DNA of 64,000 nt from Acidimicrobiaceae bacterium (lineage in GTDB: Bacteria > Actinomycetota > Acidimicrobiia > Acidimicrobiales > Aldehydirespiratoraceae): the NCBI GenBank assembly GCA_009837445.1, contig VXTM01000007.1, positions 1 to 64,000 on the forward strand. Reading direction: 5' to 3'. The notes below the pieces were generated by a model. It worked only from the letters and a program-made list of their open reading frames with translations, was not told the origin of the DNA and did no database searches. This document shows, piece by piece, positions 1-64,000 of this stretch. The position numbers were made by a program, and so were the translations under genes. Every line of letters starts with the position of its first letter. Within the stretch, counting starts at the first letter, position 1.

Positions 1-350
1 CCTTCTTTTTTTTTCACCCAGTCGAGGGCATCCGATATTTCTGCTTGTCTCGTGGTCGTGGTTTTGTGTATACTCTTCCGGGGGGTGGGAGTCATGTGCG
101 GAACTGCCTCGTGGGCGGGGGCGACAGATGTCATAGGGCTTCTCCTGGGCCCAGCGGCACGGATGCAGGTGCAATGTCGTGCGCGTGATGAAGGACAGTG
201 GCGCACCGCTGTATGGCCCGGTGGCGAAGCTCATAGATCAGAATAGCTTCAGATTTACTCTGGCGCAACTTAATGACGAGACTCCACCTTGAGTCTCATT
301 GCAAGCTGCGCGACCAGAGGCCGCCGCCTAGACGGGCACCAACCTGAGAA

Positions 351-1346
351 TCAGGCTCGTAGGGCGGGGAGGACCTCGCGGCCCAGGAGCTCGACCGAGG
401 CGAACCAGCGGTCGAAGTTCATGCGCAGGTCGAACACCAGGTGCTCCACTCCCACGTCGGCGAATCGCCCGACCTGCTCGACCACCTCGTCGGGGGTGCC
501 GGCGATCAGCGAGCCCTCGATGTCCTCAGCGGTGGTGAAGCTGCCCGACGGGGGCTTGGCCCACCACTTGCCCCGCAGGTTGGCCCAGGCCAGCAGGCCC
601 TCCAGGTTCACCCCGGACACCGCCAGATCGTGGGTGGCCGCGATCGACGTGGGCGGGATCACCGCGACCGTCGGCATGGGCCGGCCGTTATCGGCGGTCA
701 TCGCCTGCATGGTGGCCACCCGCTCGGCGATGGTCAGCAGCGTGGTGCGGCCCGGCATCCAGCCGTCGCAGTACTCGGCGGCCAGACGGGCTGAGCGGGG
801 CGTGGCCCCGCAGTACCAGAACGGCACCGGCGCACCCGGCTTGGGCTCGATGGAGATGTCGTCGAACGAGTACACGTCGTCGCGGTAGGTCACCCCGTCC
901 TCGGTCAGCAGCCGGCGCAGGATCTCGGCGTTGGACCGCACCAGTCCGACCCGGTCGACCCCAGCCATGTCGATCACGTCGAACTCGTGGTCGAAGGTGC
1001 CCGCACCGAAGCCCAGCACCACCCGGTCACCCACCAGGCTGCACAGCGTGCCGATGCTGATGGCGGTGTGCACGGGGTGGCGGAACGGGATCAGCGAGCC
1101 CGTGCCCAGCGTGATGTTCTCGGTGACCGCCCCGATGGCGGTGAGGGTGGTGAGGGCCTCGTAGAAGGTGATGTCGGCCGCCTCCATCTCGGCGTGGGGC
1201 TCGAACACCAGGTGGTCGCGCACCCACAGCGAGTCGAAGGCGAAGCTCTCGGCCAGCACCGCCCCGTCGAGCACGGCCCGGCGGCTGGCATGGCCCCCGA
1301 AGTGAGGCATCAGCAGGCCGAACTTCATATCCGAGGTGTCGGTCAT
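351..1346 (-). CDS. LLM-class (luciferase-like, probably F420-dependent) oxidoreductase
   Basis: 331-aa ORF; FGLLMPHFGGHASRRAVLDGAVLAESFAFDSLWVRDHL and luciferase-like barrel motifs. Confidence 0.85.
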   Translation of the reverse strand: MTDTSDMKFGLLMPHFGGHASRRAVLDGAVLAESFAFDSLWVRDHLVFEPHAEMEAADITFYEALTTLTAIGAVTENITLGTGSLIPFRHPVHTAISIGTLCSLVGDRVVLGFGAGTFDHEFDVIDMAGVDRVGLVRSNAEILRRLLTEDGVTYRDDVYSFDDISIEPKPGAPVPFWYCGATPRSARLAAEYCDGWMPGRTTLLTIAERVATMQAMTADNGRPMPTVAVIPPTSIAATHDLAVSGVNLEGLLAWANLRGKWWAKPPSGSFTTAEDIEGSLIAGTPDEVVEQVGRFADVGVEHLVFDLRMNFDRWFASVELLGREVLPALRA

Positions 1347-1356
1347 CGCGTCCTCC

Positions 1357-2748
1357 TCACAGTGTGGGGCGGGCGTGGCAGCCCCAGCCGGGCTCGCCCA
1401 CCACCTTGCGGTCGACGTACACGTCGCGGCCCCGCACGAGCGTGCGGTGGATGCGGCCCTTGGTGATCCGGCCGTCGTAGGCGGTCCAGCCGCACTTCGA
1501 CAGCACGGTGTCGGCCGAGTGGCGGGTCTGGTCGGCCGGGTCGAAGATCACGATGTCGGCGTCGTAGCCGGGTCGCAGGAACCCCTTGGAGGGCAGCTTG
1601 AACTCGGTGGCCGGCTCCTCGGCCACCACCTCGGCCACCCTGGGCAGCGAGATCATCCCGTCCATCGAGCAGTCCAGCAGCATGGGGTACTGCTCCTGGA
1701 CGCCGGGGGTGCCGGTGTGGCAGGCCCAGCAGTCCTCCCAGCCGATGTCCTTCTCGGCCCGGGTGTGGGGAGCGTGGTCCGAGGACAGCATGTCGATGGT
1801 GCCGTCGTTGAGGGCGCCCCACACCGCCTCCCGATGGTGGTCGGGCACCCAGTACGACAGGGCGTAGGGGCCGAGCTCCTCGATGTCGCGCCACCGCGAC
1901 AGGAACAGGGCCCAGTGGTTGACCTCGCAGCTCACCGGCACACCCCGCTCCTTGGCCCGCCGCACCAGCTCCACCGACCCCTCGGTCTGCATGTGCACGA
2001 TGTGGAGCTTGGTGCCGGTGGCCTCGGCCATCTGCAGGATCACCGCGATGGCGGCGTCCCAGATCAGCCCGTTGTGGGTGGCCAGGGTCTGGGCGTAGGC
2101 GGCCGGGCTGCGATCGCCCCGGTCCCAGTGCGACTGCTCGGTCACGTCCATGATGGCCTGGTCGTGAGGGTGGATCATGAACGGCAGCCCGGTCGGGCCG
2201 ATGGCCTCGAACATGCGCAGCAGATGCCCGTGGTCGTGGATGCCGGTGCCCGAGGGATGGGGGTAGTCGCGGCCGGTGTCGACCACCATGTAGATCTTGA
2301 AGGCGGCCACCCCGGCGTCAGCCATGGGCTGCACCTCGTGCAGCACGCTGGGCACCGGGTTGTGGTTCCAGTCAACAATGCTCTTGGTGTCGTAGAGGTC
2401 GAACAGCTCCTCGAGCACCTGCAGGTTCTTGGTGACCGGGTTGAGGTTGGGCATCCCGAACACGGTGGTCACCCCGCCGGCCGCGGCCGCCGCGGTGCAG
2501 GTGCTGATGTCCTCCTTGTGGACGTAGCCGGGCTCGCGCAGGTGCACGTGCACGTCGACCATGCCGGGCAGCACCCACTTGCCGGTGGCGTCGATGCGCT
2601 CCACCGAGTCCGGAAGCGGGATGGTCCCGGGGGCGGCGATGGCCGCGATCTGCTCGCCCGCGATCAGCACGTCGGCGTCCTGGGTGCCCGTGCCCGACAC
2701 CACGGTGCCGCCGGCCACGATCCGATCGACGGTGGGAGAACCAGACAT
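1357..2748 (-). CDS. Dihydroorotase/hydantoinase/allantoinase-like amidohydrolase
   Basis: ORF trimmed to MSGSPTVDRIVAGGTVVSGTG; GKWVLPGMVDVHVHLREPGYVHKED and SSDHAPHT metal-binding motifs. Confidence 0.85.
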   Translation of the reverse strand: MSGSPTVDRIVAGGTVVSGTGTQDADVLIAGEQIAAIAAPGTIPLPDSVERIDATGKWVLPGMVDVHVHLREPGYVHKEDISTCTAAAAAGGVTTVFGMPNLNPVTKNLQVLEELFDLYDTKSIVDWNHNPVPSVLHEVQPMADAGVAAFKIYMVVDTGRDYPHPSGTGIHDHGHLLRMFEAIGPTGLPFMIHPHDQAIMDVTEQSHWDRGDRSPAAYAQTLATHNGLIWDAAIAVILQMAEATGTKLHIVHMQTEGSVELVRRAKERGVPVSCEVNHWALFLSRWRDIEELGPYALSYWVPDHHREAVWGALNDGTIDMLSSDHAPHTRAEKDIGWEDCWACHTGTPGVQEQYPMLLDCSMDGMISLPRVAEVVAEEPATEFKLPSKGFLRPGYDADIVIFDPADQTRHSADTVLSKCGWTAYDGRITKGRIHRTLVRGRDVYVDRKVVGEPGWGCHARPTL

Positions 2749-2795
2749 CAGGGGGCCCCGAGGGGGGCTGTCATCGGCGGAGTCAGCATGGGCGG

Positions 2796-2807
2796 ATTGT
2801 ATACAGA
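2796..2807. promoter_or_regulatory. GTATAC palindrome, divergent intergenic
   Basis: ATTGTATACAGA between 1357- and 2843+ genes. Confidence 0.6.
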
Positions 2808-2842
2808 CGGCGGCGGACGCCCGGGGCGCATAGGATCCGCGC

Positions 2843-3319
2843 ATGACTGAGCCCGCACTCCCCTTCGAGACGTTCATGGCGCAGCACGGGCCGCTGGGGG
2901 ACCTGATCGGCCGGATCGACGAGTCCATCTGGGAGAGGTCCGCGGTGAGCCCGGTCCTCAAGGAGCGGGCCCGGATCGCCAGCGCCGAGTCCCTCGGATG
3001 CGACTATTGAATCACCTTCAGGACGGTCCGGTCGGGCCACCAGATCCTCGACGACGAAGCCGCCATGTCAGCCGATCCTGACCAGCGTCGACGCCTGGAG
3101 ATGGTGGAGCGCTACACCCATGAACTCGTCGCCAACCGGGGAGCGGTCGACGACGAGCTGACCCTGGAGATGCAGCAGATCTTCACCAAAGCAGAGTTCT
3201 CCGACCTGCTGTTCACCATCTGCTACCACATCGGAATGCAGTACGTTGGAAGAGCCATGCACTGGGACGATGCCTGCCCGGTGCCGTGGCTGCGCGAGGC
3301 GGTTGAGGCCGCCGGCTGA
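2843..3319 (+). CDS. Carboxymuconolactone decarboxylase/AhpD-like protein with in-frame TGA at 3008-3010 (candidate selenocysteine; otherwise pseudogene or sequencing error)
   Basis: ATG at 2843 in the same frame as the 3065-3319 ORF; translation MTEPALPFETFMAQHGPLGDLIGRIDESIWERSAVSPVLKERARIASAESLGCDY[TGA]ITFRTVRSGHQILDD...FTKAEFSDLLFTICYHIGMQYVGRAMHW reads as one CMD-like domain across the TGA. Confidence 0.65.
3021..3041 (+). promoter_or_regulatory. Candidate bacterial SECIS-like hairpin downstream of UGA
   Basis: GGUCC(3025-3029)-GGUC loop-GGGCC(3034-3038): 5-bp stem (one U-G), apical loop G about 20 nt after the UGA. Confidence 0.45.
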
Positions 3320-3344
3320 CCCGCCAGCGGCAAGCAATTCGCCA

Positions 3345-4295
3345 CTAGTCGGGGTCCTTGACCAGCAGCTCGGGCGGGTCGGCCAGGGTGCTCTGGTGCA
3401 CTTCTACCGACCCGCCGGTGAAGTGGGTGCGGTACCAGTCGACCATCTGGGGGATCACCGCGTCGCCGTACTGCTTATAGGCCGCGTAGTGGGTGGTGTG
3501 GCGCTGCATGACCAGCTTCTTGGGGGCGTTGGCCCGCTCGTAGAGGCGCTCGGCGTGGTCGGTGGGGGTGGTGGCGTCGTCGGCGACCGCGATGATCATC
3601 AGCGCGGCCGGGGCCACCTGGTGGACCACGTCGATGGGCCGGTAGTCCATGATCGCCTCGGCGCAGCGCAGCGGCACCGACGACGGGATCCGGTCGTCGA
3701 CGTCGGCCTTCACCTTGGAGGCCCGGCGCTCGGGGGTGGGGACCATGATGTCCTCGCGGGGATGGACCATCTCGCCCTCGCCGGTGAGCACCCGCCGGTT
3801 GCGGTCGGCGTCGAGGCGGGCCAGGAACTCGTACCACTCGTACTCGCGGCGCATCCGCCGCAGCCAGTCCTCGCCGTCGGCCACCGGCACCTGCGACACC
3901 GCGGCCCGCACCCGGCGGTCGGCCGCGGCCAGCAGCACCGCGTTGCCCCCGCCGGTGCCGCCGCTGCCGAACACCCCGATGTTGTCGGAGTCGACGTCGT
4001 CGCGGGTGCACAGGTAGGTGACCGCGTTGATGAGGTCCTCGAGCTGGTACTGGGGCAGCAGGATCCCCCGGTCGCCCCCGGAGTCGCCGAAGCCCCGGTA
4101 GTCGAAGATCAGCACATGGAAGCCGGCCGCAGTGAGGGCCTCGTGGTAGGGCAGGTACAGCTTGGCGTCCTTGAGCCCGAGCCAGCCCGGCCCCTGCACG
4201 ATGGCCGGCGAAGGGCCGGCGACCACGTCGGGCGAGCGGAGCAGCCCGCTCAACTTGACACCCTCGCTGAAGAAGTCAACCTGGGTCTCGTGCAC
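3345..4295 (-). CDS. Alpha/beta hydrolase
   Basis: GTG start VHETQVDFFSEGVKLSG; VLIFDYRGFGDSGG, GVFGSGGTGGGNAVLLAAADRRVRA. Confidence 0.75.
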   Translation of the reverse strand: MHETQVDFFSEGVKLSGLLRSPDVVAGPSPAIVQGPGWLGLKDAKLYLPYHEALTAAGFHVLIFDYRGFGDSGGDRGILLPQYQLEDLINAVTYLCTRDDVDSDNIGVFGSGGTGGGNAVLLAAADRRVRAAVSQVPVADGEDWLRRMRREYEWYEFLARLDADRNRRVLTGEGEMVHPREDIMVPTPERRASKVKADVDDRIPSSVPLRCAEAIMDYRPIDVVHQVAPAALMIIAVADDATTPTDHAERLYERANAPKKLVMQRHTTHYAAYKQYGDAVIPQMVDWYRTHFTGGSVEVHQSTLADPPELLVKDPD

Positions 4296-4347
4296 GGTCG
4301 TCTCCCTCCCGAGCCCGCCCGATTTGAGCCCGATCAGAACCCTCAGT

Positions 4348-4359
4348 ATTGTATACAAT
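4348..4359. promoter_or_regulatory. GTATAC palindrome, divergent intergenic
   Basis: ATTGTATACAAT, perfect 12-bp palindrome. Confidence 0.7.
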
Positions 4360-4446
4360 GGCGGGCGCCGGGGATTCCGACCTCTCCCCGGCGCCCCTTC
4401 CATTCCGGACCCGTCGTGCAGCAGCCGAACCATTAGGAGCAGTGTC

Positions 4447-5196
4447 ATGGCCGACCTGATGTCCCACAGTGATTTCCGAGTGGCTCTCGAGGAGGCGTTC
4501 TCCGGCACGATGGCCAAGGACGCCTCCTTCAGCCGGGCCTGGGCCACCGGCAAGCTCCACAAGGAGCACTTCGTGCACTGGGCCACCAACCACTACCACT
4601 ACATCGGCCCGTTCGGCGACTACCTGGGCCTCATGTACGCCAACACGCCCGACCACGCCCGCGACGCCAAGGACTTCCTGCTGCAGAACATGTACGAGGA
4701 GGAGCTGAGCGACGACCGCCACACCGACCTGCTGATCCGCTTCGCCGAGGCGTGCGGCGGGACCCGGGCCTACGTGCAGGACCGCAACAACGCCATGCCC
4801 TTCGCCAAGGGCATGCAGGGCTGGATGTACTACGTGTCGGGCCGGGAGAACTTCGTGGTGTCGTCGGCCGCGCTGATCGTCGGCCTGGAGTCGCAGGTGC
4901 CGTCCATCTACCGCACCCAGTACCCGACGCTCATCAACAAGTACGGGTTCTCGGAGTGGGAGGCGGAGTTCTTCGACCTGCACATCACCTCCGACGAGAT
5001 CCACGGCGAGCGGGGCTACCAGATCGTGCTCAAGTACGCCGACACCCCCGAGCTCCAGCAGCGCTGCCTGCACTACGTGCGGGAGGCCGCCGACATGCGC
5101 TTCGCCTACACCAAGGCGCTTTACCAGACGTATGTCGAGCCCGACCTCGGCCCGTGGGTGGAGGAAGACGAGCGCGAGCCTGCGCTTGTCGGCTGA
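4447..5196 (+). CDS. TenA/PqqC/CADD-like heme-oxygenase-fold (putative diiron) protein
   Basis: NMYEEELSDDRHTDLL and EFFDLHITSDEIHGERGYQ resemble E-x(n)-H ligand motifs of HO-like diiron enzymes. Confidence 0.75.
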   Translation: MADLMSHSDFRVALEEAFSGTMAKDASFSRAWATGKLHKEHFVHWATNHYHYIGPFGDYLGLMYANTPDHARDAKDFLLQNMYEEELSDDRHTDLLIRFAEACGGTRAYVQDRNNAMPFAKGMQGWMYYVSGRENFVVSSAALIVGLESQVPSIYRTQYPTLINKYGFSEWEAEFFDLHITSDEIHGERGYQIVLKYADTPELQQRCLHYVREAADMRFAYTKALYQTYVEPDLGPWVEEDEREPALVG

Positions 5197-5219
5197 CAGC
5201 CCGGGCGCTTGCCGGGCTG
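5197..5219 (+). other. Strong intergenic hairpin (possible terminator or processing site)
   Basis: CAGCCCGG-GCGCTTG-CCGGGCTG, 8-bp perfect stem right after the TenA-like stop; no T tract. Confidence 0.4.
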
Positions 5220-5256
5220 ATGGCGGGTTAAGTCCGGGCGCGGGGCTCTGACCGGC

Positions 5257-5613
5257 GTGCCGCGCATCTACTTCAAGACCGCCGAGGCGTACGTGGACTT
5301 CGCCGAGGGCGAGGAGGTCAACGTGCTGCGGATGGCCATCCGGGAGAACATTGACGTGCCGTGGCAGTGCGCCAGCGGCAACTGCGGCACCGACCGGCTG
5401 GTGGTGGAGGACGGCGCCGAGAACCTCGACCCGCCCCGCCGGCGGGAGCGGGCCCGGCTGGGCGAGCTGGTGGACGAGGGCTACCGCCTGGCGTGCCAGA
5501 CCTACACCCGCGGCGACGTGACCTTCAGCTGGGATCCCGACCAGGTGGGCCTCGACGACGAGCCCGGCAGCAGCAGCGGCGGGTCGCGGGCCGGCTGGGC
5601 CGGCACCGGCTGA
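5257..5613 (+). CDS. 2Fe-2S ferredoxin
   Basis: CASGNCGTDRLVVEDG...LACQTYTRGD plant-type ferredoxin Cys pattern. Confidence 0.8.
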   Translation: MPRIYFKTAEAYVDFAEGEEVNVLRMAIRENIDVPWQCASGNCGTDRLVVEDGAENLDPPRRRERARLGELVDEGYRLACQTYTRGDVTFSWDPDQVGLDDEPGSSSGGSRAGWAGTG

Positions 5614-5650
5614 GCGGCTGACCGGCTGAGCGGCAGGGACGGGCTGCGCG

Positions 5651-5995
5651 ATGGCGCCACCCAGGGGATGGTTCGAGGTGGAGGCCACCGCTGACCAGCT
5701 GGCCTCGGCGGGCAAGCTGGTGGTGAGCCTGCACCGCCACGAGATCCTGCTGCTGTGGAACGACGGCGAGCCGGTGGCGCTGTCCAACGTGTGCATCCAC
5801 CGGGGCCGCAAGCTCAACGAGGGCGTGATGCTGGGCACCCGGCTGGTGTGCGCCGGCCACCAGTGGGCCTACGAGGTCACCACCGGGTACTGCACGGCCA
5901 GGGAGCGCTACCAGCCCCGCTACTCGCTGGAAGTGCGAGACGGCCAGATCTTCATCGAACTGCCCGCCAAGCGAGGCCCCGACACGCCCGATTGA
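5651..5995 (+). CDS. Rieske 2Fe-2S protein
   Basis: CIHRGRKLNEGVMLGTRLVCAGHQWAYE (CxH...CxxH). Confidence 0.85.
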   Translation: MAPPRGWFEVEATADQLASAGKLVVSLHRHEILLLWNDGEPVALSNVCIHRGRKLNEGVMLGTRLVCAGHQWAYEVTTGYCTARERYQPRYSLEVRDGQIFIELPAKRGPDTPD

Positions 5996-6081
5996 CGGCT
6001 GCCGAGCCTTCTCCCCAGCGCAGACAACACCCGCTAGTAGGGTGCCGCGCGATTGGACGTGCTGAGCAGGAGGAGCCCGCC

Positions 6082-6870
6082 ATGATCGAGCCTGTACGGC
6101 GCCAGTACCGGGCCTATGCGGGGTTCGTGACCACCCCGCAGTTCTTCGACGACTCCCCCACCCAGTTCGTGAAGGTGGCCCCGCCCGGAACCGGCATCAT
6201 CCAGCGGGTCAACCACATCGACGGCTACCAGTACACGCTGGACGACCGGGCCCGGAACTTCGGCGTGCTGGAGGAGTCGGCCGTCTGTCTGGGCCGCTCG
6301 CACTGCCAGGTCATCGGCCAGGTGGGCACCAACTGGGTGCACTGCACCGGCACCAGCCCGAGCGACATCGAACGCATCTGCGCGGACATCTCGGCGAAGG
6401 CCGGCGCGCCGTTCGTGATGGCCGGCCAGGCCATCGTCGAGGGCCTGCGCGAGATCGGCGCCGAGACGATCACCATCGCCAACGGGTACTTCCGGCCCGA
6501 CTGGTCGGCCGGCATCAACGGCTACCTGGAGGCGGCCGGCTTCCGGGTGCTGTGGGCCGGCAACATCATCGACCAGGGGCTGATCGCCGACCACGACGAG
6601 ATGCTGCGCCACGAGGCCGCCACGCTGTGGGACTACCCCGACGACATGATGTTCGCGGCCGCGGTCGACGCCCACGCCCGGGCCCCGCAGGCCGACGCCG
6701 TCGTGCAGACCGGCGCCGGCATGCGGATGGTCCGGGTGCTCGACATGGTCGAGGGGGCCACCGGCAAGCCCCTGGTGGCCTCCGACGGTGCGCTCTACTG
6801 GGCCATGCTCAAGCGACTCGGCCTGGGGGCCAACCCCGGCTACGGCCACCTCCTGTCGACCCTGGGATGA
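6082..6870 (+). CDS. Asp/Glu racemase / arylmalonate decarboxylase / maleate isomerase-like protein
   Basis: ATG after AGGAGG; ETITIANGYF, ADAVVQTGAGMRMVRVLDMVEGATGKPLVASDGALYW. Confidence 0.7.
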   Translation: MIEPVRRQYRAYAGFVTTPQFFDDSPTQFVKVAPPGTGIIQRVNHIDGYQYTLDDRARNFGVLEESAVCLGRSHCQVIGQVGTNWVHCTGTSPSDIERICADISAKAGAPFVMAGQAIVEGLREIGAETITIANGYFRPDWSAGINGYLEAAGFRVLWAGNIIDQGLIADHDEMLRHEAATLWDYPDDMMFAAAVDAHARAPQADAVVQTGAGMRMVRVLDMVEGATGKPLVASDGALYWAMLKRLGLGANPGYGHLLSTLG

Positions 6871-8069
6871 CCCCGAAGCCGACCATCGCTGAGATCGTCG
6901 CCAACGACCTGTGCATCGGCTGCGGGCTGTGCGAGGCGCTCACCGGGGGTCGAGTCAAGATGGCCATGACCAGGCGCGGATCGCTGCGGCCCACGCCCGT
7001 GGACGAGTTCACACCGGCTGAGGAGGCTCAGCTGGTGGCCGCCTGCCCGGGCGCAGTGGCCGAAGCCCGCGTCGAGGCCGGCTGCAAGTCCGACCCCGTC
7101 TGGGGCGCCTACCGGTCGATGGCCCGAGCTTGGGCTGCCCATCCCGACGTCCGCTACGAGGGCGCCACCGGCGGAGTGCTGACCGCGCTGGGCATGCACG
7201 CCCTGCGAACGGGGCGGGTCGACTTCGTGCTCCACGTCGGGGCCGACCCCGAGCAGCCCATGCGCAGCCGCTGGGTCATGTCCAAGACCCCGGACTCGGT
7301 ACGGGCCAACACCGCGTCACGCTACGGGCCGACCGCCCCCCTTGCCGGCCTGGCTGCCGCGCTGGACCGGGGCCGGCCCTTCGCCCTCATCGCCAAGCCC
7401 TGCGACCTCGGAGCAGTTCACTCGCTCTCCAGGACAGACCCCCGAGTCGACGAGCTGTGTACGATCCGCCTGGCGCTGGTGTGCGGGGGGCAGTCGCGGC
7501 TCACCAAGTCGACGGCGGTGCTCGACGAGTTCGGTCTGGACGAGACCGAGGTCGCGCTGTTTCGGTACCGGGGCCACGGCAACCCCGGAGCGACCGTGGT
7601 GGAGACCAGGGCCGGCGAGCGCTTCACCAAGACCTACCTCGACATGTGGGAGGACGAGGCCGGCTGGGAGGTCGAGACCCGCTGCAAGTTCTGTCCCGAC
7701 GCCCTGGGCGAGGCCGCCGACGTGGCCTCAGCCGACATCTGGCCGGGCGGGGCCCCCACCGGCGAGGACGAGGGATTCAACGGGATCATCGTTCGCACCG
7801 AGGTCGGCGAGGAACTGGTGGCGTCGGCCGTGAAGGCCGGCGAACTAGTGGTGACCGATGAGATCACGACCCGGCAATTCGATGACTTCCAACCCCATCA
7901 GGTGCGCAAGAAGGAGGCGCTGGCGGCCCGCTACCACGGCTTGGCCGACTCGGGGATCGCCCCAATCGAGACCCGGGGCCTGCGCATCACCGAGCTCGGC
8001 CGGCGGCTGAACCCCGAACGGTTCGAGCACGAGCGAGCCGGCACCCGCCGCCGGGTAGAGCGTCTCTAG
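6867..8069 (+). CDS. Coenzyme F420 hydrogenase/dehydrogenase beta-subunit (FrhB)-like protein
   Basis: ATGA overlap with upstream stop; CIGCGLCEAL, YEGATGGVLTALGMHAL, KPCDLGA, CKFCPDALGEAADVASADIW. Confidence 0.85.
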   Translation: MTPKPTIAEIVANDLCIGCGLCEALTGGRVKMAMTRRGSLRPTPVDEFTPAEEAQLVAACPGAVAEARVEAGCKSDPVWGAYRSMARAWAAHPDVRYEGATGGVLTALGMHALRTGRVDFVLHVGADPEQPMRSRWVMSKTPDSVRANTASRYGPTAPLAGLAAALDRGRPFALIAKPCDLGAVHSLSRTDPRVDELCTIRLALVCGGQSRLTKSTAVLDEFGLDETEVALFRYRGHGNPGATVVETRAGERFTKTYLDMWEDEAGWEVETRCKFCPDALGEAADVASADIWPGGAPTGEDEGFNGIIVRTEVGEELVASAVKAGELVVTDEITTRQFDDFQPHQVRKKEALAARYHGLADSGIAPIETRGLRITELGRRLNPERFEHERAGTRRRVERL

Positions 8070-8131
8070 CGTCCCGGCGCCCGTCTCGGAGTCCGGCCGT
8101 TCCGGGCCTGTCAGGGACGTGACGTACAATC

Positions 8132-8491
8132 GTGGTTGTGAGCGGCACCAGCCGGATCGACTTGACGGTGCGCCTCTGGCGGGGCGGATCCAAGCGGCAG
8201 TTCGAGCGGTACATCAACCGCCTGCTCAAGCTGCTGCCCCGCCACGGCGGGCGGGCCGAGCGCCGGGCCGGGGAGGTGGACGCCGGGCCGGGACGTCCTG
8301 ACGCGGTGCTGGTGCTGTCGTTCCCCGACACCGCGGCGGTCGACGCCTACCTGACCGACCCCCGACGGGACGACCTGGAGGAGCTCGCTGCCAAGGCGGT
8401 CACCAGGTCGCTGATCACCGGCGGGCGCAGGCACGACGCCGGCGAGCACGACCCGGTCGAGGTGACCGAACTCCCCCTCAACCCCGCCTGA
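8132..8491 (+). CDS. Hypothetical small protein
   Basis: 119-aa ORF at the end of the operon; start uncertain. Confidence 0.5.
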   Translation: MVVSGTSRIDLTVRLWRGGSKRQFERYINRLLKLLPRHGGRAERRAGEVDAGPGRPDAVLVLSFPDTAAVDAYLTDPRRDDLEELAAKAVTRSLITGGRRHDAGEHDPVEVTELPLNPA

Positions 8492-8506
8492 CCGGCCCGG
8501 CGGCGC

Positions 8507-9619
8507 TCAACTGCTGGGTCGGAAGCGGGCCGGGTCCAGCGCCGCCACGTCATCGGGCTGCAGCGGCGGCTCGCGGTCCAGGATGAGCGCCGCGCACAAG
8601 CGACCCAGAGCAGGGGACGTCTTGATGCCGTAGCCGCCCTGACCGGCGAGCCAGAAGAAGCCCGGATGGTCCGGGTCGAAGCCGGCCGCCGGCACATCAT
8701 CGGGCGCGAAGGTTCGCAGACCGGCCCAGGTGCGGCGCACGCCCCGGACCTGCAAGGTGGTGGCCGCCTCCAACTCCTCGACCCCCAGCGCGATGTCCTC
8801 CACCTCGGGCCGGGCGTCGCACGGCTCGCTGGGGGTCTCGTCGACGGGCGACACCAGCAGCATCGGCCCCTCCGGCTCGAAGTAGAACCGGTTGCCGATG
8901 TCCCAGACCATGGGCCAGCCCAAAGCATCGACTCCCTCCGGAGGGGGGAACACGAACACCGAGCGCCGCAGCGGCCTCAGGCCCAGCGGGGCAATCCCAG
9001 CCAGGGTGGCCACCGGGTCGCACCAGGCACCCGCCGCGTTCACGACCACGTCGCAGTCCCAGTGCAGATCTCCGGCTTGCACCCGCCAGCCGCCGTCCCG
9101 CTCGGTGACCGCGGTGATCCCGGCGTCCACATGCAACTCGGCGCCCCGGTGGCGGGCACCCCGCAGGAATCCCTGCAGCAACCCGTCCACGTCGATGTTC
9201 ATGGCGCCCGGTTCGTGGACCCCGCCGGCGGCGGCCTCGGGGTGCAGCACCCCGACCAGGTCGCAGCACTGCGACGAGTCGAGGCGATGGACCTCTACAC
9301 CGTGGGCCTCCGCCGCGGCCGCCTTGTCTTCCAGCAGGTGGCGCTCGGCGGCCCGGGCGATCCACAGCAGGCCCCTCCTCGACAGCAGCGCATGGTCGGT
9401 GAACCCGGTGGGCGGCTCGGCCAGGAACGGACGGCTGGCCGCGGCCAGCGCGCTCACCACCGGAGCACCCGAGGTCTCGGTGTGCAGGGCCGCGGATCGG
9501 CCGGTGGCGTGGGCGCCGGGGTGGGCCTCCTGCTCGATGATGTCCACCGAGGCGTGCTCGGCCAAGTGCCAGGCCGCGGCCGCGCCCGCGATCCCGGCAC
9601 CGATGACGACCACCCGCAT
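8507..9619 (-). CDS. FAD-dependent oxidoreductase (DAO/glycine-sarcosine oxidase family)
   Basis: MRVVVIGAGIAGAAAAWHLAEHASVDIIEQE N-terminal FAD motif; GFFWLAGQGGYGIKTSPALGRLCAALIL. Confidence 0.85.
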   Translation of the reverse strand: MRVVVIGAGIAGAAAAWHLAEHASVDIIEQEAHPGAHATGRSAALHTETSGAPVVSALAAASRPFLAEPPTGFTDHALLSRRGLLWIARAAERHLLEDKAAAAEAHGVEVHRLDSSQCCDLVGVLHPEAAAGGVHEPGAMNIDVDGLLQGFLRGARHRGAELHVDAGITAVTERDGGWRVQAGDLHWDCDVVVNAAGAWCDPVATLAGIAPLGLRPLRRSVFVFPPPEGVDALGWPMVWDIGNRFYFEPEGPMLLVSPVDETPSEPCDARPEVEDIALGVEELEAATTLQVRGVRRTWAGLRTFAPDDVPAAGFDPDHPGFFWLAGQGGYGIKTSPALGRLCAALILDREPPLQPDDVAALDPARFRPSS

Positions 9620-9793
9620 CCGGTCAGCCTGCCACGCCCTCCCCCCGGACCGAGCGTCGGGGAGTCGCCAGCCGAAATTGATGCCGATAGTGGGCATCCA
9701 GTGCCCATTTCGTCCCCAATTTGGCAGCGAGCCCACGGGCCTGCCGGTTCGGCAACCGGGTACATCTCGCCCGATGCAAGGGTGTACAGACAA

Positions 9794-9805
9794 ACGGTAT
9801 ACAAT
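9794..9805. promoter_or_regulatory. GTATAC palindrome, divergent intergenic
   Basis: ACGGTATACAAT. Confidence 0.6.
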
Positions 9806-9871
9806 CCGGCGCGGCGGGTCGGCCGGGAGCAACGCTCCGGAAGCCAGCAACACCCAACCAGGAGGAGCGTC

Positions 9872-11068
9872 GTGCGCGACGGGCTGACCATCATCGACAC
9901 CGACACCCATGTGTGGCCGTCGGTGGAGGTGCTCAAGCGGTACGCCGACCGCAAGCTGCTCGACCGCTGGGACGCGGAGCTGGCCCACTACGAGCGCCGG
10001 GTGGAGCTGCCGCTCACCTACGGCGACCCCGAGGAGCCCTGGACCAACCTCAGCATCGAGCCGCGGGGCTACCTGCGCGAGATCGGCGAGAAGTCGCACT
10101 TGGAGGAGGAGCTGGGCGCGGGTGGCCGGGCCGCGCTGGAGGGCAAGATCCGGGGACTGGTGGTGACCGAGGACTCCCCCCGCTACGGCGTCGGCCACGA
10201 CAACGCCGAGGGCCGCATCGCCGACATGGACCGAGAGGGCACGGACGTGCACCTGCTGATCCCCGGCACCTGGCCCCAGTCGGTGACGGTGTGCCCCACC
10301 GACGTGGCCACCGGACTGTACGAGTCCTACGCCCGCTATATGGCCGACTTCTGCTCCATCGACACCGGCCGGCTCAAGAGCCTGCTGCAGCTCACCGGCG
10401 AGGACGTGGAATGGTCGGTGGGCCACATAGAGGAGTGGGCTGACCAGCCGGCGGTGGCCGGGGCCATGCTGGCGCTGGCCGAGGGCTTCCCCATCGACGA
10501 CCCCGACCTGGAGCCCATCTGGGCCGCGATGGCGGCCGCGGACCTGCCGCTGCTGCACCACTCGTTCTTCTACGAGCCCCCCTACTTCCCCGGCTACCGC
10601 GACGTGTGGGACAACATCGTGGTGGCCCGCACCGCAGCCCACCCGTGGGGCGCGCAGCTCCGGCTGGCCTACCTGCTGCTGTCGGGGGTGTTCGACCGGC
10701 ACCCGAACTTCCGGGTCGGGTTCTCCGAGACCGGCTGCGGCTGGCTGCCGGAGTGGCTGCTGCGCCTCGACGGGCAGTCCAGGCACCTCAAGAGCAAGGG
10801 GCCGGCGCTGTCGATGCTGCCCTCGGAGTACGCCCGGGCCGGCCACGTCTACTGCGGGATCGAGCTCTACGAGGGCCGCAAGATCTACGACTACGTCGAC
10901 AGCGTGCTCGGCGACGGCGTGCTCATGTACCAGTCGGACTTCCCCCACGCCCAGTGCCGTTTCCCGGACTCGCCCGGCGCCGCGTTGGAATGGGGCATTG
11001 AAGACAGCGCAAAACGCGAGAAACTGTTCTCGGGCAACGCCACCCGGTTCCTGCGCATGGCGGCCTGA
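9872..11068 (+). CDS. Amidohydrolase (TIM-barrel, amidohydrolase_2 type)
   Basis: GTG start after GGAGGAG; IIDTDTHVWPS, PLLHHSFFYEP, GFSETGCGWLPEWLLRLD, QSDFPHAQ. Confidence 0.85.
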   Translation: MRDGLTIIDTDTHVWPSVEVLKRYADRKLLDRWDAELAHYERRVELPLTYGDPEEPWTNLSIEPRGYLREIGEKSHLEEELGAGGRAALEGKIRGLVVTEDSPRYGVGHDNAEGRIADMDREGTDVHLLIPGTWPQSVTVCPTDVATGLYESYARYMADFCSIDTGRLKSLLQLTGEDVEWSVGHIEEWADQPAVAGAMLALAEGFPIDDPDLEPIWAAMAAADLPLLHHSFFYEPPYFPGYRDVWDNIVVARTAAHPWGAQLRLAYLLLSGVFDRHPNFRVGFSETGCGWLPEWLLRLDGQSRHLKSKGPALSMLPSEYARAGHVYCGIELYEGRKIYDYVDSVLGDGVLMYQSDFPHAQCRFPDSPGAALEWGIEDSAKREKLFSGNATRFLRMAA

Positions 11069-11139
11069 CCGTCGCAGCCGCCGGCGGGACAGTCGTTGCC
11101 AGGCACGCGAGACCCCAACAGACAGGACAGAGGACGACA

Positions 11140-11775
11140 ATGGTCGAACGAGAGCAGACGCGGCTGCGCGAGCGTGACCGCAGCACCGAGGACCGCCACC
11201 CCTACGAGGTGTTCTTCTCGACCTTCGAGGAGAGGCGTAACCTGGCCAACAACGGCCAGGTGGTGATCAAGGGCAAGGACCTGCCCTGGCAGCAGTCCCG
11301 GCAGGGCCGCAGCAAGTACTACCTGCACATGCAGGCCGAGGACCGCTCGGTGCAGGACTGGATGGTGTTCCGCAAGGACATCCAGACCGAGTCGGGGGCC
11401 CACACCCACCAGGGCGGGCTGGTGATCTACGTCACCCGGGGCGCGGGCTACAGCGTGTTCGACGGGGTCGAGTATCACTGGAAGCCCGGCGACCTCCTGA
11501 TCCTGCCGGTGAAGCCCGGCGGCGTCGAGCACCAGCACTTCAACTACGACGACTCCCAGAGCTCGCAGTGGATCGCCTTCATCTACATCCCGTTCCTGTT
11601 CCAGACCGGGTCGATGCTGGCCCAGGTGAAGGAGCAGTCGAACTGGCGGGAGATGGCGGCCAAGGACACCGGCACCGACGGCGACGGCTCCGGCGACGGG
11701 GACGGCGACGGGGCCACCGAGGATCCCATCGTGGCGGTCACCCGGATCATCGGCGAGAGGGCCGGCGATGGCTGA
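11140..11775 (+). CDS. Cupin-domain protein with Asp/Gly-rich tail
   Basis: SGAHTHQGGLVIYVTRGAGYSVFDGVEYHWKPGDLLILP; tail DGDGSGDGDGDGATED. Confidence 0.8.
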   Translation: MVEREQTRLRERDRSTEDRHPYEVFFSTFEERRNLANNGQVVIKGKDLPWQQSRQGRSKYYLHMQAEDRSVQDWMVFRKDIQTESGAHTHQGGLVIYVTRGAGYSVFDGVEYHWKPGDLLILPVKPGGVEHQHFNYDDSQSSQWIAFIYIPFLFQTGSMLAQVKEQSNWREMAAKDTGTDGDGSGDGDGDGATEDPIVAVTRIIGERAGDG

Positions 11776-12255
11776 GCCGACCCTGTACGACCTCACCTTC
11801 GAGGAGTCGAGGGCGGAGCGCGACCGCCGGGCCGCGGCCAAGAACCTGATCGGCCGCGAGGACTGCGAGCCCGAGCTGAACCGCATGGGGACCATGCGGT
11901 GGTACCTGCATCCCCACCTGGAGACGCCCAGCACCCGGGCCCTGTACTTCCACGAGCTCGAGATCCCCCAGGGCTCCAACAGCGGCCAGCTCTACTGCCA
12001 GGGCGGCATCCTCCACTTCGTGCTGGTCGGCAGCGGCCACACCGTGCTCGACGGCCGGGCCCACGAGTGGGAGGAGGGCGACGTCATCGCCGTCCCGATC
12101 AAGGAGTCGGGCGTCACCTACCAGCACTTCAACACCGGCGTAGGCCCCACCCGGATGCTGGTGTGCTGGGCCAACCTCGACTCAGCCATAAGCCCCGAGG
12201 GGGGCGTGGCCATGGAGGTGCTCGAGCCGTGCCCGGAGTGGCAGGCCCAGAACAG

Positions 12256-12259
<4 letters not shown>
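11768..12259 (+). CDS. Cupin-domain protein
   Basis: GILHFVLVGSGHTVLDGRAHEWEEGDVIAVPIKESGVTYQHFN. Confidence 0.8.
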
Positions 12260-14307
<2,048 letters not shown>

Positions 14308-14331
14308 ACGGCCGAGCGGGTAGGCGGCAGG

Positions 14332-15831
14332 ATGCGGGTCGCCGAGTCTGTTAGCGGGTCGGCGGGGGTCGCCAGCGGGCACAAGCTGGCCACCGAGGCG
14401 GGGATCGAGGCCCTGCGCGCCGGTGGTTCGGCGGTCGACGCCGCGCTGTCCGCGGCTTTCACCCAGTGGGTGGTCAACGCCCCGCAGTCCGGACCGGGCG
14501 GGGAGATGGTGGCCCTGGTGGCCGGCGGGGACGAACAGGCCAGCGAGGTCGTCGAGGTGTACGGAGGGTGGTCGCGTGTGCCGCTGGCGCCGGCCGGCTC
14601 CAACGGCGCGAACCGCGAGGGCTGGCCGCCCACCAGCGGTCCGCACAACGCGGTGGTGCCCGGCTCGCTGCGGGGCGCCGAGGCGGCCTGGCGGGCCCAT
14701 GGGAGGCTGGACTGGGCCGAGCTCTTCGACGGTGCGGGAGCGGCCGCGGCCGGTCATGTCGTGACCGCTCGCATGGCCGACGTGTACCGGCGGGTGCAGG
14801 ACCGGGGACACACCGAAGCGCTGCATCGGATGCTGGGCACCGGCACAGCCCCGGGCCAGGGCACGACCATCCGCATGCCGGAGCTGGCAGCCACCCTGGA
14901 CGTTGTCGCGCAGCGAGGGTCTGACGCGTTCTACCGCGGCGAGCTGGCCGACCGGCTCGTGGCCGCGGCCGCCGAGGAGGGCGCGGCCCTCACCCACGAC
15001 GACCTGCACTCGGTGCAGGCGACCGTTGAGCCGGCCCGGCGCTTCGAGTTCGACGACGTCGTGGTGTGGGTGGCACCGGCGCCGAGCCAGGCGGCCATCA
15101 CTCCGGCGCTGCTGTCGGCCGCCGGACCCGGCGCCGACCCCGCGTCGCGGGAGTACGCCGAGGCGACCGCGCCGCTCACCGAGGAACAGCTCACCGAGTT
15201 CTGCCGCCGGGGGTCTGCCCTGCCGGCCGGCACCGCGGTGGCCACCGCGGTGGACCGCCGCGGGCTGTCGGCAACGGTGGTGCACAGCCTGGCCGGAGTG
15301 CAGTTCGGCACGGGCTGGGTGGCGAACGGCACCGGCGTGGCCTTCAGCAACCGGGTCGGGACCGCGCTGTCGGACCGCCCGGACCTGCCCGGATGCAACC
15401 GGCGCGGTGGGGCCGTGCTGCCCCACACGCTGAGCGCGGCCCATGTCCGGCGCCGCGACGGCTCGGGCTGGATGACCCTGGCCACCCCCGGAGGCGACCG
15501 GCAGGTGCAGTGGCTGGCCCAGGCCATCCAGCGCTTCCGGCTGGGCGCGGCCACGGCCGACATCGCGGCCGGGCCGCGCTGGTTCGTGTGCCCCACCGGC
15601 GACCGCTTCGGCGTTCCGGCCGGGATCGGCCAGCCGTGGTACGCCTTCGCGGAGCCGGGCATCGAGTGGCGCGACGACGCCAGGCTGGCCGGCTACGAGG
15701 TACGCCCCACGGCCAACGTGGGCGGGGGGCTGCAGGTGGTCGTCGCCCCGCACGCCCAGGACGGGGACCACCGTCACGCCGAGCTCGCCAGCGACCCCCG
15801 CTCGGGAGGAGCAGCCCTGGCCCTCCAGTGA
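14332..15831 (+). CDS. Gamma-glutamyltransferase-like protein
   Basis: ASGHKLATEAGIEALRAGGSAVDAALSAAFTQWVVNAPQSGPGGEM; LATPGGDRQVQWLAQAIQ. Confidence 0.8.
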   Translation: MRVAESVSGSAGVASGHKLATEAGIEALRAGGSAVDAALSAAFTQWVVNAPQSGPGGEMVALVAGGDEQASEVVEVYGGWSRVPLAPAGSNGANREGWPPTSGPHNAVVPGSLRGAEAAWRAHGRLDWAELFDGAGAAAAGHVVTARMADVYRRVQDRGHTEALHRMLGTGTAPGQGTTIRMPELAATLDVVAQRGSDAFYRGELADRLVAAAAEEGAALTHDDLHSVQATVEPARRFEFDDVVVWVAPAPSQAAITPALLSAAGPGADPASREYAEATAPLTEEQLTEFCRRGSALPAGTAVATAVDRRGLSATVVHSLAGVQFGTGWVANGTGVAFSNRVGTALSDRPDLPGCNRRGGAVLPHTLSAAHVRRRDGSGWMTLATPGGDRQVQWLAQAIQRFRLGAATADIAAGPRWFVCPTGDRFGVPAGIGQPWYAFAEPGIEWRDDARLAGYEVRPTANVGGGLQVVVAPHAQDGDHRHAELASDPRSGGAALALQ

Positions 15832-16129
15832 CACGGGTCCGGTAACAGGAGCAGGCTGGCCACCCGGTGACAGGGGCGGGCAGGCCCGCTCGTGCCATGT
15901 GTGACGAATGGCACATTTACATCACGCGCATCATTCGAAATACTGAAGCCACGACCTACACACGCCTCTCTCGATGCTGCGATCCGGGGGCAAGGCAGCC
16001 ATGCGGGCCGGCTGGCAGGAGCCAGGGCACGCGTGCAGGTCGACTCCCTTGCGGTGGCTGGAGAGGGAGAACCGTCAGGCCGGCCTGCCGCGCCGGCTCC
16101 GTATCGGGGGAGAAAGAAAGAGGAGGACA

Positions 16130-16666
16130 ATGGACATAGCAGAAGTGATGGGCGTCGACGCGGCCGAAGGCCGGGGCCGAGACTGGTTCATCAACCTGTA
16201 CGACGACAACTACCGGATGCTGCTGGCCTACGCCCGCAGGCGCGTGGACGGGCAGACGGCCGACGATGTGGTCTCGGAGACCTTCCTGGTGGCCTGGCGG
16301 CGACGTGACGAGGTTCCCGAGGGCTACGAACGGGCATGGCTGTTCGGGGTAGCCCGCAACACGATCCTCACCGCGGTCCGATCCGCCCGCCGTCTCATAC
16401 GGCTCAGGGGCAAGATCCGCAGCGCGACCCCTCCCGCGTGGGCCGACAGCCCGCCGGAGGTCACCGACCGGGCCAGCGCCCTGCTCCCGGCGCTGAGCAG
16501 CCTGCGAGAGGCCGACCGCGAACTCCTGATGCTGGTGGCGTGGGAAGAGATGTCACACGCCGAGATCGGCGAGGCCATGGGCATCTCACCCAACGCGGTC
16601 GCCATCCGGGTCCACCGGGCCCGCAAGCGACTCGAGGACCGCATGAACACGCTTTCTGGCCACTAA
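16130..16666 (+). CDS. ECF-type RNA polymerase sigma factor
   Basis: ATG after AGGAGG; sigma2 YRMLLAYARRRVDGQTADDVVSETFLVAWRR and sigma4 MSHAEIGEAMGISPNAVAIRVHRARKRL. Confidence 0.85.
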   Translation: MDIAEVMGVDAAEGRGRDWFINLYDDNYRMLLAYARRRVDGQTADDVVSETFLVAWRRRDEVPEGYERAWLFGVARNTILTAVRSARRLIRLRGKIRSATPPAWADSPPEVTDRASALLPALSSLREADRELLMLVAWEEMSHAEIGEAMGISPNAVAIRVHRARKRLEDRMNTLSGH

Positions 16667-16947
16667 TGGGCCTGAATCCCTACGATCCCAGGAAACATGG
16701 GTTGAGCACACGAAGGCGGGAAGGCGCGATGGCCGACGACAGGCCGGTCCCGAGCGAGCGGGGCGACACCGACATCGAAGACGATGTCATCGAGGAGCTC
16801 CGCAGATGCAACCCGGTCGACGCGGCCGCCCTCCCGTCCTCTCGCAGTTCCGAAGCGGCCAGAACGCTGGATCGGATCCTCACATCGGACGACGAGTCCG
16901 AGGCCGACGACTCCTCACCTGACGAATCCGAGCCCGACGAGTCCTGA
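16666..16947 (+). CDS. Small acidic protein translationally coupled to the sigma factor
   Basis: TAATG overlap with sigma-factor stop; IEELRRCNPVDAAALPSSRSSEAARTLDRIL then acidic DDESEADDSSPDESEPDES end. Confidence 0.55.
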   Translation: MGLNPYDPRKHGLSTRRREGAMADDRPVPSERGDTDIEDDVIEELRRCNPVDAAALPSSRSSEAARTLDRILTSDDESEADDSSPDESEPDES

Positions 16948-16959
16948 GACGGCAGGCCA

Positions 16960-17048
16960 AGAGGCCGAGCGAGTAGGCGGGCGAATCCGGCCCATACGAG
17001 CGAGGCCGTGGCCCGAGCGGCCCGTGAGCGCAAGCGAACAAGAGCGGG
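16960..17048 (+). repeat. Intergenic repeat family B, copy 1
   Basis: AGAGGCCGAGCGAGTAGGCGGGCGAATCCGGCCCATACGAGCGAGGCCGTGGCCCGAGCGGCCCGTGAGCGCAAGCGAACAAGAGCGGG. Confidence 0.8.
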
Positions 17049-17126
17049 CTAGACCACTCCGCGGCGCGAGGCGCTGGCACCTATTCGTGGACGCTCTATA
17101 GCCCCCCTTAGGTGTCGGTGTGCGGG

Positions 17127-17138
17127 TTGGTATACAAC
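17127..17138. promoter_or_regulatory. GTATAC palindrome upstream of acyl-CoA dehydrogenase
   Basis: TTGGTATACAAC. Confidence 0.6.
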
Positions 17139-17169
17139 ATGGGCCCAACCCGCTCCGCCAGGACGAGCC

Positions 17170-18312
17170 ATGTACGTGAACCTGACTTTCAAGGACCCGG
17201 ATTGGCCCGGATCCACCATCGCAGCCATGGCTGCATTCGCGGAGGAGCACCGGGACGAGCTGCGGTCCTGCCAGCGTGAGGCCCGCTTCCCAGCCGACAT
17301 ATACGCGGCCATGGGCAGCCGGGGCTGGGTGGGTCCCTTCACCCCGGTGGATGAGGGAGGCAGCGGCCTGGGCGTGGCCGAATACTGCCTGATCGAGGAG
17401 GAAGTGGGCCGGCTGGGGCTGGTGTCCCCCCAGATCTCGATCCAAGGCCAGCGGTGGCTGATCGACTGGGCCACGCCCGAACAGCGCGAGCGCTACCTGC
17501 CCGGCATGGCCCGGGGCACGCTGATCTTCTCGGAGTCGATCTCGGAACCGGGTGTGGGCTCGTCCATGAAGCTGATGCGCACCACTGCGGTGCGCGACGG
17601 CGGTGACTGGATCCTCAACGGCGCCAAGACCCACGTGAACCTGGGCGCCGAGAGCCAGGTGACGCTGGTGTACGCCATCGCGCCCGAGGGGATCACCGCC
17701 TTCCTGGTGGACACCGACCTGCCCGGCGTGTCCACCCGCCACACCGACCCGATTGGGCTGCGCCTCATCCCCACCGCTGACGTGTGGCTGGAGGACGTCC
17801 GGGTGCCGGACTCGGCGCTGCTGGGCGAGGCCGGCCGGGGCATGGACACGTTCTTCTCCACGTTCAACATGAGCCGGCTGGGCAACGCGTCGGAGCTGAT
17901 CGGCTTCGGGCGGAGGGCCCTGGCCGACGCCATCGCCTACGGGTCGGGCCGGGAGGTGGGCGACTCGGTGGTGACCGATTTCCAGGGCATCCAGTGGACG
18001 GTGGCCGACTGCTACAGCGACCTGTACGGGGCGTCGCTGGCCCGCGACCACGCCGCCAACGTCCACGACGCCGGAGGGGACGTGGCGCTGGCCACGACGC
18101 TGGCCAAGAAGATGGCCATCCGGGCCTCGGAGCACGCCGTCAACGAGGCCTTCGCCCTCACCGGTGGCCACGGCCTGTACACCGACACCGACTACGGCCA
18201 GCTGCTGCACGACATGAAGGTGCTGCGGGTGGCGGGCGGCTCGCTGGAGGTGCTGCGCAACTACGTCGCCCGCCGGGTGCTCAGGTCCGACGACTACGAG
18301 GGCCTCGGTTGA
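17170..18312 (+). CDS. Acyl-CoA dehydrogenase
   Basis: FSESISEPGVGSSMKLMRTTAVRDGGDWILNGAKTHVN; ALTGGHGLYTDTDYGQLLHDMKVLRVAGGSLEVLRNYVA. Confidence 0.9.
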   Translation: MYVNLTFKDPDWPGSTIAAMAAFAEEHRDELRSCQREARFPADIYAAMGSRGWVGPFTPVDEGGSGLGVAEYCLIEEEVGRLGLVSPQISIQGQRWLIDWATPEQRERYLPGMARGTLIFSESISEPGVGSSMKLMRTTAVRDGGDWILNGAKTHVNLGAESQVTLVYAIAPEGITAFLVDTDLPGVSTRHTDPIGLRLIPTADVWLEDVRVPDSALLGEAGRGMDTFFSTFNMSRLGNASELIGFGRRALADAIAYGSGREVGDSVVTDFQGIQWTVADCYSDLYGASLARDHAANVHDAGGDVALATTLAKKMAIRASEHAVNEAFALTGGHGLYTDTDYGQLLHDMKVLRVAGGSLEVLRNYVARRVLRSDDYEGLG

Positions 18313-18331
18313 CCCCAGAGCGGGTAGCGGC

Positions 18332-19855
18332 GTGAGGAACCTGGCCGAGCTGGTCTGCGACCGGGTGGAGCGCCGGCCCGGGGCCCGCTTCGGGATAGCC
18401 GGCGACGCAACACCGACGCTGGAGCAGGCCGCCGGCCGGGCGATGGGCGCGACCGGCGCGCTGGAGCAGGCCGGCGCGGGATTGGGCCGGCGGGTGGCCC
18501 TGATCGGGACCACGTCGGACTCCTACCTGACGGCGTGGCTGGCGCTGGTTCTGGCCGGGGCCGAGGTCGCGATGGTGAACCCCGACTACCCCGACGAGCT
18601 GCTGGCCGAGATGCTGGAGCAGCTCGCACCCGAAGCAGTGGTGTGGGTGGGTCGGGAGGTGTCGCCGCCGGTCGCCGCGGGAGCGGTGCACCTCGATGCC
18701 GGCGGCCTCGACCGGGGAGTGCTGGCCTCCACCGGCGGGCGCGTGATCGATGCGGTGGCCGCGGCCGGTCTCGACGGGCTGGCCGATGCGCCGGGTCTGG
18801 GGCGGGACCGGTTCGACGTGGCCGGGTGGATGCACACGTCGGGAACCACCGGCGTGCCCAAGTTCTGCGAGCAGACCCACGAGTACTTCCTGCGCCTCGG
18901 CCGGTTCATCGCCGACTCGATGTGCTTCTCGGAGGCCGACACCGTGCTGGCACCGTTGCCGATGTTCCACATCAACCCGCTGGGCTACGGAGTGATCGGC
19001 GGCCTGACCGGCGGCGTCGACGTGCTGGGCCTGGAGCGCTTCTCGGCCAGCGGCTTCTGGCCGCTGGTCCGGGCGGTCGGGGCGACGGTGCTGATCCTGC
19101 ACGCGCCCCCGGTGGAGATACTCAAGCGGGCCACGACCGCCGCCGACGCGGCCGGCCACCAGGTGAGCCGGGTGTTCTTCGCCGATGCCGACTTCCTGGA
19201 GACGTTCGGGGTGCCGTTGGGCTTCTCGGCCTACGGCTCCACCGAGGCGGGCGGGCTGTGCCACATCTGGGCGTGGCGCCGCGGCGAGAGGCCGGAGCTG
19301 GCCGAGGGCATGTCCCGCTACGGCGGCCGGGCCCGCCACGAGGTGCAGTGGCAGGTCGACGACCGCGGGGAGATCCGGGTCCGGGCCGACCGTGAGGGAG
19401 TGCTGTTCTCCGGCTACCGGCGGTCCGACGGGCTGCTGCGACCGTTCGACGAGGACGGCTGGTTCGCCACCGGGGATCTGGGCCGCACCGACGAGGCCGG
19501 GAACCTGGTGTTCATCGAGCGGCGCAGCGAGTCCATCAGGGTGAAAGGCGAGTTCGTGCCGATCGGCTACGTGGAGCAGCGGTTCGCGTCGGTGGACGGC
19601 ATCGACGATGTGGCGGTGTGGCGCCGCGACAGCGACCTGGTCGGCGACGAGATCGTGCTCTACATGACCGGCGAGTCGATCCCCACCGACGCGATTCTGG
19701 CCACCAGCTCCGGCCTGCCGACCTTCATGCGCCCCAGCGCAGTGGCCCGGGTGGACGACATCCCCCGCGACTCCGGCGTCGGCAAGGTGCGCCGGAGGCT
19801 GCTCACAGACATCGCTGTACAGGAATGGATCGATCTGCAAGGGGCCCGCTCATGA
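18332..19855 (+). CDS. AMP-dependent synthetase/acyl-CoA ligase
   Basis: MHTSGTTGVPKF, AYGSTEAGG, WFATGDLGRTDEAGNLVFIERRSESIRVKGE. Confidence 0.88.
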   Translation: MRNLAELVCDRVERRPGARFGIAGDATPTLEQAAGRAMGATGALEQAGAGLGRRVALIGTTSDSYLTAWLALVLAGAEVAMVNPDYPDELLAEMLEQLAPEAVVWVGREVSPPVAAGAVHLDAGGLDRGVLASTGGRVIDAVAAAGLDGLADAPGLGRDRFDVAGWMHTSGTTGVPKFCEQTHEYFLRLGRFIADSMCFSEADTVLAPLPMFHINPLGYGVIGGLTGGVDVLGLERFSASGFWPLVRAVGATVLILHAPPVEILKRATTAADAAGHQVSRVFFADADFLETFGVPLGFSAYGSTEAGGLCHIWAWRRGERPELAEGMSRYGGRARHEVQWQVDDRGEIRVRADREGVLFSGYRRSDGLLRPFDEDGWFATGDLGRTDEAGNLVFIERRSESIRVKGEFVPIGYVEQRFASVDGIDDVAVWRRDSDLVGDEIVLYMTGESIPTDAILATSSGLPTFMRPSAVARVDDIPRDSGVGKVRRRLLTDIAVQEWIDLQGARS

Positions 19856-20673
19856 CGGTCATCGACGGAATCATCGACTTCCACGTGCACTCCGCGCCGA
19901 GCCTGGCGCCCCGCCACAGCCACGACCCCGACACGCTGGTCGAGGCCAAGGCGGCGGGGGTGTCCATGTTCGTGCTCAAGGCCCACGAGGGGTCCTCGGC
20001 CGAGCGGGCCGCTCTGCTCGGCGACGACACCATCGGCGGCGTGGTGCTCAACTCGCCCGTCGGGGGCGCCAACCCCGACGCAGTGGCGGTGGCAGCCGCC
20101 CTCGGCGCCCGGGTGGTGTGGCTCCCGACGATCTCGTCGCCGGCTCACATCGCGGCCAGCAGCAACCCCGAGCTGAGCGCGCACCGGGGCATCGCGTTCC
20201 GGGAGGTGCCGGTGGTGGACGACGGCAAGGTGCGCCCGGAATGGCTGGACGTGCTCGACGAGGTTGCCCGCAACGACATGGTCCTGGCCTCGGGCCACCT
20301 CACCATGGACGAGGCCGTGGTCGCTCTGGACACCGCCCGGCAGCGGGGGGTGCAGCGGCTGGTGGTCAACCACCCGGGCCTGCCGTTCCTGGGCTGGCGC
20401 GACGACCACCTCGCGCAGTTCCGGGCCCTGGACGCGCACCTGGAGATCGGGGTGCTGGCCGACATGCTGGCCAGCGAGGCCGGACCGAGGACCGAGGACC
20501 TGGTGGCCTCCTACCCGCACGAGCTGCTGGTGTTCGGCAGCGACCTGGGGCACCGGGACTACCCGCCCATCGCGGAGGGGATCCGGGCCTGGGTCGAGCG
20601 GCTCGACCCGGTCCTGGGCGACACCGGCCTCGAGATGGTCGCCCGTCTCAGCGCGGAGGCGATGCTGGCATGA
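19852..20673 (+). CDS. Amidohydrolase-like metal-dependent hydrolase
   Basis: IIDFHVHSAPSLAPRHSHD; ATGA overlap with upstream gene. Confidence 0.75.
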   Translation: MTVIDGIIDFHVHSAPSLAPRHSHDPDTLVEAKAAGVSMFVLKAHEGSSAERAALLGDDTIGGVVLNSPVGGANPDAVAVAAALGARVVWLPTISSPAHIAASSNPELSAHRGIAFREVPVVDDGKVRPEWLDVLDEVARNDMVLASGHLTMDEAVVALDTARQRGVQRLVVNHPGLPFLGWRDDHLAQFRALDAHLEIGVLADMLASEAGPRTEDLVASYPHELLVFGSDLGHRDYPPIAEGIRAWVERLDPVLGDTGLEMVARLSAEAMLA

Positions 20674-21770
20674 GCGGTGCTCGGCGCATCGCGGTGCTGC
20701 CCGGCGACGGTGTCGGGGCCGAGGTGGTGGCCGGGCCGACCGAGCTGCTGGAGGCCGTCGCAGCCGCGGGCCGCATCGAGCTGACCGGACCGTGGCCGGT
20801 CGGAGCCTCGGCCTTCGGTGAGCTGGGCACCGGCCTGCCCGAGCCCACCCTGGCCGCCTGCGACGACTGCGACGCCATGTTCTTCGGCGCGGCCGGGGAG
20901 CACCCGGGCGTGTCGCTGGACGACTACCGCCCCGAGCACTCCATCATCGGCCTGCGCCAGCGCTACGACCTGCGGGTCAGCATCCGCAACATCGTGCGGG
21001 TCAACACCGGCCCGAGCGGCGACGGTGCCGCGGCGGCTCGGCCGCTGATCGTGCTGCGCAACCTGCTGGGCGGGGCCTACGGCGCGGCCTCCACCCGCAC
21101 CGAGAGCGACGGGTCCGAAGCGGCCTGCGACGAGGTGATCCTGACCCCGGCGCAGATCACGGAGTTGGCCGAGATGGCCTGCGACCTCGTCGAGCAGGGC
21201 CTGGCCTCCAGCATCGTGTCGGCCGACAAGGCCAACCTGATGGCCACCAGCCGGTTGTGGCGCTCAATCACCCAGCGGGTGGCCGACGCCCGGGGGGTGC
21301 CGTTGCGCCACACCTACGTGGACCGCATGGCCTTCGAGCTGGCCCACGACGACGTCATGGCCGACACGGTCGTGCTGACCGAGGGCATCTTCGGCGACAT
21401 GCTCAGCGACCTGGCGGCGGGACGGGCCGGCTCGATCGCGCTGTGCGGCTCGGCCAGCGTCAACCCGGGCCCGCCGGTGGAGGGCCGCTGCGTGGGGCTG
21501 TTTGAGCCGGTGCACGGCTCGGCTCCCCGCCACTTCGGCCAGGGCCGGGTCAACCCGTCGGGGGCCTACCTGGCGCTGGCTGCGCTGCTGGAGTGGTTCA
21601 CCGAGACCGCCGACCTCGGTCCGGTGGTGACCGAAGCGCTCGCAGGGGCGCTCCGGGCCGGACCGCTCACCTACGATCTGGCGCCGCCGGGCACCGATCC
21701 GGCCAGCACCGAGGCCTTCGCGGCCGCGGTCAACGCCAGAGCCCTCCCCCGACTCAAGGAGCTTCTATGA
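20670..21770 (+). CDS. Isocitrate/isopropylmalate dehydrogenase-family protein
   Basis: RRIAVLPGDGVGAEVVAG; SDKANLMATSRLWR; EPVHGSAPRHFGQGRVNPSGAYLALA. Confidence 0.88.
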   Translation: MSGARRIAVLPGDGVGAEVVAGPTELLEAVAAAGRIELTGPWPVGASAFGELGTGLPEPTLAACDDCDAMFFGAAGEHPGVSLDDYRPEHSIIGLRQRYDLRVSIRNIVRVNTGPSGDGAAAARPLIVLRNLLGGAYGAASTRTESDGSEAACDEVILTPAQITELAEMACDLVEQGLASSIVSADKANLMATSRLWRSITQRVADARGVPLRHTYVDRMAFELAHDDVMADTVVLTEGIFGDMLSDLAAGRAGSIALCGSASVNPGPPVEGRCVGLFEPVHGSAPRHFGQGRVNPSGAYLALAALLEWFTETADLGPVVTEALAGALRAGPLTYDLAPPGTDPASTEAFAAAVNARALPRLKELL

Positions 21771-21801
21771 GCCCCGTCCCACACTTCACGGAGGAGCGGA
21801 G

Positions 21802-22746
21802 ATGAGCCCCGTCCCCCACTACACCGAGGAGCGGATCGCCGAGTTGTGCGATCTGGCCACCGTCACCGACTGGCTGGAGCAGGCCTGGCGCGACCTGGGC
21901 GCGGGCGAGGCGGCCACCACGCTGCGGGTGCGGGCCGCGGCTTCCGGGCTCATGGGCAGCGCCATGGCCGCGTCGTGGCCCCGGCACCAGGTCGTCGGAG
22001 GCAAGCTCTACCTCACCCATCCCGGCGGATTCGCCTTCCTGGTTGGGCTGTTCAGCCCCGACGCAGGGCTGGTGGCCACCTTCGACGGCTTGGGTCTCAC
22101 CGCCATCCGCACCGCGGCGGCCAGCGCGCTGGCGGTCAGGCACCTGGCGCCCCCGGGTGCGTCCGCCGCAGCGGTGCTCGGCACCGGCACGCAGAGCCGG
22201 CCCCATGTGGAAGCGCTGGCCCAGGAGCTGCCGCTACAGGACCTCCGGGTGTGGGGCCGCAGCCACGACAAGGCCGAAGAGGTGGCCCGATGGGGCCGCG
22301 ACCGGGGCATCCCGGCGCGGGCCGTAGCCGACGCCGACGAGGCCGTCACCGGCGCGGCGGTGGTGGCCACGGTGACCTCCAGCTACACCCCGCTCTTCGA
22401 CGGCGCCCGCCTGCACCCGGCCGCGCTGGTGTGCGCAGTGGGGTCCACCAAGGCCGACCGCCGCGAGGTGGACGGCGCCACCGTGGAGCGGGCCGGTTTC
22501 GTGGTGAGCGACAGCGCCGAGGGGGCCCGCACCGAGGCCGGCGACCTGATCCACGCCGCCGCCGACGGGATCTTCGACTGGGACGACCTGGTCGACCTGG
22601 CCGACGTGATCGCGGGCACGGTCACCCCGCCCCAGCCGGGAAGCGGCATCGTGCTGTTCGAGTCGCAGGGCGTGGCCCTTCAGGACGTGGTGATCGCCAC
22701 CCTGGCCCACCAGCGCTCCGAAGGCCGGTACGGTCCCACCTCATGA
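21802..22746 (+). CDS. Ornithine cyclodeaminase/mu-crystallin family protein
   Basis: GLTAIRTAAASALAVRHLAPPGASAAAVLGTGTQSRPHVEAL; VCAVGSTKADRREVD. Confidence 0.88.
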   Translation: MSPVPHYTEERIAELCDLATVTDWLEQAWRDLGAGEAATTLRVRAAASGLMGSAMAASWPRHQVVGGKLYLTHPGGFAFLVGLFSPDAGLVATFDGLGLTAIRTAAASALAVRHLAPPGASAAAVLGTGTQSRPHVEALAQELPLQDLRVWGRSHDKAEEVARWGRDRGIPARAVADADEAVTGAAVVATVTSSYTPLFDGARLHPAALVCAVGSTKADRREVDGATVERAGFVVSDSAEGARTEAGDLIHAAADGIFDWDDLVDLADVIAGTVTPPQPGSGIVLFESQGVALQDVVIATLAHQRSEGRYGPTS

Positions 22747-23165
22747 GCATCTGCACCGTCGAGATCGACGTGGCCGCCGACCGGCAGCGGACGTTCGCCT
22801 ATCTGGCCGACGCCGCCAACCAGTCCGAGTGGCGCCACGACGTTGCCACCTGCGAGCTGACCGGGGGCGCCGCCGGCACGGTGGGAGCCGTCTACCGCCA
22901 GACCAACCGCGGCCAGGAGGTCGAGTTCCGCATCACCGCCGTCGAGGCTGGCTCGTCGATCACCTGGGTCTGCGCCGAGGACACTTCCTGGCCGGTAGCG
23001 GGCACCTACCGTCTCAGCGACACCGCCGACGGCGGCACCCGCATCACCATGGATCTGGAGATGACCCCGTCGGGTCCGTGGATCATCATGCGGCCCTTCG
23101 TGCCGCTGATGGTCAAGACGCAGCGCAAGAAGTACGCCGCCGGCCTCCAAGCCGCTCTCGGCTGA
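22743..23165 (+). CDS. SRPBCC-family protein
   Basis: MSICTVEIDVAADRQRTFAYLADAANQSEWRHDV. Confidence 0.75.
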   Translation: MSICTVEIDVAADRQRTFAYLADAANQSEWRHDVATCELTGGAAGTVGAVYRQTNRGQEVEFRITAVEAGSSITWVCAEDTSWPVAGTYRLSDTADGGTRITMDLEMTPSGPWIIMRPFVPLMVKTQRKKYAAGLQAALG

Positions 23166-23192
23166 GGACTAGCGCAGTCCACACCGCCGCCG

Positions 23193-23314
23193 AGAATGTA
23201 TTTTGTGCATAAAGATTCTCGCAAACTCAACAAATTGAGAGGGTGAATCGAAGGAATCGACAAACCTCAAGAATCTGTTTTGTGTGACTGTTTCGTGAAG
23301 GCTCAACAAATTGA
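23193..23314 (+). repeat. Two degenerate direct repeats (about 46 bp each) in an AT-rich segment upstream of fic-like gene
   Basis: AGAATGTATTTTGTG-N18-CTCAACAAATTGA (23193-23238) and AGAATCTGTTTTGTG-N17-CTCAACAAATTGA (23270-23314). Confidence 0.7.
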
Positions 23315-23364
23315 TACCACATGATTGAATGAAAAATCATCTTATAGCTGCTAGACTGTAGGTC

Positions 23365-24384
23365 ATGAGTGACCACCCCACAGCATCTGTGAGCGGAGGA
23401 CGTCTGGCCCATCAGGAGGTCTATCGCCGCCTGCAGATCCAAGTCTCCGAGTTGCGAGACAATCTCGGTGGCATGCCCCTCGCCGAGGAGGCCGCCGGCA
23501 TTTGGCGCGGCATCTGGTACGAGGAGGCCCATCATTCCACCGCCATCGAAGGCAACACCCTCGTCCTCAAGCAAGTACAGCGGCTGCTCGACGAGGGTCG
23601 CGCTGTCGGCAACAGGGAGTTGCATGAGTACCTTGAAGTGCGGGGCTACGCTGACGCCGCGGACTGGGTCTACCGGCAGGCGGTCCGCCCTTCGGCACTG
23701 GCAAGCCATGGCAAAGTGCTGACCGCCTCCGAGGTCCGTGAAGTTCATCGGGCCGCCATGGCCCCCGTGTGGGAGGTGGCGCCTCACCCAGATGCCACGC
23801 ACCGGGAGGGGCCCGGCTGCTATCGAGAGCACGACATCCATGCCTTCCCCGGGGGCATGACACCCGTGTCATGGCCGCTGGTCGGTGCCGAGCTCACCGC
23901 CTGGGTGGACAATGTCAACGCTCTCGACACCAACTCGCTCACCTTCCCCGAGGCACTGGCCTCGCTGCACTGCCGCTTCGAGCAGGTCCATCCGTTCCTC
24001 GACGGCAACGGCCGCACCGGGCGTCTCGCGCTGAACCTGATCCTGGTGCGCTCGGGCTATCCGCCGGCCATCATCTACAAGCGGGACCGAGCTAAGTACC
24101 TCCGGGCGCTCCAGCGAGCCGATGCTGGCGCGTTCGCGCCGTTGGGCGGGATGATCGCTCGTGCGGTACTCGACAGCCTCTATAGGTTTGTGCTCCCGGC
24201 TGTCGCGGGTCCGGCCAAGCTCGTGCCGATCGAGTCGCTGGCCGGATCAGACCTGAGCATCGCAGCGTTGCGCGAAGCTGCCCGCCGCGGCCGGCTGCAG
24301 GCCACGAGGGGGAGTGACGGCCGCTGGCGAAGCTCGCAACGCTGGGTGGACGAGTACAGGGAGTCCCGATACCGCCGTCGATGA
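23365..24384 (+). CDS. Fic-family (putative AMPylating) protein with N-terminal inhibitory motif
   Basis: HPFLDGNGRTGR Fic motif; STAIEGN matches the (S/T)xxxE(G/N) inhibitory motif. Confidence 0.92.
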   Translation: MSDHPTASVSGGRLAHQEVYRRLQIQVSELRDNLGGMPLAEEAAGIWRGIWYEEAHHSTAIEGNTLVLKQVQRLLDEGRAVGNRELHEYLEVRGYADAADWVYRQAVRPSALASHGKVLTASEVREVHRAAMAPVWEVAPHPDATHREGPGCYREHDIHAFPGGMTPVSWPLVGAELTAWVDNVNALDTNSLTFPEALASLHCRFEQVHPFLDGNGRTGRLALNLILVRSGYPPAIIYKRDRAKYLRALQRADAGAFAPLGGMIARAVLDSLYRFVLPAVAGPAKLVPIESLAGSDLSIAALREAARRGRLQATRGSDGRWRSSQRWVDEYRESRYRRR

Positions 24385-24454
24385 ATCGTTCAGAACCGCG
24401 CAGAGACTCTCTCTCAGGGCCCTCGGCCCGCGGCGGGGGCTAGGTTGGGCGCTG

Positions 24455-25015
24455 GTGCTGCTGGCGCACGACTCGGTGCATGTGGCGGCCACGCCGCGGG
24501 AGGTGCTGGAGTTCGTCTGCGACCTCCAGGCCTACTGGACGCTCGACAGCAAGATCGCCAAGGTGTACGACAACCCGCCCCTTGGCGCCGACGGCACCAC
24601 CCATGTGGTGATCCAGGGCTCGATCCGGGGCATCCGCAGCCCCCGACAGCGCCTGTCGGTGAAGCTCGACCGGTGGCGGTCGGTCACCTTCGAGAGTGAC
24701 GGACCCTGGCTCACGGATCGCCTCATGTGGATGCGGGGAAGCTTCGTGGTGGATCCGCGGGGCCGCGGGTCGCTGGTTACCCACAGCTACCGCTTCTGGT
24801 TCAAGGGCTTCTACGGGCCGCTGATGGAGCGCTACCTGCGCGACTGGCTGGAACGGGACCTGCACGACGAGGTACAGCGGATCAAGAGCCACTTCGACCG
24901 GCAAGCCGCTGGACTCCCGCCGCTGAACGTCCTGCACCGGCGACCCGCCCGGACCGAGGAGCAGAGGACGCGGGACAAGATCAAGCAGTGGCGTTCCATG
25001 CCCAATCCTTGGTAG
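24455..25015 (+). CDS. SRPBCC-family protein
   Basis: SVHVAATPREVLEFVCDLQAYWTLDSKIAKVYD; start uncertain. Confidence 0.6.
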   Translation: MLLAHDSVHVAATPREVLEFVCDLQAYWTLDSKIAKVYDNPPLGADGTTHVVIQGSIRGIRSPRQRLSVKLDRWRSVTFESDGPWLTDRLMWMRGSFVVDPRGRGSLVTHSYRFWFKGFYGPLMERYLRDWLERDLHDEVQRIKSHFDRQAAGLPPLNVLHRRPARTEEQRTRDKIKQWRSMPNPW

Positions 25016-25038
25016 CTGAACCGCCGGGGCGGCCCCGG

Positions 25039-26262
25039 TCAGGGGGTGGCGCCGGCGCGGATCAGCCGTCTGCGGCTGACGTCGATGGCCACGGCGGCCA
25101 GCAGGGCGCAGCCCGCCATGGCCAGGAACCCGGCCGCGAAGGAGACCTGCTCGACCAGCAGGCCGAAAGCGAATGGGCCGACAACCCCGCCGACGTTGAG
25201 GCCGCCGAAGGTCATGCCGGAGGCCGCGCCGGGGGAGTCGCGGTAGGCCCGGATCACGGAGTGCAGCATCAGGCCGCTCCAGCCCCATCCGACCCCGAGG
25301 GCGAATATCGCGCCGAGCGGTACCAGCACCGTCGAGCCGGTGGCCGCGGCCACGTACCCGGCGGTGCTGGCGCCGAGCAGCAACGAGACGATCCGCAGAT
25401 GGCCGGACTCGAAGCGGTCCGCCAGATATCCCGCCGCGATCCTCGTGGCGACCGGCGCGCTGCTCGCTATTGCGAGCAGGTTGCCGGCCCGACCCTCCTG
25501 CAGGCCGGCGTCGATCGCGGCAGACACGAAGAACGCGGCCATGGACGTCGTCGCAGCTGAGCCGAGCCCTGCGGCCAGTCCGATGAGGTTCAACGGCCCG
25601 TAGTCGATCTCGCTCAGGCCCCGGGCCGCGCCCGCCGTCTTGACATCGGGACCGGACCGGGTCCCGTATGCCGGGGCCAGCACGAATCCCGCGAGCGGTA
25701 GGGCGATGGCGATCCCGAAGGCCCAACGCCATCCGAGCGTGAGCCCGATCGTCGGAACGGCCAAGCCTGCCAGCACCACCGACAACGGCGCCGCGGCCGC
25801 CAGCACCCCGAAGCCGGCGCCGTGACGGCGGGCTGGAACACCCTGGGCCACCATGGTCGAACACCCGGGCCCGGCGATGGCGAGCCCGATCGCGCCGATC
25901 GCCAGCGCAACCAGCAGCACCCAGTACGAGCGCGCCACCGTGGCCACCAACAGCAGTGCCGCACCGCAGAGGATGTTTGCGGTTCGCAACGACCGTTGCG
26001 GGCCGAGACGGTCGGCCAGAGTTCCGGCGTGCGGCGACGTCGCCGCGGCCAGCAAGAAGAAGAAGGCCACCGCTGAGCCCAGGCCGACCGCTCCGAAACT
26101 CAGATCTTCGCCCATCAACGGCGCTAGAGAGCCCACCGCGAACGCCGGGAAGAGAGAAGCGGTCTGCGACGAGGCCGACGAGACGAGTGAGAGAGTCGGT
26201 CGTGCGCCGCCGCTGCCGGGTTGAGTCAAGGGCTGGCAGTCGCCGCTGCCGGGTTGAGTCAC
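25039..26262 (-). CDS. MFS transporter
   Basis: Multi-TM ORF; LADRLGPQRSLRTANILCGAALL; paralogous to the adjacent gene. Confidence 0.85.
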   Translation of the reverse strand: MTQPGSGDCQPLTQPGSGGARPTLSLVSSASSQTASLFPAFAVGSLAPLMGEDLSFGAVGLGSAVAFFFLLAAATSPHAGTLADRLGPQRSLRTANILCGAALLLVATVARSYWVLLVALAIGAIGLAIAGPGCSTMVAQGVPARRHGAGFGVLAAAAPLSVVLAGLAVPTIGLTLGWRWAFGIAIALPLAGFVLAPAYGTRSGPDVKTAGAARGLSEIDYGPLNLIGLAAGLGSAATTSMAAFFVSAAIDAGLQEGRAGNLLAIASSAPVATRIAAGYLADRFESGHLRIVSLLLGASTAGYVAAATGSTVLVPLGAIFALGVGWGWSGLMLHSVIRAYRDSPGAASGMTFGGLNVGGVVGPFAFGLLVEQVSFAAGFLAMAGCALLAAVAIDVSRRRLIRAGATP

Positions 26263-26290
26263 GGCCGTACGCCGCGGCTACGGAGTTGAG

Positions 26291-27496
26291 TCACGGGTTG
26301 GCGCCGGCTCGGATCAGGCGTCGGCGGCCGGCGTCGGCGGCCAGCGCGGCCAGCAGGGCGCAGGCCGCGATCGTCAGGAACCCGGCGGTGTAGGAGACCT
26401 GCTCGGCCAGCAGGCCGAAGGCGAACGGTCCGACCACCCCGCCGACGTTGAGCCCGCCCGAGGTCATGCCGGTGGCCGCGCCGGGGGAGTCCCGGTAGGC
26501 CCGGACCACCGAGTGGACCATCAGCCCGCTCCAGGCCCACCCCACACCGAGTGCGAACATCGCGCCCGCCGGGACCAGCACTACCGAGCCGGTGGCCGCG
26601 GCCAGGTAACCCAGCGTGCTGGTGCCCAGCAGCAGCGACACGATCCGCAGGTGCCCGGACTCGAAGCGGTCGGCCAGGTAGCCCGCCGCGATCCGGGTGG
26701 CGATCGGCAGGCCGCTGGCCACCGCCAGCAGGCCGCCGGCGAGGCCCTCGGTGAGGCCGGCGTTGGTGGCGGCCGACACGAAGAAGGCGGCCATGGTCGT
26801 GGCCGCGGCCGACCCCAGCGCGGCGGCCAGCCCGATCAGGTTCAGCGGTCCGTAGTCGATCCTGCTCAGGCCCCGGGTCGCTCCCCCGGTCCTGACCGTG
26901 TGGCCGGGCCGGGCCCGGTATCCGGGTGCCAGCAGCAGGCCGGTCATCGGCACGGCCACCGCGAACCCGAACGCCCAGCGCCACCCCAGCGTCCGCCCGA
27001 TGGCGGGCACTGCCAGACCGGCCAACAGCACCGACAGGGGCACCGCCGCGGCCTGGACGCCGAAGAACAGGCCGTGCCGGCGGGCGTCGGTGCCCCGGGC
27101 CACCATGGTCTTAGTCCCCGGCCCGGCGATGGTAAGCCCGATCGCCCCTACGCCCAGCGCGGCCAGCAGCAGCCAGTAGGACTGCACCACGAGAGCGATC
27201 CCCAGCAGCGCGGCGGCGCTGCAGATGTTGGCCACCCGCAGCGACCGCTGCGGGCCGAGCCGGTCGGTGAGCGTCCCGGCGTGGGGCGATGTCACCGCGG
27301 CCAGCAGGAAGAAGAAGGCCACTGCCGAGCCCAGGCCGGCTTCGGTGAAGCCCAGGTCGTCGCCCATCTGCAGCGCCAGCGCGCCTGCCCCGAACGCCGG
27401 GAACATGGCCGCCGTCTGCGACGACACCGACGAGACCAGTGAGACGACCGGCCTGGTCGGCTCGCCGGCCAGCCCGCCGCTGGCTGCCTGGGTCAC
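26291..27496 (-). CDS. MFS transporter
   Basis: LTDRLGPQRSLRVANICSAAALL; tandem paralogue. Confidence 0.85.
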   Translation of the reverse strand: MTQAASGGLAGEPTRPVVSLVSSVSSQTAAMFPAFGAGALALQMGDDLGFTEAGLGSAVAFFFLLAAVTSPHAGTLTDRLGPQRSLRVANICSAAALLGIALVVQSYWLLLAALGVGAIGLTIAGPGTKTMVARGTDARRHGLFFGVQAAAVPLSVLLAGLAVPAIGRTLGWRWAFGFAVAVPMTGLLLAPGYRARPGHTVRTGGATRGLSRIDYGPLNLIGLAAALGSAAATTMAAFFVSAATNAGLTEGLAGGLLAVASGLPIATRIAAGYLADRFESGHLRIVSLLLGTSTLGYLAAATGSVVLVPAGAMFALGVGWAWSGLMVHSVVRAYRDSPGAATGMTSGGLNVGGVVGPFAFGLLAEQVSYTAGFLTIAACALLAALAADAGRRRLIRAGANP

Positions 27497-28461
27497 TTCA
27501 AGCCGAAGTTGTCTCGCAGCACCGTCCCGGCCTCGGCGATGGCGCCGAGGTCGGTGGTGTCGTGCATGTTGACGATCAGCCCGTCGAGCCCGGCGTCGAA
27601 CAGGGCCGCCACCTGCTCGCACACGCTGTCACGGTCGCCCTCCAGTGCGTAGCCCTGGTACTTCTCCATGCTCATGTTGCGGGTATGGCGCATCTCGGCG
27701 CCGAGCCGGGCTGCGTCGGCGGTGGTGTCGGCCATGACCAGCGCGCCGAGGCGGGTCTTGGATATCTCGGCCGGGTCGCGGCCGGCCTTCTCGCAGTGGG
27801 CCTCGAGCACGTCGAGTTTGTGGCGCACCCCGGCCGGGTCGCCGAAGATGTTGCAGGCGTCGGCGTGACGAGCCGCGATCTGCAGTGTTCGCCGCTCGCC
27901 GCCCCCGCCCACCAGGATGGGCGGACCGCCCGCCGCCAGGGGTCGGGGCCGGTTCAGGGCTCCGGCCACCCGGTGGTGGGTCCCCGACACGGTGGCCGGG
28001 CCGCCGTCGAACATGGCCCGGCAGATCCGCACCGCGTCCTCCAGCCGGTTCATGCGCTCGCCCACCGGCGGAAAGTCGTAGCCGTAGGCGATGTGCTCGG
28101 CCTCGAACCAGGCTGCGCCGATGCCGAGCACGGCCCGCCCGCCCGACACGATGTCGAGGGTGGTGACCGTCTTGGCCAGCAGGGCGGGGTTGCGGTACGT
28201 GACGCCGGTGACGAGCGCACCCAGCCGGGCGGTCCGGGTCCAGGGGGCCAGGGCCGCCAGCAGGGTGTAGGGCTCCAGCATCGGCTCGTGGTCGGAGCCC
28301 ATCGGCGGGATCTGGTGGAAGTGGTCCATCACCCACAGCGAGTCGAACCCGCTGTTCTCGGCGGTGGCCGCGGCGGCGCACACCGCGTTGAACAGGTCGG
28401 CGTCGTCGATGCCTAGGTACGTGAAACTGGGGATGTTGAACCCGAACCGCGTAAGCGTCAT
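27493..28461 (-). CDS. LLM-class (probably F420-dependent) oxidoreductase
   Basis: FDSLWVMDHFHQIPPMGSDHEPMLEPYTLLAALAPWTRTARLG. Confidence 0.9.
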   Translation of the reverse strand: MTLTRFGFNIPSFTYLGIDDADLFNAVCAAAATAENSGFDSLWVMDHFHQIPPMGSDHEPMLEPYTLLAALAPWTRTARLGALVTGVTYRNPALLAKTVTTLDIVSGGRAVLGIGAAWFEAEHIAYGYDFPPVGERMNRLEDAVRICRAMFDGGPATVSGTHHRVAGALNRPRPLAAGGPPILVGGGGERRTLQIAARHADACNIFGDPAGVRHKLDVLEAHCEKAGRDPAEISKTRLGALVMADTTADAARLGAEMRHTRNMSMEKYQGYALEGDRDSVCEQVAALFDAGLDGLIVNMHDTTDLGAIAEAGTVLRDNFGLK

Positions 28462-28465
28462 GATT

Positions 28466-28477
28466 CCTGTATACAGC
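28466..28477. promoter_or_regulatory. GTATAC palindrome, divergent intergenic
   Basis: CCTGTATACAGC. Confidence 0.6.
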
Positions 28478-28499
28478 AATCCGGTCCACGCCTGAACCG

Positions 28500-29519
28500 A
28501 TGCGGCCCGTGACCGCGGATCCGCAGACCCTCGATCAGCTCCCCACGCCCAGTCTGGTTGTGGAGCGCAGCCTGTTCGACGCCAACGTCGCGGCCATGGC
28601 CGCGGCGTGGCCCGGAACGTCGCTGCGGCCCCACGTGAAGGCGTTCAAGTCCACCGCCATCGCCCGGATCCTCGCCTCCGGCGGCCACCAGGGATTCTGC
28701 GCGGCCACCATCCGGGAGCTGGAGGGCCTGGCCGCGGCCGGGCTCGGTCACGACCTGCTGCTGGCCAACGAGGTGCTGGACGCGTCGCGGCTGGGCCGTC
28801 TCGTCGATGCCGGCCATCGGGTCACGGTCGCCGTCGACTCCGACGCCACCGTCGCCGGCGCGGCGGCCGGGGGCGTGTCCGAGGTGCTGGTCGACGTGAA
28901 CGTCGGGCTCAGGCGCTGCGGCTGCGACCCCGGCGACGCCGGACGCCTCGCCGGCGCGGCCCGGGCCGCGGGGCTGGAGGTCCGCGGCGTGATGGGTTAC
29001 GAGGGCCACCTGATGATGGCCGGCGCCGACGCCAAGGCGGCCGGCGTGCAGGCCTCGATGGAGCTGCTCCTCGAAGCTCACGCCGCGGTCGGCGGTGACG
29101 TCGTGTCGGGCGGCGGCACCGGCACCTTCGCGGTCAACCGGTGGGTGACCGAGCTCCAGGCCGGCTCGTTCTGCCTGCTCGACACCGACTACGCCCGGCT
29201 CGACAGCCCGTTCGAGATCGCGGTCTCGGTGCTGGCCACCGTGATCTCGGTGACCGGCGGCCGGTGGGCGGTGGCCGACGCCGGCCTCAAGGCCTTCGGC
29301 ATGGACCATGGGCCGCCGTCGTGGCCCGGGGGCGAGGTGATGTTCGTGTCGGACGAGCACACCACCCTGGTCGATCCCGACCGCACGCTGGCCGTCGGCG
29401 ATCGGGTGAGGCTGCTGCCCGGGCACCTCGACCCGACCGTCGCCCGTCACCAGTGCCTCTGGGTGGTCGACGGCGACGACGTGATCGACCGCTGGCCCAT
29501 CGATCTGCGCCACTGGTGA
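28500..29519 (+). CDS. Alanine racemase N-domain / D-threonine aldolase-like PLP enzyme
   Basis: TPSLVVERSLFDANVAAMAA...LRPHVKAFKSTAIARI; HQCLWVVDGDDVIDRW C-terminus. Confidence 0.8.
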   Translation: MRPVTADPQTLDQLPTPSLVVERSLFDANVAAMAAAWPGTSLRPHVKAFKSTAIARILASGGHQGFCAATIRELEGLAAAGLGHDLLLANEVLDASRLGRLVDAGHRVTVAVDSDATVAGAAAGGVSEVLVDVNVGLRRCGCDPGDAGRLAGAARAAGLEVRGVMGYEGHLMMAGADAKAAGVQASMELLLEAHAAVGGDVVSGGGTGTFAVNRWVTELQAGSFCLLDTDYARLDSPFEIAVSVLATVISVTGGRWAVADAGLKAFGMDHGPPSWPGGEVMFVSDEHTTLVDPDRTLAVGDRVRLLPGHLDPTVARHQCLWVVDGDDVIDRWPIDLRHW

Positions 29520-29526
29520 AAGACGG

Positions 29527-30834
29527 ATGAGGACTGCCACGTTCCGCAACTGGGCCGGCAACCAGGTGTGCGTGCCGAGGGAGATCCTCAGGCCGGGCTC
29601 GCCCGAGGAGGTGGCCGCCATCGTGAGGCGGGCCGCCCATGCCGGGCTGACCGTGAAGGCGGTCGGGTCGGGCCACTCCTTCACCGACACGGCATGCACT
29701 ACCGGGATCCTGGTATCGCTGGACCGCCTGGCCGCGGTCGAGGCCGTCGACGCGGCCCAGGGCCGGGTCACCGTGCAGGCCGGCATCCGCCTCGACGTCC
29801 TCAACCGAGAGCTGCACGAGGCCGGCCTGGCCATGCCCAACCTCGGCGACATCGACCGCCAGTCGCTGGCCGGGGCCACCGCCACCGCCACCCACGGCAC
29901 CGGGATGGGCCTCGGCAACCTGGCCACCACGATCGTCGGCATGGAGATCGTCGACGGGCGGGGGGAGATCATCAGCTGCGACGGGCACCATCGGCCCGAT
30001 CTGCTCCGTGCGGCCCGGGTGGGCGTCGGGGCTCTCGGCATCGTCACCCGCCTGACCCTCCAGTGCGTCCCCGCCTTCAACCTGCATGCGGTCGAGACCG
30101 TCGAGCCGCTCGACGGGCTGCTAGACGACTTCGAGCAGCAGATGGCCGGCTACGACCACATGGAGTTCTTCTGGATCCCCGGAGCCCGTCGGGCCCACGT
30201 CAAGCGCAACAACCGCACGGATGGACCCCCGCGACCACAGAACCGGCTGGCCGCCGCTCGCGACAAGATGCTCTACGAGAATGTCGTGTTCGGGCTGGCC
30301 AACCGCACCGTGCGGCGCTTCCCGTCGTTGGCCCCGACGGTGGCCAGGCTCACCAGCGGCGCCTTCAGCGAGCGGGACTTCATCGACGCCAGCCACCGGG
30401 TGTTCGCGTCGAGGCGCCTCGTGCGCTTCAACGAGATGGAGTACGGGGTGCCCGTCGCCGCCGTGCCCGAGGCCGTGCGCCGCATCGGGGCCTTGGTCCG
30501 GAGCCTGCCCTCGCTGGTCACGTTCCCCGTCGAGGTGCGGGTATCGGCCGCCGACGACATCCCGCTGTCCACCGCCTACGGCCGCGACACCGGCTGGTTC
30601 GCGGTCCACGTCTACGCGGGCACGCCCTACCTGGCCTACTTCCAGGGGGTGGAGGCCATCGCGGCCGACTACTCCGGCCGGCCCCACTGGGGCAAGCTCC
30701 ACTTCCACGACCACCGGTCCCTGGCCCCGCTGTACCCCGAGTGGGACCGGTTCCAGCGGGTCCGCTCCGAGCTCGATCCGGCCGGGACTTTCTCCAACAG
30801 CTACACCGATAGGGTCCTCGGGCCGATCGCCTGA
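29527..30834 (+). CDS. FAD-linked oxidase (aldonolactone oxidase-like)
   Basis: FRNWAGNQVCVPREILRPGSPEEVAAIVRRAA; VGSGHSFTDTACTTGILVSL; ATATATHGTG. Confidence 0.88.
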   Translation: MRTATFRNWAGNQVCVPREILRPGSPEEVAAIVRRAAHAGLTVKAVGSGHSFTDTACTTGILVSLDRLAAVEAVDAAQGRVTVQAGIRLDVLNRELHEAGLAMPNLGDIDRQSLAGATATATHGTGMGLGNLATTIVGMEIVDGRGEIISCDGHHRPDLLRAARVGVGALGIVTRLTLQCVPAFNLHAVETVEPLDGLLDDFEQQMAGYDHMEFFWIPGARRAHVKRNNRTDGPPRPQNRLAAARDKMLYENVVFGLANRTVRRFPSLAPTVARLTSGAFSERDFIDASHRVFASRRLVRFNEMEYGVPVAAVPEAVRRIGALVRSLPSLVTFPVEVRVSAADDIPLSTAYGRDTGWFAVHVYAGTPYLAYFQGVEAIAADYSGRPHWGKLHFHDHRSLAPLYPEWDRFQRVRSELDPAGTFSNSYTDRVLGPIA

Positions 30835-30858
30835 ACCCGAGCGAGACGGGAGCCCAAC

Positions 30859-31332
30859 ATGAACACCCCGGCCGCCAGCGAGCACTCGGACACCGACGAG
30901 CAGTCGCTCAAGGAGTGGGTGGACCGCTTCTCGGGCCATGTGGCCAACCTCCGCTACGACGACGCCGCCGCCATGATGGATCCCGAGGTCAACAGCTTCA
31001 GCACCTGGACCGACGTGGTGGTGGGGGTGGAGCACTTCGTCAACGCCCAGTGGCGCAACGTCTGGCCCACCATGACCGACTTCGTCCTGCTCACCGGCAA
31101 GATGCGGTCCCGTGTCTCGCCCGACCGTCTGATGGCCGGGGTGATGGTCACCTGGACCTCGACTGGCTACGCGGAGGACGGTGAGCCCTTCGACCGACCG
31201 GGCCGCTGCTCGTTCGTGCTGGTCAGAGACTCCGTCGACGGCCCCTGGCGCGGCGTCCAAGGCCACTTCTCGCTGATGAGAGGCGTCCCCCAGCAGTCCT
31301 TCGGCCCGGGCGGCCATAAGCGAGTGGAGTAG
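30859..31332 (+). CDS. SnoaL/NTF2-like protein
   Basis: VDRFSGHVANLRYDDAAAMMDPEVNSFSTWTDVVVG. Confidence 0.6.
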   Translation: MNTPAASEHSDTDEQSLKEWVDRFSGHVANLRYDDAAAMMDPEVNSFSTWTDVVVGVEHFVNAQWRNVWPTMTDFVLLTGKMRSRVSPDRLMAGVMVTWTSTGYAEDGEPFDRPGRCSFVLVRDSVDGPWRGVQGHFSLMRGVPQQSFGPGGHKRVE

Positions 31333-31356
31333 CCGGGCGGGGAGGGGGCGCTCAGC

Positions 31357-31438
31357 TAGGCGGGGGATGCGGGTGTTCGACTTACGAGCAAGTCGGGCGA
31401 AGCCCGTGCGAGCAAGCGGACACCCGTAGCACCCGCCG
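31357..31438 (+). repeat. Hairpin repeat family C, copy 1
   Basis: GGCGGGGGATGCGGGTGTTCGACTTACGAGCAAGTCGGGCGAAGCCCGTGCGAGCAAGCGGACACCCGTAGCACCCGCC; near-identical inverted copy at 37033-37113. Confidence 0.85.
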
Positions 31439-31490
31439 GTCCCCGCGCGCCCTTCCCCCGGCGGTCGGAGCGACTCCGGGGCGGGTCCCG

Positions 31491-33986
31491 TCAGGCGGGC
31501 TGGTCGTCTGAGGAGCCGTTGGAGCTGGAGGACTCGGCGCCGGCCGCGGCGCCGGCGGCGACCGGGACGGCGACCGCCTCTACCAAGCGGCCGGTGATGC
31601 CCGAGATCCTGGGCAGGGGCGGCAGCTCCATCCCGCCTATTCGGCGCAGCTCCAGCACCGCGGCGTGGTAGTCCTCGAGGGCCTTGATGGCCTCGGGCGT
31701 GTAGTAGCCCCTGCCGTCGAGGAAGGGGCCGACGTTGCGGTCGACGATGGCGCTCACATCCTCGCCGGTGATGGTCTTGTGGGTCTCCAGCGCGTGGGCC
31801 ACCGCCAGGACCTCGATGCGGTTGGCCTCCAGCAGGGCCCTGGCCGCGTCGTAGCGGTCGGCCAGCCGGGTCTCGACCTGGTCGCCGAGCCCGGTGCGCA
31901 GCAGCTCCCGCTCAGGGTCCTCGTCGTCGCCCTTGCGCTGCCCGCCGCCGATGCCGAACTGGCGCTGCACCGCGTGGCTGGCGAAGGTCTCGCCCATGCC
32001 CCAGTAGCCGGCCATCATCGTGGCCAGCTGGGTGGCGTTGCGCAGGTCGCCGCCGACCCCAGAGGAGTTGTCGTCGCCGAAGAACATCCGCTCCCCGGCC
32101 AGCGACGCCAGCGACACCTCCAGGTCGGACTCGTACTCCGAGCGCCAGTGAGTGAAGCGGTCCTCGGGCGGGATGTGCGAAACGAATCCGCCGACGTTGC
32201 CCCGGCGCTCGATGGTGGCCAGGTCGATCATGCGGTGGCGGCTGACCCGGTGCAGGGCCACCGCGTGGCAGGCCTCGTGGATGGCCAGGGCGTGGCGCTC
32301 GTGCTCGACGTAGTCGAAGTCGTCGGCCAGGCCGTGCTCCTTGAGCTGCTTGGCCTTGATCATGTCGGCCCAGGTGATGACCCGCCGGCCGTCGCGGATG
32401 GCGGTGATGAGGGCCTCGTTCACCATGTCCTTGATGGTGGCCCCGGTGGCGTAGGGGGTGATGGTGGCCAGCTTCTCGATGTCGTCGTCGGTGAGGACGT
32501 GCTCGACCTTGTCCAGGTAGCCCTCGTAGGTGCGCTTGCGGCCCTCCTGGGTGGGGTAGCCGACCTTGTAGATGCGGTCGATGCGGCCCGGCCGCAGCAT
32601 TGCCGGGTCTAGGGCCTCGGGCAGGTTGGAGGCCATCATCACCAGTATCCGGAACTTCGGGGGCGGTTTGGGCCGCATGCCCAGCATCTTGCGCACGATC
32701 CGGTTGAAGAAGCCGCGAGGCTTCTTGAGGCCCGACAGCTCGGCCAGCAGAGCCTGGAGGGTGCCCATGCCGCCCCCGCCGCCCATCATCATGATCGACT
32801 CCCGCCGGGGGCCACTCCACTCGCTCCCGCCGTAGGCGCCCAGCGTGCCGGCCCGGTCGTAGCCGCCCAGCGCGACCTCTTGCAGGGCCTGCTGAGCGCC
32901 CGCCGAGAGGTACGGGTACGACGAGCCGGGCTCGGTGGCGTCGCGCAGGAACGCCGCGAACCGCTCCGAGCCGAAGCCGCCGCCGTCGCCGACCGCCCCG
33001 CCCCGGTTGCCCAGGGCGTCAGCCTCGTCGAAGAACGCCACCACGCCCCCGTAGCGCAGGGCCAGCTTGCGGAGCTTGCGGAACAGGCCCTTCACCTTGA
33101 GGATGCCAACGCCGAAGAACATGTTCATGAACGCGCCGGGCTCGACGAACACGAACGGCTTGCCGGTCTCGCCGGCGGCGGCCTCGGCCAGCAGCGTCTT
33201 GCCGGTGCCGGGCGGGCCGTAGAGCAGGATGCCGCCGGGGGCGTAGCCGCCGACCTCCTCGATGGCCTCGGGGTTCTCCAGGAAGATCAGGTTCTCCCGC
33301 ACCCGCTCCTTGACCGGGTCCTGGCCCCACACGTCGTCGAAGCGGGTGTCGATGTCGTCGGGGAAGTAGGTCTCGACCCCGCCCCGGGACAGGAACCAGA
33401 ACAGCAGCACGAACTGGCTGATCAGCAGCAGCGGGTAGATGATCAGCCGTGCGGCCCACGGGAGCCAGCTGTTGAGAAGGCCGGGAAGGCCGATGAGGGC
33501 GGCGACCGGGTTCTGGTCGGTGAACTGGCCGATGATCACACCGAACAGCAGCAGCCAGAACAGGATCCGGAGCACCCGGGCGATCCGGAAGCGGATCCAC
33601 GGGTCCATGCGGGACTTGCGGTTCTCGACCCGGGCGAAGACCTTGAACTTCCAGAACCGGTAGTAGCCCGACCAGTGCTCGGCCACCACGAAGTGCAGCT
33701 GGCGCAGGACCTCCAGCCCGAGCAGCACCCAGATCCAGGCCTGACTGTCGACGGTCTCCCAGAAGCCGTCGGCCACCGACTTGATGGGGTTGCCGTTCAG
33801 CTTCTGCCACCAGAAGAAGGCGAACAGGACCGACCCCAGGATCAGGTACTTCGAGCGGTCCCAGGGATCGAGCTTCCGCCGGGTCTTGCGGTCGGCGTCG
33901 CGGGGACGCGACGTGGTCGAGCCGAGAGTCATCTCGTGCTCGGACGGCCCCTTCGCGGAACGGGAACTCCTACGCCTCAGCCGCAC
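31491..33986 (-). CDS. Membrane AAA+ metalloprotease, FtsH-like but divergent
   Basis: Several N-terminal hydrophobic segments; GPPGTGKT; FFDEADALG; LRPGRIDR; HEACH zinc motif. Confidence 0.85.
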   Translation of the reverse strand: MRLRRRSSRSAKGPSEHEMTLGSTTSRPRDADRKTRRKLDPWDRSKYLILGSVLFAFFWWQKLNGNPIKSVADGFWETVDSQAWIWVLLGLEVLRQLHFVVAEHWSGYYRFWKFKVFARVENRKSRMDPWIRFRIARVLRILFWLLLFGVIIGQFTDQNPVAALIGLPGLLNSWLPWAARLIIYPLLLISQFVLLFWFLSRGGVETYFPDDIDTRFDDVWGQDPVKERVRENLIFLENPEAIEEVGGYAPGGILLYGPPGTGKTLLAEAAAGETGKPFVFVEPGAFMNMFFGVGILKVKGLFRKLRKLALRYGGVVAFFDEADALGNRGGAVGDGGGFGSERFAAFLRDATEPGSSYPYLSAGAQQALQEVALGGYDRAGTLGAYGGSEWSGPRRESIMMMGGGGGMGTLQALLAELSGLKKPRGFFNRIVRKMLGMRPKPPPKFRILVMMASNLPEALDPAMLRPGRIDRIYKVGYPTQEGRKRTYEGYLDKVEHVLTDDDIEKLATITPYATGATIKDMVNEALITAIRDGRRVITWADMIKAKQLKEHGLADDFDYVEHERHALAIHEACHAVALHRVSRHRMIDLATIERRGNVGGFVSHIPPEDRFTHWRSEYESDLEVSLASLAGERMFFGDDNSSGVGGDLRNATQLATMMAGYWGMGETFASHAVQRQFGIGGGQRKGDDEDPERELLRTGLGDQVETRLADRYDAARALLEANRIEVLAVAHALETHKTITGEDVSAIVDRNVGPFLDGRGYYTPEAIKALEDYHAAVLELRRIGGMELPPLPRISGITGRLVEAVAVPVAAGAAAGAESSSSNGSSDDQPA

Positions 33987-33989
33987 GTC

Positions 33990-34598
33990 TCAGCCCTCCA
34001 CCGTGAAGGTGCTCATAACCTCTTCGATCAACGTGGCGTTGGCCTTGTAGCAGCCGATGCTGCACCGGAGGTCGACGCTGTAGACGACGCTGTTGATGCT
34101 GTCGGTCAGGACCAGCCGGTCGCCCATCAACTCGAGGCCCTCGGCGGTGACCTCCTTCCAGATGAAGCGGTGACCGGAGACGTCGCCGACGGTCACGAGG
34201 TGGTGAAGCAACTCCTGCACCCCTTCCTGCTCGCCGGACACCTCCGGGAAGAAGAACGTGAGCGGCAGCCTCTCCTGGATGCGCCGATCGACCGGCTGGA
34301 CCTCGACGGATCCCGTCACGTAGTCGGACGAGCCCCCGAGGGTGCCGGGAGCGGCGTCGAACTCGGCCCGCCACGGCAGGACGAACTCGCCGGGAATGGG
34401 CTGGATGTCGTCGTCGGGGGTGAGGGCGAAGTTGACGGTCCCCTCGGACACCACGTTCCAGTCCTCGGGGATCTTCAGGAAGACGGTGTCGTCGGCGTTC
34501 TCGACGTACTGGTAACCCGAACGGCCGCACCCCGCGAGCAGCACCGCCGCTGTGATCAGCGCCAGCGGTGCGACACGTGCCCACACCGGGAGCCTCAT
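33990..34598 (-). CDS. Putative lipoprotein
   Basis: MRLPVWARVAPLALITAAVLLAGC signal/lipobox; precedes the FtsH-like gene. Confidence 0.7.
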   Translation of the reverse strand: MRLPVWARVAPLALITAAVLLAGCGRSGYQYVENADDTVFLKIPEDWNVVSEGTVNFALTPDDDIQPIPGEFVLPWRAEFDAAPGTLGGSSDYVTGSVEVQPVDRRIQERLPLTFFFPEVSGEQEGVQELLHHLVTVGDVSGHRFIWKEVTAEGLELMGDRLVLTDSINSVVYSVDLRCSIGCYKANATLIEEVMSTFTVEG

Positions 34599-34653
34599 GC
34601 CTCTATTCAACCGCATTCTCGGCTGCAATACGACCGGATCGGCCGCTCAGCCT

Positions 34654-36087
34654 CTAGCGGCTGATCCAGGCGGCCCGCAACGGCTCCAGGCCGGCCGCGC
34701 CGGCCAGCCGCTCGGCGGCCTCCGCCGCGGTGGCCATCACCTCGTCCTGGTCGAGGAGGGTGGACCGGCCGCGGCGCACCACCACCTCGCCGTCGACGAT
34801 CACGTCACGGACGTCGCAGCCGTGTCCCAGCAGCGTGAGCGTCGCCACCGGCCGGTGCCCGGGCACGAAGCGCGGCGTCTGGGTGTCGACCACCACCATG
34901 TCAGCCAGCGCCCCCTCGGTGAGAGCGCCAGCGGGCTTGCCCAGGACGCGGGCGCCGTGGGTGCACACGAGCTCCAGCAGCGTCTCCGACGGCGGCCAGG
35001 TCGGGTCCATGCGGCTGAGGCGGTGGAGGGCATAGGCCGACTTCATGGCCTCGAACATGCTCTGACCGCTCACCGCCAGGCCGTCGGTGCCCAGCGCCAC
35101 CGTGGCCCCGGCGTCGACCAGCTCCCGCAGCCTCATCACCCCCGAAGAAACCACCTGGTTGCACACCGGGAGGTGCAGCCCGCAGGCGCCGGCCCCGCCC
35201 ATGGCGGCCACCTCGCCGTCGTCGAGCCAGATGGCGTGGGCCAGCGTGGCCCTCGGTCCGAGCAGGCCGGTCCGGCTCAGCCACTCGACCGGGCGCTCGC
35301 CGTGGACGTCGGTGAAGATCACGACCTCCGCCTGGGCCTCGCTGCAGTGGGCCTGCCAGCGCAGGTCGTGGTCGGCGGCGAGCTGGGCGCAGGCCGCGAT
35401 CAGGTCCAGGTCGACGTAGACGACGTTCTCGGGCATGGGCCAGATCTCGACCCGGGAGCCGGCCGGACGCTCCTGGATGCACTCGGTCGTGATGGCGAGC
35501 TCCTCGGCGGCGGTGTAGGCGTGAAGCTCGTCGGGGACTCCCATGCGGTCGCTGCCCTCGACCCGGCTGCCGAAAATGCCGCGGGCGATCGCCCCGCGTA
35601 GCCCGGTGCTCTCCACGGCCTCGGCCACGGCCAGCGTGGTGGCCGTGTCGGTGGGGGCGTAGTGGTTGTCGACGACGGCGGTGGTGCCGGCGAGGACCGC
35701 CATCAACGCACTGAGCCGCACGGCGGCAGCGGCGTCGTCAGAGGTCATGTGCAGCGTCATGGGGAACATGAAGTCCCGCAGCCAGGCCATCAGCTCCAGC
35801 CCGTCGCCCAGTCCCCGGCCCAGAACCTGGAACAGGTGGGTGTGGGTGTCGATCATCCCCGGCATCAGCAGGCACCCGGAGGCGTCGATGCGCTGATCGG
35901 CCCGCGGGTAGGCGGCGGCCACCTCCGAAGCGGGGCCCACCGCGGCTATGGCCTCGCCGACCACCGCCACCGACCCGTCCACGATCACGGGGCGGCCGGG
36001 GTCGAGGGTCACGACGTAGGCGCCCTCGATGATCAGGTCGGCGCGCCGGTCGGCTGAGTCCTCCATGCTTTCCAGGGGTTCAGACAC
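34654..36087 (-). CDS. Amidohydrolase (AtzA/TrzN/cytosine deaminase-type)
   Basis: CLLMPGMIDTHTHLFQVLGRG; LRWQAHCSEAQAEV; VALGTDGLAVSG. Confidence 0.85.
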   Translation of the reverse strand: MSEPLESMEDSADRRADLIIEGAYVVTLDPGRPVIVDGSVAVVGEAIAAVGPASEVAAAYPRADQRIDASGCLLMPGMIDTHTHLFQVLGRGLGDGLELMAWLRDFMFPMTLHMTSDDAAAAVRLSALMAVLAGTTAVVDNHYAPTDTATTLAVAEAVESTGLRGAIARGIFGSRVEGSDRMGVPDELHAYTAAEELAITTECIQERPAGSRVEIWPMPENVVYVDLDLIAACAQLAADHDLRWQAHCSEAQAEVVIFTDVHGERPVEWLSRTGLLGPRATLAHAIWLDDGEVAAMGGAGACGLHLPVCNQVVSSGVMRLRELVDAGATVALGTDGLAVSGQSMFEAMKSAYALHRLSRMDPTWPPSETLLELVCTHGARVLGKPAGALTEGALADMVVVDTQTPRFVPGHRPVATLTLLGHGCDVRDVIVDGEVVVRRGRSTLLDQDEVMATAAEAAERLAGAAGLEPLRAAWISR

Positions 36088-36946
36088 CGGCGGCCTCGAC
36101 AGCGTCGGCCAGGCGGTCCACCTGGGTCAGGTCGGCCATAGTGGGCACGAAGGTGTACTCGTCCACGCCGATGGCCGCGAAGTCCCGCAACGCGGCGGTG
36201 ACATCGGCGGCACGCCGGTAGGCACCGTCGGCGAACATGCGGGCCCGTTCGCCCTGGTAGCCGTAGTAGTCCATCAGGTAGTCGACGTTGGAGTCCTCGC
36301 CGAGGGCGAAGTAGTGCATCACCATGATCATGGGCGAGCCGTCGCGGCCCGCCTCCCGCCACGCCGCCCGCACCCGCTCGGCGTTGTTGTGAGTCTCTTT
36401 GGGGCCTCTCGACGACACGCTCCATCCCACACCCCAGCGCACGATGCGACCTATAGCCGCCTCCAGGCTGCCACCGAAGAAGACGGGCACCGCGCCGTCG
36501 CGCACAGACGGCACGGTCGACGGCCGGGACCGGCCTCCCGCCGGCTGGCCGCGCCACTCGGCGTGTATGGCCTCCAGGTCGGCGTCGAGGCGGCGGCCCC
36601 GAGTGTGGAAGTCACGGCCGGTGGCCTCGTAGTCGTCGGTGCGGCGGCCCACGCCGATGCCCAGCATGAAGCGACCACCGCTGATCTGGTCCACCGACGC
36701 GGCCTGCTTGGCCACCATCGGCGCGCTGCGGGCCGGGGCCAGCAACACGTTGGTGCGCAGGCCGATGCGGCTGGTGACGGCCGCGGCCGCGGCCATGGCG
36801 GTCATCGACTCGAAGCCGGGGTACACGATCCGGTCGATGGAGGTCAGAGCGTCGAACCCGGCCTCCTCGGCCCGGCGGGCCCAAGCCAGCAGCAGCTCAC
36901 CGCCGGTGCCCTTGGTAGTGACAGGCAGCCCGATCCCGACCCTCAT
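36080..36946 (-). CDS. LLM-class (probably F420-dependent) oxidoreductase
   Basis: MRVGIGLPVTTKGTGGELLLAWARRAEEAGFDALTSIDRIVY. Confidence 0.88.
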   Translation of the reverse strand: MRVGIGLPVTTKGTGGELLLAWARRAEEAGFDALTSIDRIVYPGFESMTAMAAAAAVTSRIGLRTNVLLAPARSAPMVAKQAASVDQISGGRFMLGIGVGRRTDDYEATGRDFHTRGRRLDADLEAIHAEWRGQPAGGRSRPSTVPSVRDGAVPVFFGGSLEAAIGRIVRWGVGWSVSSRGPKETHNNAERVRAAWREAGRDGSPMIMVMHYFALGEDSNVDYLMDYYGYQGERARMFADGAYRRAADVTAALRDFAAIGVDEYTFVPTMADLTQVDRLADAVEAAGV

Positions 36947-37032
36947 GCCAGTGCCTCCCTCATTTCAGTACCTCCCCCATTGCGGCACGTTCCCGTCCTT
37001 CCGCCGTCGCTCGGACCATCATGACGACCCCC

Positions 37033-37113
37033 GGCGGGCGCTACGGGCGTCCGCTTGCTCGCACGGGCTTCGCCCTACTCGCTCGCAAGTCGGACACCCG
37101 CATCCCCCGCCTG
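37033..37113 (-). repeat. Hairpin repeat family C, copy 2 (overlaps the ETF 3' end)
   Basis: Reverse complement closely matches 31357-31438. Confidence 0.85.
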
Positions 37114-38963
37114 GTTGTCGCGGTTCCTCCGGCGGGAGGGTCGGATGAACGTATCCGGTCGGCGACGCCTCGCTTGTTCAGTTCGGCCGTCAAGGCCGGG
37201 ACGATCGTCTGCCATTCGCCGATAAGGCCGACGTCGACCTGGTCGAAGATCTCGGCGTCGGGGTTCGAGTTGACGGCCATGAGCACCCCCGCGTTGCGGA
37301 TGCCGACGGTGTGGTTGAACCGGCCGCTGGAGCCGACCGCCACCAGCAGCCGGGGCGACACCGCGTGCCCGGTGACCCCGATCTGGCGGCTGCGGGGCAC
37401 CCACCCCTGGTCGGTGACCCTGCGGGTGGCGCCCAGGGCGGCATCTCCGAGTGCGGCCCGCAGCTCGTCGATCACCGGGTAGCCGTCGGGTTCGACGCCC
37501 ACGCCTACGGCCACCACGATCCGGGCCCTACGCAGCTCGCCGGTGTCGTCGTCGTCGCGCTCGACCGCCACGGTGCGGATCCGGGCCCGCTCGGGCGCCG
37601 GAAGCATCTCGGCGGTGGGATCGATCGCGTCCGGGCGGGAAGGTCGCAGGGCCAGGACACCGGGCCGGATGGTGGCCATCTGCACCGGCGAGCGCGACAG
37701 GATCGGCACCTGGAGGCGGCCGCCGAACGCGGGCTTCCAGGCGACCAGGCGACCGTCGGGGCTGACCTCGAGCCCCACCGCGTCGCCGGTGAGTCCCCAG
37801 CCGCAGCGGGCAGCCACGATAGAGGCCACCACCCGACCCGAGCGGGTTCCCTCCACCAGGAGCGCCCAGGGCAGGCTTCGGGCTGCGGCCGCGGCCAGCG
37901 CGGCGGCCTGCTCAGAGGGCTCAGTGGCCGACTCGATCACCAACAGCCGGTCGGCGCCGGCTGCGCCCAGACCGGACGTGTTGGCGGCGTTGGCGGTGGT
38001 GGTGACCGCAGTCACCGTCCCGGAGATCCAGGCGGCCAGCTCGGCCGCTTCGCCCAGCAGTTCGGCACCCACGCCCGGCTCGGTGAAGAAGCACCACACC
38101 GACCGCTCGCCTGCGGGGTGTTGCCCGTCGCCGTCGACGGCCAGAAGAGCGGCACTGGCCCGTGACGCTTCCTCCTCGCCAGTATCGTCTGACTCGGGCG
38201 GGTCGGAGAAGGCGCCGAGCTCCTCGAGCAGGTCGACGGCGTGGCCGACCGAGGTAGCTCTCAGGGCCCGCCGGCTGGCGGTCAGCACCCGGATGGGGCC
38301 CACCGATGTGGGCGAGCCCGGCGCGCCGAGCTGTTCGGGGGGCACGTCCAGGTCGGCTGCGGTGAGCCGCAGGATGCGGTCATCAGCCACCGCGGCGTAC
38401 TCCTCGGGGAGTGCCTTGGACGGCGCGCAGAGCCGCTCGGCGGTGGACAGCGCGGCGGGCAGGTCGCCGGTGACGGTGTAGTACCCGTCGTCGGTCTCCA
38501 GCTTGGCCGTGAACGCCCCGCCGGTCACGTCCAGCTCGCGTACCCCGGCCGCGAAGGGCAGATCCAGCAGCTCCGCGACCTCGACGGGCACCTGGCCGGT
38601 GTCGGAGTCGAGCGAGTTGAGGCCGGCCAGCACCAGGTCGAAGGGGCCCTGGTGGCGGATGGCGGCGGCCAGCGCCACCGCGGTGGCCAGCGTGTCGGCA
38701 CCGGCGAGGGCGGGATCGCACAGGTGCACTCCCCGGTGGGCGCCGCAGGCGATCATCTCCCGCAGGGCGTCGGCGGCCGCGGGCGGCCCCATGGTGAACA
38801 CCACGACCTCGCCGTCCGGTCCGGCCAGCTCAACGGCCTTGGCGTTGGCCCGCCGGCAGTAGGCGTTGACCTCCAGCGGCACGCCGTCGCGCACCAGGCG
38901 CCCGTCCTGCATCCGGAACTCGACCGGGGCAGGGATCTGCTTGACCAGAACGGCAATCCTCAC
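37041..38963 (-). CDS. Fused electron transfer flavoprotein (EtfB-EtfA order)
   Basis: N-term MRIAVLVKQIPAPVEF and VLAGLNSLDSDTGQVPVEVAELLDLPF (beta); C-term VGVGVEPDGYPVIDELRAALGDAALGATRRVTDQGWVPRSRQIGVTGHAVSPRLLVAVGSSGRFNHTVGIRNAGVLMAVNSNPDAEIFDQVDVGLIG (alpha). Confidence 0.9.
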   Translation of the reverse strand: MRIAVLVKQIPAPVEFRMQDGRLVRDGVPLEVNAYCRRANAKAVELAGPDGEVVVFTMGPPAAADALREMIACGAHRGVHLCDPALAGADTLATAVALAAAIRHQGPFDLVLAGLNSLDSDTGQVPVEVAELLDLPFAAGVRELDVTGGAFTAKLETDDGYYTVTGDLPAALSTAERLCAPSKALPEEYAAVADDRILRLTAADLDVPPEQLGAPGSPTSVGPIRVLTASRRALRATSVGHAVDLLEELGAFSDPPESDDTGEEEASRASAALLAVDGDGQHPAGERSVWCFFTEPGVGAELLGEAAELAAWISGTVTAVTTTANAANTSGLGAAGADRLLVIESATEPSEQAAALAAAAARSLPWALLVEGTRSGRVVASIVAARCGWGLTGDAVGLEVSPDGRLVAWKPAFGGRLQVPILSRSPVQMATIRPGVLALRPSRPDAIDPTAEMLPAPERARIRTVAVERDDDDTGELRRARIVVAVGVGVEPDGYPVIDELRAALGDAALGATRRVTDQGWVPRSRQIGVTGHAVSPRLLVAVGSSGRFNHTVGIRNAGVLMAVNSNPDAEIFDQVDVGLIGEWQTIVPALTAELNKRGVADRIRSSDPPAGGTATTRRGMRVSDLRASRAKPVRASGRP

Positions 38964-38968
38964 GGCGT

Positions 38969-38980
38969 CCTGTATACCGT
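38969..38980. promoter_or_regulatory. GTATAC palindrome upstream of fused ETF
   Basis: CCTGTATACCGT. Confidence 0.6.
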
Positions 38981-39012
38981 CTGAGCCGCCCGACGCTGCT
39001 ACCGGGACACCG

Positions 39013-39783
39013 TCAGTAGCCGATGACGGCGCCCCCGTCGACCCGCACGACCGAGCCGGTCACGAAGCTGGCCCTAGCGCCGCAAAGGAATGCGATCACG
39101 TCGGCCAGCTCCGAGGCGTGCCCGAACCGGCCCATGGGAATGGAGGCCCGGTGGCGGTCGCGCACCGCCTCCGGGGTCGTGCCCTCGGCGACCGCCCGAG
39201 CCGCCTGGGCCCGGGCCAGCGCGCCGGTGTCGAACTGGCCGGGAACGACCACGTTCACCAGCACCTCGGGCGCCAGCTCGATGGCCAGCGAGCGGGCGGC
39301 GGCGGCCACCCCGCTGCGGAACACCCCCGACAGGGCCAGCTCAGGCGAGGCCTCCACCACCGACCGGGCGGTGATGTACACCAGCCGTCCGTCACCGCCG
39401 GCCCGCAGGTGCGGTATGGCGGCCCGGGTGGCGGCCAGCGCGGGCCGCAGCATCCGCTCGTAGGCGCTCGCCTCGTCGTCGGCGGTGACCTCAGTCATGC
39501 CTCCCGGTGTGCCGCCGCTGGTGTTGACCACACAGATGTCGAGGCCGCCGAGCCGGGACGCGGCCTCATCCACCATCCGGGCCGGCTCGCCGACCACGGT
39601 CAGGTCGCCGGTCACGGCGACGGCACCGGGCAGCGACGCCGCGACCTCGGCGGCTACCTCCGCCCGACGCCCCGAGATCGCCACCAGCGCGCCCTCGGCT
39701 GCCAGCGTCTCGGCGGTGGCCCTTCCCAGCCCAGCAGTCGAGCCGAACACGATCGCCCGCCGCCCGATCAAGCCCAGATCCAT
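39013..39783 (-). CDS. SDR-family oxidoreductase
   Basis: AIVFGSTAGLGRATAETLAAEGALVAISGR; C-term SFVTGSVVRVDGG. Confidence 0.88.
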   Translation of the reverse strand: MDLGLIGRRAIVFGSTAGLGRATAETLAAEGALVAISGRRAEVAAEVAASLPGAVAVTGDLTVVGEPARMVDEAASRLGGLDICVVNTSGGTPGGMTEVTADDEASAYERMLRPALAATRAAIPHLRAGGDGRLVYITARSVVEASPELALSGVFRSGVAAAARSLAIELAPEVLVNVVVPGQFDTGALARAQAARAVAEGTTPEAVRDRHRASIPMGRFGHASELADVIAFLCGARASFVTGSVVRVDGGAVIGY

Positions 39784-39852
39784 GGCGAGCGAAGCTAGCG
39801 GCCCCGGCCAGCCCGGCCCGAGTCGGCGGGTGCGGCGTGGCGGGCTGTAGGG

Positions 39853-39864
39853 TCGGTATACAGC
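39853..39864. promoter_or_regulatory. GTATAC palindrome, divergent intergenic
   Basis: TCGGTATACAGC. Confidence 0.6.
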
Positions 39865-39893
39865 ATCGCGGAACGGTTACGGGAGGCACCCGA

Positions 39894-40361
39894 ATGTCCT
39901 ATGAGCAGGCGGCCAGAGATGCCGGCGTCGACCTCGACATGACCCTGCTGAGGGCGGGCAACTTCGACCCGGTGGCCCAGGTCCACGACGTGCTGTTCGT
40001 GTCGGGCTCCATCGCGCTGGCCCCCGGCGGCGGCGGGATCGACTACGTGGGCCGCCTCGGAGGCGACATGGACATCGAGACCGGCCAGGCCAGCGCCCGG
40101 GGCGCGGCCGAGGCCATCCTGGCGTCGGTGCACCAGCACCTGGGCAGCCTCGACGATGTGCTGCGGGTGGTGCGCCTCACCGGCTACGTGGCCAGCGACC
40201 CGGGCTTCAACGCCCAGCCCAAGGTGATCAACGGGGCCAGCGACCTGATGATCGAGGTGTTCGGCGACGCTGGGCGCCATGCCCGCTCCGCCATCGGCGT
40301 GGCCGAGCTGCCCCTCGGAGCCTCCGTCGAGGTCGAGGCCATCTTCCAGGTCAAGCCCTGA
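39894..40361 (+). CDS. RidA-family protein
   Basis: DVLFVSGSIALAP...LGSLDDVLRVVRLTGYVASDPGF...ARSAIGVAELPLGASVEVEAIFQV. Confidence 0.88.
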   Translation: MSYEQAARDAGVDLDMTLLRAGNFDPVAQVHDVLFVSGSIALAPGGGGIDYVGRLGGDMDIETGQASARGAAEAILASVHQHLGSLDDVLRVVRLTGYVASDPGFNAQPKVINGASDLMIEVFGDAGRHARSAIGVAELPLGASVEVEAIFQVKP

Positions 40362-40430
40362 CCACGCCCCATCCGCCGGTCCGACCGGATCCACCGAACC
40401 AACCCCCCAACCCAACCCCAGGAGCAATCC

Positions 40431-40859
40431 ATGAACACCATGAACGTCGAGACCCTCACCCTCGAGGGCGCCAAGCTCGCCGCCGACGTGGCGCTGTCGA
40501 CCGCGGATGACGAGGGCCTGGCCGTGTGCGTGGCCGTGGTGAACGCCACCGGCAACCTCGTGCTGGTGCACCGCATGGACAACGTGGTGGAGATCGCCCT
40601 CGAGAACGCCATCGCCAAGGCGGTGGCCGCGCTCACGTTCAAGCGCGACACCGGTGCGCTGTCCGACTACTTCCAGAAGGACAACTCGCTCGGCCCGCCC
40701 ATGACCGCCCGCCACCACATCCTGGCCGTGGAGGGCGGCGAGCCGCTGACGACCGCGGCCGGCACCATCGTGGGAGCGCTGGGCATCTCCGGCGCCAAGC
40801 ACGCCGAGGACGTGGTGTGCTCGCAGGCCGCATCCGAGGCGTTCACCGCAGCTACCTAA
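40431..40859 (+). CDS. GlcG/HbpS-like (heme-binding family) protein
   Basis: LAVCVAVVNATGNLVLVHRMDNV...AIAKAVAALTFKRDTG. Confidence 0.75.
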   Translation: MNTMNVETLTLEGAKLAADVALSTADDEGLAVCVAVVNATGNLVLVHRMDNVVEIALENAIAKAVAALTFKRDTGALSDYFQKDNSLGPPMTARHHILAVEGGEPLTTAAGTIVGALGISGAKHAEDVVCSQAASEAFTAAT

Positions 40860-40870
40860 GGGGTTCTCCG

Positions 40871-41245
40871 ATGGCAGACGACCATCACGACCACGACCAC
40901 AACCACTACGAACACGCCAACCCGATCCTGAAGGATCTGCCCGAGGGGTCGTTCGCGTTCCACTACACGCTGCAGGCCAAACCGGGGCGGGCCCAGGACT
41001 TCATCGACTCCTTCGAGGCCTGGGACCACAGCGACCAGAACATCGTCCACACCACGCCGGGCATCGTGCACGAGGGCGTGCTGTACCAGAGCGAGGACGA
41101 CCCCGAGCGGTTCTACCTGATCGGCACCTGGAACAACCGCGAGAACCACCGCAACGTGGTGGCCCGACTCATCGAGCAACGCCCGGCGTGGATGGACATG
41201 CTCACCGAGGACATAGTCCCCGAGTACTGCGCCATCATCGGCTAA
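40871..41245 (+). CDS. Antibiotic biosynthesis monooxygenase-like (ABM) protein with His-rich N-terminus
   Basis: FHYTLQAKPGRAQDFIDSFEAW; FYLIGTWNNRENHRN; N-term DDHHDHDHNHYEH. Confidence 0.65.
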   Translation: MADDHHDHDHNHYEHANPILKDLPEGSFAFHYTLQAKPGRAQDFIDSFEAWDHSDQNIVHTTPGIVHEGVLYQSEDDPERFYLIGTWNNRENHRNVVARLIEQRPAWMDMLTEDIVPEYCAIIG

Positions 41246-41272
41246 CCCCGATCACAACCAGGAGGACCCGAG

Positions 41273-44200
41273 TTGCAGCCGGACTTCGATCTTGATCAGA
41301 AGTTCACGCAGGAACGGGGACGGGTGCTGGTCACCGGGGTGCAGGCGCTGGTCCGGCTCCCCATCGACCAGCACCGCGCCGACGCGGCCCGGGGGCTGCG
41401 CACGGCCACGTTCATCTCCGGCTACCAGGGCTCGCCGCTGGGCACCGTCGACCTCACCATCGAGCGCAACCTGGACCTGCTGACGGCCCACGACGTGGTG
41501 TGGGTGCCCGGCGTGAACGAGGAGCTGGCCGCCACCGCGGTGTGGGGCAGCCAGGAGCCCCTGCTCGGACCGCTCGCCCACCACGACGGGGTGGTGGGCA
41601 TGTGGTACGGCAAGGGGCCGGGCGTGGACCGCTGCGGCGACGTGTTCAAGCACGCCAACTTCAAGGGCACCGCCCCTAACGGCGGGGTGCTGGTACTGGC
41701 CGGCGACGACCCGATGGCCAAGTCGTCGACGTTGCCCACCCAGGTGGAGCCCGCCTTCTACGACGCCCAGATCCCGGTGCTGTACCCGGGCACCATGCAG
41801 GAGGTCATCGACCTCGGGCTGCACGGCATCGCCCTGTCGAGGTACTCGGGCCTGTGGACCGCGTTCAAGATCGTCACCACCGTCGCCGACGGGTTCGGCG
41901 TCGCCGAGGTGGCCCCCGACCGGATCGTGCCCGTCGACCCCGGACTGGAGATCGACGGGGAGCCGTGGCGCCACGTCCAGCGGCCCGGCCTGGTGACACC
42001 GCTGAGCCTCGAGCAGGAGAAGGACATCGTCTACGGGCGCCTGGAGGCGGCCACCGCCTACGCCGCGGCCAACGGCCTCAACGAGATCAGCGGGGCCGCC
42101 GGGGCCGCCCGCCTCGGGATCGCGGCCGCGGGCCGCACCTTCACCGAGCTGCGCCAGGCCCTCGACGATCTCGGCCTCGACGACGAGGCTCTGCGCCACT
42201 TCGGCATAAGGCTGCTGCGCCTGGGGATGGTATGGCCGGTGGAGCCCGAGATCGTGCGCCGCTTCGCCGGAGGTCTCGACGAGATCCTGGTGCTGGACGA
42301 GAAGCGGGCCTTCATCGAGCTGTTCGTGCGCGACATCCTCTACGGCCGGGCCGGTGCGCCCCGGGTGGTGGGCAAGGCCGACGAGCGCGGCCGCCGGCTG
42401 GTGCCCGCCGACGGCGAGCTGAGCGCCGACCGGATCGCGGTCGTCATCGCCAACCGGCTCCGCGCCGGGGTGCTGGGAGGCGAGGTGGGCGCCCTGCCGG
42501 TGGCGGTCGAGGCCCGCCTGGCCCTCATCGAGGCCGCCGCCCGGGCCGGGGAGGCCGAAGTGGCCCGGACTCCGTACTGGTGCAGCGGCTGCCCCCACAA
42601 CCGATCGACGGCGGCTCCCGACGGCTCCTTCGTCGGTGCCGGGGTGGGCTGCCACGCCATGGCCCTGTGGATCGACGACCGGGCCCAGATCGTGCACCAG
42701 ATGGGCGGCGAGGGCGCCACCTGGATCGGCCGGGCGCCGTTCACCGAGAGGCCCCACATCTTCCAGAACGTCGGCGACGGCACGTTCTTCCACTCCGCCA
42801 GCCTGGCGGTGCGGGCCGCGGTGGCCGCCGGCGTCGACATCACCTACAAGATCCTCTACAACGGGGCGGTCGCCATGACGGGCGGCCAGGACGTGGCCGG
42901 CTCCATCGGCGTCGCCGAGCTGACCCAGGCGATGGCCGCCGAGGGCGTGAGCCGCATCATCGTGTGCAGCGACGACCCCGACCGCCACACCAGCGGCGCG
43001 GCGCTGGCCGAGGGCGCCGACGTGTGGGGGCGGGACCGCCTCGACGAGGCCCAGATCGCCCTGCGGGACACGCCCGGCGTGACGGTGCTGATCTACGACC
43101 AGCAGTGCGCGGCCGAGAAACGCCGGGAACGCAAGCGGGGCCTGCGCCCCACCCCGACCAAGCGCATCTTCATCAACGAGGCCGTGTGCGAGGGCTGCGG
43201 CGACTGCGGGGCCAAGAGCCACTGCCTGTCGGTGCAGCCGGTCGACACCGAGCTGGGCACCAAGACCCGCATACACCAGTCGTCCTGCAACTTCGACTAC
43301 ACGTGCATCGAGGGCGACTGCCCGTCGTTCATCCGGGTCAAGACCCGGCCCGGCCCCGCCAGGACCAGCGCGGCGGTCGCCGCGGGCATCGGTAGGGCCG
43401 CTCCGAGCGCGCCGCCCGCCGACATTGCGGAGCCGGACCGGCCCGTGCCCGGCACCGACGGTTTTGCGGTGTTCATGGCGGGCGTGGGCGGCACCGGGGT
43501 GGTGACGGTCAGCCAGGTGCTGGCCACCGCGGCCCTACTCGACGGCCTGGGCGTGATCGGCCTGGACCAGACCGGGCTCAGCCAGAAGGGCGGACCGGTC
43601 GTCTCGCACCTGCGCTTCTTCAACGGCGAGGCCAGCGGCGCGAACCTCATCGGGGCGGGCGGCACCGACTGCTACCTGGGCATGGACCTGCTGGTGGCCG
43701 CCGATCCCAAGAACCTGGCCAAGGCCGACCGCGACCGCACGCTGGCCGTGGTGTCGACCAGCAAGCTCCCCACCGGCGACATGGTGGCCCACACCGAAGA
43801 GACCTACCCCGACACCGATCGGCTGCTGGCCACCATCGACGGCGCCACCCGCGCCGGCGACGGCGTCCGCCTCGACGCCGACCGGATGGCCGACGCCCTG
43901 CTGGGCACGGCCATGCCCGCCAACGTGCTGGTGCTGGGGGCCGCGTACCAGGCGGGCGGCATTCCGGTGTCGGCGGCCTCCATCGAGCGGGCCATCGAAC
44001 TGAACGGGGTGGCCGTCGCGGCCAACATCGCCGCCTTCCGGTGGGGACGGCTGTACAGGCGCGACGGCATCGACGGCCTGGTCAGCCGGGCCGGTGTGGC
44101 CGGGGTGGCTTCCGCAGCCGCCCCCACACCAACGGAGCCGGCCGCGCCCGGCCTCGGGCTGGACGCCGTTGGAGCCAGAGCCAAGGCCGCCGCCCGGTCT

Positions 44201-44899
44201 CTGGTGGAGAACTCGGGCCTGGCTGCAAGCACTACCGAGGCCGGAGCGGCCCTGGCCGAGACCGTGGAGCGGCGGGCCGCGGACCTGGTCGACTACCAGT
44301 CGCGGGAACTGGCCTCGGCCTACGTGGACTTCGTGGACGCGGCGTCGGCCCGCGAGCGCGAGGCGATGGGCGACCGGACCGAGCTGGCCGACTCGGTGGC
44401 CCGCTACCTCTACAAGCTGACGGCCTACAAGGACGAGTACGAGGTGGCCCGGCTGCATCTGCGGCCCGGCATGGCTGACGCCGTGCGCGACGCGGTGGGC
44501 GACTTCGCCGGCTACCGCATCCTGCTGCATCCCCCGGTGCTGCGGGCCCTGGGGCTGAAGCGCAAGATCTCTCTGGGACCGTTCCAGCGGCCGTCGCTGG
44601 CGGTGCTGAAGGGGCTGCGCCGGCTGCGGGGCACGCCCTTGGACGTGTTCGGCTACGCCGGGGTTCGCCGGACCGAGCGCGAGCTGATCGCGGAGTACCG
44701 GTCACTGATGGAGACCGAACTGGACGCCCTGACCCCGGACACCTACGGCAGGGCGCTGCAGCTGGCCCAACTCCCCGACATCATCAGGGGCTACGAGGAC
44801 GTGAAGCTGGCCAACGTCGAACGCTTCCGGGAGCAGGTGCGAGCCATCCGCAGCCCCGGCACCCGGCCGGTGGCGCTGACCGCCAAACCAGCCGGCTAA
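41273..44899 (+). CDS. Indolepyruvate ferredoxin oxidoreductase-family protein, fused alpha/beta/gamma-type
   Basis: TTG start after GGAGGA; 1208 aa; FISGYQGSPLGTVDLT; GVGCHAMALWIDD; CEGCGDCGAKSHCLSVQPV; FMAGVGGTGVVTVSQVLATAALLDG. Confidence 0.92.
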   Translation: MQPDFDLDQKFTQERGRVLVTGVQALVRLPIDQHRADAARGLRTATFISGYQGSPLGTVDLTIERNLDLLTAHDVVWVPGVNEELAATAVWGSQEPLLGPLAHHDGVVGMWYGKGPGVDRCGDVFKHANFKGTAPNGGVLVLAGDDPMAKSSTLPTQVEPAFYDAQIPVLYPGTMQEVIDLGLHGIALSRYSGLWTAFKIVTTVADGFGVAEVAPDRIVPVDPGLEIDGEPWRHVQRPGLVTPLSLEQEKDIVYGRLEAATAYAAANGLNEISGAAGAARLGIAAAGRTFTELRQALDDLGLDDEALRHFGIRLLRLGMVWPVEPEIVRRFAGGLDEILVLDEKRAFIELFVRDILYGRAGAPRVVGKADERGRRLVPADGELSADRIAVVIANRLRAGVLGGEVGALPVAVEARLALIEAAARAGEAEVARTPYWCSGCPHNRSTAAPDGSFVGAGVGCHAMALWIDDRAQIVHQMGGEGATWIGRAPFTERPHIFQNVGDGTFFHSASLAVRAAVAAGVDITYKILYNGAVAMTGGQDVAGSIGVAELTQAMAAEGVSRIIVCSDDPDRHTSGAALAEGADVWGRDRLDEAQIALRDTPGVTVLIYDQQCAAEKRRERKRGLRPTPTKRIFINEAVCEGCGDCGAKSHCLSVQPVDTELGTKTRIHQSSCNFDYTCIEGDCPSFIRVKTRPGPARTSAAVAAGIGRAAPSAPPADIAEPDRPVPGTDGFAVFMAGVGGTGVVTVSQVLATAALLDGLGVIGLDQTGLSQKGGPVVSHLRFFNGEASGANLIGAGGTDCYLGMDLLVAADPKNLAKADRDRTLAVVSTSKLPTGDMVAHTEETYPDTDRLLATIDGATRAGDGVRLDADRMADALLGTAMPANVLVLGAAYQAGGIPVSAASIERAIELNGVAVAANIAAFRWGRLYRRDGIDGLVSRAGVAGVASAAAPTPTEPAAPGLGLDAVGARAKAAARSLVENSGLAASTTEAGAALAETVERRAADLVDYQSRELASAYVDFVDAASAREREAMGDRTELADSVARYLYKLTAYKDEYEVARLHLRPGMADAVRDAVGDFAGYRILLHPPVLRALGLKRKISLGPFQRPSLAVLKGLRRLRGTPLDVFGYAGVRRTERELIAEYRSLMETELDALTPDTYGRALQLAQLPDIIRGYEDVKLANVERFREQVRAIRSPGTRPVALTAKPAG

Positions 44900-44913
44900 A
44901 CGCAAGCAGGAAC

Positions 44914-46131
44914 ATGGCCGACGCCGCAACGGCGCCCCCGCCGGTTGCCGGCGCGGCTCCCGTTCAGGCGGTGGCGGCCTCGGTGGCCTGCGTCACCGCC
45001 AGCGTCATGCCCGGCTTCCTGGCCGGCGCGCTGGGCAGCGACATCAAGGCCGAGTTCGGCATCGGCGACACCGGGCTCGGCGTGGCGCTGGCCCTGACCT
45101 ACATCTTCGCGGCGGTGGCCATCGTCCACGCCGGAGAGCTGTCCGACCGGATCGGCTCCCGCCGCAGCCTGACAATCTCAATGCTGGTCACGATGGCCGG
45201 CTACCTGGTGGTGGCCGGTGCCGCCCGGTCGTTCGCGATGCTGCTGGTGGGGCTGACGGTGGCCGGGGCGGGACTGACGCTGGCCGGTCCGGCCGCCAAG
45301 GTGCTGGTAGCCGACCATGTGTCGCCGGAGCGTCAGGGCCTGGCCTTCGGAGTTCACATGTCGGCCATCCCGCTGGGACCGCTGCTAGCCGGGCTGACCG
45401 TCCCGGTGGTGGGCGGCACCGACGGATGGCGATGGCCGTTCCTCGGCGGGGCGGTGCTGGCCGGCGCCGGGATGCTGATGCTCCCGCGCGAGAGGGCCGC
45501 GGCGCCGGCGGCGGCACGGCCCTCGAGGGATCCCGCGGCGGGCCGCTTCGGGCACGTGAGGATGGGGCCCCTGTTCGTGTTCGCAGCGGCCGCCATGCTG
45601 GCCTCCTGTTCAGTCGTGGCGGCGGCCGCGTTCTTCGTGGTCAACAGCGAGGCCGCCGGGATCTCCGAGAGCACGGCCGGGCTGCTGCTCTCAGCGGCCA
45701 GCGCCGGAGTGATCACCGTGCGCATCGCGCTGGGCGCCCTCGCCGACCGCTTCCGCACGGGCGCGGTAAGCACCGTGGCGATGCTGCTGACCGCCAGCGC
45801 GGCCGGCTACGCGCTGATGGCCGCCAACACGCCCTGGCTGTACGCGCTGGGCGGACAGGCCGCCATCATCCTGGGGTGGTCGTGGCCGGGGCTGATGGTG
45901 CTGGCGCTGGTGCGGATCTACCCCGAGGCGCCCGGGCTGGCCTCGTCGTTCGTGATCGGGGGCCTGAACCTCGGCGCGGTGATCGGACCGGTGGCCTTCG
46001 GGGCGATCAGCGACGCGGCCTCGCCGGCAGTGGCGCTGGCGGTGGCGGCCGCCTGGGTGCTGGGGGCAGCCGTGCTCAGCCTGGCCAGCCGGATCCGTCT
46101 CGACAGCAGCCGCTCCCCGTCCCCCGCCTAG
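44914..46131 (+). CDS. MFS transporter
   Basis: Multi-TM ORF, AGELSDRIGSRRSLTISML. Confidence 0.85.
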   Translation: MADAATAPPPVAGAAPVQAVAASVACVTASVMPGFLAGALGSDIKAEFGIGDTGLGVALALTYIFAAVAIVHAGELSDRIGSRRSLTISMLVTMAGYLVVAGAARSFAMLLVGLTVAGAGLTLAGPAAKVLVADHVSPERQGLAFGVHMSAIPLGPLLAGLTVPVVGGTDGWRWPFLGGAVLAGAGMLMLPRERAAAPAAARPSRDPAAGRFGHVRMGPLFVFAAAAMLASCSVVAAAAFFVVNSEAAGISESTAGLLLSAASAGVITVRIALGALADRFRTGAVSTVAMLLTASAAGYALMAANTPWLYALGGQAAIILGWSWPGLMVLALVRIYPEAPGLASSFVIGGLNLGAVIGPVAFGAISDAASPAVALAVAAAWVLGAAVLSLASRIRLDSSRSPSPA

Positions 46132-46137
46132 CCGCCG

Positions 46138-47334
46138 TCACCCGGGACCGGCAACAGAGATGTCGGAGCCGTCCAACACGTCCGAGTCGTCCCAGGCAGG
46201 CTCGTCGCCGTCGGACAGGTGCACCGCGGTCTCGGATGCGGGCCCCTGCATCCCCCGGGCGTTGCGCTCGCAATGGGCCCGCCACACGGTGACGGACTTA
46301 TCGGGGCGGAACAACCGCTCCGGCGGGATGCGGACCTGCTCGATCATCTGCTGGTCCTGGCGGTTGAACTGCCACATGTACGCCCAACGGATGTACAGCC
46401 AGAACCGCAGCCCGAACCAGGCAGCCCGCAGGCCCCTGGCGTGGGACACGGCGAACATGAACGACAGGTGGGCGCCGTCGGTCGTCCCCATGAACACCTC
46501 GTAGGCCGTCCAGTCGGGCCACTGGATGCGCACCCAGCCGGGGAGACGCACCGAGCCGCGGACGACCACGTTGCGCTGCCACGGGCGGAAGCCGTGGGGC
46601 CAGGTGCCGAGCCCCGGATAGTCGACCTGCTCCACGACGTCGTCGACGGTGCGGACCAGCCAGTCACCCTCCTGCTCGACGTGGACGACCCGGTAGGCGG
46701 GCTTGCGCCGGATCCACGTCCACACGACACCGCGGTGCAGGTAGGTGGAATGGCCCTCGTCGAAGCCGTTCTCGACGGCGTAGCGCCAGTCGCCCTTCCT
46801 GGTGCGGAGCCAGCCCCGCACCCTGACTCCCGGCTGGAAGAAGTCCTCGGGGACGTCGGTGGTAATGGGCGGCGGCTCGCCGTCGCCGACGTAGACGAAG
46901 ACCACGCCGCCGTGCTCCTCGACCGGGTAGGTCCTCACCCTCACGCTCTTGTTCCCGACGATCGGAGAGTCCCGGCCGTCGACCAGGGCGGCCCGCAGGC
47001 TGCCGTCGGCCAGGTCGTAGGTCCATCCGTGGTACGCACACGAGATGGTGCCGGCGAACCAGCATTTGCCCATCGACAGGGGCACGCCGCGGTGGGCGCA
47101 GCGGTCGTCGAGGGCGAACGCCCTGCCGTCGTGGCGGATCAGGAAGAGTTGCTCGCCGCAGATCGTCACCGGCACCGGCTTGCGGCCGACGCGCTTGGAG
47201 AAGGCGACCGGGTACCAGTAGTTCTTCAGGCCCTCGGATGCGGCCCGGTAGCGGGGCCACCGCTTGTAGGCATGGTCCCCGCTCGCCGAGTACCGCTCCG
47301 CCTGCGCACTGCCAGCCGCCGCCATCGCCGCCAT
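46138..47334 (-). CDS. Rieske-type aromatic/terpenoid ring oxygenase
   Basis: CAHRGVPLSMGKCWFAGTISCAYHGWTYD; ENGFDEGHSTYLHRG. Confidence 0.88.
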   Translation of the reverse strand: MAAMAAAGSAQAERYSASGDHAYKRWPRYRAASEGLKNYWYPVAFSKRVGRKPVPVTICGEQLFLIRHDGRAFALDDRCAHRGVPLSMGKCWFAGTISCAYHGWTYDLADGSLRAALVDGRDSPIVGNKSVRVRTYPVEEHGGVVFVYVGDGEPPPITTDVPEDFFQPGVRVRGWLRTRKGDWRYAVENGFDEGHSTYLHRGVVWTWIRRKPAYRVVHVEQEGDWLVRTVDDVVEQVDYPGLGTWPHGFRPWQRNVVVRGSVRLPGWVRIQWPDWTAYEVFMGTTDGAHLSFMFAVSHARGLRAAWFGLRFWLYIRWAYMWQFNRQDQQMIEQVRIPPERLFRPDKSVTVWRAHCERNARGMQGPASETAVHLSDGDEPAWDDSDVLDGSDISVAGPG

Positions 47335-47388
47335 CCTTGCACCTGCTTCCGCCGGTGGCTGATTCGGACGGGTAGTCGAAGTGTGGCT

Positions 47389-47400
47389 ACGGTATACAGA
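47389..47400. promoter_or_regulatory. GTATAC palindrome, divergent intergenic
   Basis: ACGGTATACAGA. Confidence 0.6.
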
Positions 47401-47448
47401 CGGCCCAAGTCGCAGGGCCAGCGATGGCCCGACGAGGGAGGCAGCGCG

Positions 47449-48369
47449 TTGCTTCGATGGCTTGCCAAGCGCATCATCGCCGCCGCCCTCGTCGTGTTCG
47501 TGGTCACCTCCCTGGTGTTCGTGGTCACCCACATCTTCACCGACCCGGCCACGGTGTCGCTGCCGCTGGAGGCCAGCCAGGAGGACCGGGCCAGCCGTCG
47601 GGCTTCACTCGGCCTGGACCGGCCTCTGAGCGTCCAGTACTGGGACTTCCTGTCGGGTCTGGTGGTGGGCGACCTCGGCGAGTCGTTCTTCCAGACCCAG
47701 CCGGCCTCGAAGCTCGTGTTCGAGCGGCTGCCGGCCACCCTCAGGCTGGTGGCCGGGGCCACCGCGGTGACCGTGCTGATGGCCGCGCCCATGGGAATGC
47801 TGGCCGCGTGGTGGGAGCGCCGCTTCGCCGACCACGCGGTGCTCGGCTTCTCGATGGCATCGATCAGCGCCCCGCCGTTCTGGATCGGCTACCTGCTCAT
47901 CATCGTGTTCGCGGTGCAGCTCGGCTGGGTGCCGACGTTCGGCTCGAGCGGGTTCAAGTCTCTCATCCTCCCGTCGTTCGCCATCGGTCTGGCCAGCGCC
48001 GGTCGGCTGGCCCAGATGACCCGCCGTGGCATTGTGGAGGAGCTGCGAAAACCGTACGCAGTCACCGCAATGTCGAGGGGCTTCTCCCGGTCCTACACGA
48101 TCGTGCACCACACCTTCCGCAACGTGGCCTCGGGCTTCGTGACCATGACCGGCTGGGAGGTGACCCGGATGTTCACCGGCTACACGGTGGTGATCGAGGT
48201 GGTGTTCTCCTGGCCAGGCGTGGGCCGGCTGGCCGTCGAAGCCATCAACGACCGGGACCTGATCCTGGTGCAGGCCGCGGTGGTGGTGCTGGCCACCATG
48301 GTGGTGCTGACCAACCTGCTGGTGGACATCGCCCGCCGGCTGATCGACCCGCGGGTGGACCTGGCATGA
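47449..48369 (+). CDS. Peptide/nickel-type ABC transporter permease (DppB-like)
   Basis: LLRWLAKRIIAAALVVFVVTSLVFVVTHIF; GWEVTRMFTGYTVVIEVVFSWPGVGRLAVEAI. Confidence 0.88.
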   Translation: MLRWLAKRIIAAALVVFVVTSLVFVVTHIFTDPATVSLPLEASQEDRASRRASLGLDRPLSVQYWDFLSGLVVGDLGESFFQTQPASKLVFERLPATLRLVAGATAVTVLMAAPMGMLAAWWERRFADHAVLGFSMASISAPPFWIGYLLIIVFAVQLGWVPTFGSSGFKSLILPSFAIGLASAGRLAQMTRRGIVEELRKPYAVTAMSRGFSRSYTIVHHTFRNVASGFVTMTGWEVTRMFTGYTVVIEVVFSWPGVGRLAVEAINDRDLILVQAAVVVLATMVVLTNLLVDIARRLIDPRVDLA

Positions 48370-49325
48370 CCGCGGTGGAGAACCCGATGGACCCGGCCGC
48401 CGGCGCAGGCACGGGCGACGCGGCGCCGCCCGAGAGCGTGACCGTCATGGCCGAACTGCGGTCGCATCTTTGGAAGTCGAAGGCGGGCATATCGGGGATC
48501 GTCATCTGCTCGCTGTTTGTCCTCGCAGCGGTGGCGGGACCTTGGCTGCCGCTCATCAAGGATCCCACCAAGCAGAGTCTGCCCGACAGGCTCACGCCCC
48601 CGGTGGGCTGGGGCGGAACTTGGGCCCACCCCCTCGGCACCGACCAGCTCGGACGTGACATCCTGGCCCGCCTCATCGACGGAGCCCGCATCTCGCTGTT
48701 GGTGAGCGTAACCGCGGTCATCATCGCGGCCGTCCTCGGCACCGTCCTAGGGCTCATCGCGGGCTACATGGGCGGGAAGATCGACACCCTCATAGTCTCG
48801 GCCGCCGATGTGCAGATGGCCTTCCCGGGGGTGCTGGCCGGCCTGATCCTGGTGGCCGCATTCGGGCCGAGCGTGTGGCTGGTCATCATCGTCATCGCCA
48901 TATCCAGCTGGATGGTCTTCACCAGGGTCGGGCGGGGTCTCGTGTTCACCCTCAAGACCTCGCTGTACGTGGAGGCGTCGGAGTTGGCGGGCGCGTCGTC
49001 GCGGCGGATCATGTGGCGTCACCTGCTGCCCAACCTGGTCAGCTCGCTCATCACGCTGTGCGTGCTAGAGCTGGCCGCAGCCATCCTGTCGGAGTCGGCG
49101 TTCGCCTTCCTCGGCTTCGGGGTGCAGCCGCCTCGCTCGTCGTGGGGGCTGATGATCCAGCAGGGCCGCAACTATGTCACCGGCGACGGCTGGTGGATCG
49201 TCACCTTCGCGGGCATGGCCATCGCCATCGTGGTGCTGGGCGTGAACCTGCTTTCGCTGTGGCTGCAGTCGTTCAACGACGTAGCCGAGCGCGAGCAGAT
49301 CGTCCTCGAGAGGCCGGGCGGCTAG
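48366..49325 (+). CDS. Peptide/nickel-type ABC transporter permease (DppC-like)
   Basis: HPLGTDQLGRDILARLIDGARISLLV; ESAFAFLGFGVQPPRSSWGLMI. Confidence 0.9.
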   Translation: MTAVENPMDPAAGAGTGDAAPPESVTVMAELRSHLWKSKAGISGIVICSLFVLAAVAGPWLPLIKDPTKQSLPDRLTPPVGWGGTWAHPLGTDQLGRDILARLIDGARISLLVSVTAVIIAAVLGTVLGLIAGYMGGKIDTLIVSAADVQMAFPGVLAGLILVAAFGPSVWLVIIVIAISSWMVFTRVGRGLVFTLKTSLYVEASELAGASSRRIMWRHLLPNLVSSLITLCVLELAAAILSESAFAFLGFGVQPPRSSWGLMIQQGRNYVTGDGWWIVTFAGMAIAIVVLGVNLLSLWLQSFNDVAEREQIVLERPGG

Positions 49326-49327
49326 GA

Positions 49328-50335
49328 ATGAGCGCGACCGGTGGAGACGGCCGCACCGAGCGCCTGCTGGAGGTCAAGGACCTGACCGTCGGGTTCCCCA
49401 CCCGCGACGGCACGGTGCTGGGCGTGGACGGCCTGACCCTCAACGTCGGCTCCCACGAGCGCCTCGGCGTGGTGGGCGAGTCGGGCTCGGGCAAGAGCGT
49501 CATGGGCCTGGCCATCCTGGGCATGGTCCTGCCGCCGGGCCGCATCATGGGGGGCTCGGTGCGCTGGAAGGGCGAGAACGTGCTTGACGAGGCGGTGGCC
49601 AACCGGGTGCGGGGCCGGGAGATCGCCATGATCTTCCAGGACCCGATGGTGTCGCTCAACCCGCTCAAGACGGTGGGCGCGCAGCTGCGGGAGCTGCTGC
49701 AGCGCAGGGTCGGGCTGCAGGGGAGCGCCATCAAGCAGCGCTCGCTGGAGCTGCTCGACATGGTCGGGATCGCCAACCCCGGCGACCGGCTCAAGTCCTA
49801 CGCGTTCGAGCTGTCGGGAGGCATGCGCCAGCGGGTGATGATCGCCACCGCCCTGGCCTGCGATCCGACGCTGCTGATCGCGGACGAGCCCACTACCGGG
49901 CTCGACGTGACCATCCAGGACCAGATCCTCACCCTGCTGCACAACCTGTCCACCGAGCTCGGCGTGTCGGTGCTGATGATCACCCACGACCTGGGGGTGG
50001 TGGCCCAGTTCTGCGACCGGGTGCAGGTGATGTACGCGGGCCGCATCGTGGAGCGGGCCCCCATCGCTCAGATGTTCGCCGATCCCCAGCACCCCTACTC
50101 GCTCGGCCTGCTGCAGTCGGTGCCTAGGGTGGACCAGGCCGCGGCCGAGCTGGCCGGCATACCGGGCGAGCCGCTCGACCGGGCCCAGTTCCCGCCGGGC
50201 TGCGCTTTCGAGCCCCGCTGCGGCGAGGCGCACGACACCTGCCGGGGGGCGCCGCCGCCGCTGGTCAAGATCGCCGAGCGGCGCTGGGTGGCCTGCTACA
50301 ACCGCCCCGGGGAGGCCGGGGAGACGTCGACATGA
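49328..50335 (+). CDS. ABC transporter ATP-binding protein (DppD-like)
   Basis: [45 protein letters not shown]. Confidence 0.92.
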
Positions 50336-51297
50336 ACGAGCCGGTTGTGCCGCTGGTCGAGAGCCGCGACGTCAGCGTCCACTTCAGCCGCTGGGTGGGC
50401 AGCCGCCGGCGGACGGTGTACGCGTTGGACGACTTCAGCATCGCGGTGGCGCCCGGCGAGACCGTCGGCCTGGTGGGCGAGTCGGGCTGCGGCAAGTCCA
50501 CCGCGGGCCGGGCTCTGCTCGGGGCGGTGAAGCTCACCAAGGGCCAGGTGCTCTTCGAGGGCAAGGACGTGACCAACCTGAGCCGGCGCAACTGGCGGGC
50601 CATGCGCAAGCAGGTCCAGATGATCTTCCAGGACCCCTACTCGGCGCTCAACCCCAAGATCAAGATCCGCGACAGCATCGCCGAGCCGTTCCTGGTGCAC
50701 ACCCGCAAACGGGGCGCGGAGCTGGACGCGGCGGTGGGCGAGCTGCTGGAGATGGTGGGCATGACCGCCAGCGCGGCCGACAAGTACCCGCACGCCTTCT
50801 CCGGCGGCCAGCGCCAGCGCATCGTGATCGCCCGGGCCCTGGCTCTGCATCCCGGGTTCGTGGTGGCCGACGAGGCCACCGCCGCCCTCGACGTGTCGAT
50901 CCAGGCCCAGATCGTCAACCTGCTGGTCGAGCTCAAGGAGAGCGTCGGCCTGTCCTACCTGTTCATCTCCCACAACCTGGCGGTGGTGCGCCACGTTTCG
51001 GACCGGGTGGCCATCATGTACCTGGGTCACCTGATGGAGATCGGCAGCCACCACGACATCTACGAGAACCCGACCCATCCCTACTCCCAGGCCCTGCTCT
51101 CGGCGGTGCCGGTGCCAGACCCCACCACCCGGGGCGACCACGAGCCCCTCAAGGGCGACCTTCCCAGCCCGATGGACCCGCCCAAGGGCTGCCGGTTCAA
51201 CACCCGCTGCCCGCTGGCGGTGGAGCAGTGCTTCGAGGAGCGCCCGCCGCTGCGGGAGCGCTCCAGCGGCCACCTGGTGGCCTGCTGGGTGAATTGA
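50332..51297 (+). CDS. ABC transporter ATP-binding protein (DppF-like)
   Basis: GESGCGKST; FSGGQRQRIVIARALALHPGFVVADEATAALDVSIQ. Confidence 0.92.
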   Translation: MNEPVVPLVESRDVSVHFSRWVGSRRRTVYALDDFSIAVAPGETVGLVGESGCGKSTAGRALLGAVKLTKGQVLFEGKDVTNLSRRNWRAMRKQVQMIFQDPYSALNPKIKIRDSIAEPFLVHTRKRGAELDAAVGELLEMVGMTASAADKYPHAFSGGQRQRIVIARALALHPGFVVADEATAALDVSIQAQIVNLLVELKESVGLSYLFISHNLAVVRHVSDRVAIMYLGHLMEIGSHHDIYENPTHPYSQALLSAVPVPDPTTRGDHEPLKGDLPSPMDPPKGCRFNTRCPLAVEQCFEERPPLRERSSGHLVACWVN

Positions 51298-52469
51298 GCG
51301 AACCCGCGGCCAGCGGCCGTATGACGCCGCGCCAGGCGACCTTCGCGTACCTGTTCACGCTGTACTTCATCCTCGGCGGGGCCGAGACGATGATGTCGCC
51401 GCTGTTCCCGCTGGTGCAGCCCGACCTCAACATCAGCGAGAGCAACCTGGCCGCCATCCTGGCCGCGGTCTCGGCCGGCATCGCCTCGTTCAACATCCTC
51501 GGCGGCATCAGCAGCCGCTGGCTCACCGACCGGTCGCTGGTCCGGGCCTCGGCGGTGGCCCTGGCGGCCGGGATGGCGCTTTCGGCCGCGGCCGAGACGT
51601 TCTGGGTGCTGATCATCGGCCAGACCCTGCTGGGCGTTGCGTTCGGGATTTACTTCCCGCCGGGACTGGCCAGCGTGGCCCGCATGTACCGGGGAGCGGA
51701 AGGCAAGGCCATCGCGGTGTGGGGCCAGGCCTACTCGTTCGGCCTGGCCGCAGCCGCACTGAGCGTGTTCGCCGGGGAGGGCTGGCGCTGGGTGTTCGCC
51801 GGTTGCGCGATCCCCCCGTTGCTGGCCATCGTCTACGTGCCGCGATGGGTGGAAGCCGAACGGGACCCGGCGCCGGTGCCGTGGCTGGCCCAGCTCGTCC
51901 AGAACGCCCGCAAGCTGAATTACCGGCTGGCCTTCATGGCCAGCTTCGGCGGGGTGTCCATGCACTTCGTGGTGATCGGCTTCTCGCCGACATTTTTTGA
52001 GTCCCGGGGGGTGAACCTGTGGCTGGTGGGCGTGCTGCTGGCCGCGGGCCGGATCCTGTCGGCCCCGGTGAAGCTGGTGGGCGGGGCGCTGTACGACCGG
52101 CACGGAGGACCGTGGACGGCCAGGCTGATGACCACGACGACCTTCGCCTTCGGCCTGCCTCTGCTGCTGGCCCCGGCCAACGTGGGGGTGTGGATGCTGG
52201 TGCCGTTCGTGGGGATGGCGGTGTCGGTGCTGCCGGTGGCCAACGCCATGCTGGTGGCGGCCCTGCCGCCCCAGTCGGGCTGGGGGATCGGCACGTTCCG
52301 GGCCGCCCTGCTGGGCTCGGCCGCACTGCTGTCGGCGATCGTCAGCGGCCTGCTGACACTAGGAGCGCCGCTGCGGGTCCTGATGCTTATCTCGCTGGTC
52401 CTGCCCGCCCTGGTAGCCGCAGCCATGCACCGCGCCGTGGAGCCTGGGGCAACGGCCGGTCCGGGCTAG
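51294..52469 (+). CDS. MFS transporter
   Basis: Multi-TM ORF; TTG start overlapping the upstream stop or ATG at about 51321. Confidence 0.82.
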   Translation: MSEPAASGRMTPRQATFAYLFTLYFILGGAETMMSPLFPLVQPDLNISESNLAAILAAVSAGIASFNILGGISSRWLTDRSLVRASAVALAAGMALSAAAETFWVLIIGQTLLGVAFGIYFPPGLASVARMYRGAEGKAIAVWGQAYSFGLAAAALSVFAGEGWRWVFAGCAIPPLLAIVYVPRWVEAERDPAPVPWLAQLVQNARKLNYRLAFMASFGGVSMHFVVIGFSPTFFESRGVNLWLVGVLLAAGRILSAPVKLVGGALYDRHGGPWTARLMTTTTFAFGLPLLLAPANVGVWMLVPFVGMAVSVLPVANAMLVAALPPQSGWGIGTFRAALLGSAALLSAIVSGLLTLGAPLRVLMLISLVLPALVAAAMHRAVEPGATAGPG

Positions 52470-52951
52470 GCGGGCACCGGGCAGGCGGAGAGCTTGTAGG
52501 TGTTGAGGCGCTTGCGCAGGGTGTAGAGCAGCAGCCCGACCGCCAGCAGGCCGATGAAGGGCTGCACCGGAGCCCACCACGACAGGGCGCCCGACACGCC
52601 CACCAGGGCCACCACCGCCTGGTTGCAGACCGGGCAGCCCACCGCCAGGAACGACACGAACCCGCCCCAGATCGTGCGGGTGCCCTGGCGGTCGACGGTC
52701 ACGGCCAGCTCCTCCGACACGGCCGTGTCGACCGGATCGGCCGGCTCGGGGCGGATGGCGAAGATCAGCCCGATCAGCGCGGAGGTGACGGCCAGGATCA
52801 CGTAGTCGATCCAGCGCACCTCCACAGGCCGGCCGAAGATCGGAGTATCGATCAGGTCCGACGGCACCGCGATCAGCACCGCGGCCACCCCGGCGAACAG
52901 CACAGCCCGAGGCCACGTCGCCCGGGGCAACTCCAGCAACTCGCGGATCAC
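52466..52951 (-). CDS. Membrane protein with GCPVCN motif
   Basis: Several hydrophobic segments; FLAVGCPVCNQAVVALVGVSGA. Confidence 0.65.
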   Translation of the reverse strand: MIRELLELPRATWPRAVLFAGVAAVLIAVPSDLIDTPIFGRPVEVRWIDYVILAVTSALIGLIFAIRPEPADPVDTAVSEELAVTVDRQGTRTIWGGFVSFLAVGCPVCNQAVVALVGVSGALSWWAPVQPFIGLLAVGLLLYTLRKRLNTYKLSACPVPA

Positions 52952-53032
52952 GCCTGAGACGCTACCCGCCCCGAAATTGATGACGAAACCGCCCGTGCAG
53001 GGCCCACAATCCGCATCAATTTCGGACGAGCG

Positions 53033-53449
53033 CTAGGTGACTTTGTCTATTACCCGGAAGGCGTAGTCGCGCTGCTCGTCCCCGAGGGTGGCCCGCACCC
53101 GGTAGCCGCCGGCCTTCGGGAACTGGACTATGCCGGTCACCACCAGGGGCGAGCGGCTGTCAGTGCCGGGCACCTTGCCGGGAGGGCGCCCGACCTCGAT
53201 GTTGGCCTTGGCCTCCATCAGCTTGTGATGGCCGTCCTCGTCCTCGACGCGGATCAGCATCTCGTGGCGCTGGTTGGTCTCCGACCACGGGACCAGTACC
53301 GACAAGGCAATGGAGAAGTGCTGGGGGCGGGGCTTCTTGCCCTCCTTGTAGGCCCGGGTGACCCGGTCCCACCCGGCGCCGCTCAGGTACAGCAGCCCGT
53401 TCTGCACCTCGGCGTGGTTCGCAAGGGTCAACATCTCGATCTCAGGCAC
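53033..53449 (-). CDS. Conserved hypothetical protein
   Basis: VPEIEMLTLANHAEVQNGLLYLSGAGWDRVTRA; upstream extension of the ORF lies in the repeat. Confidence 0.6.
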   Translation of the reverse strand: MPEIEMLTLANHAEVQNGLLYLSGAGWDRVTRAYKEGKKPRPQHFSIALSVLVPWSETNQRHEMLIRVEDEDGHHKLMEAKANIEVGRPPGKVPGTDSRSPLVVTGIVQFPKAGGYRVRATLGDEQRDYAFRVIDKVT

Positions 53450-53502
53450 CGCCCGCAGTCTAAGCAACCATCTTGAGGCGCTGATCCCCGGCGAACGGTC
53501 GT

Positions 53503-53740
53503 CCCGGCGAACGGAGGGCGCTTTCACCGAGCTCCGACGTGGCCTCACCGGGCTTCGCCCTAAGATTCGGCCAGTCGGACTCGGTGCGCCCCCTCCGCCC
53601 GCCTATTTGGTCGCGTCGGCGCCGCGGTCCCGCCGCTTCTTGCTAGGCCGGGGGGTGGCGGCGAGTCAGATGACCGACGAATAGGGCGAAGCCCGTGTCG
53701 GTCATCTCGGCTCGGCGACAGGACCCGCCGGCCGGGAGGG
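53503..53740 (+). repeat. Structured intergenic repeat family A, copy 1
   Basis: Near-identical to 56429-56666 and 62972-63200. Confidence 0.9.
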
Positions 53741-53744
53741 TCGT

Positions 53745-55292
53745 CTATTGGTCGTTGGGTGGGGTTAGGCCTAGGCGGTCGGCTAGGCCTATGCGCTGGA
53801 GCTTGCCGGTGGGGCCCTTGGGGAGTTCGTCGAGCACGAGTATCCGGCGGGGCACCTTGAACGCGGCCAGCGACTTCGACAGGAACCGGCGCAGCTCGCG
53901 CTCGTCGACGTCGGCTCCGTCGACGGCCACCACCGCGGCGGCCACCTCCTCGCCCAGTTTGGGATGGGGCACGGCGAACGTCACCGCCTGGGCGACCGAC
54001 GGGTGGCGCAGCAGGGCCTCGTCCACCTCCAGCGGGGACACCTTCTCGCCGCCCCGGTTGATCTGCTCCTTGAGCCTCCCGGTGAGGAACAGGTAGCCGT
54101 CGTCGTCGAGGTAGCCCTCGTCGCCCGTGCGGAACCAGCCGTCGGTGAAGGCGGCTTCGTTGGCGTCGGGGTTGTTCTCGTAGCCGTCGATCACCGTCGG
54201 GCCCTTGATGGACACCTCGCCCCGCTCCCCCGGCGCCAGGACCCGGTTGTCGCGGTCGAGCACGGCCACCTCGATGCCGGTGGCAACGCCGACCGACCTC
54301 GGCTTGGCCACCGCCGGCGGCAACGGGTTGGCGCACATCTGGTGGGTGGCCTCGGTCATGCCGTAGGCCTCGATCACCGGCGCGGCGAACAGCTCGCCCA
54401 GCTCCTGCAGCACCGGCTCGGGCAGCGACGCCGACGAGGAGCGCACGAACCGCAGGGCCGCGGCCCGGGCCGCGTCCCGGTGACGGGACGACCGTGCGAT
54501 CACCATCTGGTGCATGGTCGGCACCGCGGTGAAGTAGGTCGGGCGCAGCTCGGAGAGCTGGGCGAAGAACCGGAAGGCGTCGAAGCCCTCAGTGCAGGCC
54601 ACCGAGCCGCCGGCCGACAGCGGGGCCAGCAGCCCGGCCAGCAGCCCGTGAATGTGGAACAGCGGCATCACCTGCAACGACCGGTCAGCAGCGGTGAGAG
54701 CCAGCGACTCGGCAATGCCGCAAGCGGAGCGGGCCAGGTTCCGTTGGCGCAGCGGCACGATCTTGGGCCTAGACGTGGTCCCGGAGGTGTGCAGAACCAG
54801 GGCCACGTCGTCGGGGGACGGCCCGTTCGAAGCCGAGGGCTCGGGGGCAGGCGAGGAGGCGATCAGGTCGATCAAGCCCGAGCCGCCTGAAGCCGAACCG
54901 GTCAGCGCCACCGGCAGCACCCCGGCGTCGGCGGAGCGGGCTGCGTCGCGGGCATCCGAGCCAGACTCGTCGGGGCGGGTGATGAGCGCCCTAGCGCCCA
55001 GGTCGTCGAGGTAGAAGCGCAGCTCCTCGGTGCGGTACTTGGGGTTGAGCGGTGCGGCGCAGCCGGCGCAGGCCGCGGCCAGGAAGGCGATGGCCATCTC
55101 CGGACCGTTGGGAACCACGATGGCGATGCGGTCGTCGGCTCGCAGCCCCAGAGCCCTCAGCCGGCCGGCGAGCCGGTCCACCTCGGCTCGCAGCCCGCCG
55201 TGGGTGAGCACCGCGCCGTCAGGGGTGACGATGGCCGGGTCACGGTCGGCCCCCGCGTCGAGCAGGCCTCGCAGAGTCGCCGGATGAGTCAT
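53745..55292 (-). CDS. AMP-dependent synthetase/acyl-CoA ligase
   Basis: LVLHTSGTTSRPKIVPL; AYGMTEATHQM; WFRTGDEGYLDDDGYLFLTGRLKEQINRGGEKVSPLEVD. Confidence 0.9.
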   Translation of the reverse strand: MTHPATLRGLLDAGADRDPAIVTPDGAVLTHGGLRAEVDRLAGRLRALGLRADDRIAIVVPNGPEMAIAFLAAACAGCAAPLNPKYRTEELRFYLDDLGARALITRPDESGSDARDAARSADAGVLPVALTGSASGGSGLIDLIASSPAPEPSASNGPSPDDVALVLHTSGTTSRPKIVPLRQRNLARSACGIAESLALTAADRSLQVMPLFHIHGLLAGLLAPLSAGGSVACTEGFDAFRFFAQLSELRPTYFTAVPTMHQMVIARSSRHRDAARAAALRFVRSSSASLPEPVLQELGELFAAPVIEAYGMTEATHQMCANPLPPAVAKPRSVGVATGIEVAVLDRDNRVLAPGERGEVSIKGPTVIDGYENNPDANEAAFTDGWFRTGDEGYLDDDGYLFLTGRLKEQINRGGEKVSPLEVDEALLRHPSVAQAVTFAVPHPKLGEEVAAAVVAVDGADVDERELRRFLSKSLAAFKVPRRILVLDELPKGPTGKLQRIGLADRLGLTPPNDQ

Positions 55293-56272
55293 GTGCCCGA
55301 GGCCAGGCGGTGGTTGAGCAGGGAGGTGAGACCGTAGACGGTGCTGATGGCGGGGGTGGGCACGCCGGTCAGCTCACCAAGCTCGACGAACACGCCGACC
55401 AGCGGATCGAGCTCCAGGGGGCGACCAGCCTCCGCGTCCTGGAGCATCGACGTCTTGTGCTCGCCGACGGCCTCGGCGCCATCGATGCGACGCTCGACGC
55501 TGATCCGGATGCTCACCCCTAGAGCCTCCGCGATCTGGCCGGCCTCGGTCATCATCTGCGCGGCCAGGCTCCGGGTGGCCGGCGTGCGGCAGATCCCGGC
55601 CAGCGTCGCGCCGGTCAGGGCGCTGATCGGGTTGAAGGCCAGGTTCCCCCAGGCCTTCACCCACAGGACGGACCGGATGTCGGTCAGAACCCGGGACTTG
55701 AACCCGGCCGACGCCAGAGCGCCGGCCAGCTCCCTCGCCCGGTTGGACTTGGTGCCGTCGAGTTCGCCCACCGGGAAGCGGTCGCCCTCGACGTGGGTGA
55801 TCACGCCGGGTGCGGTCTTCTCCGCGGCCGGGTAGGCGATGCAGGCCACGATCCGTTCCGCCTCCACCGCGGCCGCGATGGCGCCGTCGGGGTCCAGCGA
55901 CTCGAGCCGGCGCCCGTCGTGGGGGCCGCCGTGGCGCTCGAAGTACCACCACCCGATGCCGTTCTGGACCGGCACGACCGTGGTGTGCTCGTCGAACAAT
56001 GCCCCGAGCTGGTGGGCGACCGCCGCGATCTGGTGGGCCTTGAGGGCCAGGATCACGGTGTCGTGGGTCCCCAGGGCCCCGAAGTCGTCCGACGCCTCGA
56101 TGTTGGCCGCCACCGTCGTGGACCCGTCCAACTCCACCAGCCTCAGCCCGTGTTGCCGGATGGCGTCGAGGTGGTCGCCCCGGGCGATGACGCTCACGTC
56201 GTGATTGTCGGCCGACAGGCGGGCGGCCAGCATTCCGCCGATGGCTCCCGCGCCCACCACACAAATCCGCAC
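55289..56272 (-). CDS. Ketopantoate reductase (PanE/ApbA)-family protein
   Basis: VRICVVGAGAIGGMLAARLSADNHDVSVIARG; KAWGNLAFNPISALTGATL. Confidence 0.88.
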   Translation of the reverse strand: MRICVVGAGAIGGMLAARLSADNHDVSVIARGDHLDAIRQHGLRLVELDGSTTVAANIEASDDFGALGTHDTVILALKAHQIAAVAHQLGALFDEHTTVVPVQNGIGWWYFERHGGPHDGRRLESLDPDGAIAAAVEAERIVACIAYPAAEKTAPGVITHVEGDRFPVGELDGTKSNRARELAGALASAGFKSRVLTDIRSVLWVKAWGNLAFNPISALTGATLAGICRTPATRSLAAQMMTEAGQIAEALGVSIRISVERRIDGAEAVGEHKTSMLQDAEAGRPLELDPLVGVFVELGELTGVPTPAISTVYGLTSLLNHRLASGT

Positions 56273-56302
56273 GGCGACAGTGTGCCAGCGCCGCAACGCC
56301 AA

Positions 56303-56314
56303 GCGGTATACCGC
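56303..56314. promoter_or_regulatory. GTATAC palindrome upstream of ketopantoate reductase-like gene
   Basis: GCGGTATACCGC, perfect 12-bp palindrome. Confidence 0.65.
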
Positions 56315-56428
56315 CTCCCGGCGGCACGCGTTGGTGCCGAGACCCGGGGGGAAGGCCTCGGCACCAATTGGGGGCTGGAGTGATCCTCAGGATCGCATTC
56401 GCTGGTAAGAGATCCGCGAGAACTGTCC

Positions 56429-56666
56429 CCCGGCGAACGGAGGGGGCTGTCACCGAGCTCCGACGTGGCCTCACCGGGCTTCGCCCTAAGATTCGGCCAG
56501 TCGGACTCGGTGCGCCCCCTCCGCCCGCCTATTTGGTCGCGTCGGCGCCGCGGTCCCGCCGCTTCTTGCTAGGCCGGGGGGTGGCGGCGAGTCAGATGAC
56601 CGACGAATAGGGCGAAGCCCGTGTCGGTCATCTCGGCTCGGCGACAGGACCCGCCGGCCGGGAGGG
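56429..56666 (+). repeat. Structured intergenic repeat family A, copy 2
   Basis: See copy 1. Confidence 0.9.
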
Positions 56667-56680
56667 GCGATCAGCGGCGG

Positions 56681-58075
56681 TTAGATGACTGGCCAGCGGG
56701 GTTGGGCGTATTGGGATAGGCCGGTGCGGTCGGCGGCGGCTTTGGCGGCTTCGCGGCCTCGGGCCATGATGGCTCGGGCGTCTAGGTTCACGAACTCGCC
56801 GGACTCGACGATCACCTTGCCGTCGATGACGACGGTGTCGACCGAGTCGCCGCTGACTCCGTGGCCCAGGTTCGACAGCGGGTTGTGCAGCGGCACCCAC
56901 TCGGGCCGGTCGAGGTCGAACAGCAGGAGGTCGGCCCGCTTGCCCGGTTCCAGCGAGCCGACCTCGTCGTCCCACAGCACCGAGCGGGCACCGTCGATGG
57001 TGAGGTGCTCCAGGATGGTCTCGGCCGGCATCAGCGAGGCGTCCTCGAAGATGTCGCGGTACACCCGGAAGTACTGGGCGATCCGCAGGATGTCGGTGGT
57101 GTGCGAGCAGGCGCCGATATCGGTGCCCACCCCAACGGTCACCCCCCGCTCCAGCAGCTTCAGGTGGGTGGCCCGCTGGAGGCCGCCCCAGCCGAACACC
57201 GCGCTGGCGGTGGGGCACATCGACACCTTCACGTCGCGCTCGGCCAGCAGGTCGCACTCGTCGTCGGTGAGGAAGTGGCAGTGCACGAGCTGCACGTTGG
57301 GGCCGAGGACGCGGTTGCGCTCGTAGCGGGCGATGGGGCGCTCACCGTCGAACACCCGCTGGTGGTGCTCGACGGAGTCGCGGTTGGAGATCATGTGCGA
57401 CACGATGCCGGTGCCGTGCTCGGCGGCCAGCTCGGTGACGGCCCGGCACAGGCGATCCGACACCATGCGCTCGGTGCGCAGCGAGAACCAGGGCCGGACC
57501 CGTCCGCCGGCCGCCCCCTCATGGGACTCCACGAAGTCCAGACCCTCCGCGATGGCGTCGTCGGTGGTGGAGTCGAACGTGCCCGGCATGGCCCGGCCCC
57601 CGGCCAGGTCGGTGAGCGAGCGGGACAGCACCGCCCGGCAGCCGACCTCGTCGACGGCCCGGGCCGAGTTCTCGGGGTTCTGGGAGCCCGGATCACACAG
57701 GGTGGTAGTGCCGTGGCGGACCGACTCCAGCAGCGCGCACATCGCCGCCAGATAGGCCTCCCCGTCGGTGACACCGGCCTCCATCGGGTAGCAGCGGTCG
57801 TGCAGGAACACCTTGAGGGGCACGTCGTCGCCCAGGCCCCGCACGAAGAACGGCGCCAGATGCTGGTGGTTGTCGACGAAGCCGGGCGTGACCAGCCGGC
57901 CGCGTGCGTCGATGGTGCGGGCCGCCTCCCGGTATCCGGCGGCCTCGACGCCGGCGGTGGTGCCCACCGCCTTGATCTCGCCGCCGTCGACGGCCAGAGC
58001 GCCGTCGCGCACCATGCGGCGCTCGGGATCCATGGTGATCAGCCAGTCGGCGTTGCGAACCAGCAAGTCGATCAT
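56681..58075 (-). CDS. Amidohydrolase (AtzA/TrzN/SsnA-type)
   Basis: RLVTPGFVDNHQHLAPFFVRGLGDD; VQLVHCHFLTDDE; VTVGVGTDIGACSH. Confidence 0.88.
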   Translation of the reverse strand: MIDLLVRNADWLITMDPERRMVRDGALAVDGGEIKAVGTTAGVEAAGYREAARTIDARGRLVTPGFVDNHQHLAPFFVRGLGDDVPLKVFLHDRCYPMEAGVTDGEAYLAAMCALLESVRHGTTTLCDPGSQNPENSARAVDEVGCRAVLSRSLTDLAGGRAMPGTFDSTTDDAIAEGLDFVESHEGAAGGRVRPWFSLRTERMVSDRLCRAVTELAAEHGTGIVSHMISNRDSVEHHQRVFDGERPIARYERNRVLGPNVQLVHCHFLTDDECDLLAERDVKVSMCPTASAVFGWGGLQRATHLKLLERGVTVGVGTDIGACSHTTDILRIAQYFRVYRDIFEDASLMPAETILEHLTIDGARSVLWDDEVGSLEPGKRADLLLFDLDRPEWVPLHNPLSNLGHGVSGDSVDTVVIDGKVIVESGEFVNLDARAIMARGREAAKAAADRTGLSQYAQPRWPVI

Positions 58076-58169
58076 CCGCTCAGCCTCCTCAACTTGGCGA
58101 GCCTGTTCGCCGAACTGGCAGCACTCGGTGCCCCATAGGGGGCAAATCGCTGCCAGTTCCGGGGGAGAG

Positions 58170-59117
58170 TCATTGGGACAGCCTCCTCAGCTCGTAGGCG
58201 TAGTGGCTCAGCCCGGCCTCCATGTCGAAGGTGGGCTTCCAGCCCAGCGCGGTCTCGGTGTGGGACAGGTCGAGCGGGTCGCCGGCCGACACCGCCGGCG
58301 GTTGGCCCGGGATGACCTGCACCTTCAGGTCGTCGAAGATCCGCCGGGCCGCGCCGACCAAGTCTTCGAAGGTGGTGATCGTGCCGGTCCCGATGTTGAA
58401 GACGGCCCGCTCGGGAAGGTCCACGGTGGCGGCAAGGTCCACCGCCCGGCCGACATCGAGGTCGTACACGTACTCGAAGTCCATGGTGTGCTTCTGGTCG
58501 ACGAAGGCGGCCTGGCCCTTGATGCCGGCCTGGAGCAGGGCCTGGATCTTGGACCCGAACGATCCCCCCTCGAAGTGCCCGTAGCCGTAGGCGTTGGCCG
58601 GTCGCAGGATGGCAAGCTCGAAGCCGAACTCCTTCTGGTAGCTCTCCGCGGCCAGCTCCTTCATGACCTTGGAGTTGCCGTAGGCCCGTCCCGGCCCCCG
58701 GGGCGCGTCCTCGGTGAGGGGCGCGCCCCTCGCCCGCCGCCGGTCGTACACCGCGAAGCTGCTGATGAGCACCAGCCGGCGCACCCGATTGAGCCGCACC
58801 GCCTCCAGGACGTTGATGGTGCCGGTGACATTCACCTCGAGACCGGTGTAGAGCTGGCGCGACACGCTGTCGCCGATCAGGCCGGCGGTGTGCACCACCG
58901 TTTCCGCCTTGTGGTCCCGCATAGCGCTGAGGACCGCCGACTGGTCTCGGATGTCGGCCTTCACGGTGGGAATGTCGGCCGCCACCGGTCCGAGGCGCTC
59001 ATGCAGGTAGTCGGGACGCTCCTGAAGGTCGAGGAACACGACCTGCTCGCCCCTCTGCAAGGCGCAGCGGGCGAAGGCCGTGCCCACCAGCCCGATCCCG
59101 GTCACCAGTGTGGTCAT
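58170..59117 (-). CDS. NAD-dependent epimerase/dehydratase
   Basis: TLVTGIGLVGTAFARCALQRGEQVVFLD; YGNSKVMKELAAESYQ. Confidence 0.88.
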   Translation of the reverse strand: MTTLVTGIGLVGTAFARCALQRGEQVVFLDLQERPDYLHERLGPVAADIPTVKADIRDQSAVLSAMRDHKAETVVHTAGLIGDSVSRQLYTGLEVNVTGTINVLEAVRLNRVRRLVLISSFAVYDRRRARGAPLTEDAPRGPGRAYGNSKVMKELAAESYQKEFGFELAILRPANAYGYGHFEGGSFGSKIQALLQAGIKGQAAFVDQKHTMDFEYVYDLDVGRAVDLAATVDLPERAVFNIGTGTITTFEDLVGAARRIFDDLKVQVIPGQPPAVSAGDPLDLSHTETALGWKPTFDMEAGLSHYAYELRRLSQ

Positions 59118-59593
59118 TCCTCTGACACCTCGAACTCTCCGCTGATCTCGACGGGCTGCTGGCGGGGCAGGCTGGCCATGCCGACCGCGGCCCGGGCGTG
59201 GCGGCCGCGGTCGGGGCCGAACAGCTCGAAGAACAGGTCGGAAGCGCCGTCGACGACCCTCGGCATGAGCTCGAAGTCAGGGGTGGAGTTCACCATCCCC
59301 ATCAGCCGCACCACCCTCCGGACCCGGTCTAGGTCACCCAACTCGGCCCGCAGGGTGGCCAGGATGGACAGCCCGCAGGCCTTGGCCACCTCGTAACCCT
59401 GCTCGACAGTGAGCTCGGCGCCGAGCTTGCCCCGGCGCACGATGTCCATGCCGGGATGGTGCGGACCGTGGCCCGACACGAACATCACATTGCCAACCCG
59501 GACGCAGCCCTGCCGGTTGGCGCTGGGGAACTGCCGGGGCTCGGGCAGCGTGAGCCCCATGGCGGCCAGCCGGGCCTCGATCCCGGCCGTCAC
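59114..59593 (-). CDS. RidA-family protein
   Basis: NVMFVSGHGPHHPG...GDLDRVRRVVRLMGMVNSTPDF...HARAAVGMASLPRQQPVEISGEFEV. Confidence 0.88.
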   Translation of the reverse strand: MTAGIEARLAAMGLTLPEPRQFPSANRQGCVRVGNVMFVSGHGPHHPGMDIVRRGKLGAELTVEQGYEVAKACGLSILATLRAELGDLDRVRRVVRLMGMVNSTPDFELMPRVVDGASDLFFELFGPDRGRHARAAVGMASLPRQQPVEISGEFEVSEE

Positions 59594-59597
59594 AATT

Positions 59598-59685
59598 CCC
59601 GCTCTTGTTCGCTGCGCTCACGGGCCGCTCGGGCCACGGCCTCGCCCGTATGGACCGGATTCGCCCGCCTCGTTGCTCGGCCTCT
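59598..59685 (-). repeat. Intergenic repeat family B, copy 2
   Basis: Reverse complement closely matches 16960-17048. Confidence 0.8.
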
Positions 59686-59687
59686 GG

Positions 59688-60896
59688 TCACAGGATCTCC
59701 GCGGCCTCGCGCACGCTGGAGATCAGCGACGCTCTCAACAGGAACTCCCGGGCCAGGACAGGATCATCGGCGGCCCGGCGCAGCTCGTCGCGGTTGCGGC
59801 GCCGCACCTCCGGGTCGGCCTCGGCCATCAGCTTCTTGTTGCGGATGGTGATGGCCTGCACATGGGCGACGGCCACGTGGCGGCGCTGGCGGACATAGCG
59901 GTCGAGCACCTGGTCGCCGGCCTCGCCCCGCAGCACCGAAGACAGCTTGGCGGCCAGGTTCACGGCGTCGTGTATGCCGCTGTTCATGCCCATGGCGCCG
60001 ATGGGGCTGTTGACGTGGGCCGCGTCACCGGCCAGCAGCACCCGCCCGTCCCGGAACGTCTCGGCCACCCGCTGATGCACGGTGTAGAGCGACTTGGACA
60101 CCACCTCGTAGGGCTCCCCGGTGGGGTGGAACCTCTGGAGTCCGGCCTCTATGACGTTGTCGTCGAGGAGCGCTTCGGGGTCGGCGTTCACATCGGCGGG
60201 CAGCACCACCCGCCACAGGTCGGTCCACCGGAACAGGTTGGCCCACTCGACCGGGTCGAGGATGTAGTTGCGATAGCCATAGGGCAGGATCGAGTCGAAG
60301 TCGAACAGCACGCTCAGCGTCATGGTGCGGTCCGGGAAGGCGAACCCCTCGAAGTCGATGCCGAGCTGCTTGCGGACAACGCTGTGGGCGCCCTCGCAAC
60401 CCACCAGGTGGGTGCCCTGCAGTTCCTGGTGCTCGCCGTCGGCGGTCTCGACGGCCGCGGTCACCGAATCGGACTCCTGGCGGAAGCCGACGAGCTCGGT
60501 GCCGGTGCGGATCTCGATCAGGTCGTCGCTGGAGGCCATCTTGAGCGCCTCCTCCACCAGTTTGAGGCGGTCGCACTGCAACGCGTAGGGGAAGCGGGTG
60601 TCGCCGGCCAGCACGCCGTGGTCGAACACTGCGATGGGCTCGGGGGCGCCCCGGTCCCAGTAGTGGACGAGTGGGGCGACGATGCCGCGGGGTTCGAGGC
60701 GCTCGTAGAGGCCGATGTCGTCGAGCATCTCCAGGGTGGCCGCATGGATGGTTCCGGCCCGCCGGACCTGATCGAGCAGGTCCACCAGCTTCTCGACCAC
60801 CACCACCCGGTGGCCGCGCCGGGCCAGGCACAGGGCCAGCACCAGACCCACCGGTCCGGCGCCGGCGACCAGCACCCGGTTGTCAGCTCGTGTCAC
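59688..60896 (-). CDS. FAD-dependent (aromatic-type) monooxygenase
   Basis: RVLVAGAGPVGLVLALCLARRGHRVVVVEK; VLLAGDAAHVNSPIGAMGMNSGIHDAVNLAAKLSSVLRG. Confidence 0.9.
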   Translation of the reverse strand: MTRADNRVLVAGAGPVGLVLALCLARRGHRVVVVEKLVDLLDQVRRAGTIHAATLEMLDDIGLYERLEPRGIVAPLVHYWDRGAPEPIAVFDHGVLAGDTRFPYALQCDRLKLVEEALKMASSDDLIEIRTGTELVGFRQESDSVTAAVETADGEHQELQGTHLVGCEGAHSVVRKQLGIDFEGFAFPDRTMTLSVLFDFDSILPYGYRNYILDPVEWANLFRWTDLWRVVLPADVNADPEALLDDNVIEAGLQRFHPTGEPYEVVSKSLYTVHQRVAETFRDGRVLLAGDAAHVNSPIGAMGMNSGIHDAVNLAAKLSSVLRGEAGDQVLDRYVRQRRHVAVAHVQAITIRNKKLMAEADPEVRRRNRDELRRAADDPVLAREFLLRASLISSVREAAEIL

Positions 60897-61329
60897 CGGA
60901 ATCTGCCGATTCGGCTCCCTCGGGATCCCGCAGCGCACCGATCCAGCCCGACGTGGTGAGATCGAAGATCAGCCCGTCGGGCGAGCGGTACTTGACCTCG
61001 TAGTAGCGGTTGGGCTCGTCGGGCCGCCGGCCCCTCAGATGCTCGGCCCCGGCCGCCTCCACCTGTTCGGAGGCATCGTCGAGATCGTCCACCCACATCC
61101 CGAAGTGGTAGAGCCCGTAGAACGGCTCCGAGCCGTCGCCAGCCTCGGTGACCCCGACAACGGGGTCACCGCCGAAGTGAAGCAGGGCCACGTTCATCAC
61201 GCCGTCGGTCATGTACACGCCGCGTCCGGCGTCACCGGCCTTGGTCATGCCGAAGGCCTGCTCGAAGAACGCCTGGGCGGCAGCCACGTCGGGCACCGAG
61301 ATGGCCAAGTGTCGGAGCCGGGCAGCCAC
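60883..61329 (-). CDS. VOC-family (glyoxalase/dioxygenase-like) protein
   Basis: RLRHLAISVPDVAAAQAFFEQAFGM; GLYHFGMWVDDLDDA. Confidence 0.85.
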   Translation of the reverse strand: MAARLRHLAISVPDVAAAQAFFEQAFGMTKAGDAGRGVYMTDGVMNVALLHFGGDPVVGVTEAGDGSEPFYGLYHFGMWVDDLDDASEQVEAAGAEHLRGRRPDEPNRYYEVKYRSPDGLIFDLTTSGWIGALRDPEGAESADSGDTS

Positions 61330-61337
61330 GGCGACCG

Positions 61338-61349
61338 ACTGTATACAAC
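61338..61349. promoter_or_regulatory. GTATAC palindrome, divergent intergenic
   Basis: ACTGTATACAAC. Confidence 0.6.
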
Positions 61350-61428
61350 CCACGCGCATGACATCCCATCAGCCAGGCGAACTAACAAGAACCGCGGGTG
61401 AGTTGATGCCTGCGTACATTCGGGTGCG

Positions 61429-62958
61429 GTGATCGGGCGGCAGGGACAAGCAGCGGTGGCGGCGGGGCACCCGCGGGCCACTGACACAGCGGTGGCGCTG
61501 CTGCGGGCCGGGGGATCGGCGGTGGACGCGGCCATCGGGGCCGATGCGGTCATGGGCGTGGTGGAGCCCACCGGCACCGGCGTCGGCGGGGATCTGATGG
61601 CGGTGGTGGCGACTGCCGAGGGAGTCGAGGTGCTCAGCGGCGCCGGCCGCTCGGGTCGGGGCACCGACCCGGCATCGGTGCCCGACAACGGCCACGGCTT
61701 CGTGCCTTCCGTGGGGGGATGCGCGGTGACCGTGCCGGGGACGGTGGCCGGGTGGGAGGACCTGCACCGCCGCTTCGGCCGGCTGCCGTGGCCTGCCCTG
61801 TTCGAGCCTGCCATCGAGGCCGCCAGCGAGGGCGCTGAGGTCGGTGCGACCGGAAGCCGGCTGTGGGAGGGCTCCCGCGGCCGGCTGGACGCCGCAGGCG
61901 AGGCCCTCTACTTCCCGGATGGCACGGCTCCCGCACCGGGAAAGCGCTGGCGAAACCCCGCCCTCGCCGCGGTCCTGGCCCAGATAGCCACCGACGGCCC
62001 CGAGACGCTCTACCACGGCGCGCTGGCCCAAGCCATTGAGGAGGCGACCGTGACCGCGGGCGGGAGCGTGCACACGGACGACCTCGCCCGGCATCGCAGC
62101 GAGTGGGTGGAGCCGCTGCGGGCCGAGCTGGGCGATCACGAGCTGCTCACGGTGCCGCCCCCCTGCCAGGGAACAGCAACGGCCCTGGCCGCCCAATGGG
62201 TTCACGAACGGGGACTCCTGGGCGTCACCGAAGGAGCGGCAGGGGCCGGCGCGGCGGCGTCGATGGTCGAAGCGCTCGACCGGGCCTTCGCAGTGGCCCT
62301 CGACTGCCTGGCCGACCCCGCGAGCGGCAGCGTTCCCAGCTACGACGAGATGCGATCCCGTATGGCCGGCGCGCGGCTGCATGGCCCTATGCCGCTGGGT
62401 CCCGGGACGGTGTTGACGGTGGTGTTCACCCCGGACCAAGCCGTGGTGCTCACGTCCAGCGTGTGCGACCGATTCGGCTCGGGCGTGACCGTGGCCGAGG
62501 GGGGTTTCGTGCTGCAGAGCCGGGGCCGGGGCTTCTCCACCGACCTGAACCACCCCAACGCGGTGGGGCCCGACAAGCGGCCCTACCACACGATCGTGCC
62601 CACCCTGGTCCTGGAACAGGGACGCCCCATGCTCGGCATGGGCGTCGTGGGCGGCATCATGCAGCCCCAGGGACAGCTGCAGATCCTGCACCGGGTGCTA
62701 GGCGGCGCCGGCCTAGTCACCGCGGTCGAGGCCGGCCGGTTCCGCCTGATCGGCTACGGCCAGGTGACCACCGAAGCCACCCTCGAACCCGCCTGGCGAA
62801 CCGCGATCGGCCGGTCCGGCTACGAACTCGTCGACACCGCCGACGTAATCGGCGGCTTCGGCGGCGCCCAAACCGTGCTGCAAGCCAACAACACCCTCAC
62901 CGCGGCCGCCGACCCCCGCCGCGACGGCACGTCAACGGTCATCTCGCTGCCTGACTGA
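61429..62958 (+). CDS. Gamma-glutamyltransferase-like protein
   Basis: AAGHPRATDTAVALLRAGGSAVDAAIGADAVMGVVEPTGTGVGGDLMAVV; MGVVGGIMQPQGQLQILHRVL. Confidence 0.85.
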   Translation: MIGRQGQAAVAAGHPRATDTAVALLRAGGSAVDAAIGADAVMGVVEPTGTGVGGDLMAVVATAEGVEVLSGAGRSGRGTDPASVPDNGHGFVPSVGGCAVTVPGTVAGWEDLHRRFGRLPWPALFEPAIEAASEGAEVGATGSRLWEGSRGRLDAAGEALYFPDGTAPAPGKRWRNPALAAVLAQIATDGPETLYHGALAQAIEEATVTAGGSVHTDDLARHRSEWVEPLRAELGDHELLTVPPPCQGTATALAAQWVHERGLLGVTEGAAGAGAAASMVEALDRAFAVALDCLADPASGSVPSYDEMRSRMAGARLHGPMPLGPGTVLTVVFTPDQAVVLTSSVCDRFGSGVTVAEGGFVLQSRGRGFSTDLNHPNAVGPDKRPYHTIVPTLVLEQGRPMLGMGVVGGIMQPQGQLQILHRVLGGAGLVTAVEAGRFRLIGYGQVTTEATLEPAWRTAIGRSGYELVDTADVIGGFGGAQTVLQANNTLTAAADPRRDGTSTVISLPD

Positions 62959-62971
62959 TTCTCCCGCCCGG

Positions 62972-63200
62972 CCGGCGGAGGGCGCTGTCACCGAGCTCCG
63001 AGCTGGCCTCACCGGGCTTCGCCCTAAGATTCGGCCAGTCGGACTCGGTGCGCCCCCTCCGCCCGCCTATCTGGTCGCGTCGGCGCCGCGGCCTGCCGGG
63101 TACTCGCTAGGCCGGGGGGTGGCGACGAGTCAGATGACCGACGAATAGGGCGAAGCCCGTGTCGGTCATCTCGGCTCGGCGACAGGACCCGCCGGCCGGG
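62972..63200 (+). repeat. Structured intergenic repeat family A, copy 3
   Basis: See copy 1; this copy has matching ends CCCGGCCGGCGG...CCGCCGGCCGGG. Confidence 0.9.
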
Positions 63201-63212
63201 GAACTCCGGGCG

Positions 63213-63962
63213 CTAGTGGAGGCTGTTGAGCCAGTCGATTACGTGGTCTAGGGGGGCCACGTCGGCGTACTTCATGTGCAGGTCGAGCAGGTTGACCTTG
63301 TGGGAGATCTGGCTCCGGTCGGCCACGCACTCGAATGGGATGACCACGTCGAAGTTGTACTGGAAGGCGTCGACCGCGGTGGCCCGCACGCAGCCGCTGG
63401 TGGTCATGCCGGTGACGACCACGGTGTCGACCTTGTCGTAGACGAGCAGGGCAGCCAGCTCGGTGCCGAAGAATCCGCTCGGCTTGTGGTGCTTGCACAC
63501 CACCAGCTCACCCGGCTTGGGAGCCAGCTCGTCCACGATCACATCGCCGGGCGGCAGGTCCGGGTCCGGCAGGCGGCGGCCCACCGTCTTCCAGCGGCCC
63601 TTCTGAGACGGCGCCGCCGAGTGGGTGGGATCCTCGTACATCTTGGTGAAGTACACCGGGTAGCCGAGCCGGCGCACCTCGGCCAGCAGCCGGGCGTTGG
63701 CGTCGACCGCAGGCCATCCCGTCTGGGAGTGGCCGGTGGGCCAACGGCCGTCCACGAAGGCCAGCGTCATGTCCACGACGATCAACGCCGGTGAGGTGCC
63801 CGCGCTGATGGCACGGAACTCGTCGCCGCTGAAGCTGTCCCCGTAGCCGGCCGCGAGGTACCGGGCTATGTCGTCGGGGGGTATGGCGTCGTTCCAGGGA
63901 TACACAGCGCCGGTGTCCCCCACTAGTAGCCGTCCGGCCGGCAGGCCCCCAGAGAAGCCCAC
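63213..63962 (-). CDS. Isochorismatase-family hydrolase (N-carbamoylsarcosine amidase-like)
   Basis: ALIVVDMTLAFVD; VVVTGMTTSGCVRATAVDAFQYNFDVVIPFECVADR; start uncertain near window edge. Confidence 0.85.
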   Translation of the reverse strand: MGFSGGLPAGRLLVGDTGAVYPWNDAIPPDDIARYLAAGYGDSFSGDEFRAISAGTSPALIVVDMTLAFVDGRWPTGHSQTGWPAVDANARLLAEVRRLGYPVYFTKMYEDPTHSAAPSQKGRWKTVGRRLPDPDLPPGDVIVDELAPKPGELVVCKHHKPSGFFGTELAALLVYDKVDTVVVTGMTTSGCVRATAVDAFQYNFDVVIPFECVADRSQISHKVNLLDLHMKYADVAPLDHVIDWLNSLH

Positions 63963-64000
63963 GAGGGAGCACGACCGACTCTCATCAGGCCGTGCTCCCT

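Follow-up and report, generated by a model that had tools for sequence, protein, structure and literature searches.

The window analysed here is the whole stretch of 64,000 nucleotides, which corresponds to bases 1-64000 of contig 21 of a 3.9 Mb genome that is 93.8% complete. A plasmid origin was rejected, as a tblastn search against plasmids gave no matches. Close to the beginning of the window lies a gene that was originally predicted to encode a selenoprotein, with one reading frame that runs from the ATG at 2843 through the open reading frame at 3065-3319 and is split by a lone TGA. Translation showed that both the coordinates and the sequence are correct, since the TGA at codon 56 (3008-3010) is the single internal stop in 2843-3319. 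It is found in the context ...ESLGCDY*ITFRTVRSGHQILDD..., and readthrough generates the motif GCDY-U-ITFR, which is of the CxxU type. The features of the locus are the following.

1357..2748, minus strand: amidohydrolase (Pfam Amidohydro_1; dihydropyrimidinase-like by inspection), divergent from the selenoprotein coding sequence, with synteny in the orthologous loci L021 and L022
2843..3319, plus strand: predicted CMD/AhpD-like selenoprotein coding sequence of 158 amino acids with Sec at residue 56; start ATG 2843, true stop TGA 3317-3319
2963..2965, plus strand: codon of Glu41, which aligns with the Glu preceding the CxxC of Streptococcus pneumoniae AhpD (HMMER alignment with 6e8l)
2999..3001, plus strand: TGC codon of Cys53, the putative resolving or partner Cys of CxxU, invariant in alignment A1
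3008..3010, plus strand: in-frame TGA, predicted to be read as selenocysteine (Sec56), at the second position of C53-x-x-U56; kept in L021, L022 and L023
3025..3038, plus strand: upper hairpin of a predicted SECIS, GGUCC-GGUC-GGGCC, with the loop GGUC at 3030-3033, with 5/5 pairs kept in four sequences
3345..4295, minus strand: alpha/beta hydrolase of the Peptidase_S15 type, syntenic in L021 and L022; a hydrolase close to the orthologue in L023 shares 30% identity with it

The candidate selenoprotein gene stands alone on its strand, with the amidohydrolase and the alpha/beta hydrolase on either side, and this gene order is kept in L021 and L022. In L023 the neighbouring genes are different and include those for the E2 component of a 2-oxoacid dehydrogenase, for an ABC transporter and for a hydrolase. 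Because the neighbourhood has changed in L023, the genomic context does not fix the substrate. Positions 351-5193 of the window also hold genes for a luciferase-like monooxygenase and a heme-oxygenase-like protein (Haem_oxygenas_2/TENA) in addition to the amidohydrolase and the S15-type hydrolase. The whole group, which looks like a catabolic cluster, is conserved in L021 and L022.

The conservation of the gene was explored in three further loci from independent assemblies, L021, L022 and L023, which encode the same protein at approximately 93, 87 and 67% identity, respectively. The nearest orthologues belong to Acidimicrobiia assemblies. In all three orthologues the TGA occupies the same codon. 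Substitutions were counted by the method of Nei and Gojobori, separately for each side of the TGA. Between the window and L021, dN was 0.024 and dS 0.341 before the TGA, with 0.023 and 0.322 after it; the dN/dS values for L022 were 0.045/0.627 before and 0.084/0.487 after. For L023, dN was 0.215 and dS saturated before the TGA, and the corresponding values after it were 0.155 and 1.37. With dN far below dS, the gene is under purifying selection on both sides of the TGA, which bears out the initial view that random decay is less likely.

These data also settle a point that the original prediction had left standing, namely that a TGC or TGT codon had been mutated or misread as TGA. One base change would suffice for this, and the window by itself could not exclude it. 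The identical TGA is, however, found in independent assemblies, even in an orthologue with no more than 67% identity, which excludes a one-base mutation or a sequencing error confined to a single assembly. Together with the purifying selection downstream of the TGA, this makes a pseudogene or a sequencing error exceedingly improbable. Just as improbable is an arrangement of two separate genes, the first for a 55-residue peptide terminated by the TGA, the second for a protein of 84 residues with ATG 3065 as its start, as might be suggested by the fact that ORF 3065-3319 is open and starts with an ATG. This ATG is replaced in both L022 and L023, and its lack of conservation excludes two separate genes. 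Moreover, codons 57-64, which would be noncoding in such an arrangement, are conserved at the amino acid level, and the TGA falls within the CMD core, which covers residues 23-59 according to Pfam and 24-134 according to the 6e8l alignment. Conservation and the dN and dS values together rule out a pseudogene, a sequencing error, UGA as an ordinary stop and a split gene with its second part beginning at ATG 3065.

The window protein scores under the cut-off of every curated Pfam/NCBIfam model tested. It reached 18.2 bits with Pfam CMD (PF02627; cut-off, 23) and 15.5 bits with NCBIfam ahpD_dom (cut-off, 27.8), and TIGR01926, NF041238 and NF041047 gave no matches to it at E<=1. A profile built from the four orthologues and used with hmmsearch matched S. 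pneumoniae AhpD (6e8l; E, 9.5e-7) and also the CMD protein SMU.961 (3lvy). An AlphaFold model of moderate confidence (pLDDT, 65.9) was compared with known structures using Foldseek, and the top 28 matches were AhpD/CMD proteins or their relatives, the best with E values of 0.008-0.01. By profile and by fold comparison with this model, the window protein belongs to the AhpD/CMD superfamily.

The two best profile and fold matches, 6e8l and 3lvy, allow the residues to be compared. Glu41, Cys53 and Sec56 line up with the Glu and the CxxC of AhpD, which places the TGA at the second redox Cys, as had been proposed. In contrast to the window protein, 6e8l and 3lvy carry Cys instead of Sec and keep a His (GH) where the window protein has FR. 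AhpD is a peroxidase that is reduced via lipoyl proteins, and the His located four residues after its second Cys is part of a proton relay. In the window protein this position is taken by Arg60, which is invariant in alignment A1, and an Arg is also found there in distant CxxC/CxxU relatives. This is different from the AhpD-like selenoproteins (COG2128/TIGR01926; NF041238; the distant AhpD homologue NF041047), which have CxxU and the all-helical AhpD fold in common with the window protein, but with His rather than Arg four residues after Sec. L004, which is encoded in the same genome and is an AhpD-like selenoprotein of the classical type, keeps this His (CHYUTVHH). The CMD/AhpD-like identity assigned at the outset is, thus, correct at the level of the superfamily but goes no further: given the score below the Pfam CMD cut-off and the absence of the relay His, "AhpD-like" fits this protein and "AhpD" does not.

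The residue found at the TGA column was analyzed in 29 more distant homologues of the same class. Cys (CxxC) was present in 17 and TGA (CxxU) in 12, so that all 29 have Cys or Sec, as anticipated for this column, and no other residue was observed; the CxxC was part of the profile used in this search, which favours Cys/Sec matches. Like the query, the other CMD proteins of the class (L027-L055) show a C-x-x-C/U-x-x-x-R pattern, and those measured are approximately 21-28% identical to it. They differ from the group of the window protein, which is all Sec (4/4 members found). A tree of 35 sequences requires at least six changes between Cys and Sec, two of them forced by well supported branches, but because its branches are very long and few of its forks are strong, the number and the direction of these changes are uncertain. 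The gene was present in 2 of 15 other genomes of the same genus, which are probably those of L021 and L022. No Cys-form orthologue of the subfamily was found in 396 genomes of the class, 120 relatives and 149 relatives of the L023 genome, these sets being partly overlapping. A separate CMD subfamily with the motif C-x-Y-U-GVQRSV was observed in several genera of the class (L042, L045, L048, L049, L051, L053 and L054), with Cys forms (CGYCAAQRSV) in other genera, an apparent Cys/Sec exchange within that subfamily.

A gene for a selenoprotein calls for selA, selB, selC and selD in the same genome, and all four were found. SelA is encoded on the window's own contig (C21:107300-108337; 307.6 bits), with SelB close to it on the same contig (SelB-wing_3 match; TIGR00475 at 300 bits over the cut-off). 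The tRNA-Sec has the anticodon UCA and scored 68.3 bits. SelD scored 359.6 bits and has an in-frame TGA of its own, in GAGUGCK, and is itself a selenoprotein. SelA was also found in the genomes of all three orthologues.

Other selenoprotein genes are present in the genome. A UGSC-family selenoprotein gene (L016:1981-2823, on G000:C21; PF24696, 8.7e-50) lies approximately 5 kb upstream of selA, with an in-frame TGA in IGDUGSCSSG. A molybdopterin oxidoreductase similar to FdhA (G000:C42:35239-36510; 246 bits) contains one in-frame TGA. Two further CMD/AhpD-like selenoproteins are L004 (G000:C6:49699; CHYU; TIGR01926, 135.8 bits) and L006 (G000:C10:54096; CHIU). The UGSC, FdhA-like and two CMD CxxU genes support active use of Sec in this genome, and the selenoproteome as counted is a lower bound.

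Since the column is frequently Cys in homologues, an unusual tRNA might instead insert Cys, or some other amino acid, at the UGA. The complete selABCD set and the other selenoproteins of known families in the same genome argue against this (the search of the tRNAs for UCA anticodons was non-exhaustive). The same is true of the distribution of SelA, present in all but one of 15 checked homologue-bearing genomes besides the window's own; the exception, G311, has the Cys form. We consider this alternative decoding very unlikely. We put at roughly 95% the probability that the product of the gene is a small AhpD/CMD-superfamily selenoprotein, with the UGA at 3008-3010 specifying selenocysteine.

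The original prediction also included the hairpin GGUCC-GGUC-GGGCC, starting 14 nt past the TGA and with its loop at about 20 nt, as an element of the type recognized by SelB. The hairpin is present, with a stem at 3025-3029/3034-3038 (GGUCC/GGGCC) that includes one U-G pair and starts 14 nt downstream of the TGA, and with the loop at 19 nt. In bacterial SECIS elements, a G is found early in a small loop located 16-37 nt after the UGA. The GGUC loop agrees with this, although hairpins like this one often arise by chance. The pairs are kept in all of the TGA-bearing orthologues, where L022 has a single change, from U-G to U-A, and no two-sided covariation was observed in the stem among the four orthologous sequences. 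When the gene is compared with L023 in segments of 24 nt, the closest matches (up to 23/24) are those right after the TGA, over the hairpin. The letters of the loop are shared by two other Sec CMD genes (GGUCU in L004 and GGUC in L044).

The folding energy of the hairpin is no better than that of shuffled sequences (z = +1.0). A generic hairpin of the same type was found after 56% of the in-frame positions in neighbouring genes, and one with a short loop containing GGU after 7% of them. The proposal of a SelB-type element stands in so far as the hairpin shows conservation and is compatible with a bacterial SECIS. With its ordinary stability and high random occurrence, however, the hairpin is weak evidence alone, and its use as stand-alone proof was rejected. 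At the sequence level, this short (5 bp) hairpin is consistent with a SECIS, in tests limited to four orthologues. Because the hairpin alone is weak, the case for a selenoprotein rests on the conservation and the sel genes.

From what was computed (UGA readthrough, the Sec machinery, the Cys/Sec exchange at the column and the superfamily), we infer SelB binding, a catalytic cycle and a substrate as follows. SelB would bind the hairpin, whose start lies 14 nt past the UGA, and the hairpin would direct the decoding of the UGA as Sec by the organism's own SelA, SelB, tRNA-Sec and SelD. In the product, C53-D-Y-U56 would form a redox pair. AhpD and related CMD redox enzymes provide the analogy for its mechanism: Sec56 would be the stronger nucleophile of the two and would attack a peroxide or another electrophilic or disulfide substrate. 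Cys53 would then resolve Sec56 as a selenenylsulfide, which a cellular thiol or lipoyl system would re-reduce. On this analogy the protein is most likely a thiol- or lipoyl-coupled peroxide or disulfide reductase, and a role in peroxide or disulfide reduction may be regarded as reasonably probable.

A selenoprotein with another reaction is unlikely by comparison. It could be an enzyme of the reductive dehalogenase type, like the CMD protein Bmp8, which is among the fold matches, or it could serve the neighbouring amidohydrolase and hydrolase genes. The Arg60 in place of the relay His points in this direction, and so does the synteny with the amidohydrolase, the alpha/beta hydrolase and the luciferase-like monooxygenase in L021 and L022. 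The neighbourhood of L023 is, however, different, save for a hydrolase that is broadly of the same family, and a substrate cannot be read from similarity of fold. It is also rather doubtful that this Sec-only, Arg-for-His CMD subfamily is restricted to a few Acidimicrobiia and carries out a selenium-dependent reaction distinct from that of the known AhpD-like selenoproteins, in which case it would count as a separate selenoprotein family.

That AhpD-like selenoproteins are known from metagenomic surveys, as stated in the original prediction, agrees with the literature. CxxU-containing selenoproteins of the CMD-domain and AhpD-like kinds have been on record since a 2005 study of the Sargasso Sea (PMC1088965), and surveys and reviews that came after it also include them (PMC2398784, PMC1794560, PMC9312934, PMC13188914), with CMD selenoproteins listed under PF02627 (PMC9312934, PMC13188914). 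The window protein has the superfamily, the predicted Sec at the second CxxC position and a putative bacterial SECIS hairpin in common with the published CMD CxxU proteins (PMC1088965). It differs from them in falling below the PF02627 cut-off, in a comparison made via the PF02627/NCBIfam models rather than with the published sequences. A literature search on selenoproteins and Acidimicrobiia gave nothing relevant by title and abstract. As CMD/AhpD selenoproteins of the CxxU type have been in the literature since 2005, the protein belongs to a kind of selenoprotein that is already known, within which it represents a new and rare subfamily, rather than to a new type of system.

Standard annotation would report this gene as a truncated 84-residue ORF or miss it. 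With its recognition, the CMD/AhpD selenoproteins of the CxxU type gain a rare group made up of Sec forms only. Moreover, an actinobacterial class with many CMD proteins that have Sec or Cys at one position is a good setting in which to compare both residues in closely related enzymes.
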